Below, piece after piece: positions 1 to 64,000 of a stretch of 64,000 bases of DNA. Below the pieces are notes generated by a model, which was given only the letters and a program-made list of their open reading frames with translations, was not told the origin of the DNA and searched no databases. Source of the DNA: Streptomyces sp. NBC_00190 (GTDB taxonomy: Bacteria > Actinomycetota > Actinomycetes > Streptomycetales > Streptomycetaceae). Numbering within the stretch: position 1 is the stretch's first letter; the number at the start of each line of letters is the position of its first letter. The position numbers and the translations under genes were made by a program. The stretch is from contig NZ_CP108131.1 in NCBI RefSeq assembly GCF_036203305.1, forward strand, positions 248,001 through 312,000, written 5' to 3'.

Positions 1-316
1 GAAGGCCGGCCAGGGCTGCCGCCCGCCCGGTCGGCTGTGGGACGGGACCGAGCCATTCGCCGAACAGGACGGTGGCGCCGTCCTGGAGGTGGCCGTCGTC
101 GTGTTCGAGAACGGCGTGGATGAGGCGGCGCAGGGTTTCGGGGACGGGCAGGCCAGCGGCGTGGTGGTGGATGAGGAAGTCGGTCAAGCGGGCCAGGCCG
201 AATTCCTCGTTGCCGGCCCGGCGGGCTTCGGCGATGCCGTCCGTGTAGAACACCAGCCGGTCACTGGGTTCCAGCTGGTCCCCGCAGCCAAGGTCCTGCC
301 CGCGTCGACGCGGCAC
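1..316 (-). pseudogene. SpoIIE/PP2C-type phosphatase, C-terminal piece
   Basis: Reading leftward, the translation contains DQLEPSDRLVFYTDGIAEAR and then FGLARLTDFL, the metal-binding end of RsbU/SpoIIE-type serine phosphatases (the TDG aspartate is the conserved ligand). The frame is closed by a TGA just upstream, near 325, so the catalytic first half and any sensor domain are missing. A GTG near 316 could start a short peptide but has no convincing ribosome site. The piece continues past the left window edge. It is read as a 5'-truncated remnant; the intact relative in this window is at 47849-50008. Confidence 0.6.
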
Positions 317-485
317 CTCACGGCTTGATCGTCATCTCCGCACATCGGGTGACGAGGGACGCAAGAGTCCGCCCGTCGGCGTGCAGTCGGCGCTGTGTGC
401 GGGCGCCGTTCCCGCGTTCGTGGAGGTGCGCTATGGCTTCGCGGACCCGCTCGTCATCGCCGTGGTGGCCGCCGGGCTGAAGCGG

Positions 486-554
486 TATGAGGCCGAGCAC
501 GACTGGCTCACCGCCGTCCGCCTGCCGCCGTATGCGCCCGACCTGAACCCCTCA
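486..554 (+). mobile_element. IS630-family transposase scrap
   Basis: The short stretch reads YEAEHDWLTAVRLPPYAPDLNPS. The PPYAPDLNP block is the signature near the last catalytic acidic residue of IS630/Tc1-type transposases. Flanking residues in the same frame do not continue the family and no terminal inverted repeats were found, so only a fragment is left. It sits beside the truncated SpoIIE piece and may mark the event that broke it. Confidence 0.5.
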
Positions 555-676
555 GCGCCCCGTACCAGTCGGCCGCTGACGACCGCATGATCGGCGGACT
601 GGTATGCCCCGGGGAGTTCGGCAACGGGACCGTGGCGCCATTCCACAGGCGCCCTCGCCGAGGCGCAGGCCCCCGG

Positions 677-832
677 GCCGTACCGACGATCGTCGACGTC
701 TCGGGGGTCGCCTGCGCCGACTCCGGTCTGCTCCGGTTCTTGGAGCTCAGCGGAGCGGCGGGGACCCTACGCATCACGCCGGACGTGGAAGCGGCGCGCC
801 GGGTCTGCGGCCGATGCGCCGCTCCGTGCTGA
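677..832 (+). pseudogene. STAS-domain (anti-sigma antagonist-like) fragment
   Basis: The translation includes VDVSGVACADSGLLRFL, which resembles the STAS core around the phosphorylatable serine (usually D-x-S-G-V-x-x-x-D-S) of RsbV/SpoIIAA-type antagonists, followed by LRITPDVEAARRV. Only about 45 residues match; the N-terminal strands are absent. It overlaps the 3' end of the oxidase-like gene on the other strand, so part of it could be an antisense coincidence. Confidence 0.3.
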
Positions 833-1871
833 TGGCTCCGTGCGCCGTAGTGGGCAGGGGCGTGCGCAGTGCGCTGCGTTCGTGGTCCCAGGCTTCGCGG
901 ATGTGGCTCGCGAGACGGTCTTCGAGCAGGACGGTCGCCGCGCAGCCCAACGCGATGTCCTCTTCGAGGTCCGGTTCGTCGGCGAGGAGGCCGCCGATGA
1001 CTTCGCGGCGTACGACCTGCTCGTGGACGGCGTCGGCCTCGACGTGCTCGGCGTAGAAGTGCTCGGCTGCCGGACCGGCCCCGCAGCGTCGCATGGCCTT
1101 GGCCAGGCGGCGGGAGCCGGGTGACGAGGTGACCTCGACGCATGCGAAGTGACCGACGAGCGCTCCGCGCAGTGCCCGGTACAGCCCGAAGAGGGACATC
1201 AGGTTCACCGTGGCGAGCAGCTGCGCCGGGGCCTGCTCCAGGTAGCGGCCGTAGGCGGGATCCAGGTCGAGGTCGGTCATGAGGTCGGCGAAGAGCTGTG
1301 CGTGGATACGGTCGGCGCGGCCGGCGCCGAACTCGTCGTACTCGATGGCCACCATCGCCGCCTTCGCGCGGCCGGTGAGACGGGGGACGACCCAGAGGTG
1401 CGGGTCGGCCTCCTTGAGGTGGTAAAGGGAGCGCAGGGCGGCGTACTCGCGCAACTGCCAGAGCTCGCCTTCGGTTTCGAGGTGGTGGCTGAGGCTGTCG
1501 GAGAGGTCGACGGGTTCGACAAGCAGGGGGGCGAAGGCGTCCTCGACGTTCCGGGGCGCGTCGGACAGCTCGGTGCGCAGGGCGTGCAGGAAGCGGGCTT
1601 CCATGGCCTGGCGCAGGCGCAGCAAGTCGGGGTCCCATTCTCGTGCGTCATCCACCTCCTCGAAGCCGCGGTAATGCAGTTCGTACAGCAGGTAGAGGGC
1701 GAGCTGGAGGTCGTCCCCCCACGGGTTGGCCTTGAGTACGGCGCCAGGCGCGTATACCGGCGGGGTTCCCGTACGCAGGGCCCGCAGGACGGCGTCGGAG
1801 AGTTCGCCCCGTCCCTGGACGAGACGGGGGCCGGCGGCGGTCGCGGCGCTGGTCGGGCTGGGAGGGGTCAT
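774..1871 (-). CDS. iron-containing redox enzyme family protein (haem-oxygenase-like fold)
   Basis: The 365-residue product has an all-helical pattern with widely spaced acidic residues and histidines (EHFYAEHVEADAVHE near residue 260) typical of the haem-oxygenase-like diiron oxidase/oxygenase superfamily. The early block PWGDDLQLALYLLYELHYRG is characteristic of the actinobacterial subgroup. The substrate is unknown. The ATG at 1871 was chosen because it overlaps the stop of the CDGSH gene (ATGA), implying translational coupling; longer starts run into that gene. It is the last gene of a three-gene operon. A broken relative lies at 53522-53769. Confidence 0.8.
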   Translation of the reverse strand: MTPPSPTSAATAAGPRLVQGRGELSDAVLRALRTGTPPVYAPGAVLKANPWGDDLQLALYLLYELHYRGFEEVDDAREWDPDLLRLRQAMEARFLHALRTELSDAPRNVEDAFAPLLVEPVDLSDSLSHHLETEGELWQLREYAALRSLYHLKEADPHLWVVPRLTGRAKAAMVAIEYDEFGAGRADRIHAQLFADLMTDLDLDPAYGRYLEQAPAQLLATVNLMSLFGLYRALRGALVGHFACVEVTSSPGSRRLAKAMRRCGAGPAAEHFYAEHVEADAVHEQVVRREVIGGLLADEPDLEEDIALGCAATVLLEDRLASHIREAWDHERSALRTPLPTTAHGAISTERRIGRRPGAPLPRPA

Positions 1872-2128
1872 TCGGGGTTCCTGCTCTCGGGCAGTGACGC
1901 GGCTCGTTCGCGGCGACGGTGGCTGGTGTCGCACCACGGGTACGTACGACTGCGGCGGCAGGTGCACACGGCGACCATGAAGCGGTCGGACCGGGCGACC
2001 GTCCCGTCGTCCATGACGATCTCGACCGGGCCCTCCACAAGGACCGGGCCCTCGGGCTCCACGGCCACCCGCCGGGGGTCCGCCGTGACGGCGACCCGGC
2101 ACTGGGTGGGGTCAGGGTTTCTGGGCAC
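1868..2128 (-). CDS. CDGSH iron-sulfur domain protein
   Basis: This protein of about 86 residues carries CTCRRSRTYPWCDTSH, the three-Cys/one-His CDGSH motif that binds a 2Fe-2S cluster. Such proteins act in electron transfer or cluster transfer in the cytosol. The GTG start at 2128 gives the sequence VPRNPDPTQCR and overlaps the end of the upstream methyltransferase by 17 bases; the stop overlaps the next gene start. Placement between a methyltransferase and a haem-oxygenase-like enzyme suggests it supplies electrons or clusters to the latter. That functional link is inference. Confidence 0.85.
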   Translation of the reverse strand: MPRNPDPTQCRVAVTADPRRVAVEPEGPVLVEGPVEIVMDDGTVARSDRFMVAVCTCRRSRTYPWCDTSHRRRERAASLPESRNPE

Positions 2129-2816
2129 GGATGACCACCAGTTCTTCCCGTTCCTCGGCTTCGGCCGCCAGGCCCTGCCGTTCCAGCCAAGATCGTCGCG
2201 ACCGCAGGACAGGGCCCCACGGCACCGATGCCGTCGCCGTGACCTCAGCGGCCAGGCCTGCCCCCACCAGCCGATCGAGGGTTTCGTCGGCACCGCACAT
2301 CCCCGAGTGCACCACGAGCAGGATTCCGCTGGGCCGCAGCAGGGCCGGGGCGTACGCGCAGATCCGGTCTATGACCGCGCGCCCGTCGAGTCCGGCGTCC
2401 CAGGCCCGTTCCGGCCCGCGCGAGGGCAGTCGGTTGTCCGGGGCGGGTACGTACGGGGGGTTCGAGAAGACAACGTCGAACCGCCGTCCCCTGGTGCGTG
2501 CCTCGAAATCCCCGTGCCGGACGCGCAACGGAAGACGGTGCATCCAGGCGTTCAGCCGGGCCGTCGCCACCGCGGGCCAGGACACGTCGACCGCCGTGAC
2601 CTGGGCGCCCCTGATCGCAGCGTGCAGGGCCAGAGCGCCGGTGCCCGTACCGATCTCCAGGACCTCGGTACGGGGCCCGAGGTCCTCATGGGCGAGGGCC
2701 GAGGCGAGCAGCCGGGTGTCCGACTGAGGCTGGTAAACGCCTGGTAGGGCAACCAGGCCGCCGGGCAGCGTGGCCAAGGAGAGAGCAGTACTGGGCACCC
2801 GTACCTCCGATTTCAC
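2112..2816 (-). CDS. HemK2-like class I methyltransferase
   Basis: The 234-residue product has the SAM-binding motif VLEIGTGTGALAL (about residues 51-63) and the catalytic FSNPPYVPAP (about 114-123). The NPPY motif marks N-methyltransferases of the HemK/PrmC type acting on glutamine or adenine nitrogens; the short single-domain form matches HemK2-like proteins. It is the first gene of the leftward operon with the CDGSH and redox genes. An alternative GTG start lies six codons in. The substrate cannot be told from sequence. Confidence 0.8.
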   Translation of the reverse strand: MKSEVRVPSTALSLATLPGGLVALPGVYQPQSDTRLLASALAHEDLGPRTEVLEIGTGTGALALHAAIRGAQVTAVDVSWPAVATARLNAWMHRLPLRVRHGDFEARTRGRRFDVVFSNPPYVPAPDNRLPSRGPERAWDAGLDGRAVIDRICAYAPALLRPSGILLVVHSGMCGADETLDRLVGAGLAAEVTATASVPWGPVLRSRRSWLERQGLAAEAEEREELVVIRAQKP

Positions 2817-3044
2817 CGTGGGTCGCCGAGCGAGTCACAGCGATTGATGAGGTACTGCGCCTGCCCTCCCCCGGGCGCCCCATCCGAAGGAGCGTCGATC
2901 TTCGGAGGATCAGACCAAAAACGCGCCGCCATTCCTCGAAATTTGGACAGCGAACTGAAGCGGGCTTCGGCCCGCAGCCCTGGTTGCGGACGCGGGTTAC
3001 GGCGCGAACGCTGACTTCCGCCACGGCCTGGAAGACCGCGGGCG

Positions 3045-3571
3045 GGCCCTCCAGGTCCTCGCGAATATCGGCACGGAACTGTGCGAGCAGGTCGCCACTG
3101 GACTCGGCCTGCCGGCCCTCGCGGCCACCGAAGCGCTCGCCGCGCCCGTCCCCAGCCCGGCCCACTCCCAGATGGGCGGGGACCTGGCCGACCGACGGAC
3201 GCGTGATCGGCATCATCGCCGACGCGGAGGCTGATGGGCGGCGTAGGCCCCTCCCGGCGCGGCCATCCTGGACGCCGGCATGGTGCCGCTCGTCATCGCC
3301 CCTACCGGCGGTACTCTCGACCCTGACGGCGGCCGATCAACATCCAGCGGACCTACGCCACCGGCCGGTCCGTCGAATTCGACTTCCTGCTCATCGCTGG
3401 TGACCCCCAGCGGGCGACGATGCCTACGGCACCCGCGACGCCAAGGCCGGAACCGCTCGGCCCCATCCCCCTCGCATACCTGCTGGGACGCTGGACCTGG
3501 TCGACGCCGCCCTGCGCATGGTGGAGATCATCATGGCGGTCCGCGTCGTCCCCGCGCCGGAGGCCTTCAGC
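3045..3571 (+). pseudogene. catalase C-terminal domain, frameshifted remnant
   Basis: Three frames together reproduce the C-terminal domain of the intact large catalase at 10392-12629: VLANIGTELCEQVATGLGLP near 3055, WPTDGRVIGIIADAEADG near 3188, MVPLVIAPTGGTLDPDGG near 3280, then a decayed tail. The order matches the catalase tail but at least two frameshifts interrupt it and the haem domain is absent. It lies on the opposite strand to the intact gene. It cannot give a working catalase. Confidence 0.75.
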
Positions 3572-3658
3572 TGAACGAGCTGGCCGGGCCCGCAGTCAGT
3601 GCTTGCCGCTCGGGACGGCACAGGGCTCGCCCGGAGCCTTCTTCTTCGCCGCCTCCCT

Positions 3659-4002
3659 CTACTCGCCGAGTTCAGTGATGCGGTTGCGACCCATAGCCTT
3701 GCGGACGTCGGGGAACCACCCCTTCTCCTCCTCCTCAACGTGGTGGCGGACGTTCTCCATCAATACGCTCATCTTGGCGTCGAACCGCGCACGACCACGT
3801 CCAGGTCCTTGAGCTCAGAAAGCGTCCACAGCACGAAGTGGTGCTCCTCGATGCTCTTAGGACGTGGCCCTTGGTGTCGGGCGCCGTCCCGGGTGGCCGG
3901 ACAGAAAATCTTCTCCTCGAACCAGGTGTGCGTGGTCAGTTCGGCGATACCGTGTCGGCGATCTTCCGCTTCTCCGTGTCCACCAACGCCTCCAGACTTC
4001 GC
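3659..4002 (-). pseudogene. hemerythrin-domain protein, frameshifted remnant
   Basis: The reverse strand contains IAELTTHTWFEEKIF, SIEEHHFVLWTLSELKDLD and a tail ending AMGRNRITELGE followed by TAG. All align with the intact hemerythrin at 7380-7856, including the metal-ligand positions H-x-W-x-E-E and EEHH. The frame changes near 3950 and again after SELKDLD, and the first helix is missing. It is a decayed second copy. Confidence 0.75.
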
Positions 4003-4196
4003 AGCGCCGGGCGGCGCGGCCGACCACCCCACGCCCGTGCACCCGGCCCACGCTCGGATCGCTCGTCCGAAACAAGGGATCGGCCAAGATGGCGACACGC
4101 CTACGCCGTCCGCTGGGGGTACGCCGCGCATGCACACCGTCCGATATAAACCCGTTGGCATCTGGTATGTCGGTGGATCTCGGGTAGGAGCCGCGC

Positions 4197-4424
4197 ATGA
4201 CTGCTATCGAAACACTCGCGGCCGAAGGCCAGGCCTCCCTCTTCCTCATGTTTGCCGGAGTGGTCCTGGTCGTCCTTTTGATCGGGGCATTTTGGTATGG
4301 GAGCCGACGCAGGCGCCGGGAGGCACCGTCGGCCGAGCAGAATCCTGTCGCACAGCGCCGCGAGGACTCCTGGCAGACCCCGGAAGAGCATGCGCGCGAT
4401 AAAAAGGACCAGGAGTATCCCTGA
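4197..4424 (+). CDS. small membrane protein, DUF6479 type
   Basis: The 75-residue product has a hydrophobic span at about residues 13-35 (LFLMFAGVVLVVLLIGAFWY), followed by a positively charged RRRRR patch and a hydrophilic tail. This layout fits the Streptomyces DUF6479 family of single-span proteins of unknown role, with the tail predicted inside. A ribosome site (GGAGCC) lies upstream. It stands alone between remnants, and nothing nearby indicates its job. Confidence 0.65.
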   Translation: MTAIETLAAEGQASLFLMFAGVVLVVLLIGAFWYGSRRRRREAPSAEQNPVAQRREDSWQTPEEHARDKKDQEYP

Positions 4425-4555
4425 CCGTGAACGGGACGGGCCGGACCGACTGGTCAGACGACTCGGAACGGCCAAAAGAAAATTAGGGCCCCACCTCGTT
4501 CCCTCGCGAGAGGCAATGGGTTCACCGGGGGCAGATCGACTGAAGCGTCAGCCTC

Positions 4556-4687
4556 CTATGCGGCAGCGCTCCCAAGATCAGATGGGACCGCGTCGCCGAA
4601 CTTGAAGTCCGCGGTCCCGGTCAACTGGTGGAACCCGCAGAGGTGACCACGTGCCCGCTCCGTGGTTTCCAGCACCTCCGAAAGCGC
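4556..4687 (-). pseudogene. possible remnant of an unidentified coding sequence
   Basis: The last 43 codons of the reverse reading frame (ALSEVLETTERARGHLCGFHQ and on to a TAA-free end near 4556) have protein-like composition, but the upstream part of the same frame does not. No family is assigned. The rest of 4425-4986 shows no gene, hairpin or repeat I can support. Confidence 0.25.
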
Positions 4688-4986
4688 ACCAGAGCGCGCA
4701 CCGTCTTCTGGTCGACGCCGTCCGGAACCTGGTGTGCCGGATCCATCTCGTGACTGCTGTCCACGGAGGATGTTCTGCCCGAAGGACGCTTCCCCGGTTG
4801 GCCGATTGGGCCAAGCAGCGTAAAGACGGTCTCCCCAGGCGCATCGGCCCCGACGTGGCTCCGTCGAAGCGCCTTCGCGGAATACAGGCAAGTTCTCCTG
4901 CCCAGCCACCAGGATAAGAAACAAATAAGAATCGAATGCATATCCTGGGTGCGGTCGGGCACACGGCGCTTCGGAGGTTGACAACT

Positions 4987-5148
4987 ATGGTTCCCCTGCT
5001 TCTCGTTCTCCTGCTGGCCCTGATCCTCTTCGGCGCGGGTTTCGCGGTGAAGATTCTCTGGTGGGTGGCCATCGCAGTCCTGATCCTGTGGCTGATCGGT
5101 TTCGTCGCCCGCCCCAAGGGCGGTAGTGGCCGCTGGTATCGCTGGTAG
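4987..5148 (+). CDS. small hydrophobic membrane protein
   Basis: The 53-residue product consists of two closely spaced hydrophobic spans (PLLLVLLLALILFGAGFAV, then WWVAIAVLILWLIGFV) and a short basic end RPKGGSGRWYRW. It matches proteins annotated simply as hydrophobic protein in Streptomyces. The ATG at 4987 follows a clear GGAGG site nine bases upstream, so it is preferred to the longer frame starting at 4936. A strong hairpin follows 30 bases after the stop. Confidence 0.7.
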   Translation: MVPLLLVLLLALILFGAGFAVKILWWVAIAVLILWLIGFVARPKGGSGRWYRW

Positions 5149-5177
5149 CGGTACGACAAAGCGCAGTTCTGACACCG

Positions 5178-5230
5178 CATGGCGGTGGCCGGGTCACCCC
5201 TTTCTGGGGGGTGACCCGGCCACCGCCATG
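5178..5230. terminator. strong hairpin after the hydrophobic-protein gene
   Basis: Arms at 5178-5200 and 5208-5230 are perfectly complementary over 23 bases and enclose a seven-base loop. No U-run follows, which is usual for actinomycete terminators. It sits just after the gene at 4987-5148. Confidence 0.8.
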
Positions 5231-5520
5231 TCGTTGTCGGCAGGTTCTCGCGAACACGGAGCTAATAAAGGGGGATACCGGGGGCATCCGGAGGGTAGCC
5301 GGGACGGTCGCTGTGACGCAGCAGGGAACCTGCTCATTTCCAATGATCGACGGCCGCCCCGGTCCCGCATTCGATCCGGGTGCGTGAAGTCGTAAAGGCG
5401 GGGCAGGTGAAGTCCAGGCGGAACGCCGCACAACCGCCGAGCACGACATACGGAACAAGGAGGATCGGTGGAGAATTCGCTCTCCCGCCGTCCCCCGTCG
5501 ACCGGAGGAGTTGTTTTCGC

Positions 5521-5889
5521 GTGACTGAGCATGTGTGGAGTTACCAGCCGACCTCGGGCCACCTGGCCGGTACCGATCTGACCGGCTACAAGGTCGAGGC
5601 GACCGACGGCAGCATCGGCAAGGTCGACAAGCACTCCGACGAGGTCGGTGACGCATACCTGGTCGTCGACACCGGCGTATGGATCTTCGGCACGGAGGTC
5701 CTGCTCCCGGCGAGCACCGTAGTCCGGATCGACCCGGAGGAAAAGAAGGTCTTCGTCGACCGCACCAAGGAACAGATCAAGAACGCCCCCGAGTTCCACC
5801 GCGACAAGCACCTCGGCGACGCCGGGTACCGGGAGGAGCTGGGCACGTACTACGGCACCGGCGCCCCCTTCGGCGGTCGTCCCGCCTGA
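5521..5889 (+). CDS. PRC-barrel domain protein
   Basis: The 122-residue product has the PRC-barrel pattern: LTGYKVEATDGSIGKVD (about 20-36), AYLVVDTGVWIFGTEVLLPA (about 46-65), and a C-terminal region with VDRTKEQIKNAPEF. PRC-barrel proteins in actinobacteria are cytosolic or RNA/envelope-associated scaffolds; no enzyme role is implied. The GTG start follows GGAGGAG at a good distance. A perfect hairpin separates it from the convergent ATP-grasp gene. Confidence 0.8.
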   Translation: MTEHVWSYQPTSGHLAGTDLTGYKVEATDGSIGKVDKHSDEVGDAYLVVDTGVWIFGTEVLLPASTVVRIDPEEKKVFVDRTKEQIKNAPEFHRDKHLGDAGYREELGTYYGTGAPFGGRPA

Positions 5890-5904
5890 TCGCGTTCCCG
5901 CACG

Positions 5905-5950
5905 ACGACGCCGGTCCCCACGCCCAGGAAGGTGTGGGGACCGGCGTCGT
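5905..5950. terminator. bidirectional hairpin terminator
   Basis: Perfect 17-base arms at 5905-5921 and 5934-5950 lie between the convergent PRC-barrel and ATP-grasp genes. The placement suits termination from both sides. Confidence 0.85.
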
Positions 5951-5955
5951 GGGGG

Positions 5956-7236
5956 TCACCCGCCCTCGAATTCGAGGACCTCGGCCAATGCGGCTTCCTG
6001 CTCCTCCACGTCGCCAGCGCTCCTGGCGATCACCGCGTACCGCCAGGAGCGGCCGTCGGGCGGCGCGTCCGCGTAAAGAACTACGCCCTCGCCGCGCTCC
6101 GGGTCGAACGCGAGGCGGGATGCGCGCAGCCGGACGAGGGCTCCTTCGAAGTCCATGGGGCTCTGCGTCCAGCCCTTCGACACCGACCATGCCGGGTGCG
6201 GCCCGGCCGATCCCGCAGTCAGCCGGGTGACCATGGTGTGGGGGGTGGTGGTGGCCGTACGACGGATGTTGCTCTCACTCGCGTACGCGACGCCGTCCGC
6301 GTCGACGAGCCCGTCAAGCCCGAAGGGCCCGGCGTAGCCATGGTCGGCCAGATGCCGGCCCAGCGCCGTCCCCCACTCCTCCAACTCGCCGGCCACGTGC
6401 GCGCAGGACGGCGGCAGTGGAGAGGCGTATCCCGTGAAGGAGCCCTGAACCGTGCGCATCGCACCGCTGAAGAGCGCGCGTGTCCCGGAGGCGGTCACCT
6501 CCAGCTGGATACTGACGGACTCGGCCACGTCAAGGCACTCCTCCACCACCCACATGCCGTCGGGCCCACCGACCGTATCGAGCGCCAGGCTCGCGCCACC
6601 CCTCAGGTCGTCGCGGGACACGAAGCGCATCCCGTGCCCACCCGCCGAACGATCGGGCTTCACCACGACACGCTCGTGGTCCCGCAGCAGCTCGCGCGCC
6701 CCACCTTCGGCCTCCGGGCGCCGGCACGTCCGCCCCGCAGGCAGCCGCATGCCCAGTCGTCCGGCCGTCTCGCGGAACCCGGTCTTCGTGTTGAGCAGCA
6801 TGGTCATCTTCAGAGCGGCCTCGGCGGCCTCAACGGTGGGGTACGGGTGCACCGCGATGCCGACGTCCCGGGCGAACGCGATCGCCGACGCGTCCAACGC
6901 CGTCGGCAGCAGCGCCGCACCCCGGTCACCGGCCATAGCCCTGACCTGCTCGACGAGTCCGGCCTCGCGCACCGCCCGAGCCAGCGGGACGGCGCCGGCG
7001 GGTGGTACCTCGATGACCGCCACCGATTCCGGGGGCACCCCGGTCAGGTCGTACACGTACCGCAAGAACGCCCGGCTCAGCGGCACGGGAGTGACGAACA
7101 CGTCCCCAGGCCCAAGCAGCCACGCCTTCCGCGGTGCCTGCTGGGCCCACTGCGTCAGGATCTCCCCCTCGTCGAGATCCACTGCCAAGTCCGAGAGGAA
7201 GTTCGCGAACACAACGATTGGGCCCGTCTCAGTCAC
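5956..7236 (-). CDS. ATP-grasp domain protein
   Basis: The 426-residue product contains ERVVVKPDRSAGGHGMRFV (about residues 190-210), the ATP-grasp lysine and glycine-rich segment, then WVVEECLDVAESVSIQLEV and a region ending in SNIRRTATTTPHTMV, which should hold metal ligands. ATP-grasp enzymes make carboxylate-amine bonds; this actinobacterial subgroup has no known substrate. The GTG start at 7236 follows AGAGGAG. It is downstream of hemerythrin and a CBM48 protein on the same strand. A decayed paralogue lies at 15890-16872 and allows residue-by-residue comparison. Confidence 0.75.
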   Translation of the reverse strand: MTETGPIVVFANFLSDLAVDLDEGEILTQWAQQAPRKAWLLGPGDVFVTPVPLSRAFLRYVYDLTGVPPESVAVIEVPPAGAVPLARAVREAGLVEQVRAMAGDRGAALLPTALDASAIAFARDVGIAVHPYPTVEAAEAALKMTMLLNTKTGFRETAGRLGMRLPAGRTCRRPEAEGGARELLRDHERVVVKPDRSAGGHGMRFVSRDDLRGGASLALDTVGGPDGMWVVEECLDVAESVSIQLEVTASGTRALFSGAMRTVQGSFTGYASPLPPSCAHVAGELEEWGTALGRHLADHGYAGPFGLDGLVDADGVAYASESNIRRTATTTPHTMVTRLTAGSAGPHPAWSVSKGWTQSPMDFEGALVRLRASRLAFDPERGEGVVLYADAPPDGRSWRYAVIARSAGDVEEQEAALAEVLEFEGG

Positions 7237-7379
7237 CGCTCTGCTCCTCTGGTCGCCGCACGGCCGTCTACGGTCAGCGTGGGATCCCAGGAACCGACGA
7301 GCACACCGCCCCGGCCGGAGTCCCCCACGAAACGTCGCCACCTGGAACGTGGCGGTCCGGCTGCCCGGGAGCGGCCGAG

Positions 7380-7856
7380 TCACTTCGAGTCGGCGCTGGG
7401 AACGGCCAGCGGGTCCCGCGGCGCGCCGTCCTTCCCGGCCTCGAGCTGCTCGCCGAGCTCGACGAGCCGGTTACGTCCCATCGCCTTGCGTACCTCGGGG
7501 AACCAGTCTTGTTCCTCTTCCTCGACATGGTGGCGGACCTGTTCCATCAGCACGCTCATCTTGGCTTTGAACCGCTCGTCGGCCGGATCCATGTCCTTGA
7601 GCTCGGAGAGCATCCACACCACCGCGTGATGCTCCTCGATGCTCTCCAAAATGTGATCGGTGGTGTCGGGGGCAGCCTCGCGCGCGGCGGGGTAGAAGTA
7701 CTGCTCCTCGATCCACGCGTGGGCCGTCAGCTCTTCGATCACCTGGTCAACCAGCTCGCGGCGCTCGGAGACGTCGTCGTCGGAGGTCTTCTCGAAACGC
7801 TTGAACAACTTCTCGACTGTCTTGTGGTCCTCGCGCAGCAGCACGATCGCATCCAC
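7380..7856 (-). CDS. hemerythrin domain protein
   Basis: The 158-residue four-helix protein shows the expected diiron ligand pattern: REDHKTVEKLF near residue 8, HAWIEEQYFYP near 45, SIEEHHAVVWML near 72, and VRHHVEEEEQDWFP near 108. Such single-domain proteins bind oxygen or nitric oxide or store iron. It starts 14 bases after the CBM48 gene, so the two are probably co-transcribed. The disrupted copy at 3659-4002 and a more distant one at 43062-43622 are related. Confidence 0.9.
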   Translation of the reverse strand: MDAIVLLREDHKTVEKLFKRFEKTSDDDVSERRELVDQVIEELTAHAWIEEQYFYPAAREAAPDTTDHILESIEEHHAVVWMLSELKDMDPADERFKAKMSVLMEQVRHHVEEEEQDWFPEVRKAMGRNRLVELGEQLEAGKDGAPRDPLAVPSADSK

Positions 7857-7870
7857 GGCAAGGCTCCCTG

Positions 7871-8146
7871 TCAGGTGTGGAGGCGGCTGTTGGCACCGTC
7901 ATGGCCGTCGGCGTGCTCGTCGTTGAACCAGTAGTCGCCGGCAGCCAGGTAACGGAAGGAGTGATGGCGGTGGGCGGGCAGAGCGACTGTGACGGCCCGG
8001 GTTCCGTTACCCCTCGGCTGCAACGGGTGAGCAGCGGGATTCCAGTGATTGAAGTCCCCCACCACGCTCACCGGCCCCTCGGGCGTGTCCTCGGGGAGGA
8101 TGAAGGTGACCTGCGTACGGCCCTTGAGCTGCTTGCGTTCGAGCAC
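7871..8146 (-). CDS. isoamylase early-set (CBM48-like) domain protein
   Basis: The 91-residue protein has the glycogen-binding Ig-like fold pattern: VTFILPEDTPEGPVSVVGDF, then NHWNPAAHPLQPRGNGTRAV, then HSFRYLAAGDYWFNDEHADG. It lacks any catalytic domain, so it probably binds an alpha-glucan or serves as a regulatory module, as AMPK-beta-like domains do. The GTG start at 8146 gives VLERKQLKGRTQ, the same length as the second copy at 30487-30762, and is preferred to the longer frame. It heads a run with hemerythrin. Confidence 0.8.
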   Translation of the reverse strand: MLERKQLKGRTQVTFILPEDTPEGPVSVVGDFNHWNPAAHPLQPRGNGTRAVTVALPAHRHHSFRYLAAGDYWFNDEHADGHDGANSRLHT

Positions 8147-8273
8147 CTGGAACTCCCAATAGTCATACGGGACAGAGGAGCGCACTTTCGCACAGGCCCT
8201 CCCGACCCGGACCCGTACACGCCGCCGATGGCGGGACGACCACCCACCCGGCCGGACGCCCGCCCACGCTGCT

Positions 8274-8566
8274 AGGGCCGCCTGTCGTCAAAGTGATCTT
8301 GCGTTGTGGATCATTGTCGGGTGATGCGTCGCCATGAGCTGTCGGACGCTGAATGGGCACTCGTGCAGCCGTTGCTGCCTCAGCCTGTGCTGGGGCGGCC
8401 GCGGCTGGACGACCGGACGGTCCTGAACGGGATCGTGTGGAAGTTCCGGACCGGGGGCGCCTGGCGGGCCGACCGGTACGGCTCGTGGGCCAGCCTCCAC
8501 ACCCGATTCCGCAGGTGGGCGGCGGACGGAACCTTCGAGCGGATGCTCCAGGCCGCGCAGGCGCAA
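8274..8566 (+). mobile_element. IS5-family transposase, N-terminal remnant
   Basis: Starting at ATG 8324 the translation reads MRRHELSDAEWALVQPLLP and VWKFRTGGAWRADRY, the DUF4096-like head of IS5-family transposases, and stops matching after FERMLQAAQAQ. About 80 of roughly 270 residues remain; the catalytic part is lost. The right edge abuts a truncated DUF3618 gene, so an insertion with later deletion is the simplest explanation. Confidence 0.75.
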
Positions 8567-8799
8567 GCGATCAGCGCGGCTGTTTGCTCTGCCGTGTGCC
8601 GGAGCCGGTCGGTAGAGGGCGGTCTTCTCGGCGGCCTGCTCTTTGATCTCGGCTGCCCTCTCCTTGGCCTGCGCCTTGAAGTCGGCCTTGGCCGCCAGCG
8701 CCTCCACGGTCTGACCGAGCTTTTCGCGGGTGTGCTCGACCTGCTCGCGCAGCTGCTCAGGAGCAGGTGTTGATTCCTCGCCCGGAGATTGATGGGTCG
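8567..8799 (-). pseudogene. DUF3618-type protein, truncated
   Basis: The reverse strand reads LREQVEHTREKLGQTVEAL then AAKADFKAQAKERAAEIKEQ, the hallmark of DUF3618 proteins (a short helical stress-associated membrane family). The C-terminal membrane span is missing where the IS5 remnant begins, and no in-frame start with a ribosome site is present upstream of the helical part. Both ends are damaged. Confidence 0.65.
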
Positions 8800-8943
8800 T
8801 CGTTGCGCTGTCTCCTTGATCTCGTCACGTCGGCCTTGACGCTGTGGCCTGTTCGGGGGAGCCGGCTTCGTCGGCATCTTGGCAGCGCCCTGCAGCGCAG
8901 CCAGCACCCTCATGGCCTGCCACCTCCCTGGCTCGTCGCCGGC

Positions 8944-9996
8944 TCACTCCAGACGGCGGCGATCCTCATCGCTCCACTTGCGCGTGTCCCGGGGCTCGAC
9001 GTACGGCTCTTCGTCCGCAGGGTGCCCGCCGGCGATCGCGCGCTGGCGAACCATCTCGGCGTCGAACTCCAAGCCCAAGAGGACGGCGAGGTTGGTGATC
9101 CACAACCAGACCAGGAAGACGATCACGCCCGCCAGCGTGCCGTACGTCTTGTTGTAAGAGCCGAAGTTCGCGGCATAGAAGGCGAAGCCGGCCGAGGCGA
9201 TCATCCAGATCACAAGCGCCAAAAAACTGCCAGGGGTGACCCACTTGAAGCCGCGGCCCTTCGCGTTCGGCGCAGCCCAATACAGGATCGCGATCATGCT
9301 CGTGACCAGTACGACGAGGACCGGCCACTTGGCGATCGACCACACCGTCATCGCGGTATCCCCGACTCCGAGGGCAGCGCCTGCCTGCCGGGCCAGGCCA
9401 CCGGTGAACACCACGATCAGCGCACTGACGACGGCAAGGAGCATGAGCGTCACGGTCAGGGCGAGGCGCAGTGGCAGCACCTTCCACACCGGACGGCCCT
9501 CGGGCATGTCGTAGACGGCGTTCGAGGCGCGGATGAACGCCGCGACGTATCCGGAGGCCGACCAGATCGCGACGGCCAGACCCACCATCGCCAGCAGTGA
9601 GCCGACGCCGGCGTTGCCCTGCAGCTGTTGAACCGCGTTGCTGATCACATCGCGCGCGGCGCCCGGTGTGAGCTTTTGAAGGTTGTCCAAGACCTGCCTG
9701 GTGGCCGACTCGCCCGCGATGCCCAGCAGGGACACGAGCACGAGGAGGGCGGGGAAGAGGGCCAGAACGCCGTAGTAGGTCAGCGCCGCCGCCCGATCGG
9801 TCAGCTCGTCGTCTTTGAACTCCTTCAGCGTCCCGCGCAGCACTGCCGTCCAGGAGCGCTTGGGCATCTCCGAAAGCCGATCCGGCGCCCGCTCCTCGAC
9901 CCGCTTGTCCGGACCTGCACTGACAGTGTGATCAGCACCCGACGGTCGGCGGTCATCATGCTCGTCACCGCGCTGGTCTGTCCTCGTGGGCCTCAT
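8944..9996 (-). CDS. YihY/BrkB family inner membrane protein
   Basis: The 350-residue product begins with a hydrophilic head, then LTDRAAALTYYGVLALFPAL at about residue 65, the family's first span, and shows about six spans ending with YGTLAGVIVFLVWLWITNLA and LGLEFDAEM. YihY/BrkB proteins are membrane proteins once confused with ribonuclease BN; their transport role is not settled. The C-terminal tail is charged (RKWSDEDRRRLE). The ATG at 9996 begins MRPTRTDQRG; longer in-frame starts give unlikely sequence. A fragment of a second copy is at 14467-14718. Confidence 0.85.
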   Translation of the reverse strand: MRPTRTDQRGDEHDDRRPSGADHTVSAGPDKRVEERAPDRLSEMPKRSWTAVLRGTLKEFKDDELTDRAAALTYYGVLALFPALLVLVSLLGIAGESATRQVLDNLQKLTPGAARDVISNAVQQLQGNAGVGSLLAMVGLAVAIWSASGYVAAFIRASNAVYDMPEGRPVWKVLPLRLALTVTLMLLAVVSALIVVFTGGLARQAGAALGVGDTAMTVWSIAKWPVLVVLVTSMIAILYWAAPNAKGRGFKWVTPGSFLALVIWMIASAGFAFYAANFGSYNKTYGTLAGVIVFLVWLWITNLAVLLGLEFDAEMVRQRAIAGGHPADEEPYVEPRDTRKWSDEDRRRLE

Positions 9997-10391
9997 AGTC
10001 GGCGTCTTTCCACTCACGCCTGGCTCATGCGCTCCGGAGAGCGGTGACGGGGACGGTGGTGCTGGTGGCCATCTCGGGCGCTGGGGCTTGGTCGGGGGCG
10101 GGACGTCTCGAAGTCTCCTCCAGGAAGCACGGAACCCCGGTTCTGCGCCGGAGGGTGGGGTACAAAGGGCCTTCCCGACCCCCACGCCCCAGTACCCCCG
10201 GCCGGAGCCAGGTACGAGGGGCCACGTGTGGGCGAAAACCTGTCGGGCTGTGTCCGCCACGGCCGCGTCGTGGGTCACGTCGAGCACCAGCAATCGGCGC
10301 CGTTGCCGAGCGTCCCCGCCACCCGCGCAAGACGCCGCCGACACGGCCGCGGTGGGCTCGTCCCTACTTGCTCCCAATGCCTTCGTGGAGA
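9997..10391. other. gap without a supported gene
   Basis: Between brkB and katE the frames are open but give no recognisable family. The upstream extension of the brkB frame contains a short protein-like stretch (RRLLVLDVTHDAAVADTA) that I cannot place; it may be a remnant. Confidence 0.4.
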
Positions 10392-12629
<2,238 letters not shown>

Positions 12630-12793
12630 CATTTCTCCCAAGGACGGTCTGCCGGACCCTTCACCCATGACCGGAAGGCATCCGCTCTCAAACGGAGTTC
12701 AGTTGACTCTCACCCACCTCCTCATGGCATCCGCCCGCTGGTCTTTCGGCTGCGCGCGTCGGCGCCTGCGCTCCACCGGAATGGCGGCTGCCG

Positions 12794-13978
12794 TCAGGGC
12801 GTGAAGAGGACCTTGACGGCGCCGTCCTGCTTCTTCTGGAACATCTCGTAGGCGTCCGGTGCCTGTTCGAGGGGCAGCCGGTGGGAGGCGAAATCGTCCA
12901 CGCCGAGGGGGTCACCGTCGGTGAGGAGGGGCAAGATGTCATCGACCCAGCGCCGTACGTTGGCCTGGCCCATGCGCAGGGTGAGCTGCTTGTCGAACAG
13001 AGTCAGCAGGGGCAGTGGATCGGCCGCGCCGCCGTACACTCCGGACACCGAGACGGTGCCGCCGCGCCGAACGAGGTCGATCGCGGCGTAGAGCGCGGAC
13101 AGGCGGTCGACTCCGGCGCGCTTCATCATGGCTGCGGCGAGTGCGTCCGGCAGGAGGGTGGTCACACCCTGTGCGGCGGCGGCGACGCGGCTGCCGTGGG
13201 CCTCCATCCCCACGGCGTCGATGACGGCGTCGGAACCCCGTCCGCCGGTGAGCTCGCGCACGGCGTCAGCGAGGTTGTCGCCGCTCTGCCGGAGGTCCAG
13301 GGCGTGGACCCCGCGCCGACGGGCCCGGTCCAGGCGTTCGGGAACGAGGTCGATGCCGATGACCGTGCCGGCGCCGCGGTGGGCGGCGATGCGGCAGCTC
13401 ATGTCGCCGATGGGCCCCAGCCCCAGGACGGCGACGCTGCCGCCGGGCGGTACGTCGGCGTACTCGACCGCCTGCCAGGCGGTGGGCAGGACGTCCGACA
13501 GGTAGACGAAGCGTTCGTCGGACGGCCCGTCGGGGACGCGGACGGGGAGTGTGTTACCGAAGGGGACCCGCAGGTACTGTGCCTGGCCACCCGGTACCTG
13601 CCCGTAGAGCTTCGTGTAGCCGAAGAGCGAGGCTCCGGTGCCGTGCTCGTGGACCTGCGTGGTCTCGCACTGTGACTGGAGTCCACGGGCGCACATGTAG
13701 CACGTCCCGCACGAGATGTTGAAGGGGATCACCACCCGGTCTCCCGGCTTCACGGCGGTAATCTCAGGTCCTACCTCCTCGACGACGCCCATGGGCTCGT
13801 GCCCGAGGATGTCGCCGACGTCGAGGAAGGCACCGAGGACCTCGTAGAGGTGCAGGTCGGAACCGCACAGGCCGGTCGTCGTGATCTTGACGATCACGTC
13901 ATCGCGGTCTTGAATCGTGGGGTCGGGCACGGTATCGACGCGTACGTCCCGCTTGCCGTGCCATGTGAGTGCCCTCAT
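12794..13978 (-). CDS. zinc-dependent alcohol dehydrogenase
   Basis: The 394-residue medium-chain dehydrogenase has the catalytic zinc site TTGLCGSDLHLYE (about 33-45) and GHEPMG, the structural-zinc cysteines in CGTCYMCARGLQSQC (about 95-109), and the NAD-binding VAVLGLGPIGD (about 183-193). The length and the pattern of the middle region fit the glutathione-independent formaldehyde dehydrogenase-like or threonine dehydrogenase-like subgroup. The substrate is not decided by sequence. The ribosome site AAGGAGG precedes the start. It is monocistronic, upstream of katE on the same strand. Confidence 0.9.
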   Translation of the reverse strand: MRALTWHGKRDVRVDTVPDPTIQDRDDVIVKITTTGLCGSDLHLYEVLGAFLDVGDILGHEPMGVVEEVGPEITAVKPGDRVVIPFNISCGTCYMCARGLQSQCETTQVHEHGTGASLFGYTKLYGQVPGGQAQYLRVPFGNTLPVRVPDGPSDERFVYLSDVLPTAWQAVEYADVPPGGSVAVLGLGPIGDMSCRIAAHRGAGTVIGIDLVPERLDRARRRGVHALDLRQSGDNLADAVRELTGGRGSDAVIDAVGMEAHGSRVAAAAQGVTTLLPDALAAAMMKRAGVDRLSALYAAIDLVRRGGTVSVSGVYGGAADPLPLLTLFDKQLTLRMGQANVRRWVDDILPLLTDGDPLGVDDFASHRLPLEQAPDAYEMFQKKQDGAVKVLFTP

Positions 13979-14235
13979 GACGCCTCCTTGCCGACTGCCC
14001 TACTTCGATTCCGCTGGTCCCTGTTGCTCTGCGCCCCCACGGTGCGCGTGCCCCCGGTACTGCCGACGAACCGGAATGGCCCGCTTCCTTTTGTACAGAG
14101 GGCGCGGCACCGGCGAGGCCGATGCAAGGCCGGCTCGCGCTCGCTCAGCAGAGTGAGCGGCCAAGTGGAGCGACAGCGCATCAGGGTGGGTCCCCCGGGC
14201 AGTCGCCGGATATTGAACCGCAGCTCCTACTGGAT

Positions 14236-14466
14236 GCAGGCGGCCGCATCGCCTCCCCTCGTCCCGCTCTCGGGGGCCGCGGAGGCTGATGTGGCGGTCA
14301 TCGGCAGCGGAATCGTCGGCGTCAGCACGGCGTGGGAACTCGCACCAGTCGGTCGGTGCCCCGCACACCGCCGTGTACGACATGCTGCGGACAAGCACGG
14401 AGATGACGCCGCCCGCCGGTACGCGGCCTCCCAGAGCGCCGGCCTGCGGCACGCCCCCGAGGTGGC
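14236..14466 (+). pseudogene. FAD-dependent oxidoreductase (DAO type), N-terminal remnant
   Basis: The translation has ADVAVIGSGIVGVSTAWELA, the GxGxxG dinucleotide-binding motif, followed in shifted frames by APHTAVYDMLR and GDDAARRYAASQSAGLRHA, segments found in the same order after the motif in D-amino-acid-oxidase-like proteins. At least two frameshifts and the loss of everything after about residue 90 make it non-functional. It ends where a BrkB remnant begins on the other strand. Confidence 0.65.
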
Positions 14467-14718
14467 CGACACGGCGTTCGAGGTACGGATGAACACGGCT
14501 CTGTAGCCGGAGGCCGACCACACCGCGGCGGCCAGGCCCACGATCGTCACCAGTGATCCGACGAACGCGTCACCTTGGAGCTGCTGCACCGCGTTGGTGA
14601 CCACGTCCCGGGCGGAACCCGGAGCCAGGCTGTGCAGGTTGTCCAGAACCCTCTGCGTCGTGGACCCACTTGCGACGCCGAGCATGGACACCAGCACCAG
14701 CAGGGCCGGGGTCCTCAG
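14467..14718 (-). pseudogene. YihY/BrkB internal fragment
   Basis: About 84 codons reading LLVLVSMLGVASGSTTQRVL, ARDVVTNAVQQLQGDAFVGS and VWSASGYRAVFIRTSNAV align with the middle of the intact BrkB at 8944-9996. Both the start and the last three spans are missing. It is wedged between an FAD-enzyme scrap and an isochorismatase pseudogene. Confidence 0.75.
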
Positions 14719-15291
14719 CTCGTCGGGCGCCCTGCCCCTCGATCCGTCTGCCGGGCGTCGAAGGCGATGTCGACCACCTCGCAGATCGCTGCGGACATGT
14801 TGCGGCTCATCATCAGCAACGCCGCCTCGGCCAGCTCCGCATCGATGTGGGCGACCGCGTCGGCTGCCACAACCACCTCGAAGTGCCGGATATGGGCGTC
14901 CAGAGCCGAATACAGCACGCACTGCTCCGTCACCTGTCCGCACAGAACCAGGCGCTCGGCCTCGAGTTGGCCCAGCAGGTAAGCCAGAGGGGTCTCGAAG
15001 AAAATAGAGTGCCGTGCCTTGACCACGAAGAGTGAATCTTCGTCGGGCGCAATTGGCTCCACCAGGTCCTTGTGCCGACCTGCGAGGGCGGCCTCCAGGA
15101 TCTCCCCGTGATGGGAGCGCCACTCGCCGAAATTGTCGTTCACGTAGACGACCGGCGACTCGCTGGCGCGGGCGTGCCTCAACAGCGTCGTGATCCCGGG
15201 CAGTGCCTCACGGACGGACGGGACCAGAGCCTCGGCGTCCTCGTGCGCGTAGGTTGAGCATGTCGATCACGATGAGCGCCGTACGGGGCAT
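14715..15291 (-). pseudogene. isochorismatase-family cysteine hydrolase with one frameshift
   Basis: The start gives MPRTALIVIDMLN with the catalytic aspartate. The frame then shifts near 15252; two bases appear to be missing before YAHEDAEALVPSVREALPG. The rest is in frame: SLFVVKARHSIFFETPLAYL holds the catalytic lysine and VLCGQVTEQCVLYSA the nucleophilic cysteine. Joined, the protein is about 190 residues, normal for the family. The only visible defect is the frameshift, so a sequencing error cannot be excluded. A tiny relative lies at 30222-30275. Confidence 0.75.
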
Positions 15292-15496
15292 GGGATCCGC
15301 CTCTCGTCTCGTTCCCGCCCCGCTCCGTCCAGTCTTCACTGTCCGGGGCTGGGCCGACGTGTTCGAGACCTCTGTAGCAGCCCTCTTCCGCGCCTGCTGG
15401 GCCGCCGCCGCGCGGCGCAGCGGACGTTTGGAACCGCCGGCAGCGTGCAGAAGCGGCTTGTCACTGGTCTCACAACGGACGGCAGGAGACGCAACT

Positions 15497-15775
15497 ATGG
15501 GCATCGTCGCTTGGATCCTCATCGGGCTGCTGGCTGGCCTCATAGCCAAAACCCTGATGCCGGGCAAGGACCCGGGCGGAATCATCATCACCATGCTCAT
15601 CGGCATCGCGGGAGGCCTGCTCGGCGGCTGGCTCGGCAAGGTCGTCTTCGGCGTCGACTCCATCGACGGGTTCTTCGATCTCTCCACCTGGATGGCCGCC
15701 ATCATCGGCTCCGTCATCCTCCTGGCCCTCTACCGCCTTGTCACCGGAAACCGGCAGTCTCACCGGCACGCATGA
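15497..15775 (+). CDS. GlsB/YeaQ/YmgE family stress membrane protein
   Basis: The 92-residue protein has three hydrophobic spans with glycine zippers: WILIGLLAGLIAKTLMPGKD, IIITMLIGIAGGLLGGWLG, and MAAIIGSVILLALYRLV. These match the transglycosylase-associated (Tag) family induced by envelope stress. The ATG at 15497 follows GGAG. A close paralogue is at 41223-41486. A 14-bp hairpin follows the stop. Confidence 0.9.
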   Translation: MGIVAWILIGLLAGLIAKTLMPGKDPGGIIITMLIGIAGGLLGGWLGKVVFGVDSIDGFFDLSTWMAAIIGSVILLALYRLVTGNRQSHRHA

Positions 15776-15801
15776 CCCAGGCCGCAGGCCTCACCGCCCC
15801 T

Positions 15802-15840
15802 GCGAGCGGCTCCTTTCACAGCGAGGAAGGAGCCGCTCGC
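15802..15840. terminator. hairpin terminator after the first glsB-like gene
   Basis: Perfect 14-base arms at 15802-15815 and 15827-15840 flank an 11-base loop, 26 bases after the stop codon of the GlsB-like gene. Confidence 0.8.
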
Positions 15841-15889
15841 TTCGGTCCACGGGAAGCACCAAGCCGCACCGGGGGGCCGAGCCGGGCCC

Positions 15890-16872
15890 GACGGTTTTCA
15901 CGGCGTCAGTCCCGGCAATGACCGCATAGCGCCATGAGTGGCCGTCCGCCGGCACGTCTGCGTAGCGCACCACCGCCTCACCGCGCGCCGGATCGAAAGC
16001 GAGGCGGTGTGCACGCAGCCGGTCGATGGCCTCTTCGAAGCCGAAACGCCTCCGTGCCCGCCTTTTCGAGACCGCCCACGCCGGACTCGGGGGGCCGGAC
16101 GCCGTCCGTGCTGACGAGAGCGTCCAGTCCGAACGGGCCGAGGTACCCGTGTTCGCCAGGTGGCGGCCCAGCCCCACCCCCCACGCCTCCAGTTCGGCGG
16201 CGACATGCGCTCAGGACGGCGGCAAGGGTGAAACGTATCCCGTGAAGGAGCCCTGCTCCGTTCGCATCGCGCCGTTGAACAGGGCGCGCGTGCCGGAGCC
16301 GGTGTTCTCCAACTGAATGCTCACCGACTCGGCCACCGGCACGCGCTCCTCCACCACCCTGGTGCCGCGGGGGCCACCGACGGACTCCAGCGCCAGGGGA
16401 GCTCCGCGCACGTCTTTCCGCGCGAGGAAGCGCAGACCGTGGCCCCCTGCAGAGCGGTCGGGTTTGACCACCACCCGCTGATGCCGCTGAAGGAGCCGGC
16501 CTACGACCTCTTCCACCTCTGGGCGCTGGCACACCCGACCCCCTGGCAACCGCTTACCCACCTGTCCTGCGGCCTGGCGAAAGCCCGCCTTCGTGTTCAG
16601 CGCACCGCTTGCGCAACGGGGACGGTGCCTGCGGGCGGCACCTCGATGACCGCAGTCTGATCACTTGGCACCAGCGTCAGGCCGCTCACATACCGGCGGA
16701 ACTCCCTGCTTAGCGGTCCAGGGCTCACCAGCACGTCTCCGGGCCGCAGCAGCCATGCCTTCCGCGGCGCCTGCAACGCCCACTGCGCCAGCACGTGGCC
16801 TTCCTCGAGATCCACCGCCAAGTCGGAAAGGAAGCTGGCGAAGACGACCAATGATGTACCTGACTCGTTCAC
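15890..16872 (-). pseudogene. ATP-grasp protein, decayed paralogue
   Basis: The start MNESGTSLVVFASFLSDLAV and the following 90 codons match the intact ATP-grasp protein at 5956-7236. At about 16598 the frame jumps directly to NTKAGFRQAAGQVGKRLPGG, so roughly 57 codons are deleted. At 16211-16213 a TGA replaces the Cys codon found in the intact copy (SPLPPSC), and a further frameshift follows near 16150. The terminal part RLAFDPARGEAVVRYADVP is still readable. Four separate lesions show long-standing inactivity. Confidence 0.85.
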
Positions 16873-17036
16873 CCCTGTGCCTCTCCCCTGCCGGTCGACC
16901 AGTCGGCGAACGTGTTCGTGTCACCCGGGTGGCGTCGATCTCGTGCAGCGCCTCGTCCGATCCACGTGAGATGCGGGCAGATGCGGGTACGCGCACCATG
17001 ACCTTGATGCCACGTCCGAGGATGAAGGGTTTCGTC

Positions 17037-17369
17037 ATGCCCCGAGGATCAAGTCCCAAGCGGGAACGTCAGTACGAGCACATCAAGGAGTCCGGCGAGA
17101 AGCGCGGCATGTCCGAAGGCCGTGCCAAGGAGATGGCCTCCCGCACGGTGAACAAGGAGCGCGCCCGATCGGGAGAGAGCAAGTCGGCGAGCCGTAGCTC
17201 CACGCAGGGGAAGTCCGCCTCACAGCGGGGCGGGCAGAGGTCCGGTAGTGGAGGCGGCGGCTCGACCGAGCGCACCAAGGACGACCTCTACCAGGAGGCC
17301 AAGAAGCGCAATATCGAAGGCCGCTCGACCATGACCAAGCAGCAGCTCAAGAACGCCCTCGGCCACTGA
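17037..17369 (+). CDS. Rho_N-like protein (annotated in relatives as plasmid stabilization protein)
   Basis: The 110-residue hydrophilic protein starts MPRGSSPKRERQYEHIKESG, a conserved basic head, has a low-complexity Ser/Gly middle, and ends with DDLYQEAKKRNIEGRSTMTK plus QQLKNALGH, a Rho N-terminal-like helical motif that could bind nucleic acid. Relatives in Streptomyces carry the label plasmid stabilization protein, which is not proof of function. The ATG at 17037 is supported by agreement with the paralogue at 50561-50884. Confidence 0.75.
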   Translation: MPRGSSPKRERQYEHIKESGEKRGMSEGRAKEMASRTVNKERARSGESKSASRSSTQGKSASQRGGQRSGSGGGGSTERTKDDLYQEAKKRNIEGRSTMTKQQLKNALGH

Positions 17370-17837
17370 CCGCGCGGCGGCGCCACCCGCCCGGACAGTT
17401 CCCTGCGATTCATTTCGCCGCCCCGGCCCACCCGACGGCCGCACTCCGTCCACCGGGAGGCGGTCCTTATCGGCGCGAGGCCGAGCGGGACCGGCTCGCG
17501 CCCGGGGCCCGGCACCGACTCCGCCGCCTGCGCCAGCATCGGCTCCGCCGGCGACCGCATCCGGGGCCAGCCTGACCCCCACAAGGACACCGCTGCCTGG
17601 TGGAGCCGCCGGACGGCTCCGACGCAGCTACCCGCAACGCCCCCCGGGTTGTCATCCAACAGTGGGCCGCGGAGCTCGGGCACGCACCCGCCGGGTCAGC
17701 GGTGGCGACAGTCGTGGCGAGGGCCCCAGCGACCGATACCTGTCGAAGGTGGTACTGCTGGCCCTTGCGTTGATCGTCAGGCGCGATCGGCGGCCGGCCC
17801 CTGTCCGTCGCCGGAAGGCCTACGATGAGGAGACCTC
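17370..17837. other. gap without a supported gene
   Basis: No frame gives a known family and no strong hairpin or repeat was seen. GAGGAG immediately before 17838 is the ribosome site of the next gene. Confidence 0.5.
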
Positions 17838-18581
17838 GTGAATCACGCGACCGGCCGGATTCTGGTGACGGGTTCCGCCGACGGCCTGGGACGGGCCGCA
17901 GCGCACTCGCTGCTGACCGCGGGATACGAGGTGGTGGTGCACGCCCGGAACCCGGAGCGCGCGGCCAGCCTCGGCCCACTGCTGGCCCGAGGAGCAGGCA
18001 TCGTGGTGGGCGATTTCACGGACCGTGACGCCGTACGGCGCATCGCCAAGGAGCTGAACGACGCGAAGCCGCTCGACGCGGTTATTCACAACGCCGGCGT
18101 GTGGAGCGGCCCGGCGGTCATGCCGGTCAACATCATCGCGCCGTACCTGCTCACGGCTCTGCTGCGCGAACCCCGCCGCCTGGTGTACCTGAGCAGCGGC
18201 TCGCATTTCGGCGGGCACCCCCACCCCTCGCTTGCTGGCATCGACTGGCGGGGCGAGCATGCGGGCTCGTACGCGGACAGCAAGCTGTTCGTCACGACGC
18301 TCGCGGCCGCCGTTGCCCGCCTGCGCCCCGGGGTCCTGAGCAACGCGGTGGATCCGGGCTGGGTGCCGACGAAAATGGGAGGCCCAAACGCGCCGGACGA
18401 TCTCGAACTCGGCCACCAAACGCAGGAGTGGCTGGCGACGAGCGACGATCCCCAGGCTCTGACGACCGGCGGGTACTGGTACCACGGCCAGCAGCAGCAA
18501 CCGCATCCAGCGGTCCACGACCAAGCCTCCCAGGACCGTCTCCTGCAAGCGCTGGCCCATGAAACGGGCGCCGTGATCTGA
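17838..18581 (+). CDS. SDR family NAD(P)-dependent oxidoreductase
   Basis: The 247-residue classical-type SDR has ILVTGSADGLGRAAAHSL (TGxxxGxG, residues 8-25), the NAG motif in VIHNAGVWSG (about 83), the active serine in LVYLSSGSH, and Y-A-D-S-K (about 151-155) as the catalytic Tyr/Lys. The DFTDRDAV region is the usual adenine-binding aspartate. The stretch between NAG and the serine is short compared with typical SDRs, so this is a compact variant. The GTG start has a good GAGGAG site. It is a single gene facing the Asp23 operon. The substrate is unknown. Confidence 0.85.
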   Translation: MNHATGRILVTGSADGLGRAAAHSLLTAGYEVVVHARNPERAASLGPLLARGAGIVVGDFTDRDAVRRIAKELNDAKPLDAVIHNAGVWSGPAVMPVNIIAPYLLTALLREPRRLVYLSSGSHFGGHPHPSLAGIDWRGEHAGSYADSKLFVTTLAAAVARLRPGVLSNAVDPGWVPTKMGGPNAPDDLELGHQTQEWLATSDDPQALTTGGYWYHGQQQQPHPAVHDQASQDRLLQALAHETGAVI

Positions 18582-18712
18582 CCCATATATCTGTAACTTC
18601 GGGTACGCAGCACTGCGGCAGCCCCAGGCCGTCGCCTGAACCCGCCGGGCAGCCACGGCTGGGCGGTCCACGCAGCGAGTGGAGTCGCTGGCAGGTCCGC
18701 CTGGCGGAGGCT

Positions 18713-19315
18713 CTATTCGGCGCGGTGGGCCTTGTGCGGGGTCACCCGCAGCTGCGCCTTTGCGGGAAGCGTCCGGCCGGTCGACCGGCGGGCGCGTTCC
18801 AGCGGCCCGTCGCTCAGCGCCCGCAGGACGGGGCCGGGCTCGCTGTCGGGGGTGAGGGTGAGGTCGAGGTGGGCCTCAGGACGGCTGGCCGAGCCGGCCA
18901 TGTGCGCACGGGCCTGGTGGACACCGGGAAGGTGCCGCGCGTCGGCTGCCAGAGCGTCGCGGAGGGCGCGCTCGCGCAGTTCCACACCGTCCACGGCAGC
19001 GGGATCCCCGACGGATGTATGGCCGGGATGAGTGCGGCGCAATTGAGCCAGCAGCCACCAGAGGGCGAGCAGCACGACGACGGCCAGGACGGCGATGACC
19101 ACGGGCCACCACCACCCTTCGTCCGTCCAGCGGGTGCGGTCGGCGTCCTCGAGCAGGACGTCAGGGGGAGCCGTCAGGGGCCAGCCGTCGGGTGGTGTCA
19201 GACGCCAGCGCCGGTACAGGTCGAGGCTGCCCGCCAGGACCAGGATGCCGGTGCCGAGCAGGACGATGCCTATCAGGGCCAGCAGGCCTCGGTTGACGAC
19301 GGATTTCGTCTTCAT
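18713..19315 (-). CDS. amaP: alkaline-shock membrane anchor, AmaP-like
   Basis: The 200-residue protein has a first span at about residues 9-30 (GLLALIGIVLLGTGILVLAG), the conserved segment DRTRWTDEGWWWPVVIAVLA leading into a second span at about 68-90, and a cytosolic domain of about 100 residues. It matches actinobacterial AmaP, which tethers Asp23 proteins to the membrane. It is the last gene of the leftward operon DUF2273-Asp23-DUF6286-AmaP, the usual company of Asp23. Removing the tether is expected to release Asp23, by analogy to Staphylococcus. Confidence 0.75.
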   Translation of the reverse strand: MKTKSVVNRGLLALIGIVLLGTGILVLAGSLDLYRRWRLTPPDGWPLTAPPDVLLEDADRTRWTDEGWWWPVVIAVLAVVVLLALWWLLAQLRRTHPGHTSVGDPAAVDGVELRERALRDALAADARHLPGVHQARAHMAGSASRPEAHLDLTLTPDSEPGPVLRALSDGPLERARRSTGRTLPAKAQLRVTPHKAHRAE

Positions 19316-19363
19316 GGGATCCCATTCCTGTCTCTCGCTCGCCGGTGACCGTCCCCAGACGGG

Positions 19364-20005
19364 TCACTTCGGACGGGGTCGTACGCGCACGGCGAGGCGA
19401 GGAGGGCGGGCGAGGGCAAACCGGTCGAGTTCCTCCAGCAGAGCCGCCACGAGATCGGCCTTGACCTCGGCGGGGGCACGGAAACGCACGTCCGCGCGCG
19501 CCCGGACGCGGCGCTGGAAGACCCGGACTCTGGCAGCGCTGACGCCGGGGACGCGCATCGCCGCGTCCCGAAGCAGGAGTGCCGCTGCGTCGCGGTCCAG
19601 CACGGCGCGCATCTGGGCGTCGGGAGTCTGGAGTGGCAGTTGGTGGCGCAGGCCGGGGGTGAGCGCCAGGACGACCAGCCAGAGGCCGACGACGGCGATG
19701 ACCGCGGCACCGATCTGTATCCAAAGGTCATCCAGCGGGCGGGTGGCCAGTTCGTCGGTCAGGCGCGTGCGCCAGGCTGCGGCGGGCCGTCCGGCGCGGA
19801 CCCTGACGATGTCGAACAAGAAGGTCCCCGCGGCAACTGCGACGAGTAGGGCTGTCAGCGCGGCGGGTATCCGGCGCACGGACCACGGACGCCTGGCACG
19901 CGGCTGTGGGTCGGCCGGAGGCGGCTTGGACAGCCGCCCCGTGCGGGAGGTGTCTTGGTCGTTCGCGGTGGGCTGCTCGGCCGGGGGGGCTTGGTCCCGT
20001 TCCAT
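19364..20005 (-). CDS. DUF6286-type membrane protein of the Asp23 operon
   Basis: The 213-residue product has a charged, proline-rich head, a span at about 45-68 (RIPAALTALLVAVAAGTFLF), a second at about 95-117 (QIGAAVIAVVGLWLVVLALT), and a soluble tail with AAMRVPGVSAARVRVFQRRV that resembles the Asp23 beta-alpha unit. DUF6286 proteins occur only with Asp23 genes in actinomycetes. It is likely a second membrane partner of Asp23. It sits 33 bases after the Asp23 stop and 48 before AmaP. Confidence 0.75.
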   Translation of the reverse strand: MERDQAPPAEQPTANDQDTSRTGRLSKPPPADPQPRARRPWSVRRIPAALTALLVAVAAGTFLFDIVRVRAGRPAAAWRTRLTDELATRPLDDLWIQIGAAVIAVVGLWLVVLALTPGLRHQLPLQTPDAQMRAVLDRDAAALLLRDAAMRVPGVSAARVRVFQRRVRARADVRFRAPAEVKADLVAALLEELDRFALARPPRLAVRVRPRPK

Positions 20006-20038
20006 GCCGGCTCTCCTTCCCCTGGGGATGGGTCCGGT

Positions 20039-20449
20039 TCACTGCACGCGTCGGTGTTCCAGACCCAGACCGCCCGCGGGAACCAGACGGTCGATGGCGA
20101 GGGTGACCTCGGTGACGCGCATCCCGGTCAACTGGGCGACCCGCTCACTGACGTACCGCTGCACCTGGCGGGAGGCAGTGGCGAGGTCTATCGGGTAGGG
20201 CAGCTCCAAAGTCAGCCCCAGCCGTGCGGTGCCGCCACCGACGGTGACCGACGCGTGCGGAGCGGCGAGTTTCGCGTGAGAGGCTGAGGCGTCCGAGTGC
20301 GTCGCCAATGCCTCCTGTGCCGCGCGGACCGCGATGCGGGCCACCACCTTTTCCGGGATCACCGTGGCCCCGCGTTCGGCAGCCGGTAGGACCGGCCGGG
20401 CGGGAGCTGCTGCTCCCCCGGGCGGAGCAGCAGCAGGTCGCGAGGTCAC
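20039..20449 (-). CDS. Asp23/Gls24 family envelope stress protein
   Basis: The 136-residue product contains the Asp23 core: VIPEKVVARIAVRAAQEAL (about 30-48), then VTVGGGTARLGLTLELPYPI and RQVQRYVSERVAQLTGMRVT (about 92-111) with VTLAIDRLV. Asp23 forms membrane-associated assemblies and protects the envelope. The start overlaps the stop of the DUF2273 gene (ATGA). A long variable head precedes the core. Confidence 0.8.
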   Translation of the reverse strand: MTSRPAAAPPGGAAAPARPVLPAAERGATVIPEKVVARIAVRAAQEALATHSDASASHAKLAAPHASVTVGGGTARLGLTLELPYPIDLATASRQVQRYVSERVAQLTGMRVTEVTLAIDRLVPAGGLGLEHRRVQ

Positions 20450-20634
20450 TGCCGGTTCCGGGAACGTGTGAAGTCGGACATCTCCAGGTCACCCTGCAAG
20501 ACGCGACCGATGATCAGGCCCACCAGGCCCAGGAACGCCACGAGCAGGAACGCCCAGAAGCCGCCGAAGAATGCGGCGAAGCCCAGGGCCATGCCCGCAA
20601 GCAGGCCCACCGTTGCTGCGCTCATTTCACTCAC
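20446..20634 (-). CDS. DUF2273-like small membrane protein
   Basis: The 62-residue protein has two spans (ATVGLLAGMALGFAAFFGGF and FLLVAFLGLVGLIIGRVLQG) and a short charged tail. DUF2273 proteins are found in Asp23 operons in Gram-positive bacteria and are thought to sit in the same membrane complex. Its stop overlaps the next gene by four bases, so translation is coupled. Confidence 0.75.
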   Translation of the reverse strand: MSEMSAATVGLLAGMALGFAAFFGGFWAFLLVAFLGLVGLIIGRVLQGDLEMSDFTRSRNRQ

Positions 20635-20688
20635 CTGAATTTCGCGTCTGTTGTTTCTCGGCCGGTGAAGTCCGGGGGCTGCGAGGGG

Positions 20689-21168
20689 TCACTGCACGCG
20701 CCCCTCGCCCACCTCGTCGTCCTCCTCGTCGGGCAGGTGTACGTCGTCGACGGCGAGGTTCACTTCCACGACCTCAAGGCCGGTCATGCGTTCCACTGCC
20801 GTGATGACGTTGGTGCGGACCTCGGCGGCGACATCCACGATGGCGACGCCGTACTCCACGACCACGTCGATATCGACGGCGGCCTGCCGTTCGCCTACCT
20901 CGACCTTCACGCCGCGGGACACGCTGGAACGGCCGCCGGGGACCTTGTCGGTCACGGCCCCGAGCGTGCGGGCCACGCCGGAGCCGAGGCTGTGGATGCC
21001 CGGCACCTCGCGGGTGGCCATTCCTGCGATCTTTTCGACCACGCTGTCGGCGATGGTCGTCCGGCCCCGCGTCTCGGGCGCCGTTCCGGCGCCGGTGCTG
21101 CCCGTGAGGGTCCTGCCCGCAGGGCGTGACTCACTCCCGCCCGCGGCGGGGCTGATGGTGTCGGACAT
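20689..21168 (-). CDS. Asp23/Gls24 family envelope stress protein
   Basis: The 159-residue product shows the full Asp23 pattern: TTIADSVVEKIAGMATREVP (about 37-56), VEVGERQAAVDIDVVVEYGV (about 88-107), and RTNVITAVERMTGLEVVEVN (about 117-136). It is the first gene of the leftward operon and the most typical Asp23 here. AGGTTCCC-type Shine-Dalgarno bases (GGGGAGG on the coding strand) lie upstream. Three further Asp23-like products are encoded within 2 kb. Confidence 0.85.
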   Translation of the reverse strand: MSDTISPAAGGSESRPAGRTLTGSTGAGTAPETRGRTTIADSVVEKIAGMATREVPGIHSLGSGVARTLGAVTDKVPGGRSSVSRGVKVEVGERQAAVDIDVVVEYGVAIVDVAAEVRTNVITAVERMTGLEVVEVNLAVDDVHLPDEEDDEVGEGRVQ

Positions 21169-21353
21169 GGGAACCTCCCCAGGGTGTCCGTCTGGGTGCC
21201 GGTGTGGCGCCCTCGTGTTTTGGACACCTCGCGCGGACGTTCCTCACGCACGTCTCGCACAGCGCGCACGGCCTACCATCGAGGAGTACGTACGAGGCCG
21301 CGACGAGCGTCTTCGGCAGGAGACGAACGTCTTCGGCAGGAAGCGAGCGGCGG
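21169..21353. promoter_or_regulatory. divergent promoter region of the two Asp23 operons, with a short tandem repeat
   Basis: Only 185 bases separate the leftward Asp23 gene from the rightward sigma factor. At 21303-21341 a unit containing CGTCTTCGGCAGGA occurs twice with a 20-base period, directly upstream of the chosen sigma-factor start. It could be an operator or a target of the encoded sigma factor. No clear -35/-10 pair was fixed. Confidence 0.4.
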
Positions 21354-21998
21354 ATGCGCAACCGGACCGGCTCCCGGCCCCCGCCCGGTGCAGAACGCCC
21401 ACCGCGGCCGGCGTCGCTGCCGATCGCAGGCGTCGCCGTGCGGCAGGACGCTGTCGGCGACCTGGACGACAGCGTGCTGACGGTACGAGCCTCGGAAGGG
21501 GATGAAGACGCCTTCGCCGTCCTGGTCCGCCAGCACAGCAGTCGCCTGATCGCCCTCGCCCAGCATCTGCTGGGCAACCGGACGGACGCCGAGGACGCGG
21601 TCCAGGACGCCTTCCTCAGCGCCTGGAGGCGGCTGCCGGAATTCCGGCACAGCGCCTCGTTCGGCACCTGGATGTACCGCATCGTGACGAACCGCTGCCT
21701 CAACGTTCTGCGCCACGGACCCCATCCGCTGCCCCTGGACGCCGTCCCCGAACCCGCTGCCGTGGGAGCGGGCAGCTCTCCGCCCCAGGTGGCCGAGACG
21801 GACGCCGCAACGGCCGCCCTGACGCAAGCGCTCCTGGAACTGCGCCCCGAGCTTCGGGTGTGCTGGGTGCTGCGAGAGTTGCACGGCCTGCACTACGAAG
21901 AGATCGCCCACGTGGTGGGCAGCAGCGAACAAACGGTGCGCGGCAGACTCTTTCGCGCACGACGCGCTCTGATGGAGGCGATGCGCCCATGGCGCTAG
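21354..21998 (+). CDS. ECF-type RNA polymerase sigma factor
   Basis: The product of about 214 residues has region 2 (FAVLVRQHSSRLIALAQHLL, then RTDAEDAVQDAFLSAWRRLP and FGTWMYRIVTNRCLNVL) and region 4 (LRPELRVCWVLRELHGLHYE, then IAHVVGSSEQTVRGRLFRAR). The ATG at 21354 is one of several possible; the region-2 core begins about 45 residues in. It overlaps the next gene by 10 bases. Its neighbour carries a HxxxCxxC zinc motif, so it is probably held inactive by that protein. It should control one or both Asp23 operons; that is inference. Confidence 0.8.
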   Translation: MRNRTGSRPPPGAERPPRPASLPIAGVAVRQDAVGDLDDSVLTVRASEGDEDAFAVLVRQHSSRLIALAQHLLGNRTDAEDAVQDAFLSAWRRLPEFRHSASFGTWMYRIVTNRCLNVLRHGPHPLPLDAVPEPAAVGAGSSPPQVAETDAATAALTQALLELRPELRVCWVLRELHGLHYEEIAHVVGSSEQTVRGRLFRARRALMEAMRPWR

Positions 21999-22669
21999 AC
22001 GACCCTCACCCGAAATCCGGCGACGAGCCCGAAGGCGTGAGCGACGCAAGGGCCGAACCTCCCCTGCACCCCGACACCGAGCTGCTGGCCGGTGCGGAGC
22101 TGCTGCCCTGCGGACGGCCCCTCAGCCGTGCCTGGGAACAGGCCCGCGGCGCGGGCGGCGCGGCAGATGGGCACAGCAGCCGCTGTGCCCACTGCCGTGG
22201 AGCCATCGAGGGGCTGACAGCCCTGGACCGGGCGACCCTGGCTCTGCGCACCGAGGAGCAGCCGGACGGCCACAGCCTCGCCAACCGGGTCATCAACGCG
22301 GTCCGGACCGAGGTACGGCTTGGCGCGATGCTCCTGCTGGACGACCCGGAACACGACCTGCGCATCTCCGAGAGCGCCGCAGCGAAAGTGCTGCGCCGGG
22401 CCGCCGACACCGTCCCCGGCGTCCGCGCCGCCAGCTGCCGCACGACCCCCGCGAAGGGCAACTACGCCGTTCATGTCGTAGCCATCACACTCGCGGCCAC
22501 GCTCGACCGGCCGTTGCGAGGGCGGGCCGAAGCGGTACGCCGAGCCGTCCTCCGCGCGGCCGAGCACGTCCTCGGCCTCGCCGTCACCACCGTGGACGTG
22601 GAAATCAACGCCGTGCTGGAACCCTCCCGCGAGCCTGGTGCCGAACGATTCGAGCTGAACGGACGATGA
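21989..22669 (+). CDS. Asp23-like protein with an anti-sigma-type zinc motif
   Basis: The 226-residue product begins with a region like the anti-sigma zinc finger: PDTELLAGAELLPCGRPLSR, then GHSSRCAHCRGAIEGLTAL, giving H-x3-C-x2-C at about residues 62-69. A segment of about 110 residues at the end has the Asp23 pattern (AAKVLRRAADTVPGVRAASC and AVRRAVLRAAEHVLGLAVTT). The fusion of a ZAS-like head and an Asp23-like tail next to an ECF sigma factor suggests a cytosolic anti-sigma factor that senses or joins the Asp23 complex. The start overlaps the sigma gene; the stop overlaps the next start. Confidence 0.65.
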   Translation: MALDDPHPKSGDEPEGVSDARAEPPLHPDTELLAGAELLPCGRPLSRAWEQARGAGGAADGHSSRCAHCRGAIEGLTALDRATLALRTEEQPDGHSLANRVINAVRTEVRLGAMLLLDDPEHDLRISESAAAKVLRRAADTVPGVRAASCRTTPAKGNYAVHVVAITLAATLDRPLRGRAEAVRRAVLRAAEHVLGLAVTTVDVEINAVLEPSREPGAERFELNGR

Positions 22670-23028
22670 CCGCCTCCCAGCGCGAGGACATCCAACGAGC
22701 GGCGGCCCGGGCCGCCCTGCACGCTCCCGGTGTGGCCGCACTCCAGCCCGCGCTCGCCGACCGGCTGGCGCTCGCAGCCTCCCCCGTGCACCGAGCCGTG
22801 GCCGCAGATACCACTCCGCACCGCGAGGCGGCCGGCATCCGCTGCGAATGCACCCCGGACGGCGCCTGGCACGTGGAGGTGCGTTGCATCGTGCACGCGG
22901 ACCGCCGCGTCGTCGACGTCGCCCGCCAGGTCCGCGACGACGTGCGGACCGCCGTCACCGCCTACCTGGCCCAGCACGGCACGGCCGCACCCGTCACCGT
23001 CCTGGTCACCGTTACCCGCACCGTATAG
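22666..23028 (+). CDS. Asp23-like small protein
   Basis: The 120-residue product has the last Asp23-like segments, AWHVEVRCIVHADRRVVDVA and RQVRDDVRTAVTAYLAQHG, and an N-terminal helix REDIQRAAARAALHAPGVAA. The fold prediction rests on this pattern only. ATGA overlap with the previous gene makes it the third gene of the sigma operon. The role is presumably in the same envelope stress complex. Confidence 0.6.
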   Translation: MTASQREDIQRAAARAALHAPGVAALQPALADRLALAASPVHRAVAADTTPHREAAGIRCECTPDGAWHVEVRCIVHADRRVVDVARQVRDDVRTAVTAYLAQHGTAAPVTVLVTVTRTV

Positions 23029-23468
23029 ACCGCCCGGCCGGCTCTTCACTCAACGCCGCCAGCGGGCCCGGGGTCGCACCGGGGTCACCGTCATCCGGCT
23101 CCGGCGTGCCCCGAAAGGCCGGGCCGAGGCCAGTGGTTGCCACTGCACAGGAAATTGGAGGAGCGTAGTCCGCCGGGTGTGCGCTGCGAAGTGGGCGATG
23201 TATCCGAACTGCGGCCCCTCGGGCGGCGCTTCGACGGGCCGTCCCGGGGCAAGTACGGCTTTCTCAGCGAGCCGACCGGCGAGGAGGCCGGGACCGGACC
23301 GCGAGTCCGGATCACCGCGCGGCTCGACCCGCCGATCGAGTTGCCGGGGAGCGGGTGGCCCGACCCCTGGAACTCCGACCCGCCGTGCCGTGTCCGGACG
23401 GCACCCGGCGCCGCGCCTGGATGCGACGATCACACCATCCGTTCTGTGCTCGGCGAACTTCCAGGCGC
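23029..23468. other. gap without a supported gene
   Basis: Frames are open on both strands, but none has a family match or a ribosome site with protein-like content. No strong hairpin was found. Confidence 0.45.
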
Positions 23469-23909
23469 CTATTCCACGATCACGATCGGGCTCATCGCAC
23501 CGTCCGAGGTGAAGGAGTCCGTCCCCGAGAAGTCAGCCGCCGTCTGCTTCCAGACGCGAACGTACGTGGCCTTCGCGGCCCAGAGGCCCAGATCCGCGGT
23601 GTCGGCGCTGTAGTCCTGCCAGGTCCTGCCTTGCCCGTCGGCGTCGTGCGCCCACGTCTCCGGCCTGGACTCCCACACGGTGACGTGGGTGACCCAACCG
23701 AGCTCTTGCCGGAACGGGTCGTCGAGATCGGCGGGCCCGGTCGGGGCCCGCAGGGAGCCGAGTCGGCGCAGGCCCAGGTAGGCAAGCGCGTACGCCACCG
23801 CGTCCTCTTCTTCGTCGCACTTGTCGGGCTGCACGTGGACGGCGGTCCCCTCGTAGTTCGTCGCGTCGTACAGCGTTGCCTCGATCGTCGGACTGGTGTC
23901 GTCTGCCAT
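23469..23909 (-). CDS. hypothetical protein, possibly beta/gamma-crystallin-like
   Basis: The 146-residue acidic product begins MADDTSPTIEATLYDATNYE; the segment Y-x4-Y-x-G (YDATNYEG) fits the Greek-key signature of crystallin-type domains, with VRVWKQTAADFSG near residue 117 a possible second unit. Trp-rich stretches (WVTHVTVWESRPETW) support a compact beta fold. There is no signal peptide. The ATG at 23909 was chosen over a longer frame because the extension is Arg-rich and implausible. The function is unknown. It is a single gene. Confidence 0.5.
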   Translation of the reverse strand: MADDTSPTIEATLYDATNYEGTAVHVQPDKCDEEEDAVAYALAYLGLRRLGSLRAPTGPADLDDPFRQELGWVTHVTVWESRPETWAHDADGQGRTWQDYSADTADLGLWAAKATYVRVWKQTAADFSGTDSFTSDGAMSPIVIVE

Positions 23910-24212
23910 AGTTTGCTCCTGAGCTCCGGAACGTGGCCGGCCATGTTTCCACCGTGACCGCTCGTGAGAGGCTGCGCCGATTCGGACGGCGCTCGTGCAG
24001 ATCCCGGGCGTGCTCCTTTCAAGCGTCTCTCCCGGTAGTCGCATTCGCCGCGCAGCCTTGCGGGACGGAGGTCGTGCGGAGTCCGCGAGCTGGTCTCGCA
24101 GAAAGCGGCAGGGCTAACGCGCGGGAGAACCCGATGACGGTGTTGTCGGCCGACGAAAAGCACGGTGGCCCCTTGCGGGCGATAGGGTATAGCTCGCGAG
24201 GAGGAGGCTGTC
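23910..24212. other. divergent intergenic region, no gene seen
   Basis: This 303-base stretch lies between the leftward crystallin-like gene and the rightward TetR gene and should hold both promoters. No operator-like palindrome was picked out by eye. Confidence 0.4.
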
Positions 24213-24869
24213 ATGGGCGAATCTGCGACAACCCCCCGCGAGCGGTACCGGCAGCAGGTACGCGCGGAGATCAAGGAAAAAGCCTGGGAACAGATCGCTG
24301 CCGCAGGGACGTCCGCGTTGTCCCTCAATGCGATCGCCAAGCACATGGGCCTGAGTGGGGCCGCGCTCTACCGGTACTTCACCGGCAGGGATGAATTGCT
24401 CACCGAGCTGGTCCGCGACGCATATCAGAGCCTGGTCGGCATCTTCCGGACGATTGCCGCCCAGGGCGACGCCCGTCTTCCCGCTCTGGCGTGCGCCCTA
24501 CGAGAGTGGGCCCTTGCGGACCCCCAGCGGTACTTCCTCGTCTACGGCACGCCGATTCCCGGGTACCGAGCGCCGGCCGAAGTGGCCGCGATGGCGTCGG
24601 AGATCATGGGGATCCTCCTCGATGCGTGCGCCGCGATACCCATGGACGCTCCCGCGACGCCCTTCGAGACACACCTGGAGAGCCACCGGGAGTGGGCGGA
24701 CGGGCATCTCGCTCCGCCCGGAACACTAAGCCTGGCCGTCTCGTTCTGGAGTCGACTGCACGGCGTCCTCTCCTTGGAGCTCGGCGGCCACTTCGTTCGT
24801 ATGGAGTTCGACCCCGCCCTGCTCTATCAGGCGGAGCTGGACCTGTTGTCAGCCCCCTACGCACGGTGA
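24213..24869 (+). CDS. TetR/AcrR family regulator with WHG-type C-terminal domain
   Basis: The 218-residue product has the TetR helix-turn-helix (LSLNAIAKHMGLSGAALYRY, about 33-52) followed by FTGRDELLTELV. The C-terminal domain contains LREWALADPQRYFLVYGTPI and SFWSRLHGVLSLELGGHF, typical of TetR_C_33/WHG regulators. The start follows GAGGAGG. It is convergent with gvpJ copy 1, 85 bases apart. A remnant of a very similar tail (34254-34340) lies at the same relative place beside gvpK in the second gas-vesicle copy, so this gene belonged to the duplicated unit. The ligand is unknown. Confidence 0.85.
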   Translation: MGESATTPRERYRQQVRAEIKEKAWEQIAAAGTSALSLNAIAKHMGLSGAALYRYFTGRDELLTELVRDAYQSLVGIFRTIAAQGDARLPALACALREWALADPQRYFLVYGTPIPGYRAPAEVAAMASEIMGILLDACAAIPMDAPATPFETHLESHREWADGHLAPPGTLSLAVSFWSRLHGVLSLELGGHFVRMEFDPALLYQAELDLLSAPYAR

Positions 24870-24954
24870 CCGCACGCGCGCCGCTCGCCCGGGCACAGCC
24901 TCGCGCAGGGGTGGCGTCGACCGGGGGCGGCGTGGACGTAGGTCGCGGGCGTGT

Positions 24955-25407
24955 TCACTGCGGGCGCCCCTTGATCCTCCTACGCGCCGGTCCACCGCGG
25001 GACTCTTCGTCCGGCGTGGTGCGTTCCGCGGGTTCGCGTTCGCCTTCGCGTTCGCCTTCGCGCTCGTCGGCCGACTCGCGCCGCAGGACCTCCAGCTCGG
25101 CGCGCAGGCGGCGGTTTTCCTGCTCCAGTGGGCTGCCGGTGTGCCGGCTGGACAGGGAGGGGTCGTGTTCCCACCAGTCGATGCCCATCTCCTTGGCCTT
25201 GTCGACGGAGGCGATCAGGATCCGGAGTTTTATGGTCAACAGTTCGATGTCGAGGAGGTTGATGCGGATGTCGCCGGCGATGACGATGCCCTTGTCCAGG
25301 ACCCGCTCGAGGATGTCGGCGAGGCTGGAGAAGGAACTCGGCCCGTACGCCATCGGGGCGGCTCGGGAGGGGAAGCCACCGAGTCGGCCTGGCAGGGGTT
25401 CGGTCAC
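24955..25407 (-). CDS. gvpJ: gas vesicle protein GvpJ, copy 1
   Basis: The 150-residue GvpA-family protein has the core SSLADILERVLDKGIVIAGD and IRINLLDIELLTIKLRILIA (about 26-65), then the GvpJ-specific KEMGIDWWEHDPSLS and a heptad-like charged tail with EREGEREGEREPAERT. It is a minor shell or nucleation protein. The GTG at 25407 gives VTEPLPGRLGG, parallel to copy 2. It is the last gene of copy 1; the next gene on this strand is missing, whereas copy 2 continues with gvpL-S-K. Confidence 0.9.
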   Translation of the reverse strand: MTEPLPGRLGGFPSRAAPMAYGPSSFSSLADILERVLDKGIVIAGDIRINLLDIELLTIKLRILIASVDKAKEMGIDWWEHDPSLSSRHTGSPLEQENRRLRAELEVLRRESADEREGEREGEREPAERTTPDEESRGGPARRRIKGRPQ

Positions 25408-25430
25408 GACGACTTGCCTCGCTTCCCAGG

Positions 25431-25679
25431 TCAGGGCAGCTGCTGCCGGAATTCCTCGATCTCGCTGAGGCGGTCGAGGAGCTCGTCCTCCCGCTGGTCG
25501 AACGTCTCCTGGTCGATCTCTCCCGTGACCAGCCGTTGCTCCAGCTCGGCGAGCTCGCGCCAGACGGGGGCCGGGTCGTAGTACTCCTCTTCGGCCTTGT
25601 CGACTACCCGCTGGGCGACCCACACCACGCCACGCACCGGCGCGATGGGCAGCGTCAGCAGGTGGGTCAGCAGTCCCAT
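25431..25679 (-). CDS. gvpG: gas vesicle protein GvpG, copy 1
   Basis: The 82-residue product, MGLLTHLLTLPIAPVRGVVW and onward, with VAQRVVDKAEEEYYDPAPVW and a helical acidic end, is a standard GvpG, an accessory assembly factor. It is nearly identical in layout to copy 2 (36284-36532), with few substitutions. It lies between gvpF and gvpJ in the operon. Confidence 0.9.
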   Translation of the reverse strand: MGLLTHLLTLPIAPVRGVVWVAQRVVDKAEEEYYDPAPVWRELAELEQRLVTGEIDQETFDQREDELLDRLSEIEEFRQQLP

Positions 25680-25717
25680 GGTCTTCCTCCCTTCCCATCC
25701 GGTGGACGGCGGTGGGC

Positions 25718-26434
25718 TTACACGAAGCTGTACGGGGGCAAGCGCCCGCTGAAACGCAGCTCGATACCGCTGTCGATCTCGCGGGCCAGATTCACCTGCG
25801 CGGCGAGAAGCGCGTCTTCGTGCTCGTCGGGCACGAGGAGCGAGAGGTTGAGGAAGTCGTTCGCCGCGGGCGGGTGGGTGACGTGTTCGCGGGCGAAGGG
25901 CAGCAACGCGTCGACGAGCCCGGCCGCCACGGACTCCTGCCGCGCCTGGACCTCCCCGGCGACCAGCTCCCCAAGGGCGAGCGGCAATTGGGGATCCTGG
26001 TCGCCCGAGCGCATCCGGTCGTTGAGGTCGCCCGCCTCCGGGAGGTCAGCGAGGATCTGCTGCAGCAGCGGTTCCTCGTCCTCTTGTGAGGCCCGCACGT
26101 GGTACTCGGCGCAGTCCTCGAGACGCTCGAGGGCGCTGAAGTAGCCGTCGGCGTTCTCCTGGAGGACTTGGCGGATCGCGGGCTCGCCGTCGGCGATGTA
26201 GCCGAACTGGAGCGGCAGGACCACACCGTCGGCCATCAGGTTTTCCTGCACCTTCTGGTGCGCGAGCAGGTCCCGTCGCTTGGGACGGATCTCCCCGTCG
26301 ACCTCGCTGACGACCGCGCACAGACCTCCCTCGGTGACGGTTCGCAGGGGTGAGGGGTGGGATCCCACGCCTGTCAGCCGGTCAAGGCGCTTCGGGTGGG
26401 CCTCAGCGGTGATCGAGTACACGTAGAACGCCAT
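25718..26434 (-). CDS. gvpF: gas vesicle protein GvpF, copy 1
   Basis: The 238-residue product opens with MAFYVYSITAEAHPKRLDRL and contains VLPLQFGYIADGEPAIRQVL, EDCAEYHVRA and the closing RFSGRLPPYSFV, all hallmarks of the GvpF/GvpL family (two alpha/beta domains). GvpF binds GvpA and is needed for shell assembly. It starts three bases after gvpA ends. Copy 2 (36560-37279) has the same length within one residue. Confidence 0.9.
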   Translation of the reverse strand: MAFYVYSITAEAHPKRLDRLTGVGSHPSPLRTVTEGGLCAVVSEVDGEIRPKRRDLLAHQKVQENLMADGVVLPLQFGYIADGEPAIRQVLQENADGYFSALERLEDCAEYHVRASQEDEEPLLQQILADLPEAGDLNDRMRSGDQDPQLPLALGELVAGEVQARQESVAAGLVDALLPFAREHVTHPPAANDFLNLSLLVPDEHEDALLAAQVNLAREIDSGIELRFSGRLPPYSFV

Positions 26435-26437
26435 CGG

Positions 26438-26896
26438 TCACCCCTTCTCCCGGCGTACCGGGCGCCGGGCCGGGCGCCGCCGCCTGACGGGTTCCTCTTC
26501 CATTTCCTCCTGCTCCTCCTCCGCTTCTTCAGCCTTGGAGGACTTGCCGGTCAGGGAACCGGTGACCGGTTCGACGGCTCCGCTGATCGCGCCTTTGGAT
26601 TTCCCGCGGGCGCCGCCTTCGACCATGTTCCCCACGACTTCGGGCAGTTGGGCCGGCGCCTTGCGGCCCGCTTCGAGGTCGAGGCGGTTGCAAGCCTCGG
26701 CGAAGCGAAGGTAGGTGTCGACGCTGGCCACCACGATCCGCGCGTCGATCTTGATGAGTTCGATGCCCACCACGGAGACACGGACGAAGACGTCGATGAC
26801 CAGTCCGCGGTCGAGAATGAGCTCCAGGACGTCGTAGAGGCTGCTCGTGCCGCCTGCCCTGCTCATGCTGCTGCCGCTCTGCGGCACGATGGTCAT
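26438..26896 (-). CDS. gvpA: major gas vesicle shell protein GvpA, copy 1 (long-tailed)
   Basis: The GvpA core of about 60 residues ([20 protein letters not shown], then [20 protein letters not shown] and [18 protein letters not shown]) forms the wall rib. Unlike the 70-80-residue cyanobacterial GvpA, this one is about 152 residues, with a hydrophilic tail ending in Glu- and Arg-rich runs. Such long tails are typical of actinomycete GvpA and may change how it packs. MTIVPQSG at 26896 is preferred to an upstream ATG. Copy 2 is at 37283-37747. Confidence 0.9.
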   Translation of the reverse strand: MTIVPQSGSSMSRAGGTSSLYDVLELILDRGLVIDVFVRVSVVGIELIKIDARIVVASVDTYLRFAEACNRLDLEAGRKAPAQLPEVVGNMVEGGARGKSKGAISGAVEPVTGSLTGKSSKAEEAEEEQEEMEEEPVRRRRPARRPVRREKG

Positions 26897-26926
26897 GGTG
26901 CCTCCTTCTGGGGGCGGCCGGGCCAT

Positions 26927-27301
26927 TCAGGTCGACCGGTCGATCATGCCGCGGCTGTAGCGGCGGATCCGTTCGTAGGAGATCAGCTCGCCCTCCCCGT
27001 CCAAAGCGACCCGGTAGCTGGCCATCACGCTGGTGGTGTCCGGGATCCTTTCCAGCTCCACCACCTCCACCTGCGCCTCCCAGCCGTCCTCCGTCGGCTT
27101 GAGCGAGGACACCGAGTCAGGGAACCGGCCGAGCAGTTGGGCCAACTGCTCGGCCGCCGAACGCATCGCCGCCGCAGCCGAGGGCACACCCGTTCGGCGA
27201 CGGGAGGCAGCGCGCCGTGGGAATTGCGTGTCCTGCTCTTCACCTTCGCCGCCGGCCCGGGAAGACACCCGCCGCGGGCGTGGATGTTCTGCTGCGGCCA
27301 T
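26927..27301 (-). CDS. gvpO: gas vesicle protein GvpO, copy 1
   Basis: The 124-residue product has a variable basic head (about 40 residues) and the GvpO domain: AAEQLAQLLGRFPDSVSSLK, DGWEAQVEVVELERIPDTTS, ASYRVALDGEGELISYERIR. It is the first gene of the leftward operon, with a strong GGGAGGGG site. In haloarchaea GvpO affects gvp expression. The 75 C-terminal residues match copy 2 almost exactly. Confidence 0.85.
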   Translation of the reverse strand: MAAAEHPRPRRVSSRAGGEGEEQDTQFPRRAASRRRTGVPSAAAAMRSAAEQLAQLLGRFPDSVSSLKPTEDGWEAQVEVVELERIPDTTSVMASYRVALDGEGELISYERIRRYSRGMIDRST

Positions 27302-27498
27302 AAGCCCCTCCCTTGGGGAGACGGCCTCACAGAAACTAGAATGTCACTAAATCTACGCATAAGTCTTGCGCCGTGGGCAGGAGCTTTCCGAGGACCGTTC
27401 CGGCTGTACGCCTTCGTCGGCCGGCGGCGTGGACGCCGCGGTCCGCTGTCCGCGGGCGGTACCACCCGGTCCGCAAGCGCCCTGATTAGGGGATGACC
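27302..27498. promoter_or_regulatory. divergent gvpO/gvpY promoter region, copy 1
   Basis: This region shares a 21-base identical block (27327-27347) with copy 2 (38178-38198) placed 25 bases from each gvpO start. Toward gvpY, TAGAAT within the block can serve as a -10 element, with TTGGGG 18 bases upstream as a weak -35. The surrounding bases are less conserved, so the block is likely functional. Confidence 0.5.
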
Positions 27499-28461
27499 AT
27501 GGAGGACACCACAAAGATCGCGCTCGCAGCCGCTGTGGTCGGGGGCTACGTGCTCGGCCGAGCCAAAAAGGGCCGCCTGGCTTTCACCGCGGCCACCTAT
27601 CTCGCCGGTCGCCGCTTCGGCCTGGAGCCGGGGCAGCTGATGAAGGAAGGCCTCTCCCGGCTCAAGGAGATGCCGCAGTTCGCCGACCTCGGTGAGCAAC
27701 TGCGCGGGGAAGCCCTCGACGCCGGTCGGCAGGCTCTGAGCGCCGCGGCCAACCGCAAACTCTCCGAGCTCGCCGACACCCTCCACGACCGCACCCTTGA
27801 GCTCACCCAGCCAGCCTCCGACCGCGACGAGGACTACGAAGACGAAGAAGAAGAACCCTACGAGGACGAAGAAGCCCAGGACTACGCGGAAGACGAGGAG
27901 GAGTACGCGGAGCCCGAAGCCGAAGAGGAGGAAGAGGAAGAGGAAGAGGAAGAGGAGGAACCGGAGGAAGAAGAGGAACCGGAGGAGGAACCGAGCGAGG
28001 AGCCTCCGCCGCGGCGGCGGCAGGTGCGAGCACCGACCCGTGGCCGCACCGGCAGGCCCTCTGCTGCCCCCACTCGCAAAGCCGCACAGCGGCCGAGTGC
28101 TTCCAAGCGGGCCGCTCCCGCCAAGAAGACCGCGGCGAAGAAGACGACCGGCGCGAAGTCCGCGGCGGCCAGGGCCACACCGGCCAGGAAGAGGACCGCC
28201 ACCAAGACGGCACCCTCCAAGACCGCCGCCAAGAAGACGGCGGCCAAGAAGACCGCGACGGCGCCGAGCAAAAAGACGACAGGCCGCGGCCCTGCGCGCA
28301 AGACGGCCGCCAAGAAGACCGGCAGCACAGCGCCCGGCAAGAAGACCACAAGCCAGAGCAGCGCACGGAAGACGGCTGCCAAGAAGGCCACAGGCCGCGG
28401 CCCGGCACGCAAGACGGCCGCCAAGAAGACGACGGCGCGCAAGCCGTCCGCGCGGAGGTAG
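27499..28461 (+). CDS. gvpY: gas-vesicle-associated protein GvpY, copy 1 (acidic run plus H1-like tail)
   Basis: The 320-residue product has three parts. First, a conserved head of about 100 residues (MEDTTKIALAAAVVGGYVLG, then RRFGLEPGQLMKEGLSRLKE). Second, an almost purely acidic stretch (about 110-170) with long Glu runs. Third, a Lys/Ala-rich tail of some 140 residues built of AAKKT-like units, as in histone H1-like proteins. The Streptomyces gvp cluster name gvpY is used because of position and size. Relatives are sometimes mislabelled DNA primase. MED at 27499 is preferred to the upstream ATG on ribosome-site spacing. Confidence 0.75.
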   Translation: MEDTTKIALAAAVVGGYVLGRAKKGRLAFTAATYLAGRRFGLEPGQLMKEGLSRLKEMPQFADLGEQLRGEALDAGRQALSAAANRKLSELADTLHDRTLELTQPASDRDEDYEDEEEEPYEDEEAQDYAEDEEEYAEPEAEEEEEEEEEEEEEPEEEEEPEEEPSEEPPPRRRQVRAPTRGRTGRPSAAPTRKAAQRPSASKRAAPAKKTAAKKTTGAKSAAARATPARKRTATKTAPSKTAAKKTAAKKTATAPSKKTTGRGPARKTAAKKTGSTAPGKKTTSQSSARKTAAKKATGRGPARKTAAKKTTARKPSARR

Positions 28462-28464
28462 GCC

Positions 28465-29574
28465 ATGGCAACCTCAACCCGCGCCAACGCCCAGGAATCG
28501 GAAACCTCAGGGCTGGATCAGCTCGTCAAGGAACTGTCCGGATATCTCTCCGCCCAGGCGGACCAGCTGGCCGAGAAGGCGACCGACAAACTCGGAGACC
28601 TCACCGACCAGCTCTACGACGTGGCCGAGAACGGCGGCAAGCTGTCCGACATAGCCGGAATCGGCGGCCGCCTCGCGCAGGGCGACTCCCCGTTGAAAGC
28701 CGTCGCCGGCCAGACACTCGGCAACCTGAAGGACAAGGTCGCCGACACCGCGTCCCAGGTATTCGGCAAAGGCCGAGGCCGCAAGAGCGGCGGGAAGGTC
28801 GTCAACATCGTCGAAGCGCTCGACATCGGGCTGCCTCTGCGCACGACCTACGACCACTGGTGCCAGTACGAGAACTTCAGCAGCTTCGCCAAAGGCGTCC
28901 GCGATGTCTCGCGCGACGACGAAACCAACAGCGACTGGAAAGTCAAGGTCGGTCCGTCCACCCGCTCTTGGAAGGCAACCGTCCAAGAGCAGGTGCCCGA
29001 CGAGCGCATCGTGTGGACGTCATCAGGCGCAAAGGGAACCACCCGCGGTTGCGTCAGCTTCCACGAGCTCGCCCCGTCACTGACCCGCATCGTCATCGTG
29101 GTCGAGTACAACCCGGCCGGACTGTTCGAGAAGACGGGCAACCTCTGGCGCGCCCAAGGCCGCCGCCTGCGTCTGGACCTCAAGAACTTCTTGCGCTACG
29201 TCACCCTCACCACTGACGAGCCCGAAGGCTGGCGTGGCGAGATCCAGGACGGCGAAGTCGTCCGGACCCACGAGGAAGCCCTCGACGACGAAGAGGCGGC
29301 AGAGGGAGAGGATGAGCAGGGGGAGGATGAGGACCAGTACGAAGACGCCGAGGACGGTGAAGAAGAGGAAGCATACGAGGACGAGGACGAGGACGCGGAC
29401 GCGGACGCGGATCAGCCGGAGGACGCCGAGGCCGAAACCGAAGATGACACGTACGACACCGACGAACCCGACGCCGAGGAGGGCGAGGACGAAGAGGTGG
29501 ACGAGGGCGAGGGCGAGTACGAGGAGGAGGCAGAGGAGCCCCGTCCCCGCCGGCGCCGCCGACAGGCCGCTTGA
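28465..29574 (+). CDS. gvpZ: gas-vesicle-associated SRPBCC protein GvpZ, copy 1
   Basis: The 369-residue product has a helical head (about 15-85: LDQLVKELSGYLSAQADQLA), an SRPBCC/cyclase-dehydrase domain (about 110-255: VNIVEALDIGLPLRTTYDHW, FSSFAKGVRDVSRDDETNSD, RSWKATVQEQVPDERIVWTS), and a tail of about 100 residues dominated by Asp and Glu, ending RPRRRRRQAA. The SRPBCC domain can bind lipids or other hydrophobic molecules. It follows gvpY by three bases. The tail is longer than in copy 2 by about 30 residues. The actual role in vesicles is unproven. Confidence 0.8.
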   Translation: MATSTRANAQESETSGLDQLVKELSGYLSAQADQLAEKATDKLGDLTDQLYDVAENGGKLSDIAGIGGRLAQGDSPLKAVAGQTLGNLKDKVADTASQVFGKGRGRKSGGKVVNIVEALDIGLPLRTTYDHWCQYENFSSFAKGVRDVSRDDETNSDWKVKVGPSTRSWKATVQEQVPDERIVWTSSGAKGTTRGCVSFHELAPSLTRIVIVVEYNPAGLFEKTGNLWRAQGRRLRLDLKNFLRYVTLTTDEPEGWRGEIQDGEVVRTHEEALDDEEAAEGEDEQGEDEDQYEDAEDGEEEEAYEDEDEDADADADQPEDAEAETEDDTYDTDEPDAEEGEDEEVDEGEGEYEEEAEEPRPRRRRRQAA

Positions 29575-29581
29575 AACCCCT

Positions 29582-29612
29582 GACCGGCCGCTGCCAAAGG
29601 CAGCGACCGGTC
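29582..29612. terminator. hairpin terminator after gvpZ copy 1
   Basis: Arms 29582-29595 and 29599-29612 pair over 14 bases with one mismatch and a three-base loop, eight bases after the gvpZ stop. Confidence 0.75.
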
Positions 29613-30190
29613 CGCTACTGACTTCAACTCGCCGGGGTGAATCTTTGCGAAGTCCCTGATGGGCGTGCGTACGTGACGTCCGCCCCGGCCTCCGCCGGGA
29701 TGAGCCCAGCGCCGGAGCATCCCTACGGCCAGCCGTCAGGCGGGCGATCTCGACGGAAGGGCGGGTCCACACAGGGGGCGGGTCTTCGTTCGTCGTCCGC
29801 CCGGTCCGCGTCCAGGGAGCGGACGCGATGCCCGCTCCGCCAGGACTGCCACCGCATCGGGGCCGGGTCATCCCGTCGGCCGCCGCGGCGGTGTCCTCGA
29901 CGCTCATCGTCGCCGTTGCCGCATGTTCACCGCGTGCCGCCGCCAGTGACCGAGGTACGGCGAGGCGTCACCCCGGATGCCGGGACTACGTCCCCCTGGT
30001 GGACTCCTTCCAGCAGGCCGAACATCTGGTCGAGAACTCTTTGGAAGTCACTCCAGGGAGCCGCCCGGTCCTCGCCGTCGGTGGTGGCGTCCGTCGGGCC
30101 TACGCCCGCTCGCTTCGAGGCCATGCGCCACCTCTTGAACTCCTCGGCCGGCTCTTCACCGGTCGTCGTGTGTGCGCCCAGCGTGCCTGG
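29613..30190. other. gap with no supported gene
   Basis: Several overlapping frames are open, but none matches a known family; the proteins they would give are Arg/Ser/Pro-rich shadows. It may hold old remnants like the isochorismatase scrap beyond it. Confidence 0.4.
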
Positions 30191-30221
30191 GGCGCCTTCC
30201 CCGCTGCTGGAGGTTCATGCG

Positions 30222-30275
30222 CAGGAGCTGGCCCAGCAGGTAGGCCAAAGGAGCCTCGAAGCAGACCGTGGCCGC
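30222..30275 (-). pseudogene. isochorismatase scrap
   Basis: Eighteen codons read AATVCFEAPLAYLLGQLL, matching the segment FFETPLAYLLGQL of the isochorismatase pseudogene at 14715-15291. Neither side continues the family. Confidence 0.5.
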
Positions 30276-30486
30276 CGACGGAACGGTCGGGTTCATCGCT
30301 GACCGACCGTTCGTCGTACCACCGAGCGTAATGGGGCCTGCGGACGTCTTGGCCGAGCTCCGCGTGACCATACCGACCAGGCCGTGGCCGTCGATGACTG
30401 GCACAATCGGCCGGAAGCCAGGGCGCGGCCGGTGAGGTCTGGGCGGGGCGGACCCTCGGGGCGGGTCCGCCCCCCGGGATGTCGGA

Positions 30487-30762
30487 TCAGGTGTGCAGGA
30501 GGCTGTTGACGCCGTCGTGGCCGTCGGCCTGGTCCTCGTCGAACCAGTAGTCACCCGCCGCCAGGTAGCGGAAGGAATGCACGCTCTTCGCCGGCAGGCC
30601 GACCGTGACCGCGCGGGTGCCGTCACTGCGCGGCTGAAGGGTGTGGGCGCCGGGCTTCCATTCGTTGAAGTCACCGACAACGCTGACCGGGCCCGGCGGG
30701 ATGTCCGCGGGCAGGACGAAGGTGACCTGGGCACGGTCCTTGAGCAGCTTGCGTTCGAGCAT
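30487..30762 (-). CDS. isoamylase early-set (CBM48-like) domain protein, copy 2
   Basis: The 91-residue protein starts MLERKLLKDRAQVTFVLPAD and keeps the same length as copy 1 (7871-8146), with VSVVGDFNEWKPGAHTLQPR, RAVTVGLPAKSVHSFRYLAA and GDYWFDEDQADGHDG. Tryptophans expected in glycan binding are conserved. The ribosome site GGAG (GCAGGAGCTC) lies 8-15 bases upstream. It is a single gene here, not next to a hemerythrin as in copy 1. Confidence 0.8.
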   Translation of the reverse strand: MLERKLLKDRAQVTFVLPADIPPGPVSVVGDFNEWKPGAHTLQPRSDGTRAVTVGLPAKSVHSFRYLAAGDYWFDEDQADGHDGVNSLLHT

Positions 30763-30916
30763 GGCGGAGAGCTCCTGCAGACGGGTGGCTGTTTCGGCTC
30801 ATCCTGCAGCCCACACCGAGGGCAGGCACCTCCACGCGGCCGCCCGGGCCCCCGGCTTCACCCGCCCGGCACTCGAAGCAACGGAGATACGGGACTTGAG
30901 ACCGCCTTGCCGGTAC

Positions 30917-31120
30917 TCAGCCGACCGCCACGGCCGGCTCCGCCCGAACCGGGGGAACATCCCCGGCCGTGGCGTCCAGGCGCAGCCGCTTGAAGCGCAC
31001 CGGGTACCGGTAGACCCCGCCCCGGTCGACGGCTGTGTCGGCGCCGATCTCCGCGACGAGGTCCGGGCGGACCAGGGTCACTTCCAGGACCGCCACGGGC
31101 CTGCGGCTCGTCCACCGGAG
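30917..31120 (-). pseudogene. ATP-dependent DNA ligase, C-terminal scrap
   Basis: The frame reads TSRRPVAVLEVTLVRPDLVA, EIGADTAVDRGGVYRYPVRF and KRLRLDATAGDVPP, the OB-domain end of LigD/LigC-type ATP-dependent ligases (V-x-P-x-L-V-A-E and R-x-P-R-F-x-R-L-R-x-D). Upstream of codon 98 the frame no longer matches; the nucleotidyl-transferase part is missing. Confidence 0.65.
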
Positions 31121-31260
31121 ACGCGCCGACAGGTCTGACTCCTGTTCCTGGCACTCGCCACCAGGCGGGCCGCCAGGCAAGGCAGCCTGGCGCCGCCGCG
31201 CGGGACACTGCCCGGCAGCGGCCGATGGGCCGGGGACGGGCCGCGGTAGACGCCCGGTCC

Positions 31261-31662
31261 TCAGCCGGCGAGGGCGACGAGCCTTCGGTACTCCAGTTGG
31301 TCTGACCGTCTGGCCGTGAGATGGACGCGAACGTCCGGGAGATACTCCTTCAGGGCGGCGTAGCCGGCTGTGTAGGACTCCTCCTGCCAGCCAGCACCCG
31401 ATGGCACCCACAAGATCAGCACCTGCTCGTGCCTGCGCGCGCCTTCCGGGGTAGCGAAGGAAAGCTCGTGCACGACCAGACGCGCCTCGTCCACGGGCAG
31501 GGCCGCGACCAGCTCCTCATGGGTCAGATTGCCCTCCACCTCCACCAGCAGTACATCCGGGGTTTCGGCGAAACGAAGGATCACGGTATTGATCTCCCGC
31601 GTCTCCTTCAGGTGGTGGAGGACCTCACGGCAGCCTTCCAAGAGGCCGATCGAGCTGCTCAC
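31261..31662 (-). CDS. ADF/cofilin-like (actin-depolymerizing factor homology) protein
   Basis: The 133-residue protein follows the eukaryotic cofilin pattern over its whole length: a short Ser-rich head, GCREVLHHLKETREINTVIL, then LLVEVEGNLTHEELVAALPV, DEARLVVHELSFATPEGARR, EQVLILWVPSGAGWQEESYT, AGYAALKEYLPDVRVHLTAR and SDQLEYRRLVALA. The LP-x-(D/E) motif, the W-x-P turn before the long helix, and the D-x-(L)-x-Y block all line up with yeast cofilin from memory. The basic residues used to grip actin (the R-S-K after the turn) are replaced by QEE, so actin binding is doubtful. The GTG start overlaps the upstream stop (GTGA). Confidence 0.7.
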   Translation of the reverse strand: MSSSIGLLEGCREVLHHLKETREINTVILRFAETPDVLLVEVEGNLTHEELVAALPVDEARLVVHELSFATPEGARRHEQVLILWVPSGAGWQEESYTAGYAALKEYLPDVRVHLTARRSDQLEYRRLVALAG

Positions 31663-31922
31663 GAAAACCTCACTCCGCTGATGGCCTGGGGATCACCCAT
31701 GCGGTTCAACCTTCCACCCCGGGGCGACGACCCTGGGTCGGCCTCGGGCAGCAGCCCCAGCATGTCCAGCAACCGCGCCAGGTTTATTGGATCGGCGGCG
31801 TGTGCAGCAACAGCCCGGCAGGCCGCCGCTCGGTGCGCGCTCCCGGAACACGCCAGGAGATCCGGCTCGTCACAGCCAAAGGGGTCCTTCACCCCGCCGA
31901 TCTCACCACCCTCACCCGCCAC
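31659..31922 (-). CDS. hypothetical small protein coupled to the ADF-like gene
   Basis: The 87-residue frame (or 77 from a GTG at 31892) has plausible coding content: VKDPFGCDEPDLLACSGSAH, then RAAACRAVAAHAADPINLAR and LLDMLGLLPEADPGSS. The leucine pattern suggests a short helical domain. Its TGA overlaps the GTG of the ADF-like gene, so the two are probably translated together. No family was recognised. Confidence 0.45.
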   Translation of the reverse strand: MAGEGGEIGGVKDPFGCDEPDLLACSGSAHRAAACRAVAAHAADPINLARLLDMLGLLPEADPGSSPRGGRLNRMGDPQAISGVRFS

Positions 31923-31996
31923 GCGCAGCCGAACTACTCCACCTGCCCCGCGGTTCGCCTGGCTCTATGCACTGGCAGGGCGGATCTGTCGCGGGA

Positions 31997-32290
31997 TCAG
32001 GGGGCGGGCTCGTACACGACGGTGGTGTCCGGGCAGTCCTGCAGAGCGAGGAGCGCCTGACGCTCGGCCTCGTCCGCGGCCAGATCCCAGCGCAGCTTGG
32101 TGGCGACCCGCGTCGCGACGTACTGGCAGTGGTAGCCCGCCGACGGCGGGAGCCACGGTTGACCCGGAGGGCTGCCTGGGGCGATCACGAAGGGCACCGT
32201 GATCCGGTTGACGGTCGGGAAGCTGCCCAGTGGCGGGGTGAACAAGCCAGTCTGGCTGTGCGGCACCGGTGCCACCGTGCAGGACGTCGA
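31997..32290 (-). pseudogene. HNH-type nuclease, C-terminal remnant
   Basis: The frame ends ...SAGYHCQYVATRVATKLRWD, LAADEAERQALLALQDC and VVYEPAP, which resembles the last helical segment of Streptomyces secreted HNH-type nucleases (C-x-Y-x-x-x-x-V-x-x-K). No upstream HNH motif is intact. I give it as a tentative remnant. Confidence 0.4.
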
Positions 32291-32450
32291 CCGGTCGAGC
32301 AGACGCTCGGCTGGACCCGGCCCAAGCTCCGGCCCGCCACTCGACCAGAGCCGGGTCGGTAGCCGATGTCGGCCCGGCCCGCGCGACCCTGCCCAGAGCT
32401 CGGGGCCGGCCGGGCTCGGGCCTGGCTGACATTCGACGGCGACCGGGTCC

Positions 32451-33269
<819 letters not shown>

Positions 33270-33725
33270 ATGACCAGACAACATGACGACAACGAGTCCT
33301 CTTCTCCCTCCGAAGAACCGCAAGCGGCCGAGCCCACTGGCGAACTCGGCCAAGCCGACGAGCCATGGGCCCTCCCCGACGGCAAGGCCACGGCCAGAGA
33401 AAGAACGGCCGCACTCAAGGAACACACCATCGCCAAAGCCAAACAGGCCGCCCACCAGGTCCACGAGAAAACCGGCCAGGCAACCGAGCTCGCGAAGAGT
33501 AAGACACCCGAGCCAGTTCTCCACACGGCGGAACAAACCGCTGCGCACGTCCGCGACACCGCATCCAGAGCGGGACACATCGCAGCCGACAAAACCCCCG
33601 ACGCGGTGCGCGAAAAGGCTGCTCAGGCGGCGCACGTGGCCCGATCCAAGTGGACAGCCCTGATTCCAGTGGGGGTCGCCCTCCTCGTCTTCGTCCTCAT
33701 TCGCCACAGTCGTCGGAACCACTGA
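33270..33725 (+). CDS. membrane-anchored helical repeat protein
   Basis: The 151-residue product has an acidic head, an Ala/Lys/Gln-rich helical body (about 45-120: AKAKQAAHQVHEKTGQATEL, HTAEQTAAHVRDTASRAGHI, KAAQAAHVARSK) with 11-residue-like LEA or apolipoprotein periodicity, and a single C-terminal span LIPVGVALLVFVLI before HSRRNH. Such tail-anchored amphipathic proteins are common near stress genes (DUF3618-like). The ribosome site is GGAGAGG. The role is perhaps membrane protection; that is inference. Confidence 0.6.
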   Translation: MTRQHDDNESSSPSEEPQAAEPTGELGQADEPWALPDGKATARERTAALKEHTIAKAKQAAHQVHEKTGQATELAKSKTPEPVLHTAEQTAAHVRDTASRAGHIAADKTPDAVREKAAQAAHVARSKWTALIPVGVALLVFVLIRHSRRNH

Positions 33726-33740
33726 AGGCGCGAAGGGTCC

Positions 33741-34040
33741 GTGGTGCTGCAGTTGAGCACGGCGGGGCGCAGGAAACCCCCCGTTGTTGTGCGGGGCCGG
33801 GACAACGAAGCCGGGATCGGCAGGGGCAGGCTGACCAGTGAGTTCGCCGCGTTCGTCGGACTGCTGGCGGTCAAAGTGCGCCCCTGTAGGCCCGCGCCCC
33901 GGAGGCGAAGGGGCTGCCGGGTAGGGCGAACGTCTATCTGGAGACGAGCGTCCTGCCCGCGAGGACGTTCACTGATCCGGACGACTTCCACAGCCAGTTG
34001 GCTGCCTGGCTGCGGCAGGCGGGCGCTGCTTGGCCTTCCT
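33741..34040 (+). mobile_element. IS21-type transposase (IstA-like) remnant
   Basis: The translation shows EAKGLPGRANVYLETSVLPA, then RTFTDPDDFHSQLAAWL, the segment following the catalytic DDE glutamate in IS21-family transposases, preceded in an earlier frame by a decayed FVGLLAVKV-type stretch. Only about 90 codons remain. Confidence 0.6.
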
Positions 34041-34253
34041 CCGCCAGCCTCTGTGACTCCATTGCACCCGGACGCTCCGTTCGAGGGCGGCGGCCAGACG
34101 AGGCGGACCCGGCCATAGCGGACCGGCTTCGCCGCCCGCCCGAGAGCGGGCCGCCCACACCAAGCGCAGGTGTCACCCGCCAGCTTGACCTCCACCAGTG
34201 CGCGTCGAGCGGGCCGTTGGGCGAGCTTGGCCTGCTTGGTTCGAGGCCCGCTT

Positions 34254-34340
34254 CTGGAGCTCAGTGGCCATTTCGCCGGGATGGAACGCGACCCCGCCCA
34301 GCTGTACGAGGCCGAGTTGGACCTGCTGTCGGCCGGCTGA
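34254..34340 (+). pseudogene. TetR regulator, C-terminal tail
   Basis: Twenty-eight codons reading LELSGHFAGMERDPAQLY and EAELDLLSAG with a TGA stop match the last residues of the TetR at 24213-24869 (LELGGHFVRMEFDPALLYQA). It sits 60 bases from gvpK on the opposite strand, convergent, in the same orientation as the intact TetR has with gvpJ in copy 1. Confidence 0.75.
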
Positions 34341-34400
34341 AGGCAGTCGAGCAGTCCACTGCCGCCGATCGTCCCGTGCTGCGTCCGGTCGCCGCCCTGA

Positions 34401-34802
34401 CTAGTCGTGGGGCGGGAGGAGGGGGCCGAGGGGGCCGAGGTCGATGTTGAGGTCTTCCAGGGCATAGCCGTGTTCGGCGCATAGGTCGGCGAGGCTGTCG
34501 TGGAGGGCGAGGAGGGTGGCGCCGAGTTCTTCTTCTTGTTCATCGGTGAGATCGCCGGCATCGACGCGTCGCAGGGCTTGGCGTTCGATGAGCTGGCGCA
34601 GCAGCTCGACGATGGTGAGGACGAGTTTCAGGAGGTCTTCCCCGACGCTGTCCGGGTCGGTGGTCAAGCGGTGGGCGGGGCGGGTGGGTTGGTGGGGGGC
34701 AGGGGGTGGCTGGATGAGGCGAAAGGCCTGGGACAGACTGTCGCCGAGGTCTTGGAGGCGGCCTGGCCTGGAGCGTGGGGGCGGGGGGTGTTCATGGCTC
34801 AT
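34401..34802 (-). CDS. gvpK: gas vesicle protein GvpK
   Basis: The 133-residue product has a proline-rich head and the GvpK domain: DSVGEDLLKLVLTIVELLRQ, LIERQALRRVDAGDLTDEQE, EELGATLLALHDSLADLCAE, HGYALEDLNIDLGPLGPLL. GvpK is an assembly accessory protein. The ATG at 34802 overlaps the end of gvpS by 11 bases. It is the last gene of the locus; only this copy carries gvpK. Confidence 0.9.
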   Translation of the reverse strand: MSHEHPPPPRSRPGRLQDLGDSLSQAFRLIQPPPAPHQPTRPAHRLTTDPDSVGEDLLKLVLTIVELLRQLIERQALRRVDAGDLTDEQEEELGATLLALHDSLADLCAEHGYALEDLNIDLGPLGPLLPPHD

Positions 34803-35013
34803 TGCGTCCGCCGTTCTGTGCCCGCGCGGGGGTGGTCTCGGAGCTGACGGAGACGATGAGGGCGCGCAGTGAGATGCGGACGAGGTCGATGTCGGCAATG
34901 GACAGGACGACGTCGCCGGTGAGGACGACTCCACCGCTCAGGAGCCGGTCGAGGAGGTCGACGAGGGCGACCTGGCGGCCGGGCAGGGGCTCTCCGCGTT
35001 CGCTGACGGTCAT
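34792..35013 (-). CDS. gvpS: gas vesicle protein GvpS (GvpA family)
   Basis: The 73-residue GvpA-family protein VALVDLLDRLLSGGVVLTGD, VVLSIADIDLVRISLRALIV, and so on, is shorter than GvpJ and lacks the WWEHD segment. In Streptomyces the gene between gvpL and gvpK is called gvpS. It is coupled to gvpL by an ATGA overlap. Confidence 0.8.
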   Translation of the reverse strand: MTVSERGEPLPGRQVALVDLLDRLLSGGVVLTGDVVLSIADIDLVRISLRALIVSVSSETTPARAQNGGRNEP

Positions 35014-35849
35014 CGCGGTGGCTCGGGGGTGTCGGCCGGGGCGGGTGCCGGCGTGGCGAAGGAGTAGGGAGCCCAGGGGCCGGTGACCTCGATGCGCAGG
35101 TCGGGAAAGCTCCGGGCGGCGTCGGCGATGGCAGCTTGGAACTGCTCGGCCTGGTCGTCGGGGATGAGGTAGGCGTCGTTGAGGACATTCTCCTGCGGGC
35201 CGGTGAGTTCTCCGCGCTGGGGTGCGTGTCGTACGCGCTGGGTGGTGTGGCGAGATGCGATGGCTTCAATGATCTCGGCAGCCTGCTCAGCTTGCCGGTA
35301 GACAGCGTCACGGGAGTGGCGCTGGGCTCTGCGGGCCTGCAGGTAGGCCTTGCCCGGGCTGGCGGGTGGGGCTGGGGCGGCGCTCGGGGGCTGCCCGGCG
35401 GCGGGTGTGAGGTAGACCTTCACGCCGTATTCGGTGTGGGCGCGCAGCTGGTCGAGGCGCTGGGTGAAGACAGCCTGCTGTGTCGAAAGCGCTTGCCGGG
35501 CCCGATGGTCGTCCTGGTAGACGGTGGCCATCCGCAGGGGCAGGACGGTTGCGCGGGCGGCGACGGCCTGGACGACCTCGTGATGGGTGCGCGCGACGTA
35601 CTCGAGCCAGTCCAGGTCCTCGAAGTGGCTTTTGAGGGCGGTCTCGTTGAAGTCTTGTTCGGGCACGTCGCTGGCGACGAAGGCAAGCTGTGCGAGCGAC
35701 GTGCCGGGGGCGGAATCAGTGGTGTCGCCAGTGGGGGGAAGGAGCCTGAGCGGAGCCTGGCCGATGCCGTGCAGGCCCGCGAGGGCCTGGTTGAGCGGCC
35801 CGGGGTGGTGGGTGACTGCGTAGACGTAGGTGAGGTTGCCAGTGGTCAC
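35010..35849 (-). CDS. gvpL: gas vesicle protein GvpL
   Basis: The 279-residue product of the GvpF/L family opens LTYVYAVTHHPGPLNQALAG and contains LEYVARTHHEVVQAVAARAT, VLPLRMATVYQDDHRARQAL and a closing PWAPYSF. The central segment (about 150-200) is longer than in GvpF. It contributes to assembly; GTGA overlap with gvpJ copy 2 upstream and ATGA with gvpS downstream show tight coupling. No equivalent exists in copy 1. Confidence 0.9.
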   Translation of the reverse strand: MTTGNLTYVYAVTHHPGPLNQALAGLHGIGQAPLRLLPPTGDTTDSAPGTSLAQLAFVASDVPEQDFNETALKSHFEDLDWLEYVARTHHEVVQAVAARATVLPLRMATVYQDDHRARQALSTQQAVFTQRLDQLRAHTEYGVKVYLTPAAGQPPSAAPAPPASPGKAYLQARRAQRHSRDAVYRQAEQAAEIIEAIASRHTTQRVRHAPQRGELTGPQENVLNDAYLIPDDQAEQFQAAIADAARSFPDLRIEVTGPWAPYSFATPAPAPADTPEPPR

Positions 35850-36262
35850 GGTGGGCTCTCCCGTCGTCGGTCGGCCGGTCGGCCGACCGGCTCCTCACCC
35901 GCGGCTCCTTCTTCGTCGCCGCTAGGTCCGAGCCGGCCGCGGAGGGCTTCGAGCTCGGCTCGCAGGCGGCGGTTCTCCTGTTCCAGGGGGCTGCCTGTGT
36001 GCCGGGTGGAGAGGGAGGGGTCGTGCTCCCACCAGTCGATTCCCATCTCCTTGGCCTTGTCCACGGAGGCGATCAGGATCCGGAGTTTGATGGTCAACAG
36101 CTCGATGTCGAGGAGGTTGATGCGGATGTCGCCGGCGATGACGATGCCCTTGTCCAGGACCCGCTCCAGGATGTCGGCGAGGCTGGAGGAGGAGGTCTGC
36201 CCGTACGGCACCGGCGAGCGGGAGGCGAAGCTTCCGGGTCGGCCGGGCAGGGATTCACTCAC
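35846..36262 (-). CDS. gvpJ: gas vesicle protein GvpJ, copy 2
   Basis: The 138-residue product has SSLADILERVLDKGIVIAGD and KEMGIDWWEHDPSLSTRHTG identical or nearly so to copy 1. The C-terminal tail differs (RGRLGPSGDEEGAAGEEPVG) and lacks the EREGE repeat of copy 1. The GTG start gives VSESLPGRPG. It is coupled to gvpL. Confidence 0.9.
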   Translation of the reverse strand: MSESLPGRPGSFASRSPVPYGQTSSSSLADILERVLDKGIVIAGDIRINLLDIELLTIKLRILIASVDKAKEMGIDWWEHDPSLSTRHTGSPLEQENRRLRAELEALRGRLGPSGDEEGAAGEEPVGRPADRRRESPP

Positions 36263-36283
36263 GACGGCCCCTCCTTCCTCAAC

Positions 36284-36532
36284 TCAGGGAAGCTGCTGCC
36301 GGAATGCTGCGATCTCTTCCAGCCGGTCGATCAGCTCGTCCTCTTCGCGGTCGAAGGTCTCCTGGTCGATCTCTCCGCGCAACAGCTGCTGCTCCAGCTC
36401 GGCCAGCTGGCGCCAGATCGGAGCGGGGTCGTAGTACTCCTCTTCGGCCTTGTCGACCACGCGCTGGGCGACCCAGGTGACAGCGCGTACCGGTGCGACA
36501 GGAAGCGTCAGCAGGTAGGTCAGGAGTCCCAT
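36284..36532 (-). CDS. gvpG: gas vesicle protein GvpG, copy 2
   Basis: The 82-residue product is the same length as copy 1, with about ten substitutions (for example AVTWVAQRVVDKAEEEYYDP against GVVWVAQRVVDK). GvpG helps shell assembly. The gene lies between gvpF and gvpJ. Confidence 0.9.
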   Translation of the reverse strand: MGLLTYLLTLPVAPVRAVTWVAQRVVDKAEEEYYDPAPIWRQLAELEQQLLRGEIDQETFDREEDELIDRLEEIAAFRQQLP

Positions 36533-36559
36533 AGCGTTCCCCCTTCGTGAGCGGGGTGG

Positions 36560-37279
36560 TTACTGGACGAAGCTGTAGGGGGGCAGCGGTCCGGAGAAGC
36601 GCAGGTCGATGTCGCTGCCGATCTCCCGGGTCAGGTTGACCTCAGCGGTACGCAGGGCCTCCTTGTGCTCTTCAGGTACGAGGAGGGAGAGGTTGAGGAA
36701 GTCGCTCCCGGCGGGCGGGTGAGCCAGATGCTCGCGGGAGAAGGGGACGAGGGCCTCGGTCAGGCCGGCCGCCAGGGTTTCCTGGCGTACCTGCACCTCG
36801 CGGGCGACTATTTCGCCCAGTGCGAGCGGCAGGCCCGGATCTCGGTCTCCGCCGCGGATCCGGTCGTTGAGGTCGTTCGCCTCAGGCACGTCCTGAAGGA
36901 TCTGCTCCAGCAGGGGTGCCTCATCGGCCTGCGAGGCCCTGACGTGGTACTCGGCGCAGCCCTCCAGGCGCTTGAGCGCGCCGAGGTAGCTCTCCGCGTT
37001 GGAGTCAAGTGCCTGGCGGACCGCGAGGTCGTCGGTGGCGATGTAGCCGAACTGCAGCGGCAGGATCACCCCATCGGCCATCAGCAGCTCCTGGACCTGT
37101 TGGTGGGCGGTGAGGTCGCGGCGTTTGGGCCGGATTTCCTCGGCGATGTCGCTGACCACCGCACACAGCGGTCCAGCGGTGACCGTGCGCAGCGGGGAGG
37201 GGTCGACACCGACGCTGCTGCCGCCGTCCAGGCGCAGGGGGTGGTCCTTCGCGGTGATCGAGTAGACGTAGAGCGGCAT
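36560..37279 (-). CDS. gvpF: gas vesicle protein GvpF, copy 2
   Basis: The 239-residue product starts MPLYVYSITAKDHPLRLDGG and ends FSGPLPPYSFVQ, parallel to copy 1. The gap to gvpA is again three bases. Divergence is greatest around residues 20-30 and the helix near 100. Confidence 0.9.
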   Translation of the reverse strand: MPLYVYSITAKDHPLRLDGGSSVGVDPSPLRTVTAGPLCAVVSDIAEEIRPKRRDLTAHQQVQELLMADGVILPLQFGYIATDDLAVRQALDSNAESYLGALKRLEGCAEYHVRASQADEAPLLEQILQDVPEANDLNDRIRGGDRDPGLPLALGEIVAREVQVRQETLAAGLTEALVPFSREHLAHPPAGSDFLNLSLLVPEEHKEALRTAEVNLTREIGSDIDLRFSGPLPPYSFVQ

Positions 37280-37282
37280 CGG

Positions 37283-37747
37283 TTACTCCTTCTCCCTCCG
37301 TACGGGGCGCCGGGCAGCAGGCCGCCGCCGCCTGGGCGCCTCTTCCTCCGCCTCTTCGTCCTCTTCCGGCTCCGGGGACTTGGAGAATTTACCGGTCACG
37401 GAATCGGTCACGGCCTCGACGGCTCCGCTGATGGCTCCCTTTGCCTTCCCGCGGGCCCCGCCTTCGAGCATGTTGCCCATGACGTCGGGAAGCTGGGCGG
37501 GGGCCTTGCGGCCTGCTTCGAGGTCGAGGCGGTTGCAGGCCTCGGCGAAGCGAAGGTAGGTGTCGACGCTGGCCACCACGATCCGCGCGTCGATCTTAAT
37601 GAGTTCGATGCCCACCAGTGAGACGCGGACGAAGACGTCGATGACCAGCCCGCGGTCGAGGATGAGCTCCAGGACGTCGTAGAGGCTGCTCGTGCCGCCT
37701 CCTTGCCCTCGGGCGACGGGGCCGCCGCCCTGCGGCACCATGGTCAT
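37283..37747 (-). CDS. gvpA: major gas vesicle shell protein GvpA, copy 2
   Basis: The 154-residue product has the GvpA core with one or two changes from copy 1 ([20 protein letters not shown]) and a tail with [20 protein letters not shown] and a Glu/Arg end. The first 20 residues differ ([15 protein letters not shown]). Conservation of the rib-forming core suggests both copies remain under selection. Confidence 0.9.
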
Positions 37748-37777
37748 GGCGCCTCCTTCCGCCGGCCTCCCGAGCGC

Positions 37778-38152
37778 TCACGGCAGCCGGTCGATCATGC
37801 CGCGGGTGTAGCGGCGCGTGCGTTCGTAGGAGATCAGCTCGCCGTCCTCGTCCAGCGCGACCCGGTAGCTGGCCATCACGCTGGTGGTGTCCGGGATGCG
37901 TTCCAGCTCCACCACCTCCACCTGCGCCTCCCAGCCGTCCTCGGTCGGCTTGAGCGAGGAGACGGAATCCGGAAGCCGGCCCAGAAGTTCAGCGAGCTGC
38001 CGCGCCGCAGCCCGCATAGCCGCCGCCGCGCCAGCCGTTCCGGAATGGCGCCGGGGCGCACCGCGCCTGGGCGTGTTCCTGTCCTGCCCTGCGCCATCGC
38101 CGGCGGCGTGCGACGAGGCTCGCCGGGGGCGTGCAGGTTCCGCTGCGGCCAT
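37778..38152 (-). CDS. gvpO: gas vesicle protein GvpO, copy 2
   Basis: The 124-residue product shares the C-terminal GvpO domain with copy 1 almost exactly (DGWEAQVEVVELERIPDTTS and so on) but differs in the basic head. It opens the leftward gvp operon of copy 2 with a GGGAAGGGG site. Confidence 0.85.
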   Translation of the reverse strand: MAAAEPARPRRASSHAAGDGAGQDRNTPRRGAPRRHSGTAGAAAAMRAAARQLAELLGRLPDSVSSLKPTEDGWEAQVEVVELERIPDTTSVMASYRVALDEDGELISYERTRRYTRGMIDRLP

Positions 38153-38338
38153 ATGCCCCTTCCCTGGGGAGACGGCATCACAGAAACTAGAATGTCACCA
38201 AAATCAGGTATAAGCCCCGCATCGGGGCATAAGCCTTTTTGGGACGGCCCCGGCCAGACCCCTCCTCATCGGCGGGCGGCACGCGCGCGGTGATCTGCTG
38301 CCCACCAAGACCGTAAGCGCCCTGGCAGGGGAATGATC
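38153..38338. promoter_or_regulatory. divergent gvpO/gvpY promoter region, copy 2
   Basis: It contains the 21-base block shared with copy 1 (38178-38198) at an identical distance from gvpO. The remainder, on the gvpY side, is only loosely similar between copies. Confidence 0.5.
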
Positions 38339-39226
38339 ATGGAGGACACCACCAAGATCGCGCTCGCAGCCGCTGTGGCTGGGGGATACCCACTCGGCCG
38401 GGCGAAGAAGGGCCGCCTGGCGTTCACCGTGGCAACCTATCTCGCCGGTCGCCGCTTCGGACTCGAACCCGGACAGCTGCTCAAGGAACGGGCCTCTCGG
38501 CTCAAGGAGATGCCGCAGTTCGAAGAACTGGCCGAGCAGCTGCGCGGCGAAGCCCTCGACGCCGGCCGGCAGGCGCTGGCCGTCGCGGCCAACCGCAAGC
38601 TCGCAGACCTCGCCGGCTCACTGCACGAGCGCACTCTCGAACTCTCCCGCGGCACCACTGGAAGCGGTCGGGACAGCGAGGACGAGGACGAGGAACCGTA
38701 CGAGGGCGAGGAAGCCGAGGACTACGCGGAAGAGGACGAGGAGGGGTACGCCGAGCCCGAGGACGAAGCGGAAGAAGACGAAGAGGAAGAGACGGAGGAG
38801 GAAGAGGAGCCTCCCCCGCCGCCCCGCCGGGCCCGCACCTCGGACCGCGCCCGGAGCGGCAAGACCGCGGCCTCCGGCCGGAGGGTCGCCCAGCGACCCG
38901 CCCCGGCGAAGAAGGCAGCACCTGCGAAGAAGTCCGCCCCAGCGAAGAAGACAGCCGCGAAGACGTCCTCACCTGCCAGGAAGGCGGCGGCGAAGAAGAG
39001 CGCTGGCGGGCGCCCGGCGAAGAAGAGCGCGCCCGCCAAGAAGAGCTCCCCCAGGGCGGTTGCGAGGAAGAGCAGCGCCCCGCCGCGCAAGAGGAGCAGG
39101 GGGCAGAGCCCGGCACGCAAGAGCGCCGCCACCAAGGCCACCACCAAAAAGAGCACAGGCCGCAGCCCGGCCCGTAAGACGGCCGCCAAGAAGCCGGCTG
39201 CCCGCAAGCCCTCCACGCGGAGGTAG
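38339..39226 (+). CDS. gvpY: gas-vesicle-associated protein GvpY, copy 2
   Basis: The product of about 295 residues has the same three-part plan as copy 1: head (MEDTTKIALAAAVAGGYPLG and RRFGLEPGQLLKERASRLKE), an acidic run (about 115-165) and an H1-like basic tail (PAKKAAPAKKSAPAKKTAAK). The tail is shorter by about 20 residues and its repeat units differ, so the low-complexity parts drift faster than the head. The 3-base gap to gvpZ is preserved. Confidence 0.75.
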   Translation: MEDTTKIALAAAVAGGYPLGRAKKGRLAFTVATYLAGRRFGLEPGQLLKERASRLKEMPQFEELAEQLRGEALDAGRQALAVAANRKLADLAGSLHERTLELSRGTTGSGRDSEDEDEEPYEGEEAEDYAEEDEEGYAEPEDEAEEDEEEETEEEEEPPPPPRRARTSDRARSGKTAASGRRVAQRPAPAKKAAPAKKSAPAKKTAAKTSSPARKAAAKKSAGGRPAKKSAPAKKSSPRAVARKSSAPPRKRSRGQSPARKSAATKATTKKSTGRSPARKTAAKKPAARKPSTRR

Positions 39227-39229
39227 GCC

Positions 39230-40246
39230 ATGGCAAGCTCAGCCCGCACCAGCTCGCCTCAGGCCCCCTCTGGGGTGGACCAGCTACTGAAGGAACTCTC
39301 GGGTTACCTCGCCGCCCAAGCCGAGCAGCTGGCCGACAAGGCCGCCGACAAGCTCTCCGATGTCACCGATCAGCTCTACGACGTCGCCGACAACAACGGC
39401 AGCCTCTCGGATATGGTCGGCATCGGTGGTCGGCTCCTGCAGGGCGACTCCCCCCTCAAAGCCATCGCCGGCCAGAAGCTCGCCAACCTCAAGGACAAAA
39501 TCACCGAGGCCTTCGGCGGCGGTAAAGGCCGCAAGAGCGGCGGCGGCAAGGTAGTCAACATCGTAGAAGCGATCGACGTCGGCCTCCCGCTGCGCACGAC
39601 CTACGACCACTGGACGCAGTACGAGGACTTCAGCGGCTTCGCCAAAGGCGTCCGCGATGTCTCCCGCGACGACGACACCACCAGCGACTGGAAGGTCAAG
39701 GTGGGACCCTCCACCCGAAGCTGGAAAGCCACCGTCCAGGAACAGATACCCGACGACCGCATCGTGTGGACCTCCCAGGGAGCCAAGGGCACCACCCGCG
39801 GCTGCGTCGCCTTCCACGAACTCGCCCCGTCACTGACCCGCATCGTCATCGTCGTCGAATACCACCCCTCCGGACTGTTCGAAAAGACCGGCAACCTATG
39901 GCGGGCCCAGGGGCGTCGCCTGCGCCTGGACCTCAAGAACTTCCTGCGCTACACCATGCTCACCACCGACGAACCAGAAGGCTGGCGCGGCGAGATCCGC
40001 GACGGCGAAGTCGTCCAGACGCACGAAGAAGCCCTCGAAGAAGAACAAGCCGAAGACGCAGAGGAAGACGAGTACAGCGCCGAAGAGGACGAGAGCGAGG
40101 CCGAAGAGGAGGACGAGAGCGAGGAGCAGGGCGAAGAAGGAGCCGAGGAAGAGGACTACGAAGAGGACTACACCGCCAACCAAGACGAACCCGAGGAAGA
40201 AGCCGACGGAGAAGAGCACGAAGCCTCTCCATCTCGCCGACGCTGA
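39230..40246 (+). CDS. gvpZ: gas-vesicle-associated SRPBCC protein GvpZ, copy 2
   Basis: The 338-residue product keeps the helical head (LLKELSGYLAAQAEQLADKA), the SRPBCC domain (FSGFAKGVRDVSRDDDTTSD, RSWKATVQEQIPDDRIVWTS, RIVIVVEYHPSGLFEKTGNL) and an acidic tail ending EASPSRRR. The SRPBCC core is highly similar to copy 1; the acidic tail is shorter by about 30 residues and arranged differently. Confidence 0.8.
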   Translation: MASSARTSSPQAPSGVDQLLKELSGYLAAQAEQLADKAADKLSDVTDQLYDVADNNGSLSDMVGIGGRLLQGDSPLKAIAGQKLANLKDKITEAFGGGKGRKSGGGKVVNIVEAIDVGLPLRTTYDHWTQYEDFSGFAKGVRDVSRDDDTTSDWKVKVGPSTRSWKATVQEQIPDDRIVWTSQGAKGTTRGCVAFHELAPSLTRIVIVVEYHPSGLFEKTGNLWRAQGRRLRLDLKNFLRYTMLTTDEPEGWRGEIRDGEVVQTHEEALEEEQAEDAEEDEYSAEEDESEAEEEDESEEQGEEGAEEEDYEEDYTANQDEPEEEADGEEHEASPSRRR

Positions 40247-40268
40247 CGCCGACAGCCCGCATGAGGAC

Positions 40269-40286
40269 CCCCTGGGACGCCAGGGG
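40269..40286. terminator. short hairpin after gvpZ copy 2
   Basis: CCCCTGG and CCAGGGG arms (40269-40275 and 40280-40286) with a four-base loop lie 22 bases after the stop, before a convergent csbD-like gene. Confidence 0.45.
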
Positions 40287-40368
40287 CACACACGTGAGGG
40301 CCGGCGCAGAGCATCTCCCGCCGACCCTCACCCCCGGGCACCTCACGACTCAACATCACCTCGGCGTC

Positions 40369-40542
40369 TCAATGCTTCAGTGTGTCTTTCGCCTTCTGAA
40401 CAGTCTGCTTGGCGTCGCCAAGCGCCTGCTCGCCCCGCCCCTTGGCCTCCAGAGATTCGTTCCCCACAGCCTTGCCAGTGGTCTCCTTCATTTTCCCCTT
40501 GCTCGTCTTCGCCACGTTCTTGACCTTCTTACCCGCACCCAT
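40369..40542 (-). CDS. CsbD family stress protein
   Basis: The 57-residue product MGAGKKVKNVAKTSKGKMKE, TTGKAVGNESLEAKGRGEQA, LGDAKQTVQKAKDTLKH has the K-G-x-x-K-E-x-x-G-K-x-x-G-(N/D)-x-x-L-E-x-x-G motif of CsbD, a small general-stress protein in Bacillus and Streptomyces. It is probably helical and cytosolic. MGAGKK at 40542 is preferred to the upstream ATG. Confidence 0.85.
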   Translation of the reverse strand: MGAGKKVKNVAKTSKGKMKETTGKAVGNESLEAKGRGEQALGDAKQTVQKAKDTLKH

Positions 40543-40752
40543 CCCTCTCACCTCCAGACCGCTCAGCGCGGCACTACGGCTTGCTCAGCCTCTACCCCGC
40601 ATACACGAACCAACACACAATCCGATACAAACGGGATGGAAGGTGAGATGGTCGGCCGCCGCGGCGGTTGCGCCTGCGCGAGTAGGCCCGTTGCCAGGAC
40701 CACCGCGGACCGGAGGCGTAGCCAGCCAATCGCCCTGGGTACACGTAAGGCG

Positions 40753-40830
40753 GCCACTTCCCATGCCTCTTTCACCTTGCTTGCTCTTGGTGGCCTTCGT
40801 CACGTTCTCGATCTTCTTTCCTGCGCCCAC
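40753..40830 (-). pseudogene. CsbD-like scrap
   Basis: The frame reads VGAGKKIENVTKATKSKQGE and RGMGSG, resembling the beginning of the CsbD protein at 40369-40542 before it diverges. The rest of the domain is gone. Otherwise 40543-40971 has no gene. Confidence 0.5.
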
Positions 40831-40971
40831 CCGGCTAACGGTGCCAACCCAGCCTCTTCCTCGAAAAGACAACAAGAACGCGCTTGGCGAAAGCCGCAAC
40901 GGCAGATGAATCGTTTGAGATTCAGCTATGCGGATATATCCATGGGTGTCTGGACTTCGAAGGGACCCGAC

Positions 40972-41142
40972 ATGAGTGCCGGTGAGAAAGCGAAGGCTGA
41001 GATCGAACGAGTTACAGGGAGGGCTGTGAAGAAAGCAGCCCACGCCCTGGGCAAGGAGTCTCTCGCCGCCAAAGGCGCCGCTCTGGAGGCCCGGGGCAAT
41101 GCACGACGCACCAAGGAGAAGGGCAAGGACGCGTTCCGTTGA
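40972..41142 (+). CDS. CsbD family stress protein, second type
   Basis: The 56-residue product MSAGEKAKAEIERVTGRAVK, KAAHALGKESLAAKGAALEA, RGNARRTKEKGKDAFR fits the CsbD pattern but with different spacing and an Ala-rich helix. The ATG at 40972 was chosen within a longer frame because the upstream extension is unlikely. It precedes a GlsB-type gene by 80 bases on the same strand, so the two may be an operon. Confidence 0.75.
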   Translation: MSAGEKAKAEIERVTGRAVKKAAHALGKESLAAKGAALEARGNARRTKEKGKDAFR

Positions 41143-41222
41143 CCGCGCGCGCCAAGGCGACTTTCGCCTGCGTGCGGAGCCAGCATTAGCGCGTCTCTTT
41201 GCACGACAGGACAGAAGGAATC

Positions 41223-41486
41223 ATGGGAATACTTGCTTGGATCCTTATCGGGCTGCTCGCGGGCATCATCGCCAAAATGCTGATGCCCGGGAAGGACCCG
41301 GGCGGCCTCATCGTCACCACGCTGATCGGCATCGCGGGCGGCCTGCTCGGCGGATGGCTCGGCAAGGTGATCTTCGGCGTCGACTCCATCGACGGCTTCT
41401 TCGAGCTGTCGACGTGGATCGCCGCCATCATCGGCTCCTTCATCCTCCTCGGCGTCTTCCGCCTGTTCAGGCGTGCGACGCGGTAA
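41223..41486 (+). CDS. GlsB/YeaQ/YmgE family stress membrane protein, copy 2
   Basis: The 87-residue product WILIGLLAGIIAKMLMPGKD, LIVTTLIGIAGGLLGGWLGK and IAAIIGSFILLGVFRLFRRA closely parallels the one at 15497-15775. Three spans with glycine zippers and a Pro-Gly-Lys-Asp loop are present. A preceding CsbD gene and a following hairpin (41522-41561) are consistent with a stress operon. Confidence 0.9.
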   Translation: MGILAWILIGLLAGIIAKMLMPGKDPGGLIVTTLIGIAGGLLGGWLGKVIFGVDSIDGFFELSTWIAAIIGSFILLGVFRLFRRATR

Positions 41487-41521
41487 CGGGTCGACGACCG
41501 AGGTGACGGATTCCCACACGT

Positions 41522-41561
41522 GAAACGGCTTCCCCTCCGCCGGAGAGGGCGAAGCCGTTTC
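41522..41561. terminator. hairpin terminator
   Basis: Arms 41522-41532 and 41551-41561 pair perfectly over 11 bases and extend partially inward, 35 bases after the GlsB stop. Confidence 0.8.
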
Positions 41562-42197
41562 GTCTTTCGCCTGCCACGGCCGGGCGGCCGGGGCGCGATC
41601 GAGGGCTCATGCCGCACCGGCACGCGGTCCCGACCGCCGGTGCGGCACCCAGGTCCCAGGTCGGCCCGGGTCGCCCTAAGCACGGCATGAGGCACCACAC
41701 GGCACGAAACACACGCCCGAGTGCCCGCCGCACGCCCCACACCATCAGTCGCACACTCCACACCATCAGTCGCATGGAAATCCGGCCCATGACGGCGCGG
41801 GGTGACCAGCGCGCGAGCGCCCGACGCCTGCTCCATTTGTGGCGGCGGCCCCTTGAGGTGAACTTCACGAGCGTCTCCTGACGGCCACGAAACTAGGGAA
41901 AACGCTGATTACGGCGCTGCCAGCGCCAAGCGCGAGGCCGTGGGCCCCACCTGGCAGCAGCGCCGATGCGATGACTCCGGCGGAGGCCGCACCGTCCGTC
42001 CGGCGCACCGGTCACCATGGGATCGCTGGGACCCCTTGCCCACACAGGGACTCCTCCATAAGCCCGTCTACTCCCCTATTTCGACTCCCAAACATAGAGA
42101 ACGCCGCCGACGTCGATCTCGGCTTGAACCGCCCGGCACCGGGCAGGCGCCCTATGGAAAGGCCTTGGAGGCACGTCTCCATCCACGGGAGATAGCC
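41562..42197. other. gap with a short direct repeat, no gene
   Basis: No supported gene. A 17-base unit ending in CATCAGTCGCA occurs twice, at 41737-41753 and 41758-41774, 21 bases apart. Its function is unknown. Confidence 0.4.
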
Positions 42198-42736
42198 ATG
42201 AACACCTCGCATCCGCTGGCCGTCACCGCCGAGGATGGCGGGACGGCCTGGTGCGGGGAAGAGCTCGATCGCCGAGGCGTTGGGGCGGAGGCTGGCCGCT
42301 CCGGTCGTGTCGGTGGATCCGATCGAGGCGGCGATGCGGCGTGCCGGGGTGGATCGCAGCCAGCCCACGGGCCTTGCGGCGTATGTCGTCGCCGAGGCCG
42401 TGGCCGACGGTGTGCTGGCCCTGGGCCACAGAGTGATCATCGATGCGGTCAACGCGGTGAAGGAGGCGCGCGAGCAGTGGCGGCTGCTGGCGGCTCGTCA
42501 CGGCGTGCCGGTGGTGTTCATCGAGGTGGTGTGTTCGGACGCGTCGGTGCATCGCAGGCGGCTTGAGGGCCGGTCCCGGGGGATCGAGGGCTTCGATGAG
42601 CCGACGTGGGAGGCTGTGGAGCGGCGACGGGAGGCGTTCGCCCCGTGGGCCGATGACCCGGCTGGTGCTGGATAGCGTGATCGACTTGCCGTCGAACGTC
42701 GCGACGGCCCTGAAGTTCCTGGCCGCAGCTCCCTGA
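42198..42736 (+). pseudogene. P-loop kinase-like protein with two frameshifts
   Basis: The ATG at 42198 starts MNTSHPLAVTA with a GGAGAT site. A frameshift near 42235 leads into GRPGAGKSSIAEALGRRLAA, a Walker A motif of the AAA/chloramphenicol-phosphotransferase-like kinases, and on through VVSVDPIEAAMRRAGVDR and VFIEVVCSD to WADD. A further frameshift near 42655 leads into RLVLDSVIDLPSNVATALKF. Without shifts the protein is about 178 residues, the family length. Sequencing error is possible but two independent shifts argue for decay. Confidence 0.7.
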
Positions 42737-43061
42737 TTCCTGAACGAACAGGCGCAGCCACAAACCGGTGCTGGCACTGGAGGGCGAGCATTGCGCATCG
42801 CCCTGGACGGCACGAGCGCCCAGCCCAACAGGGCCCACTACCCTGCCGGCATCTCGGCGGCGCGGCTTGGCCAGAGCACCCACCAGCACGGTCCTGGCTT
42901 TGCCCGCACGTGTCGGCGAGGGGTGGGCTTGTCTGCCTCAGGTCCTGACCCGCCTCGTCCGTGCGGGTGACAGTCGCCGGGCGGCCGGGCGCCGCGGTTT
43001 CTGGTGGGGAACCCATCAGGCCGGGCGGGACAGACCCGTCCCGAACACGCATGGAGGCGAC
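42737..43061. other. gap without a supported gene
   Basis: No protein-like frame with a ribosome site was seen. The last bases hold GGAGG, the ribosome site for 43062. Confidence 0.5.
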
Positions 43062-43622
43062 ATGGGGCATGGCGGGAATGTCATCGACGAGCTGATGGCC
43101 GACCACCGGGAGGTGGAGGAGATGTTCAGCCGCATCCAGCCCATGACCGGCGCCGGGCAGGAGCTCCGTGATCTCATCGACGAGATCACCATCGAGCTGG
43201 TGCGGCATTCGGTCGCCGAGGAGCAGTACCTCTACCCGGCGGTACGCGAGCACGTCGAGGGCGGCGGCCGGATGGCGGACAAGGAGATCGAGGACCACGG
43301 CCGCGTCGAGAAGATCCTCAAGCGGCTGGAGAAGATGACCACCGAGGACACACAGATGAGCCCGGTGCTGCAGCAGCTCATGGAGGAGGTCGCTGCCCAC
43401 GTCCAGGACGAGGAGACCAACCTTTTCCCGATGCTGAAGAGAGCCTGCACCCCTGAACAGCTGAACGATCTCGGTGACAAGATCCGCCGTGCCAAGGCCA
43501 TGGCGCCCACCCGCCCGCACCCCGCCGCGCCGAGCACCCCGATGGCAAGCAAGCTCCTCGCACCGGGCGCCGGTCTGGTGGACCGGGCGCGCGACTTCGT
43601 GACCGGCCGCGGCAAGTCCTGA
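43062..43622 (+). CDS. hemerythrin domain protein
   Basis: The 186-residue product has the four-helix hemerythrin pattern: LMADHREVEEMFSRIQP, IELVRHSVAEEQYLYPAVRE, EIEDHGRVEKILKRLEKM, EEVAAHVQDEETNLFPMLKR, giving the conserved His and acidic ligands. A C-terminal extension of about 50 residues (THPHPAA-type Pro/Ala stretch then LVDRARDFVTGRG) is additional to the family. Start 43062 follows GGAGG. It differs from the hemerythrin at 7380-7856 and is not a recent duplicate. Confidence 0.9.
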   Translation: MGHGGNVIDELMADHREVEEMFSRIQPMTGAGQELRDLIDEITIELVRHSVAEEQYLYPAVREHVEGGGRMADKEIEDHGRVEKILKRLEKMTTEDTQMSPVLQQLMEEVAAHVQDEETNLFPMLKRACTPEQLNDLGDKIRRAKAMAPTRPHPAAPSTPMASKLLAPGAGLVDRARDFVTGRGKS

Positions 43623-43633
43623 AGCCCTGACTT

Positions 43634-43676
43634 GGCGGCGGGTCCGACCGACACGGTCGCGCGGGACTCGCCGCCG
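43634..43676. terminator. hairpin terminator
   Basis: Arms with GGCGGCG and CGCCGCC (one mismatch inside 12 pairs) enclose a smaller GACCG...CGGTC hairpin, just after the hemerythrin stop. Confidence 0.55.
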
Positions 43677-43819
43677 CTGGGCAGATGGTGCTGTGCGTCA
43701 CACCGTGCACCCGCCGCTCCCGCCTACACTGGTCGGCCACGAGCGGAGCAGCGCAGCTTCGCGCCGCAGCTCGCGGACCCGGCACGGGCCAGGGCGAGCA
43801 TGCCCCCAAGGAAGCCGCC

Positions 43820-44332
43820 GTGTCCGCCGATCTCGCACCCGTCATAGCCGCCGGCACGCGCTGGCTGCTGACTGCCTTCCCGCCCGCCCCTGGCGCGTTC
43901 AGCCAGGCCCTGGCCGAGATCCAGGCAAGGCAGGCCGTCACTCTCGCCGCCGTCCTGCGCTACCCGACCGCGCTCGACGCGCAGCTGCTGCATCTCCTCG
44001 GCCCAGGCGGAAGCGGCCGGCTGGACTGGCTCACCGGCGCCGAGCACCAGAGCGCCGACGCCGACACCGCCTGGCGAACGTGGGTGGACGAAACCGTCGT
44101 CAGCTGGGCCGCCTGCCTCCTCGCCGACCCCGTCCTCGCCCTTGCCGCCGAAGCCCACCACCTCGTCGACGGTGGCCAGGCTGGTGAGGTCACCCGTCTC
44201 ACACGCCCCGGCGACCACGAACACGACGCCGCGCCCTTGCTGCGCCACCCCGACCTGCTCGAACCGGTCGCCGCCCTCCACCGAGCGCCGCTGCTGGATC
44301 TGCTGGACAACGAGAACGCCGCATTGGGGTAG
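43820..44332 (+). CDS. hypothetical protein
   Basis: The product of about 170 residues starting at GTG 43820 (VSADLAPVIAAGTRWLLTAF) is Ala/Leu-rich and helical throughout: ALAEIQARQAVTLAAVLRYP, LDAQLLHLLGPGGSGRLDWL, DETVVSWAACLLADPVLALA. No family recognised, no signal peptide or clear membrane span. The start is chosen on the AAGGA site; a longer frame opens at 43685. It is convergent with a phosphatase gene three bases away. Confidence 0.5.
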   Translation: MSADLAPVIAAGTRWLLTAFPPAPGAFSQALAEIQARQAVTLAAVLRYPTALDAQLLHLLGPGGSGRLDWLTGAEHQSADADTAWRTWVDETVVSWAACLLADPVLALAAEAHHLVDGGQAGEVTRLTRPGDHEHDAAPLLRHPDLLEPVAALHRAPLLDLLDNENAALG

Positions 44333-44335
44333 GGG

Positions 44336-44896
44336 TCACTCGGCTGGTGACCAGAGGGCCGCCAGGGTCCCGCTGCCTGGGGACAGGCGCTCCCAGCCGC
44401 CGGGCACGTCCACCACCACGACGCCCGAGGTCGGGAACCCCGCCCTCACCCGCTCCAGCAGGTCCGGAGGGCCGTCCCCGCACAGGCCGGAGGCCAGCTC
44501 GTGGATGCCTGAATTGTGGCCGACCAGCGCCAGGCAGTAGAGGCCCGGTCCCCGTTCGGCCAGTACGGTGGCCAGCATGCTCGGGGCCGCGTTGTAGAGC
44601 CGCTCGTCGTACACGGCGGGCGGCGGGTCCTTGAGTGCCGGGACCGCGAGCTGCCAGGTCTGCCGCGTCCTGCGGGCCGGGGAGCACAGCACCAGCTCGG
44701 GCTCGAAACCGGAGTCCGCGAGCCAGCGCCCCGTCCGGGGTGCGTCGGCCTTTCCGCGCTTGCTCAAAGGACGATCGAAATCGTCGATCGGCTGATCCTT
44801 CGGCACGGACTTGGCATGCCGCACCAGCAGCAGCCGGCACCGGGCCGCCCTATCGGAGGCCGGGGACGCCGGCCGGGGCCCGGGATCCGAGGTCAT
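44336..44896 (-). CDS. SixA-like histidine phosphatase
   Basis: The 186-residue product has LLLVRHAKSVPKD (RHG-type motif, about residues 23-35), ADAPRTGRWLADSGFEPELV, CSPARRTRQTW with the second catalytic Arg, and LVGHNSGIHELA with the second His. It matches the SixA branch of the histidine phosphatase superfamily, which removes phosphate from phosphohistidine in HPt domains. MTSDPG at 44896 gives the shortest plausible head. Single gene. Confidence 0.85.
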   Translation of the reverse strand: MTSDPGPRPASPASDRAARCRLLLVRHAKSVPKDQPIDDFDRPLSKRGKADAPRTGRWLADSGFEPELVLCSPARRTRQTWQLAVPALKDPPPAVYDERLYNAAPSMLATVLAERGPGLYCLALVGHNSGIHELASGLCGDGPPDLLERVRAGFPTSGVVVVDVPGGWERLSPGSGTLAALWSPAE

Positions 44897-44982
44897 GGCC
44901 TTCTCCTTCCGGGTGGGTCGGTGGTCGGGTACACCGTCATGCTGGGGTCGGTCCGCGAAGGCGGCACCACGGCGGCCGGCTA

Positions 44983-45607
44983 CGCACTCGTGAGCACGTG
45001 CGGAGAAAGATTCTTGATCATGGTGCGGGCCCAGCGGATCTGTCTGAGCGTCTGGGGGTGGCATGACGAGACGAGCTCCAGGAGGCGCCCGTCCCTGCCC
45101 TGCTTGGGCTGGTTGGTGCCGATCCCGGCGCGACCGATCACGGTCAGGGTGTAGTACTCCTCCAGGAACAGCTGACCACTGGTGGAGAAGCCGATCGAGC
45201 CCGGTCCCCGCCGGTCGAGGAGTTCACGCGACCGTGCCACCACCCTCCCCATGGCCGTGTCCCAGTCGCATTCGGCCAGACGGCCGCCCTCGCGGACCAG
45301 CGGCCGGGTGAGCCGGTCCGGTGAGGCGTTGGCCTGCCAGCCGAACAGGTCCTTCGGACCGAGACGCCCCGGTTGACCCGGCCGGCGGCGCGCCCCCGCA
45401 CCCCGACGATGCGCCCGCCGCGGACGGCGATGTCCATGGCGTCGCCGTCGGAGTGCAGGAGGGGGCCGCCTGTGCCCAATGCTCGACGTCGGACGGGGCC
45501 GTGCCCGGCTCAAGGTGCGTGTCCGTGCGCTCGGGCCAGTCCGTGCCGGGACCGTACGGGGTGCGGGCCCCCCACGGGTCGGCGATCCGGTCCACTGACG
45601 TCTCCAC
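44983..45607 (-). pseudogene. molybdopterin oxidoreductase N-terminal remnant fused to a foreign tail
   Basis: Frames together give DGDAMDIAVRGGRIVGVRGR, then after a shift GRLGPKDLFGWQANASPDRL, LAECDWDTAMGRVVARSREL and EEYYTLTVIGRAGIGTNQ: the start of a nitrate-reductase-type molybdopterin enzyme. The usual Cys residues of the 4Fe-4S site before SNGD are absent (PLLHSD instead). After TNQP the sequence changes to KQGRDGRLLELVSSCHPQTL and RQIRWARTMIKNLSPHVLTS, which belongs to a different, unidentified family. The product is not functional. Confidence 0.7.
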
Positions 45608-45861
45608 GGGTCACCTCCGGCTGGCCGAGTGGACGGACGGTTCACCTCGCCTACCCGCGATCCCGTGGCCTACCCGCGATCCCGCCGCTCAACCGGCTGC
45701 GCGGCGGCCCGGTGCACCCGCCCGGAGGCCGGTACGGCCTGGCCCGACCACCCCGGCGGCCCCGCGCATAGGCCGCAGGCGGCGGGGAAGGCGCACGGGG
45801 CACGGACGCGGGCACCTCCGGTCCGGGGCGGGGTGCCCGTACGACCAGGAAGGACACCACG

Positions 45862-46743
45862 GTGAACAGCCCGGTACCCGACCCCAGGACCGCCCACCCC
45901 AGGCCCGGCTTCCCCGCCCAGGAGCAGGCCCCGCCGGGCCGGACGGCCGCCATGGACCCCCGGCCGGACCACGGCGAGGAGTCCTACCGCGGCTGCGGCC
46001 GCCTCGACGGGCTGCGCGCCCTGGTCACCGGAGGCGACTCCGGCATAGGGCGCGCCGTGGCCCTCGCCTTCGCCCGGGAGGGGGCCGACGTCGCCTTCAC
46101 GTATCTCCCCGAGGAGCAGCCGGACGCCGACGAGACGGAGAGCCTGGTCCGTGAGACCGGGCGCAAGGTGCTGCCGATGACAGCCGACGTCCGCGAGGAG
46201 GCCGTCTGCCGTGAGGTCGTCGACCGCAGCGTGGGCGCGTTCGGGCGCATCGACGTCCTCGTGAACAACGCCGCCTACCAGATGGCACAGCCCGACGGCA
46301 TCCTGGCCATCACCACCGAGCAGTTCGACCGCGTGCTGCGCACCAACCTCTACGGCATGTTCTGGCTCACGAAGATGTCCCTGCCGAACATCCCGTCCGG
46401 CGGCAGCATCATCAACACCGCCTCGGTCCAGGCGTACAAGCCGAGTCCCCCGCTGCTCGACTACGCCATGACGAAGGGCGCCGTCGTCACCTTCACCCAG
46501 GGCCTGGCCCAGATGCTCGCCCCACAGGGGATCCGGGCCAACGCGGTCGCTCCCGGCCCGGTGTGGACGCCCCTCATTGCGGCGACGATGCCCGACACGA
46601 CCGAGTTCGGTAAGCAGTCCCCCCTCGGGCGGCCGGCCCAGCCCGCCGAAATGGCCCCCGCCTACGTCTTCCTCGCCTCGCCGGAGGCGAGCTACATCAC
46701 CGGCGAGATCGTCAACGCCACCGGCGGCACTCCCCTGCCGTGA
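45862..46743 (+). CDS. SDR family oxidoreductase (long-headed)
   Basis: The 293-residue product has a 45-residue proline-rich head, then VTGGDSGIGRAVALAFAREG (TGxxxGxG), ADVREEAVCREVVDRSVGAF, LVNNAAYQMAQPDG (NNA), SIINTASVQAYKPSPPLLDY and Y-A-M-T-K (about 207-211), APGPVWTPLIAATMP. This layout is typical of general-stress SDRs (YhdF/YhxC type), NADP-preferring. The GTG start follows AAGGAAGG. The gene is alone, with a hairpin after it. Confidence 0.9.
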   Translation: MNSPVPDPRTAHPRPGFPAQEQAPPGRTAAMDPRPDHGEESYRGCGRLDGLRALVTGGDSGIGRAVALAFAREGADVAFTYLPEEQPDADETESLVRETGRKVLPMTADVREEAVCREVVDRSVGAFGRIDVLVNNAAYQMAQPDGILAITTEQFDRVLRTNLYGMFWLTKMSLPNIPSGGSIINTASVQAYKPSPPLLDYAMTKGAVVTFTQGLAQMLAPQGIRANAVAPGPVWTPLIAATMPDTTEFGKQSPLGRPAQPAEMAPAYVFLASPEASYITGEIVNATGGTPLP

Positions 46744-46748
46744 GCCGA

Positions 46749-46767
46749 CCCGGCCCGGCGGGCCGGG
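46749..46767. terminator. GC-rich hairpin after the SDR gene
   Basis: Arms CCCGGCC (46749-46755) and GGCCGGG (46761-46767) with a five-base loop, five bases after the stop. Confidence 0.5.
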
Positions 46768-46871
46768 GGCAAGGGTCCCTTTCCGTCGGGTGATCAGAGC
46801 AGCCGACGAGGACCGATGCGGCAGCGCCCACGAGGGTTTGCGGGGCGTCGATGCGGTGAACACGCGAGGAC

Positions 46872-47168
46872 ATGACGGCTTCCAACGGATTCCACGACGA
46901 CGCGGCCTCCCCGGGGCCGACCGGTCCGCGCCGGACCGCGCGGCCCCACGAAAGGGTGCCGCGGAGCCTGACGCTGCTGCCCGCCCCACTGGCCGAAGGG
47001 ACGCGGGGCGTCACCCAGGCCGTACTCGGCAGCCTCCGTCGCAGCCGGCGGCGGTGGACGGGGCTCCGGGCCCGAGAGACCGGGGCTGTCATCGTCGCTG
47101 CGGGCGCTGCCGCGGTGGCGGCCCGGGTCCGTGCCCGCCGTCGGCGGGCGGTCGCACCGCGCGGGTGA
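46872..47168 (+). CDS. hypothetical small protein with a hydrophobic segment
   Basis: The 98-residue product starts MTASNGFHDDAASPGPTGPR, is basic, and has one Ala/Val-rich segment (GAVIVAAGAAAVAARVRA) near the end. It has no recognised family. A perfect hairpin (47201-47234) 33 bases after its stop supports that it is transcribed. The ATG start has a weak GAGGAC site. Confidence 0.4.
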   Translation: MTASNGFHDDAASPGPTGPRRTARPHERVPRSLTLLPAPLAEGTRGVTQAVLGSLRRSRRRWTGLRARETGAVIVAAGAAAVAARVRARRRRAVAPRG

Positions 47169-47200
47169 CCGCTCGCCCGCCTGCCGCGGGCGCGCCACCT

Positions 47201-47234
47201 GGATGCCGCCGCGGAGTGGAGCGCGGCGGCATCC
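47201..47234. terminator. bidirectional hairpin terminator
   Basis: Arms at 47201-47213 and 47222-47234 pair perfectly over 13 bases with an eight-base loop, between two convergent genes. Confidence 0.85.
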
Positions 47235-47243
47235 GGAGCGTGT

Positions 47244-47822
47244 TCAGTCCCGACGCGTCCGGTTGCGCGCCCACAGCGGAACGGCGAACCACCACAGCGC
47301 GAACCACAGCCCCATGAGGACGACGAGCCACAAGGCAGTGGAGTCGTGGAGGACTATCCGCATGATCAGCAGGAAGGCGCAGCCCGTCGTGCCGTAGAGC
47401 AGGACGAGGCCGATCAGGGTCATGCGGGAGGCCCAGGTGACCGTCTGCGGCTTCAGCCGGTGGCCGGCGACGAGCCGGTGGAAGGAGACCGGGCCCACGA
47501 GGGCGCCGACGGTGGCCGCCCCCAGGACGACGGTGATCACGTAGATGGTGCGGTCCGCGGTGCTGAGCGTGGCGAAGCGCGGCTGGAAGACGACGGCGAG
47601 GAGGAAGCCGAAGAGGATCTGGACGCCGGTCTGCGCCACCCGCAGCTCTTGCAGGAGCTCGTTCCAGCGGCGGTCCGCCCGTTCGTCGACGGTCTCGTCC
47701 CGACTGCCCGGCCCTCGCCTTCCGCCCTGGGCGGGCGCGTCTTCCGCGTGGTCCCGGCGGTCACCGGCCCGCTGGTCGTCTGCGTCCATGCAGCGCTCGT
47801 GCCCGGCCGGGCCGGGGTTCAT
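47244..47822 (-). CDS. DUF6328-type membrane protein
   Basis: The product of about 192 residues has a hydrophilic head, then RWNELLQELRVAQTGVQILF leading into four hydrophobic spans (GFLLAVVFQP..., TIYVITVVLGAATVGALVGP, MTLIGLVLLYGTTGCAFLLI, LWLVVLMGLWFALWWFAVPL) and a basic end. DUF6328 proteins are widespread in actinomycetes and uncharacterised. The start at 47822 (MNPGPAGHERC) or at 47789 (MDADDQRA) cannot be settled. It follows the phosphatase gene by 27 bases, so they may share a transcript. Confidence 0.75.
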   Translation of the reverse strand: MNPGPAGHERCMDADDQRAGDRRDHAEDAPAQGGRRGPGSRDETVDERADRRWNELLQELRVAQTGVQILFGFLLAVVFQPRFATLSTADRTIYVITVVLGAATVGALVGPVSFHRLVAGHRLKPQTVTWASRMTLIGLVLLYGTTGCAFLLIMRIVLHDSTALWLVVLMGLWFALWWFAVPLWARNRTRRD

Positions 47823-47848
47823 GTCCGGCTGCCGCGCTTGTCCCCCGC

Positions 47849-50008
47849 TCAGGTGCGCAGGAGGAGGAGCGCGATGTCGTCGGTGTTGCGGGCGGCCGGG
47901 CCGGAGCCGCCGAGGACGGCCTCGACGAGGTCGTCGAGACTCCTCCCTGCGTTCTCGGCGAGGACCGATACGAGCACGTCCGTACCCCGCTCCGCGTCGA
48001 CACCCGCGGCGGTGGGCTTCTCGACCAGACCGTCCGTGTAGAACGCGAGCAGCGTCCCCGGGGCCAGGTCCAGGCGGGTGACCGGGCAGGGGGCGTGGAC
48101 GCCGACGCCGAGCAGAGGGGCGGGGTCGAGCTCCACGCGACGCGGCAAGGCGCCTGGAGCGTGGACCAGCGGGGGCGGGTGTCCCGCGCTGGCCAGGGTG
48201 GCCAGCCCGCTGGCGAGGTCGATGTGGGCGTACAGGCAGGAGGCGAGGAGGTCGGTGTCGAGGCCTTCCAAGAGGCGGGCCGTGCGGGTGAGGACCTCGT
48301 CGGGCGGGGCGCCCGCCGTTGCCCGGATCGCGGTGCGGAGCTGCCCCATCAGGGCGGCCGCTGCGACGTTGTGGCCCTGTACGTCTCCGATGACGGCGGC
48401 GACGGTGGTGGCATCCAGGACGATGACGTCGTAGAAGTCGCCGCCGATCTCCATGCCGCGGCCGGCCGGCAGGTAGCGGGCCGCGATCTCGAGGCCGGGG
48501 ACGGCGGGCAGGCTGTGCGGGAGGAGTGCCTGCTGGAGGCCGTGTGCGAGGTCGTGGGCGGTGTCGTACAGGCGGGCTCGGTCCAGTGCCTGGGCGATCA
48601 GGCCGGCCAGCGAGGTGAGGACGGCGCGTTCGTCCGCGGTGAAGGCGTGCGGCTGGTCGTAGGAGAGGATGCAACAGCCGACCGGCCGGCCGGAGATCAT
48701 CAGGGGCAGGAAGGCCCAGGCCTGTTTCCCGCTCATCAGCGGGGCGCGGGGATGGGCCTCGGCCATTTCGCGCGGGCTGCCGAAGAAGGCCGGGGCGCCG
48801 CTGGTCAGCACCTGCCCTGCGGGGGTCAGTTCCGTGTCCAGCGGCAGGCCGTCGAGGCGGTCGATGACGGCCTGGTCGTACCCGTGGTAACCGGTGATCT
48901 TCAATCGGCCCGCGTCGGCCGCGGAGAGGACCAGGGCATCGGCTCCGAAGGCGGGCAGGATCTGGTGGGCGACGAGTTCGACGACGTCGCGGACGGCGAC
49001 GGTCTCGGTCAGGGCGGCCGACAGGTGCAGGAGCTGATAGACCCGTCCTGCCTCGGCGCGCCCGCCCACCCCCGGCCGGGGCCGCTCGGGGGCGGGCGAG
49101 TCGGCTTGCTCCGTCCCTGCGGCGCCGTCGGCTACGGTGATGCGGACGCTGATGCCGCTGGCGTCCGGGTACAGCTCGAAGCGCAGACCGCCGCCGTCGG
49201 GAGGCCTGCGGGCGGTGAACTCGACCGCGTCCCGGCTGATGACTGCCGTCCGGTAGCGGTCCTCGACCAAAGGGGCGTCGAGCCAGGGCAGGGACTGCCA
49301 CGGCCGCGTGCCCAGCAGATGCGCGGCGCTGCGCCCGAGCAACTCGGCGGCGGTGCCGTCGAGGAAGGCGATTCGTCCCTCAAGATCCAGTGCAAGGGCA
49401 CCCTCGGGCAGGCGCTCGGCCCAGTCCGCGGCTGCGTGCGGCCCGTTGCCGCCGTACGGGCGCGGCAGTACGGCCGGGACGACGCGGGGCTGTTCGGGGG
49501 CCGCGGGCGGGACGTCGGTTCCCGCCGCGCCCAGAATCCGGGCGAGTCGGCGGGCTTCGGCGGTGATGTGGTGGAGCTCGCGGCGGGTGGCGGCGGCGGG
49601 ATGGCTGGCGGGCCACAGCAGCAGGAGCGCTCCCCGGGGGCCCGTGCGGCCCGGCAGGGGTACGGCGGCGAGCGCGAATCGGTAGGGCAGGGGCGCGGCA
49701 GCCCTGGGGTACGTGTGCGCCAGGTCCTCCTGGGAGCCGACCCACACGAGCCGGTCCTCGCGGACCGCGTCGCCGACGGGGGTGGCGGCGTCCACCGGGA
49801 TCCGGTACCAGGGGCGGGCTACCTCCTCGGGGAGGCCGCAGAGCACTGCCAGCCCGAGGCTGCGCCCGGGCACGTCCCACAGGTAGACGGCGCCGCCGGA
49901 TGCCCCGGTGCGCCGGACCGACTCGGCCAGGGCACCGTCCAGCGGTGCGGTGTCTGCGGGCTCGGCGCCGACACCGCCCGTGTGGTCACTGCGCCCGGTC
50001 AAGGCCAC
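47849..50008 (-). CDS. GAF/PAS/SpoIIE-type serine phosphatase
   Basis: The 719-residue product has a first GAF-like domain (about 20-155), a PAS domain (about 195-290, LPEGALALDLEGRIAFLDGT), a second GAF domain (about 330-480, LPAFGADALVLSAADAGRLK), and a C-terminal PP2C-like SpoIIE domain (about 500-715) with GGDFYDVIVLDATTVAAVIG, DVQGHNVAAAALMGQLRTAI and TLLAFYTDGLVEKP. This plan is that of RsbU/RsbP-type phosphatases that act on STAS antagonists and thereby control SigB-like sigma factors. The sensed signal is unknown. No kinase or STAS gene is adjacent; a STAS fragment lies near 700. Confidence 0.9.
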   Translation of the reverse strand: MALTGRSDHTGGVGAEPADTAPLDGALAESVRRTGASGGAVYLWDVPGRSLGLAVLCGLPEEVARPWYRIPVDAATPVGDAVREDRLVWVGSQEDLAHTYPRAAAPLPYRFALAAVPLPGRTGPRGALLLLWPASHPAAATRRELHHITAEARRLARILGAAGTDVPPAAPEQPRVVPAVLPRPYGGNGPHAAADWAERLPEGALALDLEGRIAFLDGTAAELLGRSAAHLLGTRPWQSLPWLDAPLVEDRYRTAVISRDAVEFTARRPPDGGGLRFELYPDASGISVRITVADGAAGTEQADSPAPERPRPGVGGRAEAGRVYQLLHLSAALTETVAVRDVVELVAHQILPAFGADALVLSAADAGRLKITGYHGYDQAVIDRLDGLPLDTELTPAGQVLTSGAPAFFGSPREMAEAHPRAPLMSGKQAWAFLPLMISGRPVGCCILSYDQPHAFTADERAVLTSLAGLIAQALDRARLYDTAHDLAHGLQQALLPHSLPAVPGLEIAARYLPAGRGMEIGGDFYDVIVLDATTVAAVIGDVQGHNVAAAALMGQLRTAIRATAGAPPDEVLTRTARLLEGLDTDLLASCLYAHIDLASGLATLASAGHPPPLVHAPGALPRRVELDPAPLLGVGVHAPCPVTRLDLAPGTLLAFYTDGLVEKPTAAGVDAERGTDVLVSVLAENAGRSLDDLVEAVLGGSGPAARNTDDIALLLLRT

Positions 50009-50213
50009 CTCCCGGACGGATCACCCGACGGATATACCAGGACCATACGCCGGAACAAGGCGGATGCCTTCGACTGCTCCTTGTATGCCGTTGCTCCTTG
50101 TATGCCGTGTGCCCGGCCCTCCGCACCGGAAACGGCGGCCCGCGCGGGTGCGTCGCGGGCACGGGAACGGGCAGGCGCAGAACCGTACCGGAAGCGACGT
50201 GCGGAGGAGGACG

Positions 50214-50481
50214 ATGAACAAGACCAAGCTCGCCTACCGGCCGATCGGCCTGGCGCTCGGCGCCGCCGGCGGGTTGATCGCCGGGCTGGTGTTCAAGCAG
50301 CTGTGGAAGACGGTGGGCGGCACGAGCGATGCGCCCGACGCCATGGACGAGGAACGCTCCTGGTCGGAGATCCTGATCGCCGCCTCCTTGCAAGGGGGCG
50401 CTCTTCGCAGCGGTCAAGGCGGCCGTGGAGCGGGCCGGGGCCACTGGCGTCCGCCGCCTGACCGGGACCTGGCCCGCGTGA
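50214..50481 (+). pseudogene. DUF4235 protein with one frameshift
   Basis: The start MNKTKLAYRPIGLALGAAGG and LIAGLVFKQLWKTVGGTSDA match DUF4235, a small membrane family of Streptomyces. A run of five G (50394-50398) appears one base too long: removing one G gives LQGALFAAVKAAVERAGATG and VRRLTGTWPA with a TGA at 50479, the normal end. As given, the product continues in a wrong frame. A sequencing slip in the G-run is the simplest alternative. Confidence 0.75.
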
Positions 50482-50560
50482 GGCGTGGGGACTTTCCCGT
50501 GTGCGCAGCCGTGGCGGCGGTGAATCAGGTTAGGCGCCCGGGGAGCGAGAGGAGATCGCC

Positions 50561-50884
50561 ATGCCACGTGGTTCCTCCCCGAAGCGGGAGCGACAGTACG
50601 AGCACGTCAAGGAGTCCGCCGAACAGCGCGGCGAGTCGACGGAGCGCGCCAAGGAGATCGCCGCCCGGACGGTGAACATGGAACGCGCCCAGGCCGGGGA
50701 GTCCAAGACGGCAAGCAGGTCGTCCGTCCAGGACATGCCCGCGTCGAAGCGCGGCGGCCAACGCTCCCACAGCGGCTCCCAGGGGCCCACGAAGGACCAG
50801 CTGTACGACGAGGCCAAGCAGCGCAACATCAAGGGGCGCTCGCAGACGGACAAGGCCGAGCTGAAGCGCGCTCTGGGCCACTGA
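50561..50884 (+). CDS. Rho_N-like protein (plasmid stabilization-type), copy 2
   Basis: The 107-residue product parallels the protein at 17037-17369: MPRGSSPKRERQYEHVKESA, then a Ser/Gly-rich middle, then KDQLYDEAKQRNIKGRSQTD and KAELKRALGH. It has GGAG upstream. The head and tail are conserved between copies and the middle differs. The function is uncertain; nucleic-acid binding is plausible from the basic, Rho_N-like composition. Confidence 0.75.
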   Translation: MPRGSSPKRERQYEHVKESAEQRGESTERAKEIAARTVNMERAQAGESKTASRSSVQDMPASKRGGQRSHSGSQGPTKDQLYDEAKQRNIKGRSQTDKAELKRALGH

Positions 50885-50938
50885 CGACTTCGGGCGCCCG
50901 GGACGTACGGCGCGACAGTTCCGTCCACGCCCACCAGT

Positions 50939-50972
50939 GATACCGGCCGGACGCGTTCAGCCGGCCGGTATC
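50939..50972. terminator. bidirectional hairpin terminator
   Basis: Arms at 50939-50950 and 50961-50972 pair perfectly over 12 bases with a 10-base loop. It overlaps the last codons of the leftward HAD gene and lies 55 bases past the rightward Rho_N-like gene. Confidence 0.75.
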
Positions 50973-51628
50973 GCGGAGAACGGGCTGTCGTCGAGGCGGG
51001 CCAGGAGGTCGGCCGGGTCCCGGTAGACGGCGGCGGCCCCCGCGTCCTCCAGGTCAGCGCGGGGGATCCCCCCGCACAGCAGGCCGACGGCGGTCACACC
51101 GGCCCGGACGGCGGCCTTCATGTCCCATACGGTGTCACCGACGAACACCGCGCGCCCGGACGGCGTCCCGGCCAGTTCGAGGGCGTGGTGAAGGGGGTCG
51201 GGCGCGGGCTTGCCCTGCTCCACGTCGTCGGAGGTGGCGGTGTCGGTGATGGCGTCCTCGGCGTCGATGGCCCGGCGCAGGGCCCCCAGTTCACTGTCCT
51301 TCGCGGAGGTGACGAGCAGCACCTTCCAGCCGGCCCGCGAAAGCGTCCGCAGCAGGCCGGCCGCCGAGTCCAGGGCGGGGAGCCGGTCGAAGTAGGTGGC
51401 GTACAGGGTGTCGTGGGCGGCGCTCAGCCGGTCGTCGCCCGAGCGGTCGCGGTCCTCTCCGAGGAGGTGGTCGAGGAGGTCCTCGCCGGGCAGGCCGATC
51501 GCCCGGTGGATGTCGTGCGTGGCCACCCGGTGCCCGGACTGGCGCAGCGCCTCCCACCAGGAGGTGACGTGGAGGTGGTTGGTGTCCGTGAGGGTGCCGT
51601 CGACGTCGAAGAGTGCGGCGCGGTTCAT
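50957..51628 (-). CDS. HAD family hydrolase (phosphoglycolate-phosphatase-like)
   Basis: The 223-residue product has the HAD motifs in order: ALFDVDGTLTDT (residues 5-16) with the nucleophilic and general-acid Asp, VLLVTSAKDSE (motif II), GKPAPDPL (motif III Lys), and VFVGDTVWDMKAA (motif IV Asp pair). The helical cap between motifs I and II is C1-type. The substrate is unknown. The stop of the neighbouring leftward oxidoreductase gene is nine bases upstream of this start. Confidence 0.85.
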   Translation of the reverse strand: MNRAALFDVDGTLTDTNHLHVTSWWEALRQSGHRVATHDIHRAIGLPGEDLLDHLLGEDRDRSGDDRLSAAHDTLYATYFDRLPALDSAAGLLRTLSRAGWKVLLVTSAKDSELGALRRAIDAEDAITDTATSDDVEQGKPAPDPLHHALELAGTPSGRAVFVGDTVWDMKAAVRAGVTAVGLLCGGIPRADLEDAGAAAVYRDPADLLARLDDSPFSAIPAG

Positions 51629-51637
51629 GGCGGCTCC

Positions 51638-52603
51638 TCAGAGGGTGGCGAGCGCGGGCAGCAGTCTGGCCTCGGCCCAGTCGAGAAAGGGCTCCTGGTG
51701 GCCGCCGCCGATCTGGACGAGCGCGACCTCGGTGAACCCGGCCTCCGCGTAGGTGCGTACGGCCTCTACGAAGGTGTCCACGTCGTCGCCGCAGGGGAAG
51801 GCCTCGGCGACGTCCTGCGGACGGGTGTGCTGCGAGGCCTGCTCGAAGCCGGCGGGGCCGGGGAGTTCGGCATTGACCTTCCAGCCGCCGAGGGCCCAGC
51901 GGAACTGGTCGTGGGCGCGTTCGACGGCCGCGTCGCGATCGGCGTCGTAGCAGACGGGGAGCTGTCCGACGCGGGGCTTGCCGGCGCCGCCGAGCGCGTC
52001 GAACCGCCGTAGGAGTTCCGCCTTCGGTTCGGTGGCGATCACGAGGTCGGCGTGCCGGCCGGCGAGGGCGCAGGAGCGGGGTCCGGAGACGGCTATCCCG
52101 ATCGGGGGCGGCTCGTCGGGGACGTCCCAAAGGCGGGCGTTCTCGACGTCGAAGTGGGCGCCGTGATGGCTCACGTACGCACCGGTGAACATCCGCCGGA
52201 TGATCTCGACGGCTTCCTCCAGCATCTCCAGGCGTACGTGGGCGGCGGCCCAGCCGGCGCCGACGATGTGCTCGTTCAGGTTCTCGCCGGAGCCGAGCCC
52301 CAGCCGGAACCGGCCCTGGGACAGGATCTGCATCGTCGCCGCCTTCTGCGCAACGACCGCGGGGTGGTAACGGAACGTCGGGCAGGTCACGTACGTCATG
52401 AGCGGGATCCGGGAGGTGGCCTGCGCGGCCGCCCCCAGAACGCTCCACGCGTAGGGCGCGTGCCCCTGTGATCCCAGCCAGGGGAAGGAGTGGTCGGAGA
52501 TGACGGAGAAGCCGAACCCCGCCCTCTCCGCTCCCACCACGTGGGACACCAGCTCACGCGGGCCGGCCTGCTCGGTCAGCATCGTGTATCCGATTCGCAC
52601 CAT
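51638..52603 (-). CDS. LLM class F420-dependent oxidoreductase
   Basis: The 321-residue product of the luciferase-like TIM-barrel family starts VRIGYTMLTEQAGPRELVSH and contains HSFPWLGSQGHAPYAWSVLG, YHPAVVAQKAATMQILSQGR, LGLGSGENLNEHIVGAGW and GIAVSGPRSCALAGRHADLV. The G-S-G-E-N-L-N-E-H segment is characteristic of the F420-dependent G6PD-like subgroup. It uses cofactor F420; the substrate is unassigned. It may be co-transcribed with the HAD gene. Confidence 0.85.
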   Translation of the reverse strand: MVRIGYTMLTEQAGPRELVSHVVGAERAGFGFSVISDHSFPWLGSQGHAPYAWSVLGAAAQATSRIPLMTYVTCPTFRYHPAVVAQKAATMQILSQGRFRLGLGSGENLNEHIVGAGWAAAHVRLEMLEEAVEIIRRMFTGAYVSHHGAHFDVENARLWDVPDEPPPIGIAVSGPRSCALAGRHADLVIATEPKAELLRRFDALGGAGKPRVGQLPVCYDADRDAAVERAHDQFRWALGGWKVNAELPGPAGFEQASQHTRPQDVAEAFPCGDDVDTFVEAVRTYAEAGFTEVALVQIGGGHQEPFLDWAEARLLPALATL

Positions 52604-52708
52604 GTGCGGCGTCTTGCCACGTTCGCGCTGCTGAAACCCCGCCCACCCCGGAGCCTTGTACGCCCGGGCCCGCCCTGCGCGCGCAGGGGGCCCGGGGCGG
52701 CGAAGGGG

Positions 52709-53305
52709 TCAGCCGCGGCCCATGTCGTCCGGGTCGACGGGCATGCCGGGGGTTCCGCCCAAGGGGGTGCGTCCGGGCGGCATCGGCATCTCGCGCGGCG
52801 CGGCGCCGCCGAGCGGTCCGGTCCCGGGGGAGGGATCCGCGCCCGCGTCCGCGGGGGCGATCCGCCCGCGCCAGCCGCCGCTCTCCTGGCCGCGCTCCTC
52901 GATGAAGCCCTTGAACCGCTTGAGGTCACCCTTGACCCGCCGGTCGAGCACCCCGAGCGTGTCCCCGGCCTTCTCCGCCATGCCCTGGGGCTCGAAGTCC
53001 ATCGCCAGGCTGACCCGGGTATGGGCGTCGTCGAGGCGTTGGAACGTCACGACCCCCTTCTGCCGCACGTCACCGCTCACCGAGCGCCACGAGATCCGCT
53101 CATCGGGCAGCTGGTCCACGATCTCCGTGTCGAATTCACGTTCGGCACCCGCCACTTTAGTCCGCCAGTGACAGTGACTGTCGTCGATCTGTCGGACCTC
53201 CTCCACGCCTTCCATGAAGCGCGGGAACTCCTCGAACTGCGTCCACTGGTTGTAGACGCTGCCCACGGGAACGTCGATGTCGATGGTTTCCTTCACCATG
53301 CTCAC
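52709..53305 (-). CDS. SRPBCC family (cyclase/dehydrase-like) protein
   Basis: The 198-residue product has an SRPBCC domain (about 3-145: IDIDVPVGSVYNQWTQFEEF, PRFMEGVEEVRQIDDSHCHW, VVTFQRLDDAHTRVSLAMDF) and a Pro/Gly-rich tail. It resembles the domain of GvpZ, but without the helical head or acidic tail. The GTG start at 53305 is favoured by the GGAGGAG spacing; an ATG two codons in is possible. Single gene. Confidence 0.8.
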   Translation of the reverse strand: MSMVKETIDIDVPVGSVYNQWTQFEEFPRFMEGVEEVRQIDDSHCHWRTKVAGAEREFDTEIVDQLPDERISWRSVSGDVRQKGVVTFQRLDDAHTRVSLAMDFEPQGMAEKAGDTLGVLDRRVKGDLKRFKGFIEERGQESGGWRGRIAPADAGADPSPGTGPLGGAAPREMPMPPGRTPLGGTPGMPVDPDDMGRG

Positions 53306-53521
53306 GGGGTGTCTCCTCCCTGGGATCGGGCCGGCCGCTCGCCGACCAGACAGCGCCTTCCCGGCACGCACCGCTTCAATCCCCGCGCCCGCCAGGGCCG
53401 GAACCGGCGAACCCGGCGAACATCCGTGTGTGGGCGTGTGCACCGCTTCCGGTACGGGGTAGGCGCGGCGCATGGTCCCTTCACTGCACGTCCGCGCGAC
53501 ACGGCATCCGGGCCCGCCCTC

Positions 53522-53769
53522 ATGGAGGGCCGCGGCGCCCTCTCCTCAGCCCTGGTCAAGGCCCTGCGCAGCGGCCGGGCGCCCGTCAACGCCCCCGCCG
53601 CCGCCCTGCGGGCCGACCCGTGGGGCGAGGACCTGCAACTGCCCTCCACCTCCTGTACGAGCTGCACGACCGGGGTTTCGACGGCGTCGCCGACGACCTC
53701 GAATGGGACCCGGACCTGCTCCGGCCGCGCCAAGCCTTGGAGACCCGATTCCTCCACGCGCTGCGCGAG
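53522..53769 (+). pseudogene. haem-oxygenase-like protein, N-terminal remnant
   Basis: MEGRGALSSALVKALRSGRA, LRADPWGEDLQLP and, after a frameshift, LHLLYELHDRGFDGVADDLE and RQALETRFLHAL match the first 80 residues of the redox enzyme at 774-1871. Beyond this, the sequence changes to the reverse-strand GST-like tail. It is truncated and frameshifted. Confidence 0.75.
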
Positions 53770-53776
53770 CCGACGC

Positions 53777-53974
53777 CCCCGCGAACGGCGTGGCGCCCAG
53801 CCGCTCGCGGTGGTGCGGGGCGAGCCAGCCGGAGGGATCCGGCCCCACCGGTACGATCCCGGTCGGGTTGATGCCGCTGTGCACGCGGTAGTAGCGGCGT
53901 TTGATGTGGTCGAAGTCCACCGTGTCCCCGGATCCGGGCGTCTGGAAGAGGTCCCGGGCGTACGCCCACAGGAC
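53777..53974 (-). pseudogene. glutathionyl-hydroquinone reductase-like, C-terminal piece
   Basis: The reverse frame reads VLWAYARDLFQTPGSGDTVD, FDHIKRRYYRVHSGINPTGI and VPVGPDPSGWLAPHHRERLG, the C-terminal helical end of YqjG/ECM4-type glutathione S-transferases. The N-terminal thioredoxin-like half is missing. It is flanked by two other remnants on the plus strand. Confidence 0.7.
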
Positions 53975-53984
53975 CGGTCCTACG

Positions 53985-54121
53985 GCCCCTTCGGAACCGT
54001 CCTCGTCGTCCAGTCCTGGCTCGTCGGCGTCGGCGTGGTCGTATTCGGCGGTGCGCTCGTCGGCAGGCTGCTGCACGACGAGTTGCTGCGCCGCGCGAGC
54101 CCCGCGGACCGGGACGGCTGA
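53985..54121 (+). pseudogene. membrane-protein C-terminal scrap (BrkB-like)
   Basis: About 45 codons give YGPFGTVLVVQSWLVGVGVV, VFGGALVGRLLHDELLRRAS with a stop at 54119, resembling the last span of YihY/BrkB-like proteins. The match is short. It could instead be an unrelated membrane protein end. Confidence 0.4.
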
Positions 54122-54233
54122 GGTCGGCCCGCACCTACCCGGGCCGGCCCCGTGCCGCGGCTGCGGTGGCGGGCGCGGCCCGGCGCTGTTTGGCTTGGGG
54201 GGCCCACACTTCCCTCACACCCGAGGACTGGTC

Positions 54234-54421
54234 ATGAGCAAAGACAGCGGGCCGAGCGAACGGGCCCGGGAGATGCGCGACAAGGCCCAGGAGTTGGAGC
54301 AGGCGGCCCAGCACGCGACGGATCCCGCGGAGCGGCAGCGGCTGAAGGACAAAGCCCTGCGCATCCGTGAGAAGAGCGAGCAGCTCTACGGCCGGGGCAG
54401 CGGGACCATGGACCCCATGTC
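54234..54421 (+). CDS. small protein of the DUF6381 type, stop codon missing
   Basis: The ATG at 54234 gives MSKDSGPSERAREMRDKAQE, LEQAAQHATDPAERQRLKDK and ALRIREKSEQLYGRGSGTMD, a helical family of about 60 residues in Streptomyces. The family's usual stop near residue 62 is not present; the frame stays open through the antisense of later genes to 56969. The end given here is where homology stops, so the gene is either run-on or frameshifted at its last codons. Confidence 0.5.
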
Positions 54422-54455
54422 GGCCAGGCGGTGCGCTGGGGGGCGGCCGCGGCCG

Positions 54456-54638
54456 TCATTCCGTTTCGTCGGGCTCGTGGGTCATGGCCCGCTCCTGCCG
54501 CCGCCTCAGCTCCTCGGGGGTCCTGCCGGGCACCGGCTTGCTGGCCTCGGGGTGTACCGGGTCCGGGCCGGGGTGCTCCTGCACCTGCTCCTCGCGGCCG
54601 ATGCCGGGCTCCTGGCGCTTGTGTTCCATACCCTTCAT
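54456..54638 (-). CDS. small hydrophilic protein
   Basis: The 60-residue product MKGMEHKRQEPGIGREEQVQ, EHPGPDPVHPEASKPVPGRT and PEELRRRQERAMTHEPDETE is highly charged and disordered-looking. A good ribosome site (GAGGAG) lies 8-13 bases upstream. No family could be named with certainty. It is convergent with the DUF6381-type gene, whose frame it overlaps. Confidence 0.5.
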   Translation of the reverse strand: MKGMEHKRQEPGIGREEQVQEHPGPDPVHPEASKPVPGRTPEELRRRQERAMTHEPDETE

Positions 54639-54650
54639 GACAGCTGCTCC

Positions 54651-55415
54651 TCACGCGTTTCGTTGGACGGAGCTCCCCGCCGGCCCGGGCGGGCGGGGAG
54701 TGAGCTGGTAGACGGCGTACGCCCGGTCGATGACGGGCATGGCCACGTTACGGACCCGGACCCCGCCGGCCGTGATCCCGTGTTCGGTGCCCAGGTGGGC
54801 GTGTCCGTGGACGGCGAGGTCGGCACCTATCTCGTCGATGGCCTCGGCCAGGAGGTAGCTGCCGAGGAACGGGTGGATCTCGGGCGGCTCGCCGACCAGG
54901 GTGTCCGGGACCGGCGAGTAGTGGGTCAGGGCGATCCGCAGTGCGGTGCCGGCTTGCGCCAGGTCGGTGAGCGCGCGGCGCAGCCCCTCGGCACACGTAC
55001 GGGAGTGCCGCATGAAGGCCTTCATCTCGGGTTCGCCGAAGTCGCTGGCGCAGCGACCGGCGTACCCTCCGCCGAATCCCTTGGCCCCAGCCACCCCCAC
55101 GGTGGTACCGCAGAGGTCGAGTACGGCCGCTTCCCCTTCGAGGACGGTGACCCCGGCCGCGGCGAGAACGGCGGCGACTTCCTGCGGCCGGTCGCCGTGG
55201 TGGTCGTGGTTGCCGAGGACGGCCATGACGGGCACGGCCAGGCCGACGACCTCACCGGCGACGACGGCGGCCTCCTGCGGGGTGCCATGGCGGGTGAGGT
55301 CACCGGCGAGGAGGAGCAGGTCGGCGTGGTCGCCGAGGGTCTCGAAGGCGGGTCGCAGGGACCCCTCGCTGCCCGGTGCCAGGTGGATGTCGCCCACCGC
55401 CGCCACACGGATCAC
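54651..55415 (-). CDS. metallophosphoesterase
   Basis: The 254-residue product has the calcineurin-like motifs in order: AVGDIHLA (residues 6-13), LAGDLTRHG, VLGNHDHHGD, ALTHYSPVPD and AVHGHAHLG, supplying the bimetal ligands. It is cytosolic, with no signal peptide; the substrate is probably a phosphodiester but cannot be named. ATGA overlap with the small gene upstream shows translational coupling. It is the last gene of a leftward run beginning at 57931. Confidence 0.9.
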   Translation of the reverse strand: MIRVAAVGDIHLAPGSEGSLRPAFETLGDHADLLLLAGDLTRHGTPQEAAVVAGEVVGLAVPVMAVLGNHDHHGDRPQEVAAVLAAAGVTVLEGEAAVLDLCGTTVGVAGAKGFGGGYAGRCASDFGEPEMKAFMRHSRTCAEGLRRALTDLAQAGTALRIALTHYSPVPDTLVGEPPEIHPFLGSYLLAEAIDEIGADLAVHGHAHLGTEHGITAGGVRVRNVAMPVIDRAYAVYQLTPRPPGPAGSSVQRNA

Positions 55416-55675
55416 GGCAGTTCCTCCTCACGGTCGGGCGGGCGTGCGCTGACGACGGTCAGGTCGTGGCGCCACGCCAGCGGGTGCAGGGCCTCCGCGG
55501 CCATCCGCAGGACAGTCTCGCGGCAGCCCGGGCTGGAGACCGGTCCCCAGACGACGACCGCGTGGCCGCGCAGCTCGACGCGGACCCCGAGTTCGGCGAT
55601 GTCCTCGTGCGCGAGCCGGTCACGAAGGTGTTGGGCCCGGTACTCGGGCAGCGTGGGATTGTGCGTCGTCGTCAT
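55412..55675 (-). CDS. hypothetical small protein
   Basis: The 87-residue product MTTTHNPTLPEYRAQHLRDR, LAHEDIAELGVRVELRGHAV and VVWGPVSSPGCRETVLRMAA resembles a BON-type alpha/beta fold (ELGV-x-V-x-x-x-G-x-x-V-x-x-x-G-x-V), which is only a suggestion. It overlaps the upstream nucleotidyltransferase gene by 56 bases and the downstream phosphoesterase by four. Confidence 0.6.
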   Translation of the reverse strand: MTTTHNPTLPEYRAQHLRDRLAHEDIAELGVRVELRGHAVVVWGPVSSPGCRETVLRMAAEALHPLAWRHDLTVVSARPPDREEELP

Positions 55676-56264
55676 GACGGGCCTGCTTTCGGGGCTCGAT
55701 CACGCACAGGCGTTCGAGGAGGTAGAGGAAGGCGTCGGGCAGGGGCTGGTCGCGGTGGCGGCGGTCGAGGAGCCCCCAGTCGATGCGTTCACGGAGCATG
55801 CGGGCCATGGGGAGCAGCTCGGCGAAGTCGCAGTAGTGCTCACACAGTGCGGTCAGGCGGCTGTCCATGAGGTCGGTCGGGGCGAGGACCGGCATGTGTA
55901 CGGAGTCCACGGCGCGGACGTCCGAGCGCTGGAGGAGTTCCCGGGCGACGGGCCTGCCGGCGAGGTCCAGGATGAGGTCGATCTCCTCGTCGCCGTCGCG
56001 GGCCTTGATCAACCAGTCCTCGGGGGCGTCGACGACGGTGATGCCCGCGTCGGCCAGCGCGGCCACGGCGGCCGTGGCGTCCTCCCGGCAGAGGCAGAAG
56101 TCCGTGTCGTGCCGGAAACCGGCCGGCAGACCATGGGCGAACGCGGCGACGCTCCCGGCGAGCGCGAAGGGCACCCCGGCTTCCTTCAGGAGCGCGCCGA
56201 CCCGTTTGGTGGTCTCCAGGATGGCCTGCGTGTGGTCGCGTGGCAGGCCGCCGGATCCGCTCAC
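55620..56264 (-). CDS. nucleotidyltransferase family protein
   Basis: The 214-residue product has FALAGSVAAFAHGLPAGFRH and DTDFCL (about 33-58), the GS...D-x-D pattern of nucleotidyltransferase folds (as in AbiEii/KNTase-like proteins), plus DEEIDLILDLAGRPVAREL with a third acidic residue. The C-terminal half is helical. The substrate is unknown. It sits three bases after the epimerase stop; together with the small and phosphoesterase genes it forms a tight leftward operon. Confidence 0.75.
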   Translation of the reverse strand: MSGSGGLPRDHTQAILETTKRVGALLKEAGVPFALAGSVAAFAHGLPAGFRHDTDFCLCREDATAAVAALADAGITVVDAPEDWLIKARDGDEEIDLILDLAGRPVARELLQRSDVRAVDSVHMPVLAPTDLMDSRLTALCEHYCDFAELLPMARMLRERIDWGLLDRRHRDQPLPDAFLYLLERLCVIEPRKQARHDDDAQSHAARVPGPTPS

Positions 56265-56267
56265 GGC

Positions 56268-57317
56268 TCACCTCCCCGGAGGGGCGGCTTCCCGGCCGGC
56301 GCCCGCTCCCGCTGCCGCGGGGGCCAGGGGCGGGGTGTCGGCGCCGGCTCCCCTGTGGAGGCCTTCGAAGAACTCGCCGACGGCGTGGGTGGCTGTGGCC
56401 GACGGTGCCCAGTCCAGCTCCTCGCGGGCGCGCCCGGCGTCGAGCAGGGGCAGTCGCAGCACGGCGTCGAGGAGTCCGGGGGCGGCGGGTACGAGGTGCA
56501 TGCGCCAGGCCGCGGCGAGTGCGGCGCGGGCGGCGCCCGCGGGGAGCGGCACCGTACGGGTGTGCAGGATGGCTGCGATGGCGGCGGTGTCCAGCACGGG
56601 GTCGGCCACCAGGTTGAACGGGCCGTGGACCGGACGTACGACGGCTGCCCGGTAGGCCTCGGCGGCGTCGTCGGTGTGCAGGGCCTGGAAACGCAGGCCG
56701 GACACGGCGGGGAGCGCGGGCAGCAGCCCCGGCCGGATCAGGCGCCACGGCAGGAGCGGGCCGGCGAAGATCCGGCGCTGTTCGCTCGCCGACTCCTCCT
56801 TGAAGAGGAACGCCGGTCGCATCCGCACCAGCCGGATGTCGGGGTGGGCGAGCTGGAAGCCGTCGAGGTAGCGCTCCAGGTAGGCCTTCTCGCGGGTGTA
56901 TGCGGCGCCCGGCCAGCCGTGGGTGGGCCAGGACTCGTCGACGGGGCGCCCGTCGGCGGGGCCCGGTGAGTACGCGCCGACCGACGAGGCATGCACCAGG
57001 ACCCGCACCCCGGCCCGGGCGCAGGCCTCGAAGACCCTGATGCTTCCCAGCACGTTGGTCCGCCAGGTGACGACGGGGTCGTGCGTGGGCTGGAACTTCC
57101 AGGCGAGGTGGACGACGGCGTCCGCGCCCGCGAAGAGCTCGGTCAGCCCTTCGTGGCCGGGGTCGACGTCCGCCGCGGCCCAGCGCACGCCCGGGATGCG
57201 GAGGTCCGGCAGCCGGCGGGCGATGCCGAGCACGTCGGTGACCGTGCGGTCGGCGGCCAGGGCCCGCACCACACTGGTGCCCGCATTGCCGGTGGCTCCG
57301 GTGACGACGACCCTCAT
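56268..57317 (-). CDS. NAD-dependent epimerase/dehydratase (extended SDR)
   Basis: The 349-residue product starts MRVVVTGATGNAGTSVVRAL (GxxGxxG) and has DAVVHLAWKFQPTHD, VLVHASSVGAYSPGPADGRP (catalytic Ser/Thr), and YTREKAYLERYLDGF (Y-x3-K, about 150-154). The tail is Ala/Gly/Pro-rich. Extended SDRs epimerise or dehydrate NDP-sugars, but atypical members exist. Its ATG overlaps the stop of the upstream hypothetical gene (ATGA). Confidence 0.85.
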   Translation of the reverse strand: MRVVVTGATGNAGTSVVRALAADRTVTDVLGIARRLPDLRIPGVRWAAADVDPGHEGLTELFAGADAVVHLAWKFQPTHDPVVTWRTNVLGSIRVFEACARAGVRVLVHASSVGAYSPGPADGRPVDESWPTHGWPGAAYTREKAYLERYLDGFQLAHPDIRLVRMRPAFLFKEESASEQRRIFAGPLLPWRLIRPGLLPALPAVSGLRFQALHTDDAAEAYRAAVVRPVHGPFNLVADPVLDTAAIAAILHTRTVPLPAGAARAALAAAWRMHLVPAAPGLLDAVLRLPLLDAGRAREELDWAPSATATHAVGEFFEGLHRGAGADTPPLAPAAAGAGAGREAAPPGR

Positions 57318-57931
57318 GACGCCCACCGCGCCCTTCCCGGCAGGCCGTGGCGGGATGATCTTCCATGGGCGCGGGCCGGGGCAGGGGCCGGGGTGGTGAA
57401 GGTCCGCCGCGCGGCCTCCACCCGCAAGGCCTCCAGTACGGACGCCTGCCGCCCCGCGCGGGCCAGGAGCCTGTCGACGGCGGCCAGGTCCAGGCGCGAG
57501 TCGGTGACCGCGAGGACCCTGAGCGACCGCCACATGGACGCCTTCCCCTCGACCCCGAGACGCATGACTTCCAGTTCGAGGACGTCGCTCAGGGGTGAGC
57601 GCTTCACCAGTCGGCCGTTGAGTTTGAGCCTGGCCGCCTTCTCCGCCAGCCGGCCCGCGGCGACCCTGGGCCACTGCGCGGGCACGTCGAGAGCGGTCAT
57701 GAACTCGCGCAGGCTCTCCCGGTCCTCGGCGATCTCCTCGGCGAGCTCGGCCAGGGGCGGCCCCCCGGGCGTACCGCGATGGGTCCGGGCCATGCGGCGG
57801 ATCAGGGAGACACCGCTGCCGGCGCCCGCGAGGTGGTCGTTGAGATAGACCGCCACGAGGCGCTGCGGGTCCGGAGGGGACGCGGTGCGGGATCGTGCTC
57901 CTGAGGGGGTGCGGGTGGGCTGGGCGTTCAT
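57314..57931 (-). CDS. hypothetical helical protein
   Basis: The 205-residue product has a short disordered head and a helical body with RLVAVYLNDHLAGAGSGVSL, AEEIAEDRESLREFMTALDV, LAEKAARLKLNGRLVKRSPL and SRLDLAAVDRLLARAGRQAS. This pattern occurs in Streptomyces proteins of unknown function. No membrane span is predicted. It is the first gene of the leftward operon of five. Confidence 0.65.
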   Translation of the reverse strand: MNAQPTRTPSGARSRTASPPDPQRLVAVYLNDHLAGAGSGVSLIRRMARTHRGTPGGPPLAELAEEIAEDRESLREFMTALDVPAQWPRVAAGRLAEKAARLKLNGRLVKRSPLSDVLELEVMRLGVEGKASMWRSLRVLAVTDSRLDLAAVDRLLARAGRQASVLEALRVEAARRTFTTPAPAPARAHGRSSRHGLPGRARWAS

Positions 57932-58290
57932 GGCATGTCCGATCCGCTAGGTGGCCGGCAGGCGGTTGAAGAACGACCGGTACTGCTGCAGCGCGAGGCG
58001 CTGCTCCCGTGCGCGAAGCTCCTGGTCGGCGACCATGCGCCCGCCTTCCGCTTCGACCGCGAGGGCGATCAGTACGAGTGCCGACGGGACGACGCTCGCG
58101 ACGAGCGTGCTCGTTGACAGGGGCCTCCACTTCGGGGGCCGTTTTCCGGGTCTCTGGGTTCGGTAGGCGCGTGCCCGCGGTTACCCGGCACAAACCCCGG
58201 GGTCCCTGCCGACGGCATGAACACGGGGATGACGGGCAGGCGCCCGACCATGACTGACGACCGGCCGGCCGGGCGAGACGGGTCCGCGCC
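57932..58290. other. gap without a supported gene
   Basis: Two short open frames (57935-58117 and 57951-58166) give no known family and no good ribosome site. Promoters for the leftward operon and the rightward gene at 58291 should lie here. Confidence 0.4.
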
Positions 58291-58605
58291 ATGACGGACG
58301 ACGACACGAGGCTGAAGGCGATCGCGGCGCTGGTGGGCTTGCGCGGCGGCGTCGGAGCGGAGTACATCTCCGAGCTGCTCGGCGAGGTGACCCCGGACCG
58401 GTTCACGGTGCCCGTCGAGGCGGACGCGGCTGAGATCGGCCTGTCCGTGCTGCAACAGGTCTCGGGACCCGTCAATTCGCTGATCAACGGCTTCATCCTG
58501 GCGTTCGAGGTGGTGGCGGACGCCTACGAGGAGACGGATCCCGAGACGTCCATCGAGGAGATCCTGCAGGCCCTGGCCCTGCGCATCGCGACCGAGCCGG
58601 ACTGA
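58291..58605 (+). CDS. hypothetical small protein
   Basis: The 104-residue acidic product MTDDDTRLKAIAALVGLRGG, VGAEYISELLGEVTPDRFTV, LSVLQQVSGPVNSLINGFIL and AFEVVADAYEETDPETSIEE is Ala/Val/Leu-rich and probably helical. It has no recognised domain. The codon use fits a real gene. A tandem 16-base repeat follows it. Confidence 0.5.
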   Translation: MTDDDTRLKAIAALVGLRGGVGAEYISELLGEVTPDRFTVPVEADAAEIGLSVLQQVSGPVNSLINGFILAFEVVADAYEETDPETSIEEILQALALRIATEPD

Positions 58606-58631
58606 GGGGCGGCACGACACGGGGTGCCCTC

Positions 58632-58663
58632 CGGCACAGGGGCACGTCGGCACAGGGGCACGT
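58632..58663. repeat. tandem 16-base repeat
   Basis: The unit CGGCACAGGGGCACGT occurs twice directly adjacent. It lies 26 bases after the stop at 58605. There is no sign that more units exist nearby. Confidence 0.75.
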
Positions 58664-58751
58664 CGGATGGGCAGGCGGCCGGTCACGGACGATGCCGCCG
58701 CCGTCGGGGCGAGCGGCGTCCGTGACACCAGACGAAGGGAAGGAGCAGGAA

Positions 58752-58967
58752 ATGAGCGAGCACGAGCGGCGGCCTGAGGTGACGACCCCGCCTTCCAAGG
58801 CACCCGGAGAGAGCGGAGACCGCGAGGCGCCCCGCGAGGCGGAGGAAGCCGTGGTCCCCAGCCGGGGCGACGGCGACTGCGACGTGCGGGCAAGCGGGAC
58901 CGGTCCGGGCACTGACTCCGAAGAGACCGTCCCCTCTCCCGCGAACCGGGCCTCCAGCCCGGCGTAG
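58752..58967 (+). CDS. small disordered protein
   Basis: The 71-residue product MSEHERRPEVTTPPSKAPGE, SGDREAPREAEEAVVPSRGD has an acidic/Pro-rich, low-complexity composition. AAGGGAAGGAG lies upstream. No family was recognised; it could be a fragment of a longer gene. Confidence 0.35.
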   Translation: MSEHERRPEVTTPPSKAPGESGDREAPREAEEAVVPSRGDGDCDVRASGTGPGTDSEETVPSPANRASSPA

Positions 58968-58988
58968 ACCCCGAGGACCTCCCACGCC

Positions 58989-59189
58989 CTCACCCGCCAG
59001 CCCCACGCCAAACTCCACCACGTCATGCGCGACGAGGACGGCCGGATCGTCGAAGCTGGCGGCGAAGGCGACGGCCTCGACCAGGAGGACGAAGCCGAGA
59101 CCGCGGCAGAGTCGCCACTGCTGCACTTCTCCAGCCCACGCGACGCCGCCACCACCATCACCGCCTTCCTCCGCGCCCGCGTTTACTGA
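58989..59189 (+). pseudogene. unidentified C-terminal fragment
   Basis: Sixty-six codons give LTRQPHAKLHHVMRDEDGRI, VEAGGEGDGLDQEDEAETAA and SPLLHFSSPRDAATTITAFL with a TGA, protein-like in composition. The first Met is 13 codons in and has no ribosome site. The family is unknown. Confidence 0.25.
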
Positions 59190-59355
59190 CCCCGGCTTGC
59201 ATCTCGGAGGCGAGGTACACGCCACCGGCCAGGGGCATCTGACGCCCTGCCACGAGAAGCAGCCGTTGTGAAATGAGCTGCTTCAGCCAGTCGCCATGGG
59301 CCGGCCTCCACCGATCCGCCTCTTCCAGTGATGCCGTGTAAGTCACTGTGACCAT
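59158..59355 (-). pseudogene. YciI-like protein, N-terminal part with altered end
   Basis: VTYTASLEEADRWRPAHGDW, LKQLISQRLLLVAGRQMPLA and GGVYLASEM match the first 45-50 residues of YciI-family proteins, with an HxxW signature. The usual C-terminal half is replaced by a basic stretch (QAGVSKRGRGGRR). It is probably truncated. Confidence 0.5.
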
Positions 59356-59395
59356 GAACCTGTCCGAACCGTAGTGTCGGCCCGGGGCGTGTCCG

Positions 59396-59971
59396 TTACC
59401 GTCTCGGTCCTGCTGTGGCGTACAGCACGGTGCCGGTCGCCAGCAGGGCCCACGCGGTCGCGGCGGACGCCGTCGTGGCGGGGGAAATGATCATCCAGCT
59501 GCCCACCTCTCCCGCGATGCCGGGCGGAACCGGGACGAGGAGGGTGAACGCGAGCCAGCCGGTCGGCAGGGTCCATGCGAACGGTGCCCCGCACAGCACC
59601 GCCCCCAGCGCGGCCAGGCCGACCAGGCCCGCGCTGTCCCGGACGACGAGCGCCGCCGGGGCGAGCTTCGGCCCCGCCGCCTGGACCGCCAGCAGCGCCG
59701 CCCCGGCGACCGCGCCGATCAGCAGCACGTGCGCCGCCCGCCGGGGCATCCACCGGATCGCGGCCGTCCGGTCCAGCGCGGCATCCTGCCCGCCGAGCCC
59801 GACGGAAGCGGCCGCCACGTTCGTGGTGAGGACCAGGACCGCGATCCCCAGGTCCGCCCGGCCCTTGCCGCTGCCCTGGTTGAGGGCCCACACCGCCAGC
59901 GCGACGAGCGTGACCGCGGCGGCCGAGGTGGGCACCTGCCGTGAACGCGCGTACAGCATCAGCCATCTCAT
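59396..59971 (-). CDS. ABC transporter-associated membrane protein
   Basis: The 191-residue product has about five hydrophobic spans (AAAVTLVALAVWAL, IAVLVLTTNVAAASV, HVLLIGAVAGAALLAV, LVGLAALGAVLCGAPFAW, LAFTLLVPVPPGI). It has no signal peptide. It is the last gene of the ABC operon, overlapping the previous gene by ATGA, and likely forms part of the membrane portion. Confidence 0.65.
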   Translation of the reverse strand: MRWLMLYARSRQVPTSAAAVTLVALAVWALNQGSGKGRADLGIAVLVLTTNVAAASVGLGGQDAALDRTAAIRWMPRRAAHVLLIGAVAGAALLAVQAAGPKLAPAALVVRDSAGLVGLAALGAVLCGAPFAWTLPTGWLAFTLLVPVPPGIAGEVGSWMIISPATTASAATAWALLATGTVLYATAGPRR

Positions 59972-61359
59972 GGGGACGCCTCCCCCGTCAGCGCCGCGAG
60001 CTCGTTCTTGCAGGAGAGTGCGGCGGCATGCGCCTGGGCGATCCGCGTGCGCTGCTCGGCCCGCGGCAGGGCCGTCAGCTCCTCCCAGGCGACTTGGGCC
60101 TTCGCCCATGCACGCTGCGAGTACTCGTCGGCGTCCGGCTTCTGCAGCGGTTCGAGCTGGTGATCGCCGAGGGCCCAGCTCGCGGCGATGCTCTGTGCGG
60201 GAATGTCGACCAGCCCCCAGCCTTCCCGAACGGTACGTGGTTCGCAGTTCGGTGCGAGGCCCTGGGCGACCAGGAGACGGGTCATTTCCGCCCCCGCCGC
60301 ATGGGCGATCAGCGGGTCGTCGAAGTCGATCAGCACCACGTCGCCGGTGAGCTGGCGCTCGTCGCCGAGCGCGCGCAGCGCGGTCTCCTCGCGCACCGAG
60401 GTCGGCGCCTGGTCGCCCAAGGCGTCGTGCAGCAGGCGCAGCGCCTCCTTGCCGCGCGGCGCGAGTTCGGGCAGGTGCGAGCGGTTCGCCTGCGTCACGC
60501 ACACCGGGCCGTCGCAGACCAGGGTGGCGGCGGCCTTGTCGACGACGTAGGTGTCACGCGCAGCGGCCGGGAGGATCAGCAGGGCCAGGGCCGCGCCGAC
60601 CAGGACGGGGACCACCGCGAGCAGCCGGGCCCGGCGGGTCGCGGCCACCAGCAGTGCGAAGCCGGTGGCGAGCAGGCCGAGCAGCCAGAGCGTCTGGCCG
60701 AGGTCCACGGCACCGGACAGGGTCAGCAGCATCTCCCGCGGCACGTCCGTCACGGGGGACAGTTGGGCGAGCCGGTTCGGCGCGATGCCCGACGGCAGTT
60801 CCCCGTCTGTCGTCTGCCGCAGCAGGACGGTCATCATCAGGAAGAGCAGCACCAGGAGCGGCGGGGTGAGCATGGAGGGCAGGGCCCGTGCGACGCCCAT
60901 GCCGAACACGGCCCCCGCGACCAGGGCCAGCGCCGCCACCAGCGAGATCGGCAGCCAACCGAGGGGCAGGTAGGTGGCGCTACCGAGCGCCACCTGGACC
61001 GCGCCCCAGAGGACGAGCAGACCGAAGGCCGCCGCCAACGAGATCGCGGTCGCACCGGCCGGCATCGCCGCCCGGCGCCAGGCCGGCAGCGGCGTGGTCG
61101 TCAGTAGTTCGGTCATCCGCGAGCGGGAGTCGCGCAGCCCGTGCAGCGCCCCGAGGCCCACCGCGATCGGCCACCCGTAGGCAAGCATGCAGCGGGTGGT
61201 CAGCGCCATCGACGTCCACTGGGCCGTCCACGCCGCGGTGCCGTACCACCACAGTCCGTTGATCAGATAGAGGAACGCCAGGCTGCCTCCCAGGATCACA
61301 AGGCCGGCCCACGGGGCGGCGGAGCGTTTCAGCTCGATCCCCAGCACGCGCCCGCTCAC
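59968..61359 (-). CDS. ABC transporter membrane protein with a large extracytoplasmic domain
   Basis: The 463-residue product has six hydrophobic spans in the first half (LVILGGSLAFLYLINGLWWY, MLAYGWPIAVGLGALHG, AISLAAAFGLLVLWGAVQVA, ISLVAALALVAGAVFGMGVA, LLVLLFLMMTVLLRQ, LLGLLATGFALLVAATRRAR), a further span near residue 270, and a soluble C-terminal part of about 190 residues with two cysteines (VCDGPVCVTQ). GTG at 61359 overlaps the upstream ATPase stop. The export cargo is unknown. Confidence 0.75.
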   Translation of the reverse strand: MSGRVLGIELKRSAAPWAGLVILGGSLAFLYLINGLWWYGTAAWTAQWTSMALTTRCMLAYGWPIAVGLGALHGLRDSRSRMTELLTTTPLPAWRRAAMPAGATAISLAAAFGLLVLWGAVQVALGSATYLPLGWLPISLVAALALVAGAVFGMGVARALPSMLTPPLLVLLFLMMTVLLRQTTDGELPSGIAPNRLAQLSPVTDVPREMLLTLSGAVDLGQTLWLLGLLATGFALLVAATRRARLLAVVPVLVGAALALLILPAAARDTYVVDKAAATLVCDGPVCVTQANRSHLPELAPRGKEALRLLHDALGDQAPTSVREETALRALGDERQLTGDVVLIDFDDPLIAHAAGAEMTRLLVAQGLAPNCEPRTVREGWGLVDIPAQSIAASWALGDHQLEPLQKPDADEYSQRAWAKAQVAWEELTALPRAEQRTRIAQAHAAALSCKNELAALTGEASP

Positions 61360-62165
61360 CAGGTACCGCCCTGCGACTCGTTGGTGCGGAGCAGCGCCGA
61401 GTAGCCGCGCTCCAGGGGACTGTCGCCCGGGTACCCGGGGCCGCCCGCCGCGGCCAGGTCCTCCGGCGTGCCCTGGAAGACGAGGTGGCCGTCGGCGAAG
61501 AGCACCACGTCGGAGCAGGCGGCCGCGACATCCTCGACCAGGTGGGTGGAGACGATCACACAAGTGTCGCGGCCCAGTTCCTGCAGTAGCTCGCGGAAGC
61601 GCAGCCGCTGCGCCGGGTCCAGGCCGGCCGTCGGCTCGTCCAGCAGCAGCACCGCGGGGTCGTTGACGATGGCCTGGGCGATGCCGGCGCGCCGCACCAT
61701 GCCTCCGGACAGGGTCTTCATCCGATGGTCGGCGCGGTCCGCCAGGCCCACCCGCTCCACGGCCCGCTGGACGGCCGCGGGGATGTCCGCTTTGGGAACC
61801 TCTTTCAGCCAGGCCAGGTACTCGACGAACTCGCGCACCGTGAAGCGCTTGTAGTAGCCGAACTCCTGCGGCAGGTATCCGATCCGGCGGCGCAGCGCCT
61901 GGTGGTCACCCATCCCGCTCACGGAGTCGCCGAGCAGCTCCAGTTCGCCCGCGGCGGGGCGCAGCACGGTGGCCAGGGCCCGGATCAGGGTGGTCTTGCC
62001 CGCTCCGTTGGGCCCCAGCAGGCCGTGGACGCCGGTGCCGAGCGAGAGGTCGAGCCCGTCGACCGCCATCTTCTTGCGTCCGGCCCGCACCTTCAGGCCG
62101 GTGGCCCGGATCTCCCAGGCGTAGGTCTTCGGCGCGGTGGCAGCCGCGCTCGTGGTGGATGTCAT
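61356..62165 (-). CDS. ABC transporter ATP-binding protein
   Basis: The 269-residue product has Walker A GLLGPNGAGKTTLIRAL (about 48-64), Q-loop YLPQEFG, the signature LSGGMVRRAGIAQAI, Walker B VLLLDEPTAGLDP and the switch His in STHLVED, all intact. The C-terminal extension is short. This sequence resembles CcmA/YhaQ-type ATPases of small exporters. MTSTTS at 62165 is preferred. It is the third gene after the sigma factor and anti-sigma-like gene. Confidence 0.9.
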   Translation of the reverse strand: MTSTTSAAATAPKTYAWEIRATGLKVRAGRKKMAVDGLDLSLGTGVHGLLGPNGAGKTTLIRALATVLRPAAGELELLGDSVSGMGDHQALRRRIGYLPQEFGYYKRFTVREFVEYLAWLKEVPKADIPAAVQRAVERVGLADRADHRMKTLSGGMVRRAGIAQAIVNDPAVLLLDEPTAGLDPAQRLRFRELLQELGRDTCVIVSTHLVEDVAAACSDVVLFADGHLVFQGTPEDLAAAGGPGYPGDSPLERGYSALLRTNESQGGTW

Positions 62166-62196
62166 GCGGTGGTCCCTTTCGAGGTCGAGCAAGGTT

Positions 62197-63021
62197 TCAC
62201 AGCGCTGAGTACGCGCGCCTGCGGGCGATCACGGCGCCGATGCCGAGCGCGAGAAGCACTCCCCACACGGGCATTTGGTCCGGCCGCAGGACGATGGGGA
62301 CGCGGCCGGTGCCCCAGGCGGGTGCCGCGATGACGATGCCCCACGCGACCACCAGCCCGGCGGCGGCGCGGGTCACGCCGACCACGCTGCCCAATGCCAG
62401 GGCTGTGGAGGTGAAGGCCAGCGAGGGCAGCAACCACTGAGCGGCCGTCATGGCTCCGGTCAGCCAGCCCTCCACCAAGAGCGCGGGCAGCACCACGGCG
62501 AGTGCCGAGATGGTGCGCCGGAGCAGCAGGGGCAGACCGGCCCGGGGTGTGGAGGCTGTCAGTTCGTGCGCCGGGTCCAGGCTGCGCGACCACGCCGCGG
62601 CGACAGCGCACAGCGGCAGGACGGGCGCGATCAGCAGCGCGGGCGAGGCGGCGCCGGCGACCGCCGGCGCGCCGGCCGCCGCCAGCAGCAGCGCCAGCAG
62701 GGTCACGGTGACGGTCATGGCCAGCCACGGGACCATGACCGGGGTCGTCCAGGCCGGCACCCACCTCGGGCGGTACCGCCGCGAGGGCGCCCTGACGGCT
62801 GCGTCCAGCTGCGGCGCCAGCCCGGCCCGGACGGTGTCGACGAGCACGGCGATGCCGGGCGCCTCGGTGGCCACGGAGGCCGACAGGCGGCTGCGGCACA
62901 TCGCGCACGTCTCCATATGGGACTCCAGCGCCCACAGCGTGTCCGCGGCGATCTCCGTGTCACCCCGTGCGTAGTCGTCGATCACCCGCATCCACGCATG
63001 TGACGAATGTTCCGCGCTCAT
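62197..63021 (-). CDS. membrane protein with anti-sigma-type zinc motif
   Basis: The 274-residue product has an N-terminal zinc-finger-like motif H-x3-C-x2-C (HMETCAMC near residue 35) and five to six hydrophobic spans (MVPWLAMTVTVTLLALLLAA, ALLIAPVLPLCAVAAAW, ISALAVVLPALLVEGWL, LALGSVVGVTRAAAGLVVAW, VWGVLLALGIGAVIA). It overlaps the sigma factor start region (ATGA), so it is the likely membrane-bound anti-sigma factor. Unlike typical ones it has several spans rather than one. The signal may be sensed in the membrane. Confidence 0.7.
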   Translation of the reverse strand: MSAEHSSHAWMRVIDDYARGDTEIAADTLWALESHMETCAMCRSRLSASVATEAPGIAVLVDTVRAGLAPQLDAAVRAPSRRYRPRWVPAWTTPVMVPWLAMTVTVTLLALLLAAAGAPAVAGAASPALLIAPVLPLCAVAAAWSRSLDPAHELTASTPRAGLPLLLRRTISALAVVLPALLVEGWLTGAMTAAQWLLPSLAFTSTALALGSVVGVTRAAAGLVVAWGIVIAAPAWGTGRVPIVLRPDQMPVWGVLLALGIGAVIARRRAYSAL

Positions 63022-63635
63022 GCCAGCGCCTCCCGCATCGCGATCCGGGCCCGGCGGGCGCGGGTCTTAACCGTGCCTTCGGGCAGTCTGAGCAGGACGG
63101 CGGTCTCCCGGACGGAGAGCCCGTCCAGCACCATGGCCTGCAGTACCTGGCGAAGTTCCGGCGCCAGTTGCCGCAGCGCGTCACCGACGTCGCCGGCCAC
63201 GGCCTTGGCGAGCGCCTCGTCCTCCGCCGCGGGAACCAACGCACGCTCGGCGGCGGCGACCGGCGGTTCGGCGTGGTGGGCCCGGCGCCGGAACGCGTCG
63301 ACCAGGCGGCGCGCCGCGATCGTCCACAGCCACCCGACGGCCGTCCCACCGACCGCACTCCCGGCAAACGCGCCGGCCGCGCGCCACACCGCCAGATAGG
63401 TCTCCTGCATGACCTCGGCGACGATCTGCTCGTCCGCGCAGCGGCGGCGCAGCCGCACCGCCAGCCACGGCGACGTACGCCGGTACAACTCGTCGAACGC
63501 CCCGCGGTTACCTCTGGCCACCAGCCGGAGGAGGCTTTCCTCGTCCAGCTCTTCCAGTGCTCTCCTGCGTGATCTCACACCAGCCAGACGGCCGCTGCGC
63601 CGCGCAAGTTCTGCATCTGCCGTGATCTGCGTCAC
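63018..63635 (-). CDS. ECF-type RNA polymerase sigma factor
   Basis: The 205-residue product has region 2 (FDELYRRTSPWLAVRLRRRC, EVMQETYLAVWRAAG, VGWLWTIAARRLVDAFRRR) and region 4 (LAPELRQVLQAMVLDGLSVR, ETAVLLRLPEGTVKTRARRA). The linker of about 30 residues is Ala/Glu-rich. The GTG start at 63635 is preferred. It is the first gene of the leftward operon and should drive its own operon, as ECF sigma factors commonly do (inference). Confidence 0.85.
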   Translation of the reverse strand: MTQITADAELARRSGRLAGVRSRRRALEELDEESLLRLVARGNRGAFDELYRRTSPWLAVRLRRRCADEQIVAEVMQETYLAVWRAAGAFAGSAVGGTAVGWLWTIAARRLVDAFRRRAHHAEPPVAAAERALVPAAEDEALAKAVAGDVGDALRQLAPELRQVLQAMVLDGLSVRETAVLLRLPEGTVKTRARRARIAMREALA

Positions 63636-63639
63636 GGTG

Positions 63640-64000
63640 TCACGTGCGGAGGATTGCGATCCCCCGAAACCTGGCCGCCGGCTTCGTCCCGGCGCTGTCC
63701 CCGGCCTGTCCGGCGGTCAGGACCAGCGCGAGCGGACGGCGCCTGCGGTCCGCGGCGAGATGAATCTTGCTGGTGAGGCCGCCCCGGGACCTGCCGAGCA
63801 AGGCTTCCTTCAGGCGGAGCTTGCGTCCGCGTCGGATGCGCCGGCGCTCTGCCTGTCCGTTCCTTCCCTCCGGTCCGCCCCCTTTTGCCGAGCCTCTTCC
63901 TGCTCCTGCTCGGCTTCTTCCAGGGCCTTCACGAGGTGCTTGCTGACGCGCATCCCCGCCGCGTCATGATGGGCGCGGACCGTTGTGGAATCCACGCTGA
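63640..64000 (-). mobile_element. IS5-family transposase, incomplete and frameshifted
   Basis: The reverse strand gives MDSTTVRAHHDAAGMRVSKH (a D-S-T/V-R-A-H catalytic start), an acidic helical insert rich in Glu/Gln, and, in another frame, LRLKEALLGRSRGGLTSKIH, LAADRRRRPLALVLTAGQAG, typical of the IS5 family middle part. A shift near 63815 separates the two; IS5-family members sometimes use programmed frameshifting, but the tail is also missing. It runs past the right window edge. Confidence 0.7.

Follow-up and report, generated by a model that had tools for sequence, protein, structure and literature searches.

The window analysed here is a stretch of 64,000 nucleotides from Streptomyces sp. 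NBC_00190 (contig NZ_CP108131.1, positions 248,001 to 312,000). On its minus strand it carries a gene for an ADF-H (cofilin-like) protein; the same positions read on the plus strand are interrupted by a stop. The features of the locus are collected in Table 1. The product shows the pattern of ADF-H motifs described in the original prediction: an MSSS head, W85-V-P87, then the long helix, and D121-Q-L-E-Y125. No signal-peptide-like head was seen when its 133 residues were inspected by eye. The GTGA overlap of the cofilin start with a small upstream gene, also noted before, lies at 31659-31662.

Table 1. Features of the ADF-H locus, with their positions in the window
Feature	Position	Strand	Basis or remark
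ADF-H (cofilin-like) protein, 133 aa, GTG start	31261..31662	minus	GTG at 31662, stop ending at 31261
Codons of residues 88-107, forming the long helix that faces actin in cofilins	31342..31401	minus	DSSP of the AF2 model and alignment
Codons of W92-Q93-E94-E95, place of the basic pair	31378..31389	minus	columns sp94/sp96
87-aa upstream ORF, stop overlapping the cofilin start by GTGA; core VKDPFGCDEPxLLACSG...LLDMLGL	31659..31922	minus	
91-aa CBM48/AMPK1_CBM-like small protein	30487..30762	minus	PF16561, 7e-4, 20.1 bits
Gas-vesicle genes flanking the ADF-H gene	25718-27301 and 34401-36262	minus	

The upstream ORF matched no Pfam or NCBIfam family, and when a 51-aa consensus of it was searched against 21 genomes, three gave a match, weak in two cases. 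Since its frame is kept in three related loci (L055/L083, L070 and L082), it is probably a real small gene, confined to the subclade of the window gene. The first 18 residues of its core are also present in L104, a plasmid copy of S. avidinii (NZ_CP108617.1, 5767-6402), where the RefSeq cofilin CDS starts at the VKDPFGC... peptide, there in the cofilin frame; a fusion of the leader ORF with the ADF-H gene is possible in this case.

Regarding the other neighbours, the small CBM48-like protein scored below the cut-off of the AMPK1_CBM/CBM48 Pfam families (20.1 vs 26.8 bits) and has a weak similarity to the N-terminal domains of GlgB. Its AF2 model is all-beta (pLDDT 66), too weak for a fold search, and its relatives are named 'isoamylase early set domain-containing protein' in RefSeq. 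The gas-vesicle genes, of which five proteins were scanned, comprise GvpL/F and GvpO on one side of the ADF-H gene and GvpK, GvpL/F and a GvpA-type protein on the other; further gvp-family copies lie beyond these flanking sets, which makes two gvp sets in one arm. We also observed a plus-strand gene for a Polyketide_cyc protein with a long acidic tail (28465-29574), which has a paralogue at about 39275-40246. Adjoining it, at 27493-28461, an acidic protein with a Lys/Ala/Pro-rich tail is encoded, which has a histone-like HC2 match below the cut-off.

Both its sequence and its fold show the window protein to be a genuine ADF-H family member. The original prediction had proposed a profile search and a structure prediction as checks, and both agree with it. 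The protein matches PF00241 with 41.9 bits (cut-off 22.4) over profile positions 1-122 of 125, and the predicted structure has the ADF-H fold, that is, a sheet of around five strands and, preceding the final strand, a long helix (residues 88-107 by DSSP of the AF2 model). In a search of PDB sequences the top three solved ADF/cofilins were matched with E values of 1.4e-8 to 2.2e-7, the best matches being actophorin (1.4e-8), 5IVU and ADF1; the protein is thus not closer to coactosin than to cofilin. Glia maturation factor is a weaker match than the cofilins (0.27 vs 1.4e-8). Arp2/3 is not known from bacteria.

Judged by its residues, the window protein lacks the marks of an actin-severing cofilin. 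We aligned 113 sequences of the window class with 81 intermediate, 24 canonical bacterial and 41 eukaryotic sequences, using the numbering of S. japonicus cofilin (sp). The basic pair at sp94 and sp96 corresponds, we assume, to yeast R96/K98, which bind actin. Both positions are basic in all 41 eukaryotes, in 21 of the 24 canonical bacterial sequences, in 15 of the 81 intermediates and in none of the 113 window-class sequences. An acid stands at sp96 in 106 of these 113, in 2 intermediates and in no canonical or eukaryotic sequence; among 51 window-class representatives below 80% identity it was found in 48. The mean net charge of the helix sp91-108 runs from +4.9 in eukaryotes through +4.3 in the canonical and +0.8 in the intermediate sequences to -2.5 in the window class. 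In the window protein itself residues 92-95 are W-Q-E-E, against K-S-K-M in S. japonicus, with W92 and E94 in the places of the pair, so the claim that Gln-Glu-Glu replaces the basic residues was correct. The methionine at sp97 has mostly become Glu in the window class.

The basic residues at sp78 and sp80, together with a basic C-terminal helix, presumably form the F-actin site of cofilins. Only the sp78 R of this site is kept in the window protein (0.94 in its class). At sp80, K in 0.95 of the eukaryotes is set against E in 0.74 of the window class, and the C-terminal E/K/R of cofilins are replaced by A or L or are absent. Therefore, the R/K pair, the sp80 K and the basic C-terminal helix of the eukaryotic ADF/cofilins (actophorin, yeast cofilin, plant ADF) have all been replaced, and the prediction that the ancestral function was probably lost or changed is supported by a pair present in 41/41 eukaryotes and 0/113 of the window class. 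The canonical Streptomyces cofilins, which mostly keep the pair, differ from the window protein in this respect, and the latter sits in another clade.

We built a protein tree of 102 rows, 36 of them eukaryotes, mainly fungi and plants. It contains a Streptomyces clade of 45 rows (100/100) with the window class nested inside (100/99). This clade stands on a long stem, around 0.9 changes per column, with no resolved sister among the 36 eukaryotic rows. In a second tree, rooted on a eukaryote and made with the helix columns removed, the 45-row clade was recovered (100/99), and five rows with the basic pair formed one of its two basal branches; the basic-pair row P0243 lies some forks inside the clade. 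The pair is missing in all 18 window-class rows of this tree and seven changes are needed over the whole of it. The loss is imperfectly ordered, as the pair is scored as present in the derived intermediates P0333 and G046 and is absent from four canonical rows. Because the basal rows of the Streptomyces clade still keep the pair, the simplest reading of the sequences would be that a protein with an actin site arrived and then lost the site inside bacteria.

The canonical rows have other positions. Sixteen of them fell among the Agaricomycetes, beside Lyophyllum, Termitomyces and Hypsizygus, in a grouping with the Lyophyllaceae that is weakly supported (84/46, 91/36), and the canonical rows of G251/WAC05374, MZ04 and G522 were placed elsewhere. 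The canonical protein of one Streptomyces genome (G299), whose best PDB match is 5IVU, has mushroom cofilins as its nearest eukaryotes among the matches listed, with 66% identity to Lyophyllum shimeji and 64% to Termitomyces over 96%. A single origin of all bacterial rows was weakly rejected (AU p 0.030) and one of all canonical rows was rejected (AU p 0.011); one of the 16 fungus-like rows, a set that was named after the tree was seen, was not rejected (AU 0.51). Furthermore, one gene (L022 of G597, G597:C2:170365-170718) is coactosin-like, with 4.6e-21 to a coactosin-like protein vs 1.8e-12 to the best cofilin, and is evidently a separate transfer from a eukaryote. Its host is a non-Streptomyces member of the same bacterial family. 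Because of the tree placements, the AU tests and this coactosin-like gene, we conclude that ADF-H genes entered the bacterial family of Streptomyces on at least two occasions, probably on four or more.

Of the two origins offered in the original prediction, acquisition from a eukaryote or a distant shared fold, the first is borne out. Sequence similarity, the typical cofilin score of the basal member L004 (112.9 bits in PF00241), the absence from the rest of the phylum sample described below and the fungus-like sister genes support eukaryotic ancestry by transfer rather than merely a shared fold. The GC3 means of the classes (0.86, 0.84 and 0.88) do not separate them and give no amelioration clock.

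PF00241 was found in 18 of 392 genomes of the genus, the genome of the window included, in 21 of 391 genomes of the order, a sample that overlaps with that of the genus, and in 1 of 396 genomes of the phylum sample, the sole carrier being the window's own genome. None of the 14 control genomes, which represent the bacteria beyond this phylum, had a match. The stated rarity of ADF-H in bacteria thus holds at large but not within Streptomyces. The named bacteria were Streptomyces among the matches listed (best 120 of 138, 120 of 185 and 120 of 471); the canonical type occurs, among the matches listed, in Embleya, Kitasatospora and one Nocardia besides Streptomyces. One genome per species was scanned with an alignment of window-class and intermediate sequences, which gave 20 loci, all in Streptomyces (S. 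avidinii, S. amritsarensis, S. katrae, S. roseus, S. goshikiensis, S. yangpuensis and others). Relatives of the gene are present on six plasmid records. Contigs longer than 7 Mb carry 11 ADF-H copies, of which 9 lie no more than 400 kb from an end and two are farther in, at up to 1.36 Mb. Two irregular copies were also seen. One is a canonical-type cofilin gene split over two frames and perhaps decaying (L025/L034/L063, G539:C28:6201-6561), and the other is an ADF-H frame of Streptomyces sp. NRRL F-2580 (L082, 5001-5948) that runs without a stop to 315 aa, with a tail that by eye looks like read-through.

The association with the CBM48-like gene was counted in a tblastn panel of 53 neighbourhoods. 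Before the class counts we dropped two weak partial hits (L057, L071), the coactosin L060, which that panel did not hit, and the duplicates of one locus (L083, L086, L088, L090, L093, L095, L098, L099, L100); L063, the cofilin split over two frames, was counted as canonical. Of the 22 non-redundant window-class loci, 12 have a CBM48-like gene no more than 1.3 kb away from the cofilin gene; none of the 13 intermediate loci and none of the 6 canonical ones has it there. Eight of these 12 genes are upstream on the same strand at 59-757 nt, two share the strand but are downstream (at 502 nt in the window, at 586 nt in L065) and two are on the opposite strand (L052, L066). Three of the 6 plasmid records were examined; one is the L070 locus, and the other two, further plasmids annotated by RefSeq, again carry the gene within around 1.2 kb, together with genes for CBS-domain, hemerythrin, PRC-barrel, STAS and ATP-binding proteins. 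Linkage with the window class has a Fisher p of 9e-5, treating as independent loci that are not so, and chance nearness would be around 0.2% per locus if copies were placed at random; such values are too small, because the loci share a common descent and the two genes tend to occur in islands of the same type.

The other 10 window-class loci have no CBM48-like gene nearby; for two of them (L049 of G209, L055 of G039) the genomes have 6 and 8 matches elsewhere. The gene is multi-copy and dispersed, with 7 matches in the genome of the window and up to 10 in one genome, and we found no literature on this multi-copy family. It was present in 24 of 246 genus genomes, 16 of them with no ADF-H match, and therefore it is not a dedicated partner of the cofilin gene.

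Regarding regulation, a sigma-B-type promoter was rejected, as GGGTAY was found upstream of 0 of 39 genes. Of 13 intermediates, 8 are preceded by the element AACC-N14-18-CGTTG, which resembles an ECF-sigma promoter (200 Markov shuffles gave a mean of 0.00); none of the 20 window-class genes and none of the 6 canonical ones has it. TCGTTG by itself precedes 9 of 13, 5 of 20 and 0 of 6 respectively, and the window's own gene has neither. In these counts L101 has a doubtful start, and L018 and L029, which have no clear start, were omitted. The eight copies of the full element, in L004, L006, L009, L019, L023, L094, L096 and L097, are 64-69 nt before the start. Stress regulation is thus unproven, since GGGTAY is missing from all 39 genes and the longer element from the window class, the window gene included.

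Streptomyces cofilins as such are already on record and are not new. The table of a 2009 paper on the origin of phagocytosis (PMC2651865) gives cofilin a homologue in Streptomyces only, as a probable HGT; the S. griseoflavus cofilin has been in the PDB since 2017 (5IVU), and many relatives are named 'cofilin family protein' or 'actin-binding ADF family protein' at NCBI. No study of the function of a Streptomyces cofilin was found in the open-access literature, searched by title or abstract start.

Searched with PF00022, the genome of the window gave only weak partial hits (best 37 bits), as did 11 other ADF-H genomes (best 44 bits), and we take these hits for MreB and Hsp70-type proteins. No actin gene was thus found in the genome, which sets the protein apart from the eukaryotic ADF/cofilins. 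The rebuilt helix might serve to regulate MreB, Mbl or another actin-like filament, in other words a bacterial homologue of actin, given that the ADF-H fold binds actin-family proteins elsewhere and that the hits taken for MreB-type proteins occur in its own genome and in all 11 of the others. Nevertheless, similar hits are present in 6 of the 14 control bacteria, which have no ADF-H, and only around 5% of Streptomyces genomes carry the gene. Besides, 25 positions are at least 90% constant in the window class and below 10% in eukaryotes (among them N25-T26, N45-L46-T47-H48, E50, H65-E66, R76, H114 and T116), and the long helix has just one of these, E94. We consider this regulation unlikely. 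Another possibility is that the protein is still directed at actin, and that Streptomyces releases or injects it to attack fungi, amoebae or other eukaryotes of the soil. The canonical bacterial copies, which have close relatives in fungi and in most cases retain the basic pair, could plausibly act on eukaryotic actin, and it would fit that no actin gene was found in the bacterial genomes tested; genes that by eye resemble a peptide-export ABC cluster lie around 1.1-7.5 kb from the intermediate copy L061 (G643). For the window protein this seems improbable, mainly because the site was lost in the whole class and replaced by acid at sp96 in nearly all of it, and also because no signal-peptide-like head was seen by eye.

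The gene could also simply be carried along on plastic chromosome ends and plasmids, as a passenger whose role is not under selection in its source species. Its patchy occurrence and its terminal and plasmid location favour this, and there are transposase genes near two plasmid copies. However, in 20 window-class genes pN was lower than pS in 190 of 190 pairs, with a median NG86 dN/dS of 0.37 and a highest value of 0.77 (L082, read past its homologous end to 315 codons, is in 19 of these pairs). The window-class gene is under purifying selection and is not decaying. The length is 131-135 aa in 99 of the best 120 homologues listed, and the 25 class-specific residues argue in the same direction, so that a mere passenger is rather improbable. 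Selection does not point to the old binding surface: the former actin face is conserved no more than average in the window class (mean entropy 1.35 vs 1.01 for the rest; 89% of random column sets as low), which leaves a new ligand on that face without support. As for an ancient shared fold with no transfer at all, the long stem of the 45-row clade, its lack of a resolved sister and a eukaryotic set in the tree made up mainly of fungi and plants are compatible with it, but the direct similarity to actophorin, the cofilin score of L004, the absence from the rest of the phylum sample and the fungus-like sister genes in the same genus make it scarcely credible.

The account that we favour, and regard as probable, is that a eukaryote-derived ADF-H protein was acquired, kept, changed and repurposed inside the bacterium, with a new partner and as an accessory stress gene. 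An ancestor of a Streptomyces lineage would have acquired the gene, retained it and altered it; the actin-binding helix has been lost and reversed in charge, and members that have changed less stand at the clade's base. The window protein would no longer bind actin, since no actin gene was found in its genome, and would stay cytoplasmic, since no export signal was seen by eye. It may have found a new partner and act as a protein-interaction module, perhaps alongside the small alpha-glucan-binding-type protein, and its gene may be one of the accessory stress genes of Streptomyces chromosome arms and linear plasmids. The link to stress and to alpha-glucans, possible as it is, comes entirely from the gene neighbourhood. 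More tentatively, we can suggest an actin-independent, acid-faced ADF-H family (113 sequences), reached via intermediates that bear the site and working with that small protein in a bacterial stress response.

A report on Microcystis (PMC3254629) describes a eukaryote-type actin and a profilin, a similar case in which a bacterium received cytoskeletal genes of a eukaryote and the genes then changed. In Microcystis the actin itself was transferred and still binds profilin, according to the same report, and in this it differs from the window genome, where no actin gene was found.

Thus, living bacteria offer a graded series that begins with cofilins bearing the basic actin site and ends with relatives without it, and this series lets one ask what an actin regulator becomes in a cell without actin. 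The repeated entry of ADF-H genes into streptomycetes, from fungi and others, makes the role of the canonical copies worth testing. If our account is true, the ADF-H fold would be an actin-independent module here, and the steps of its conversion would be preserved in living species.
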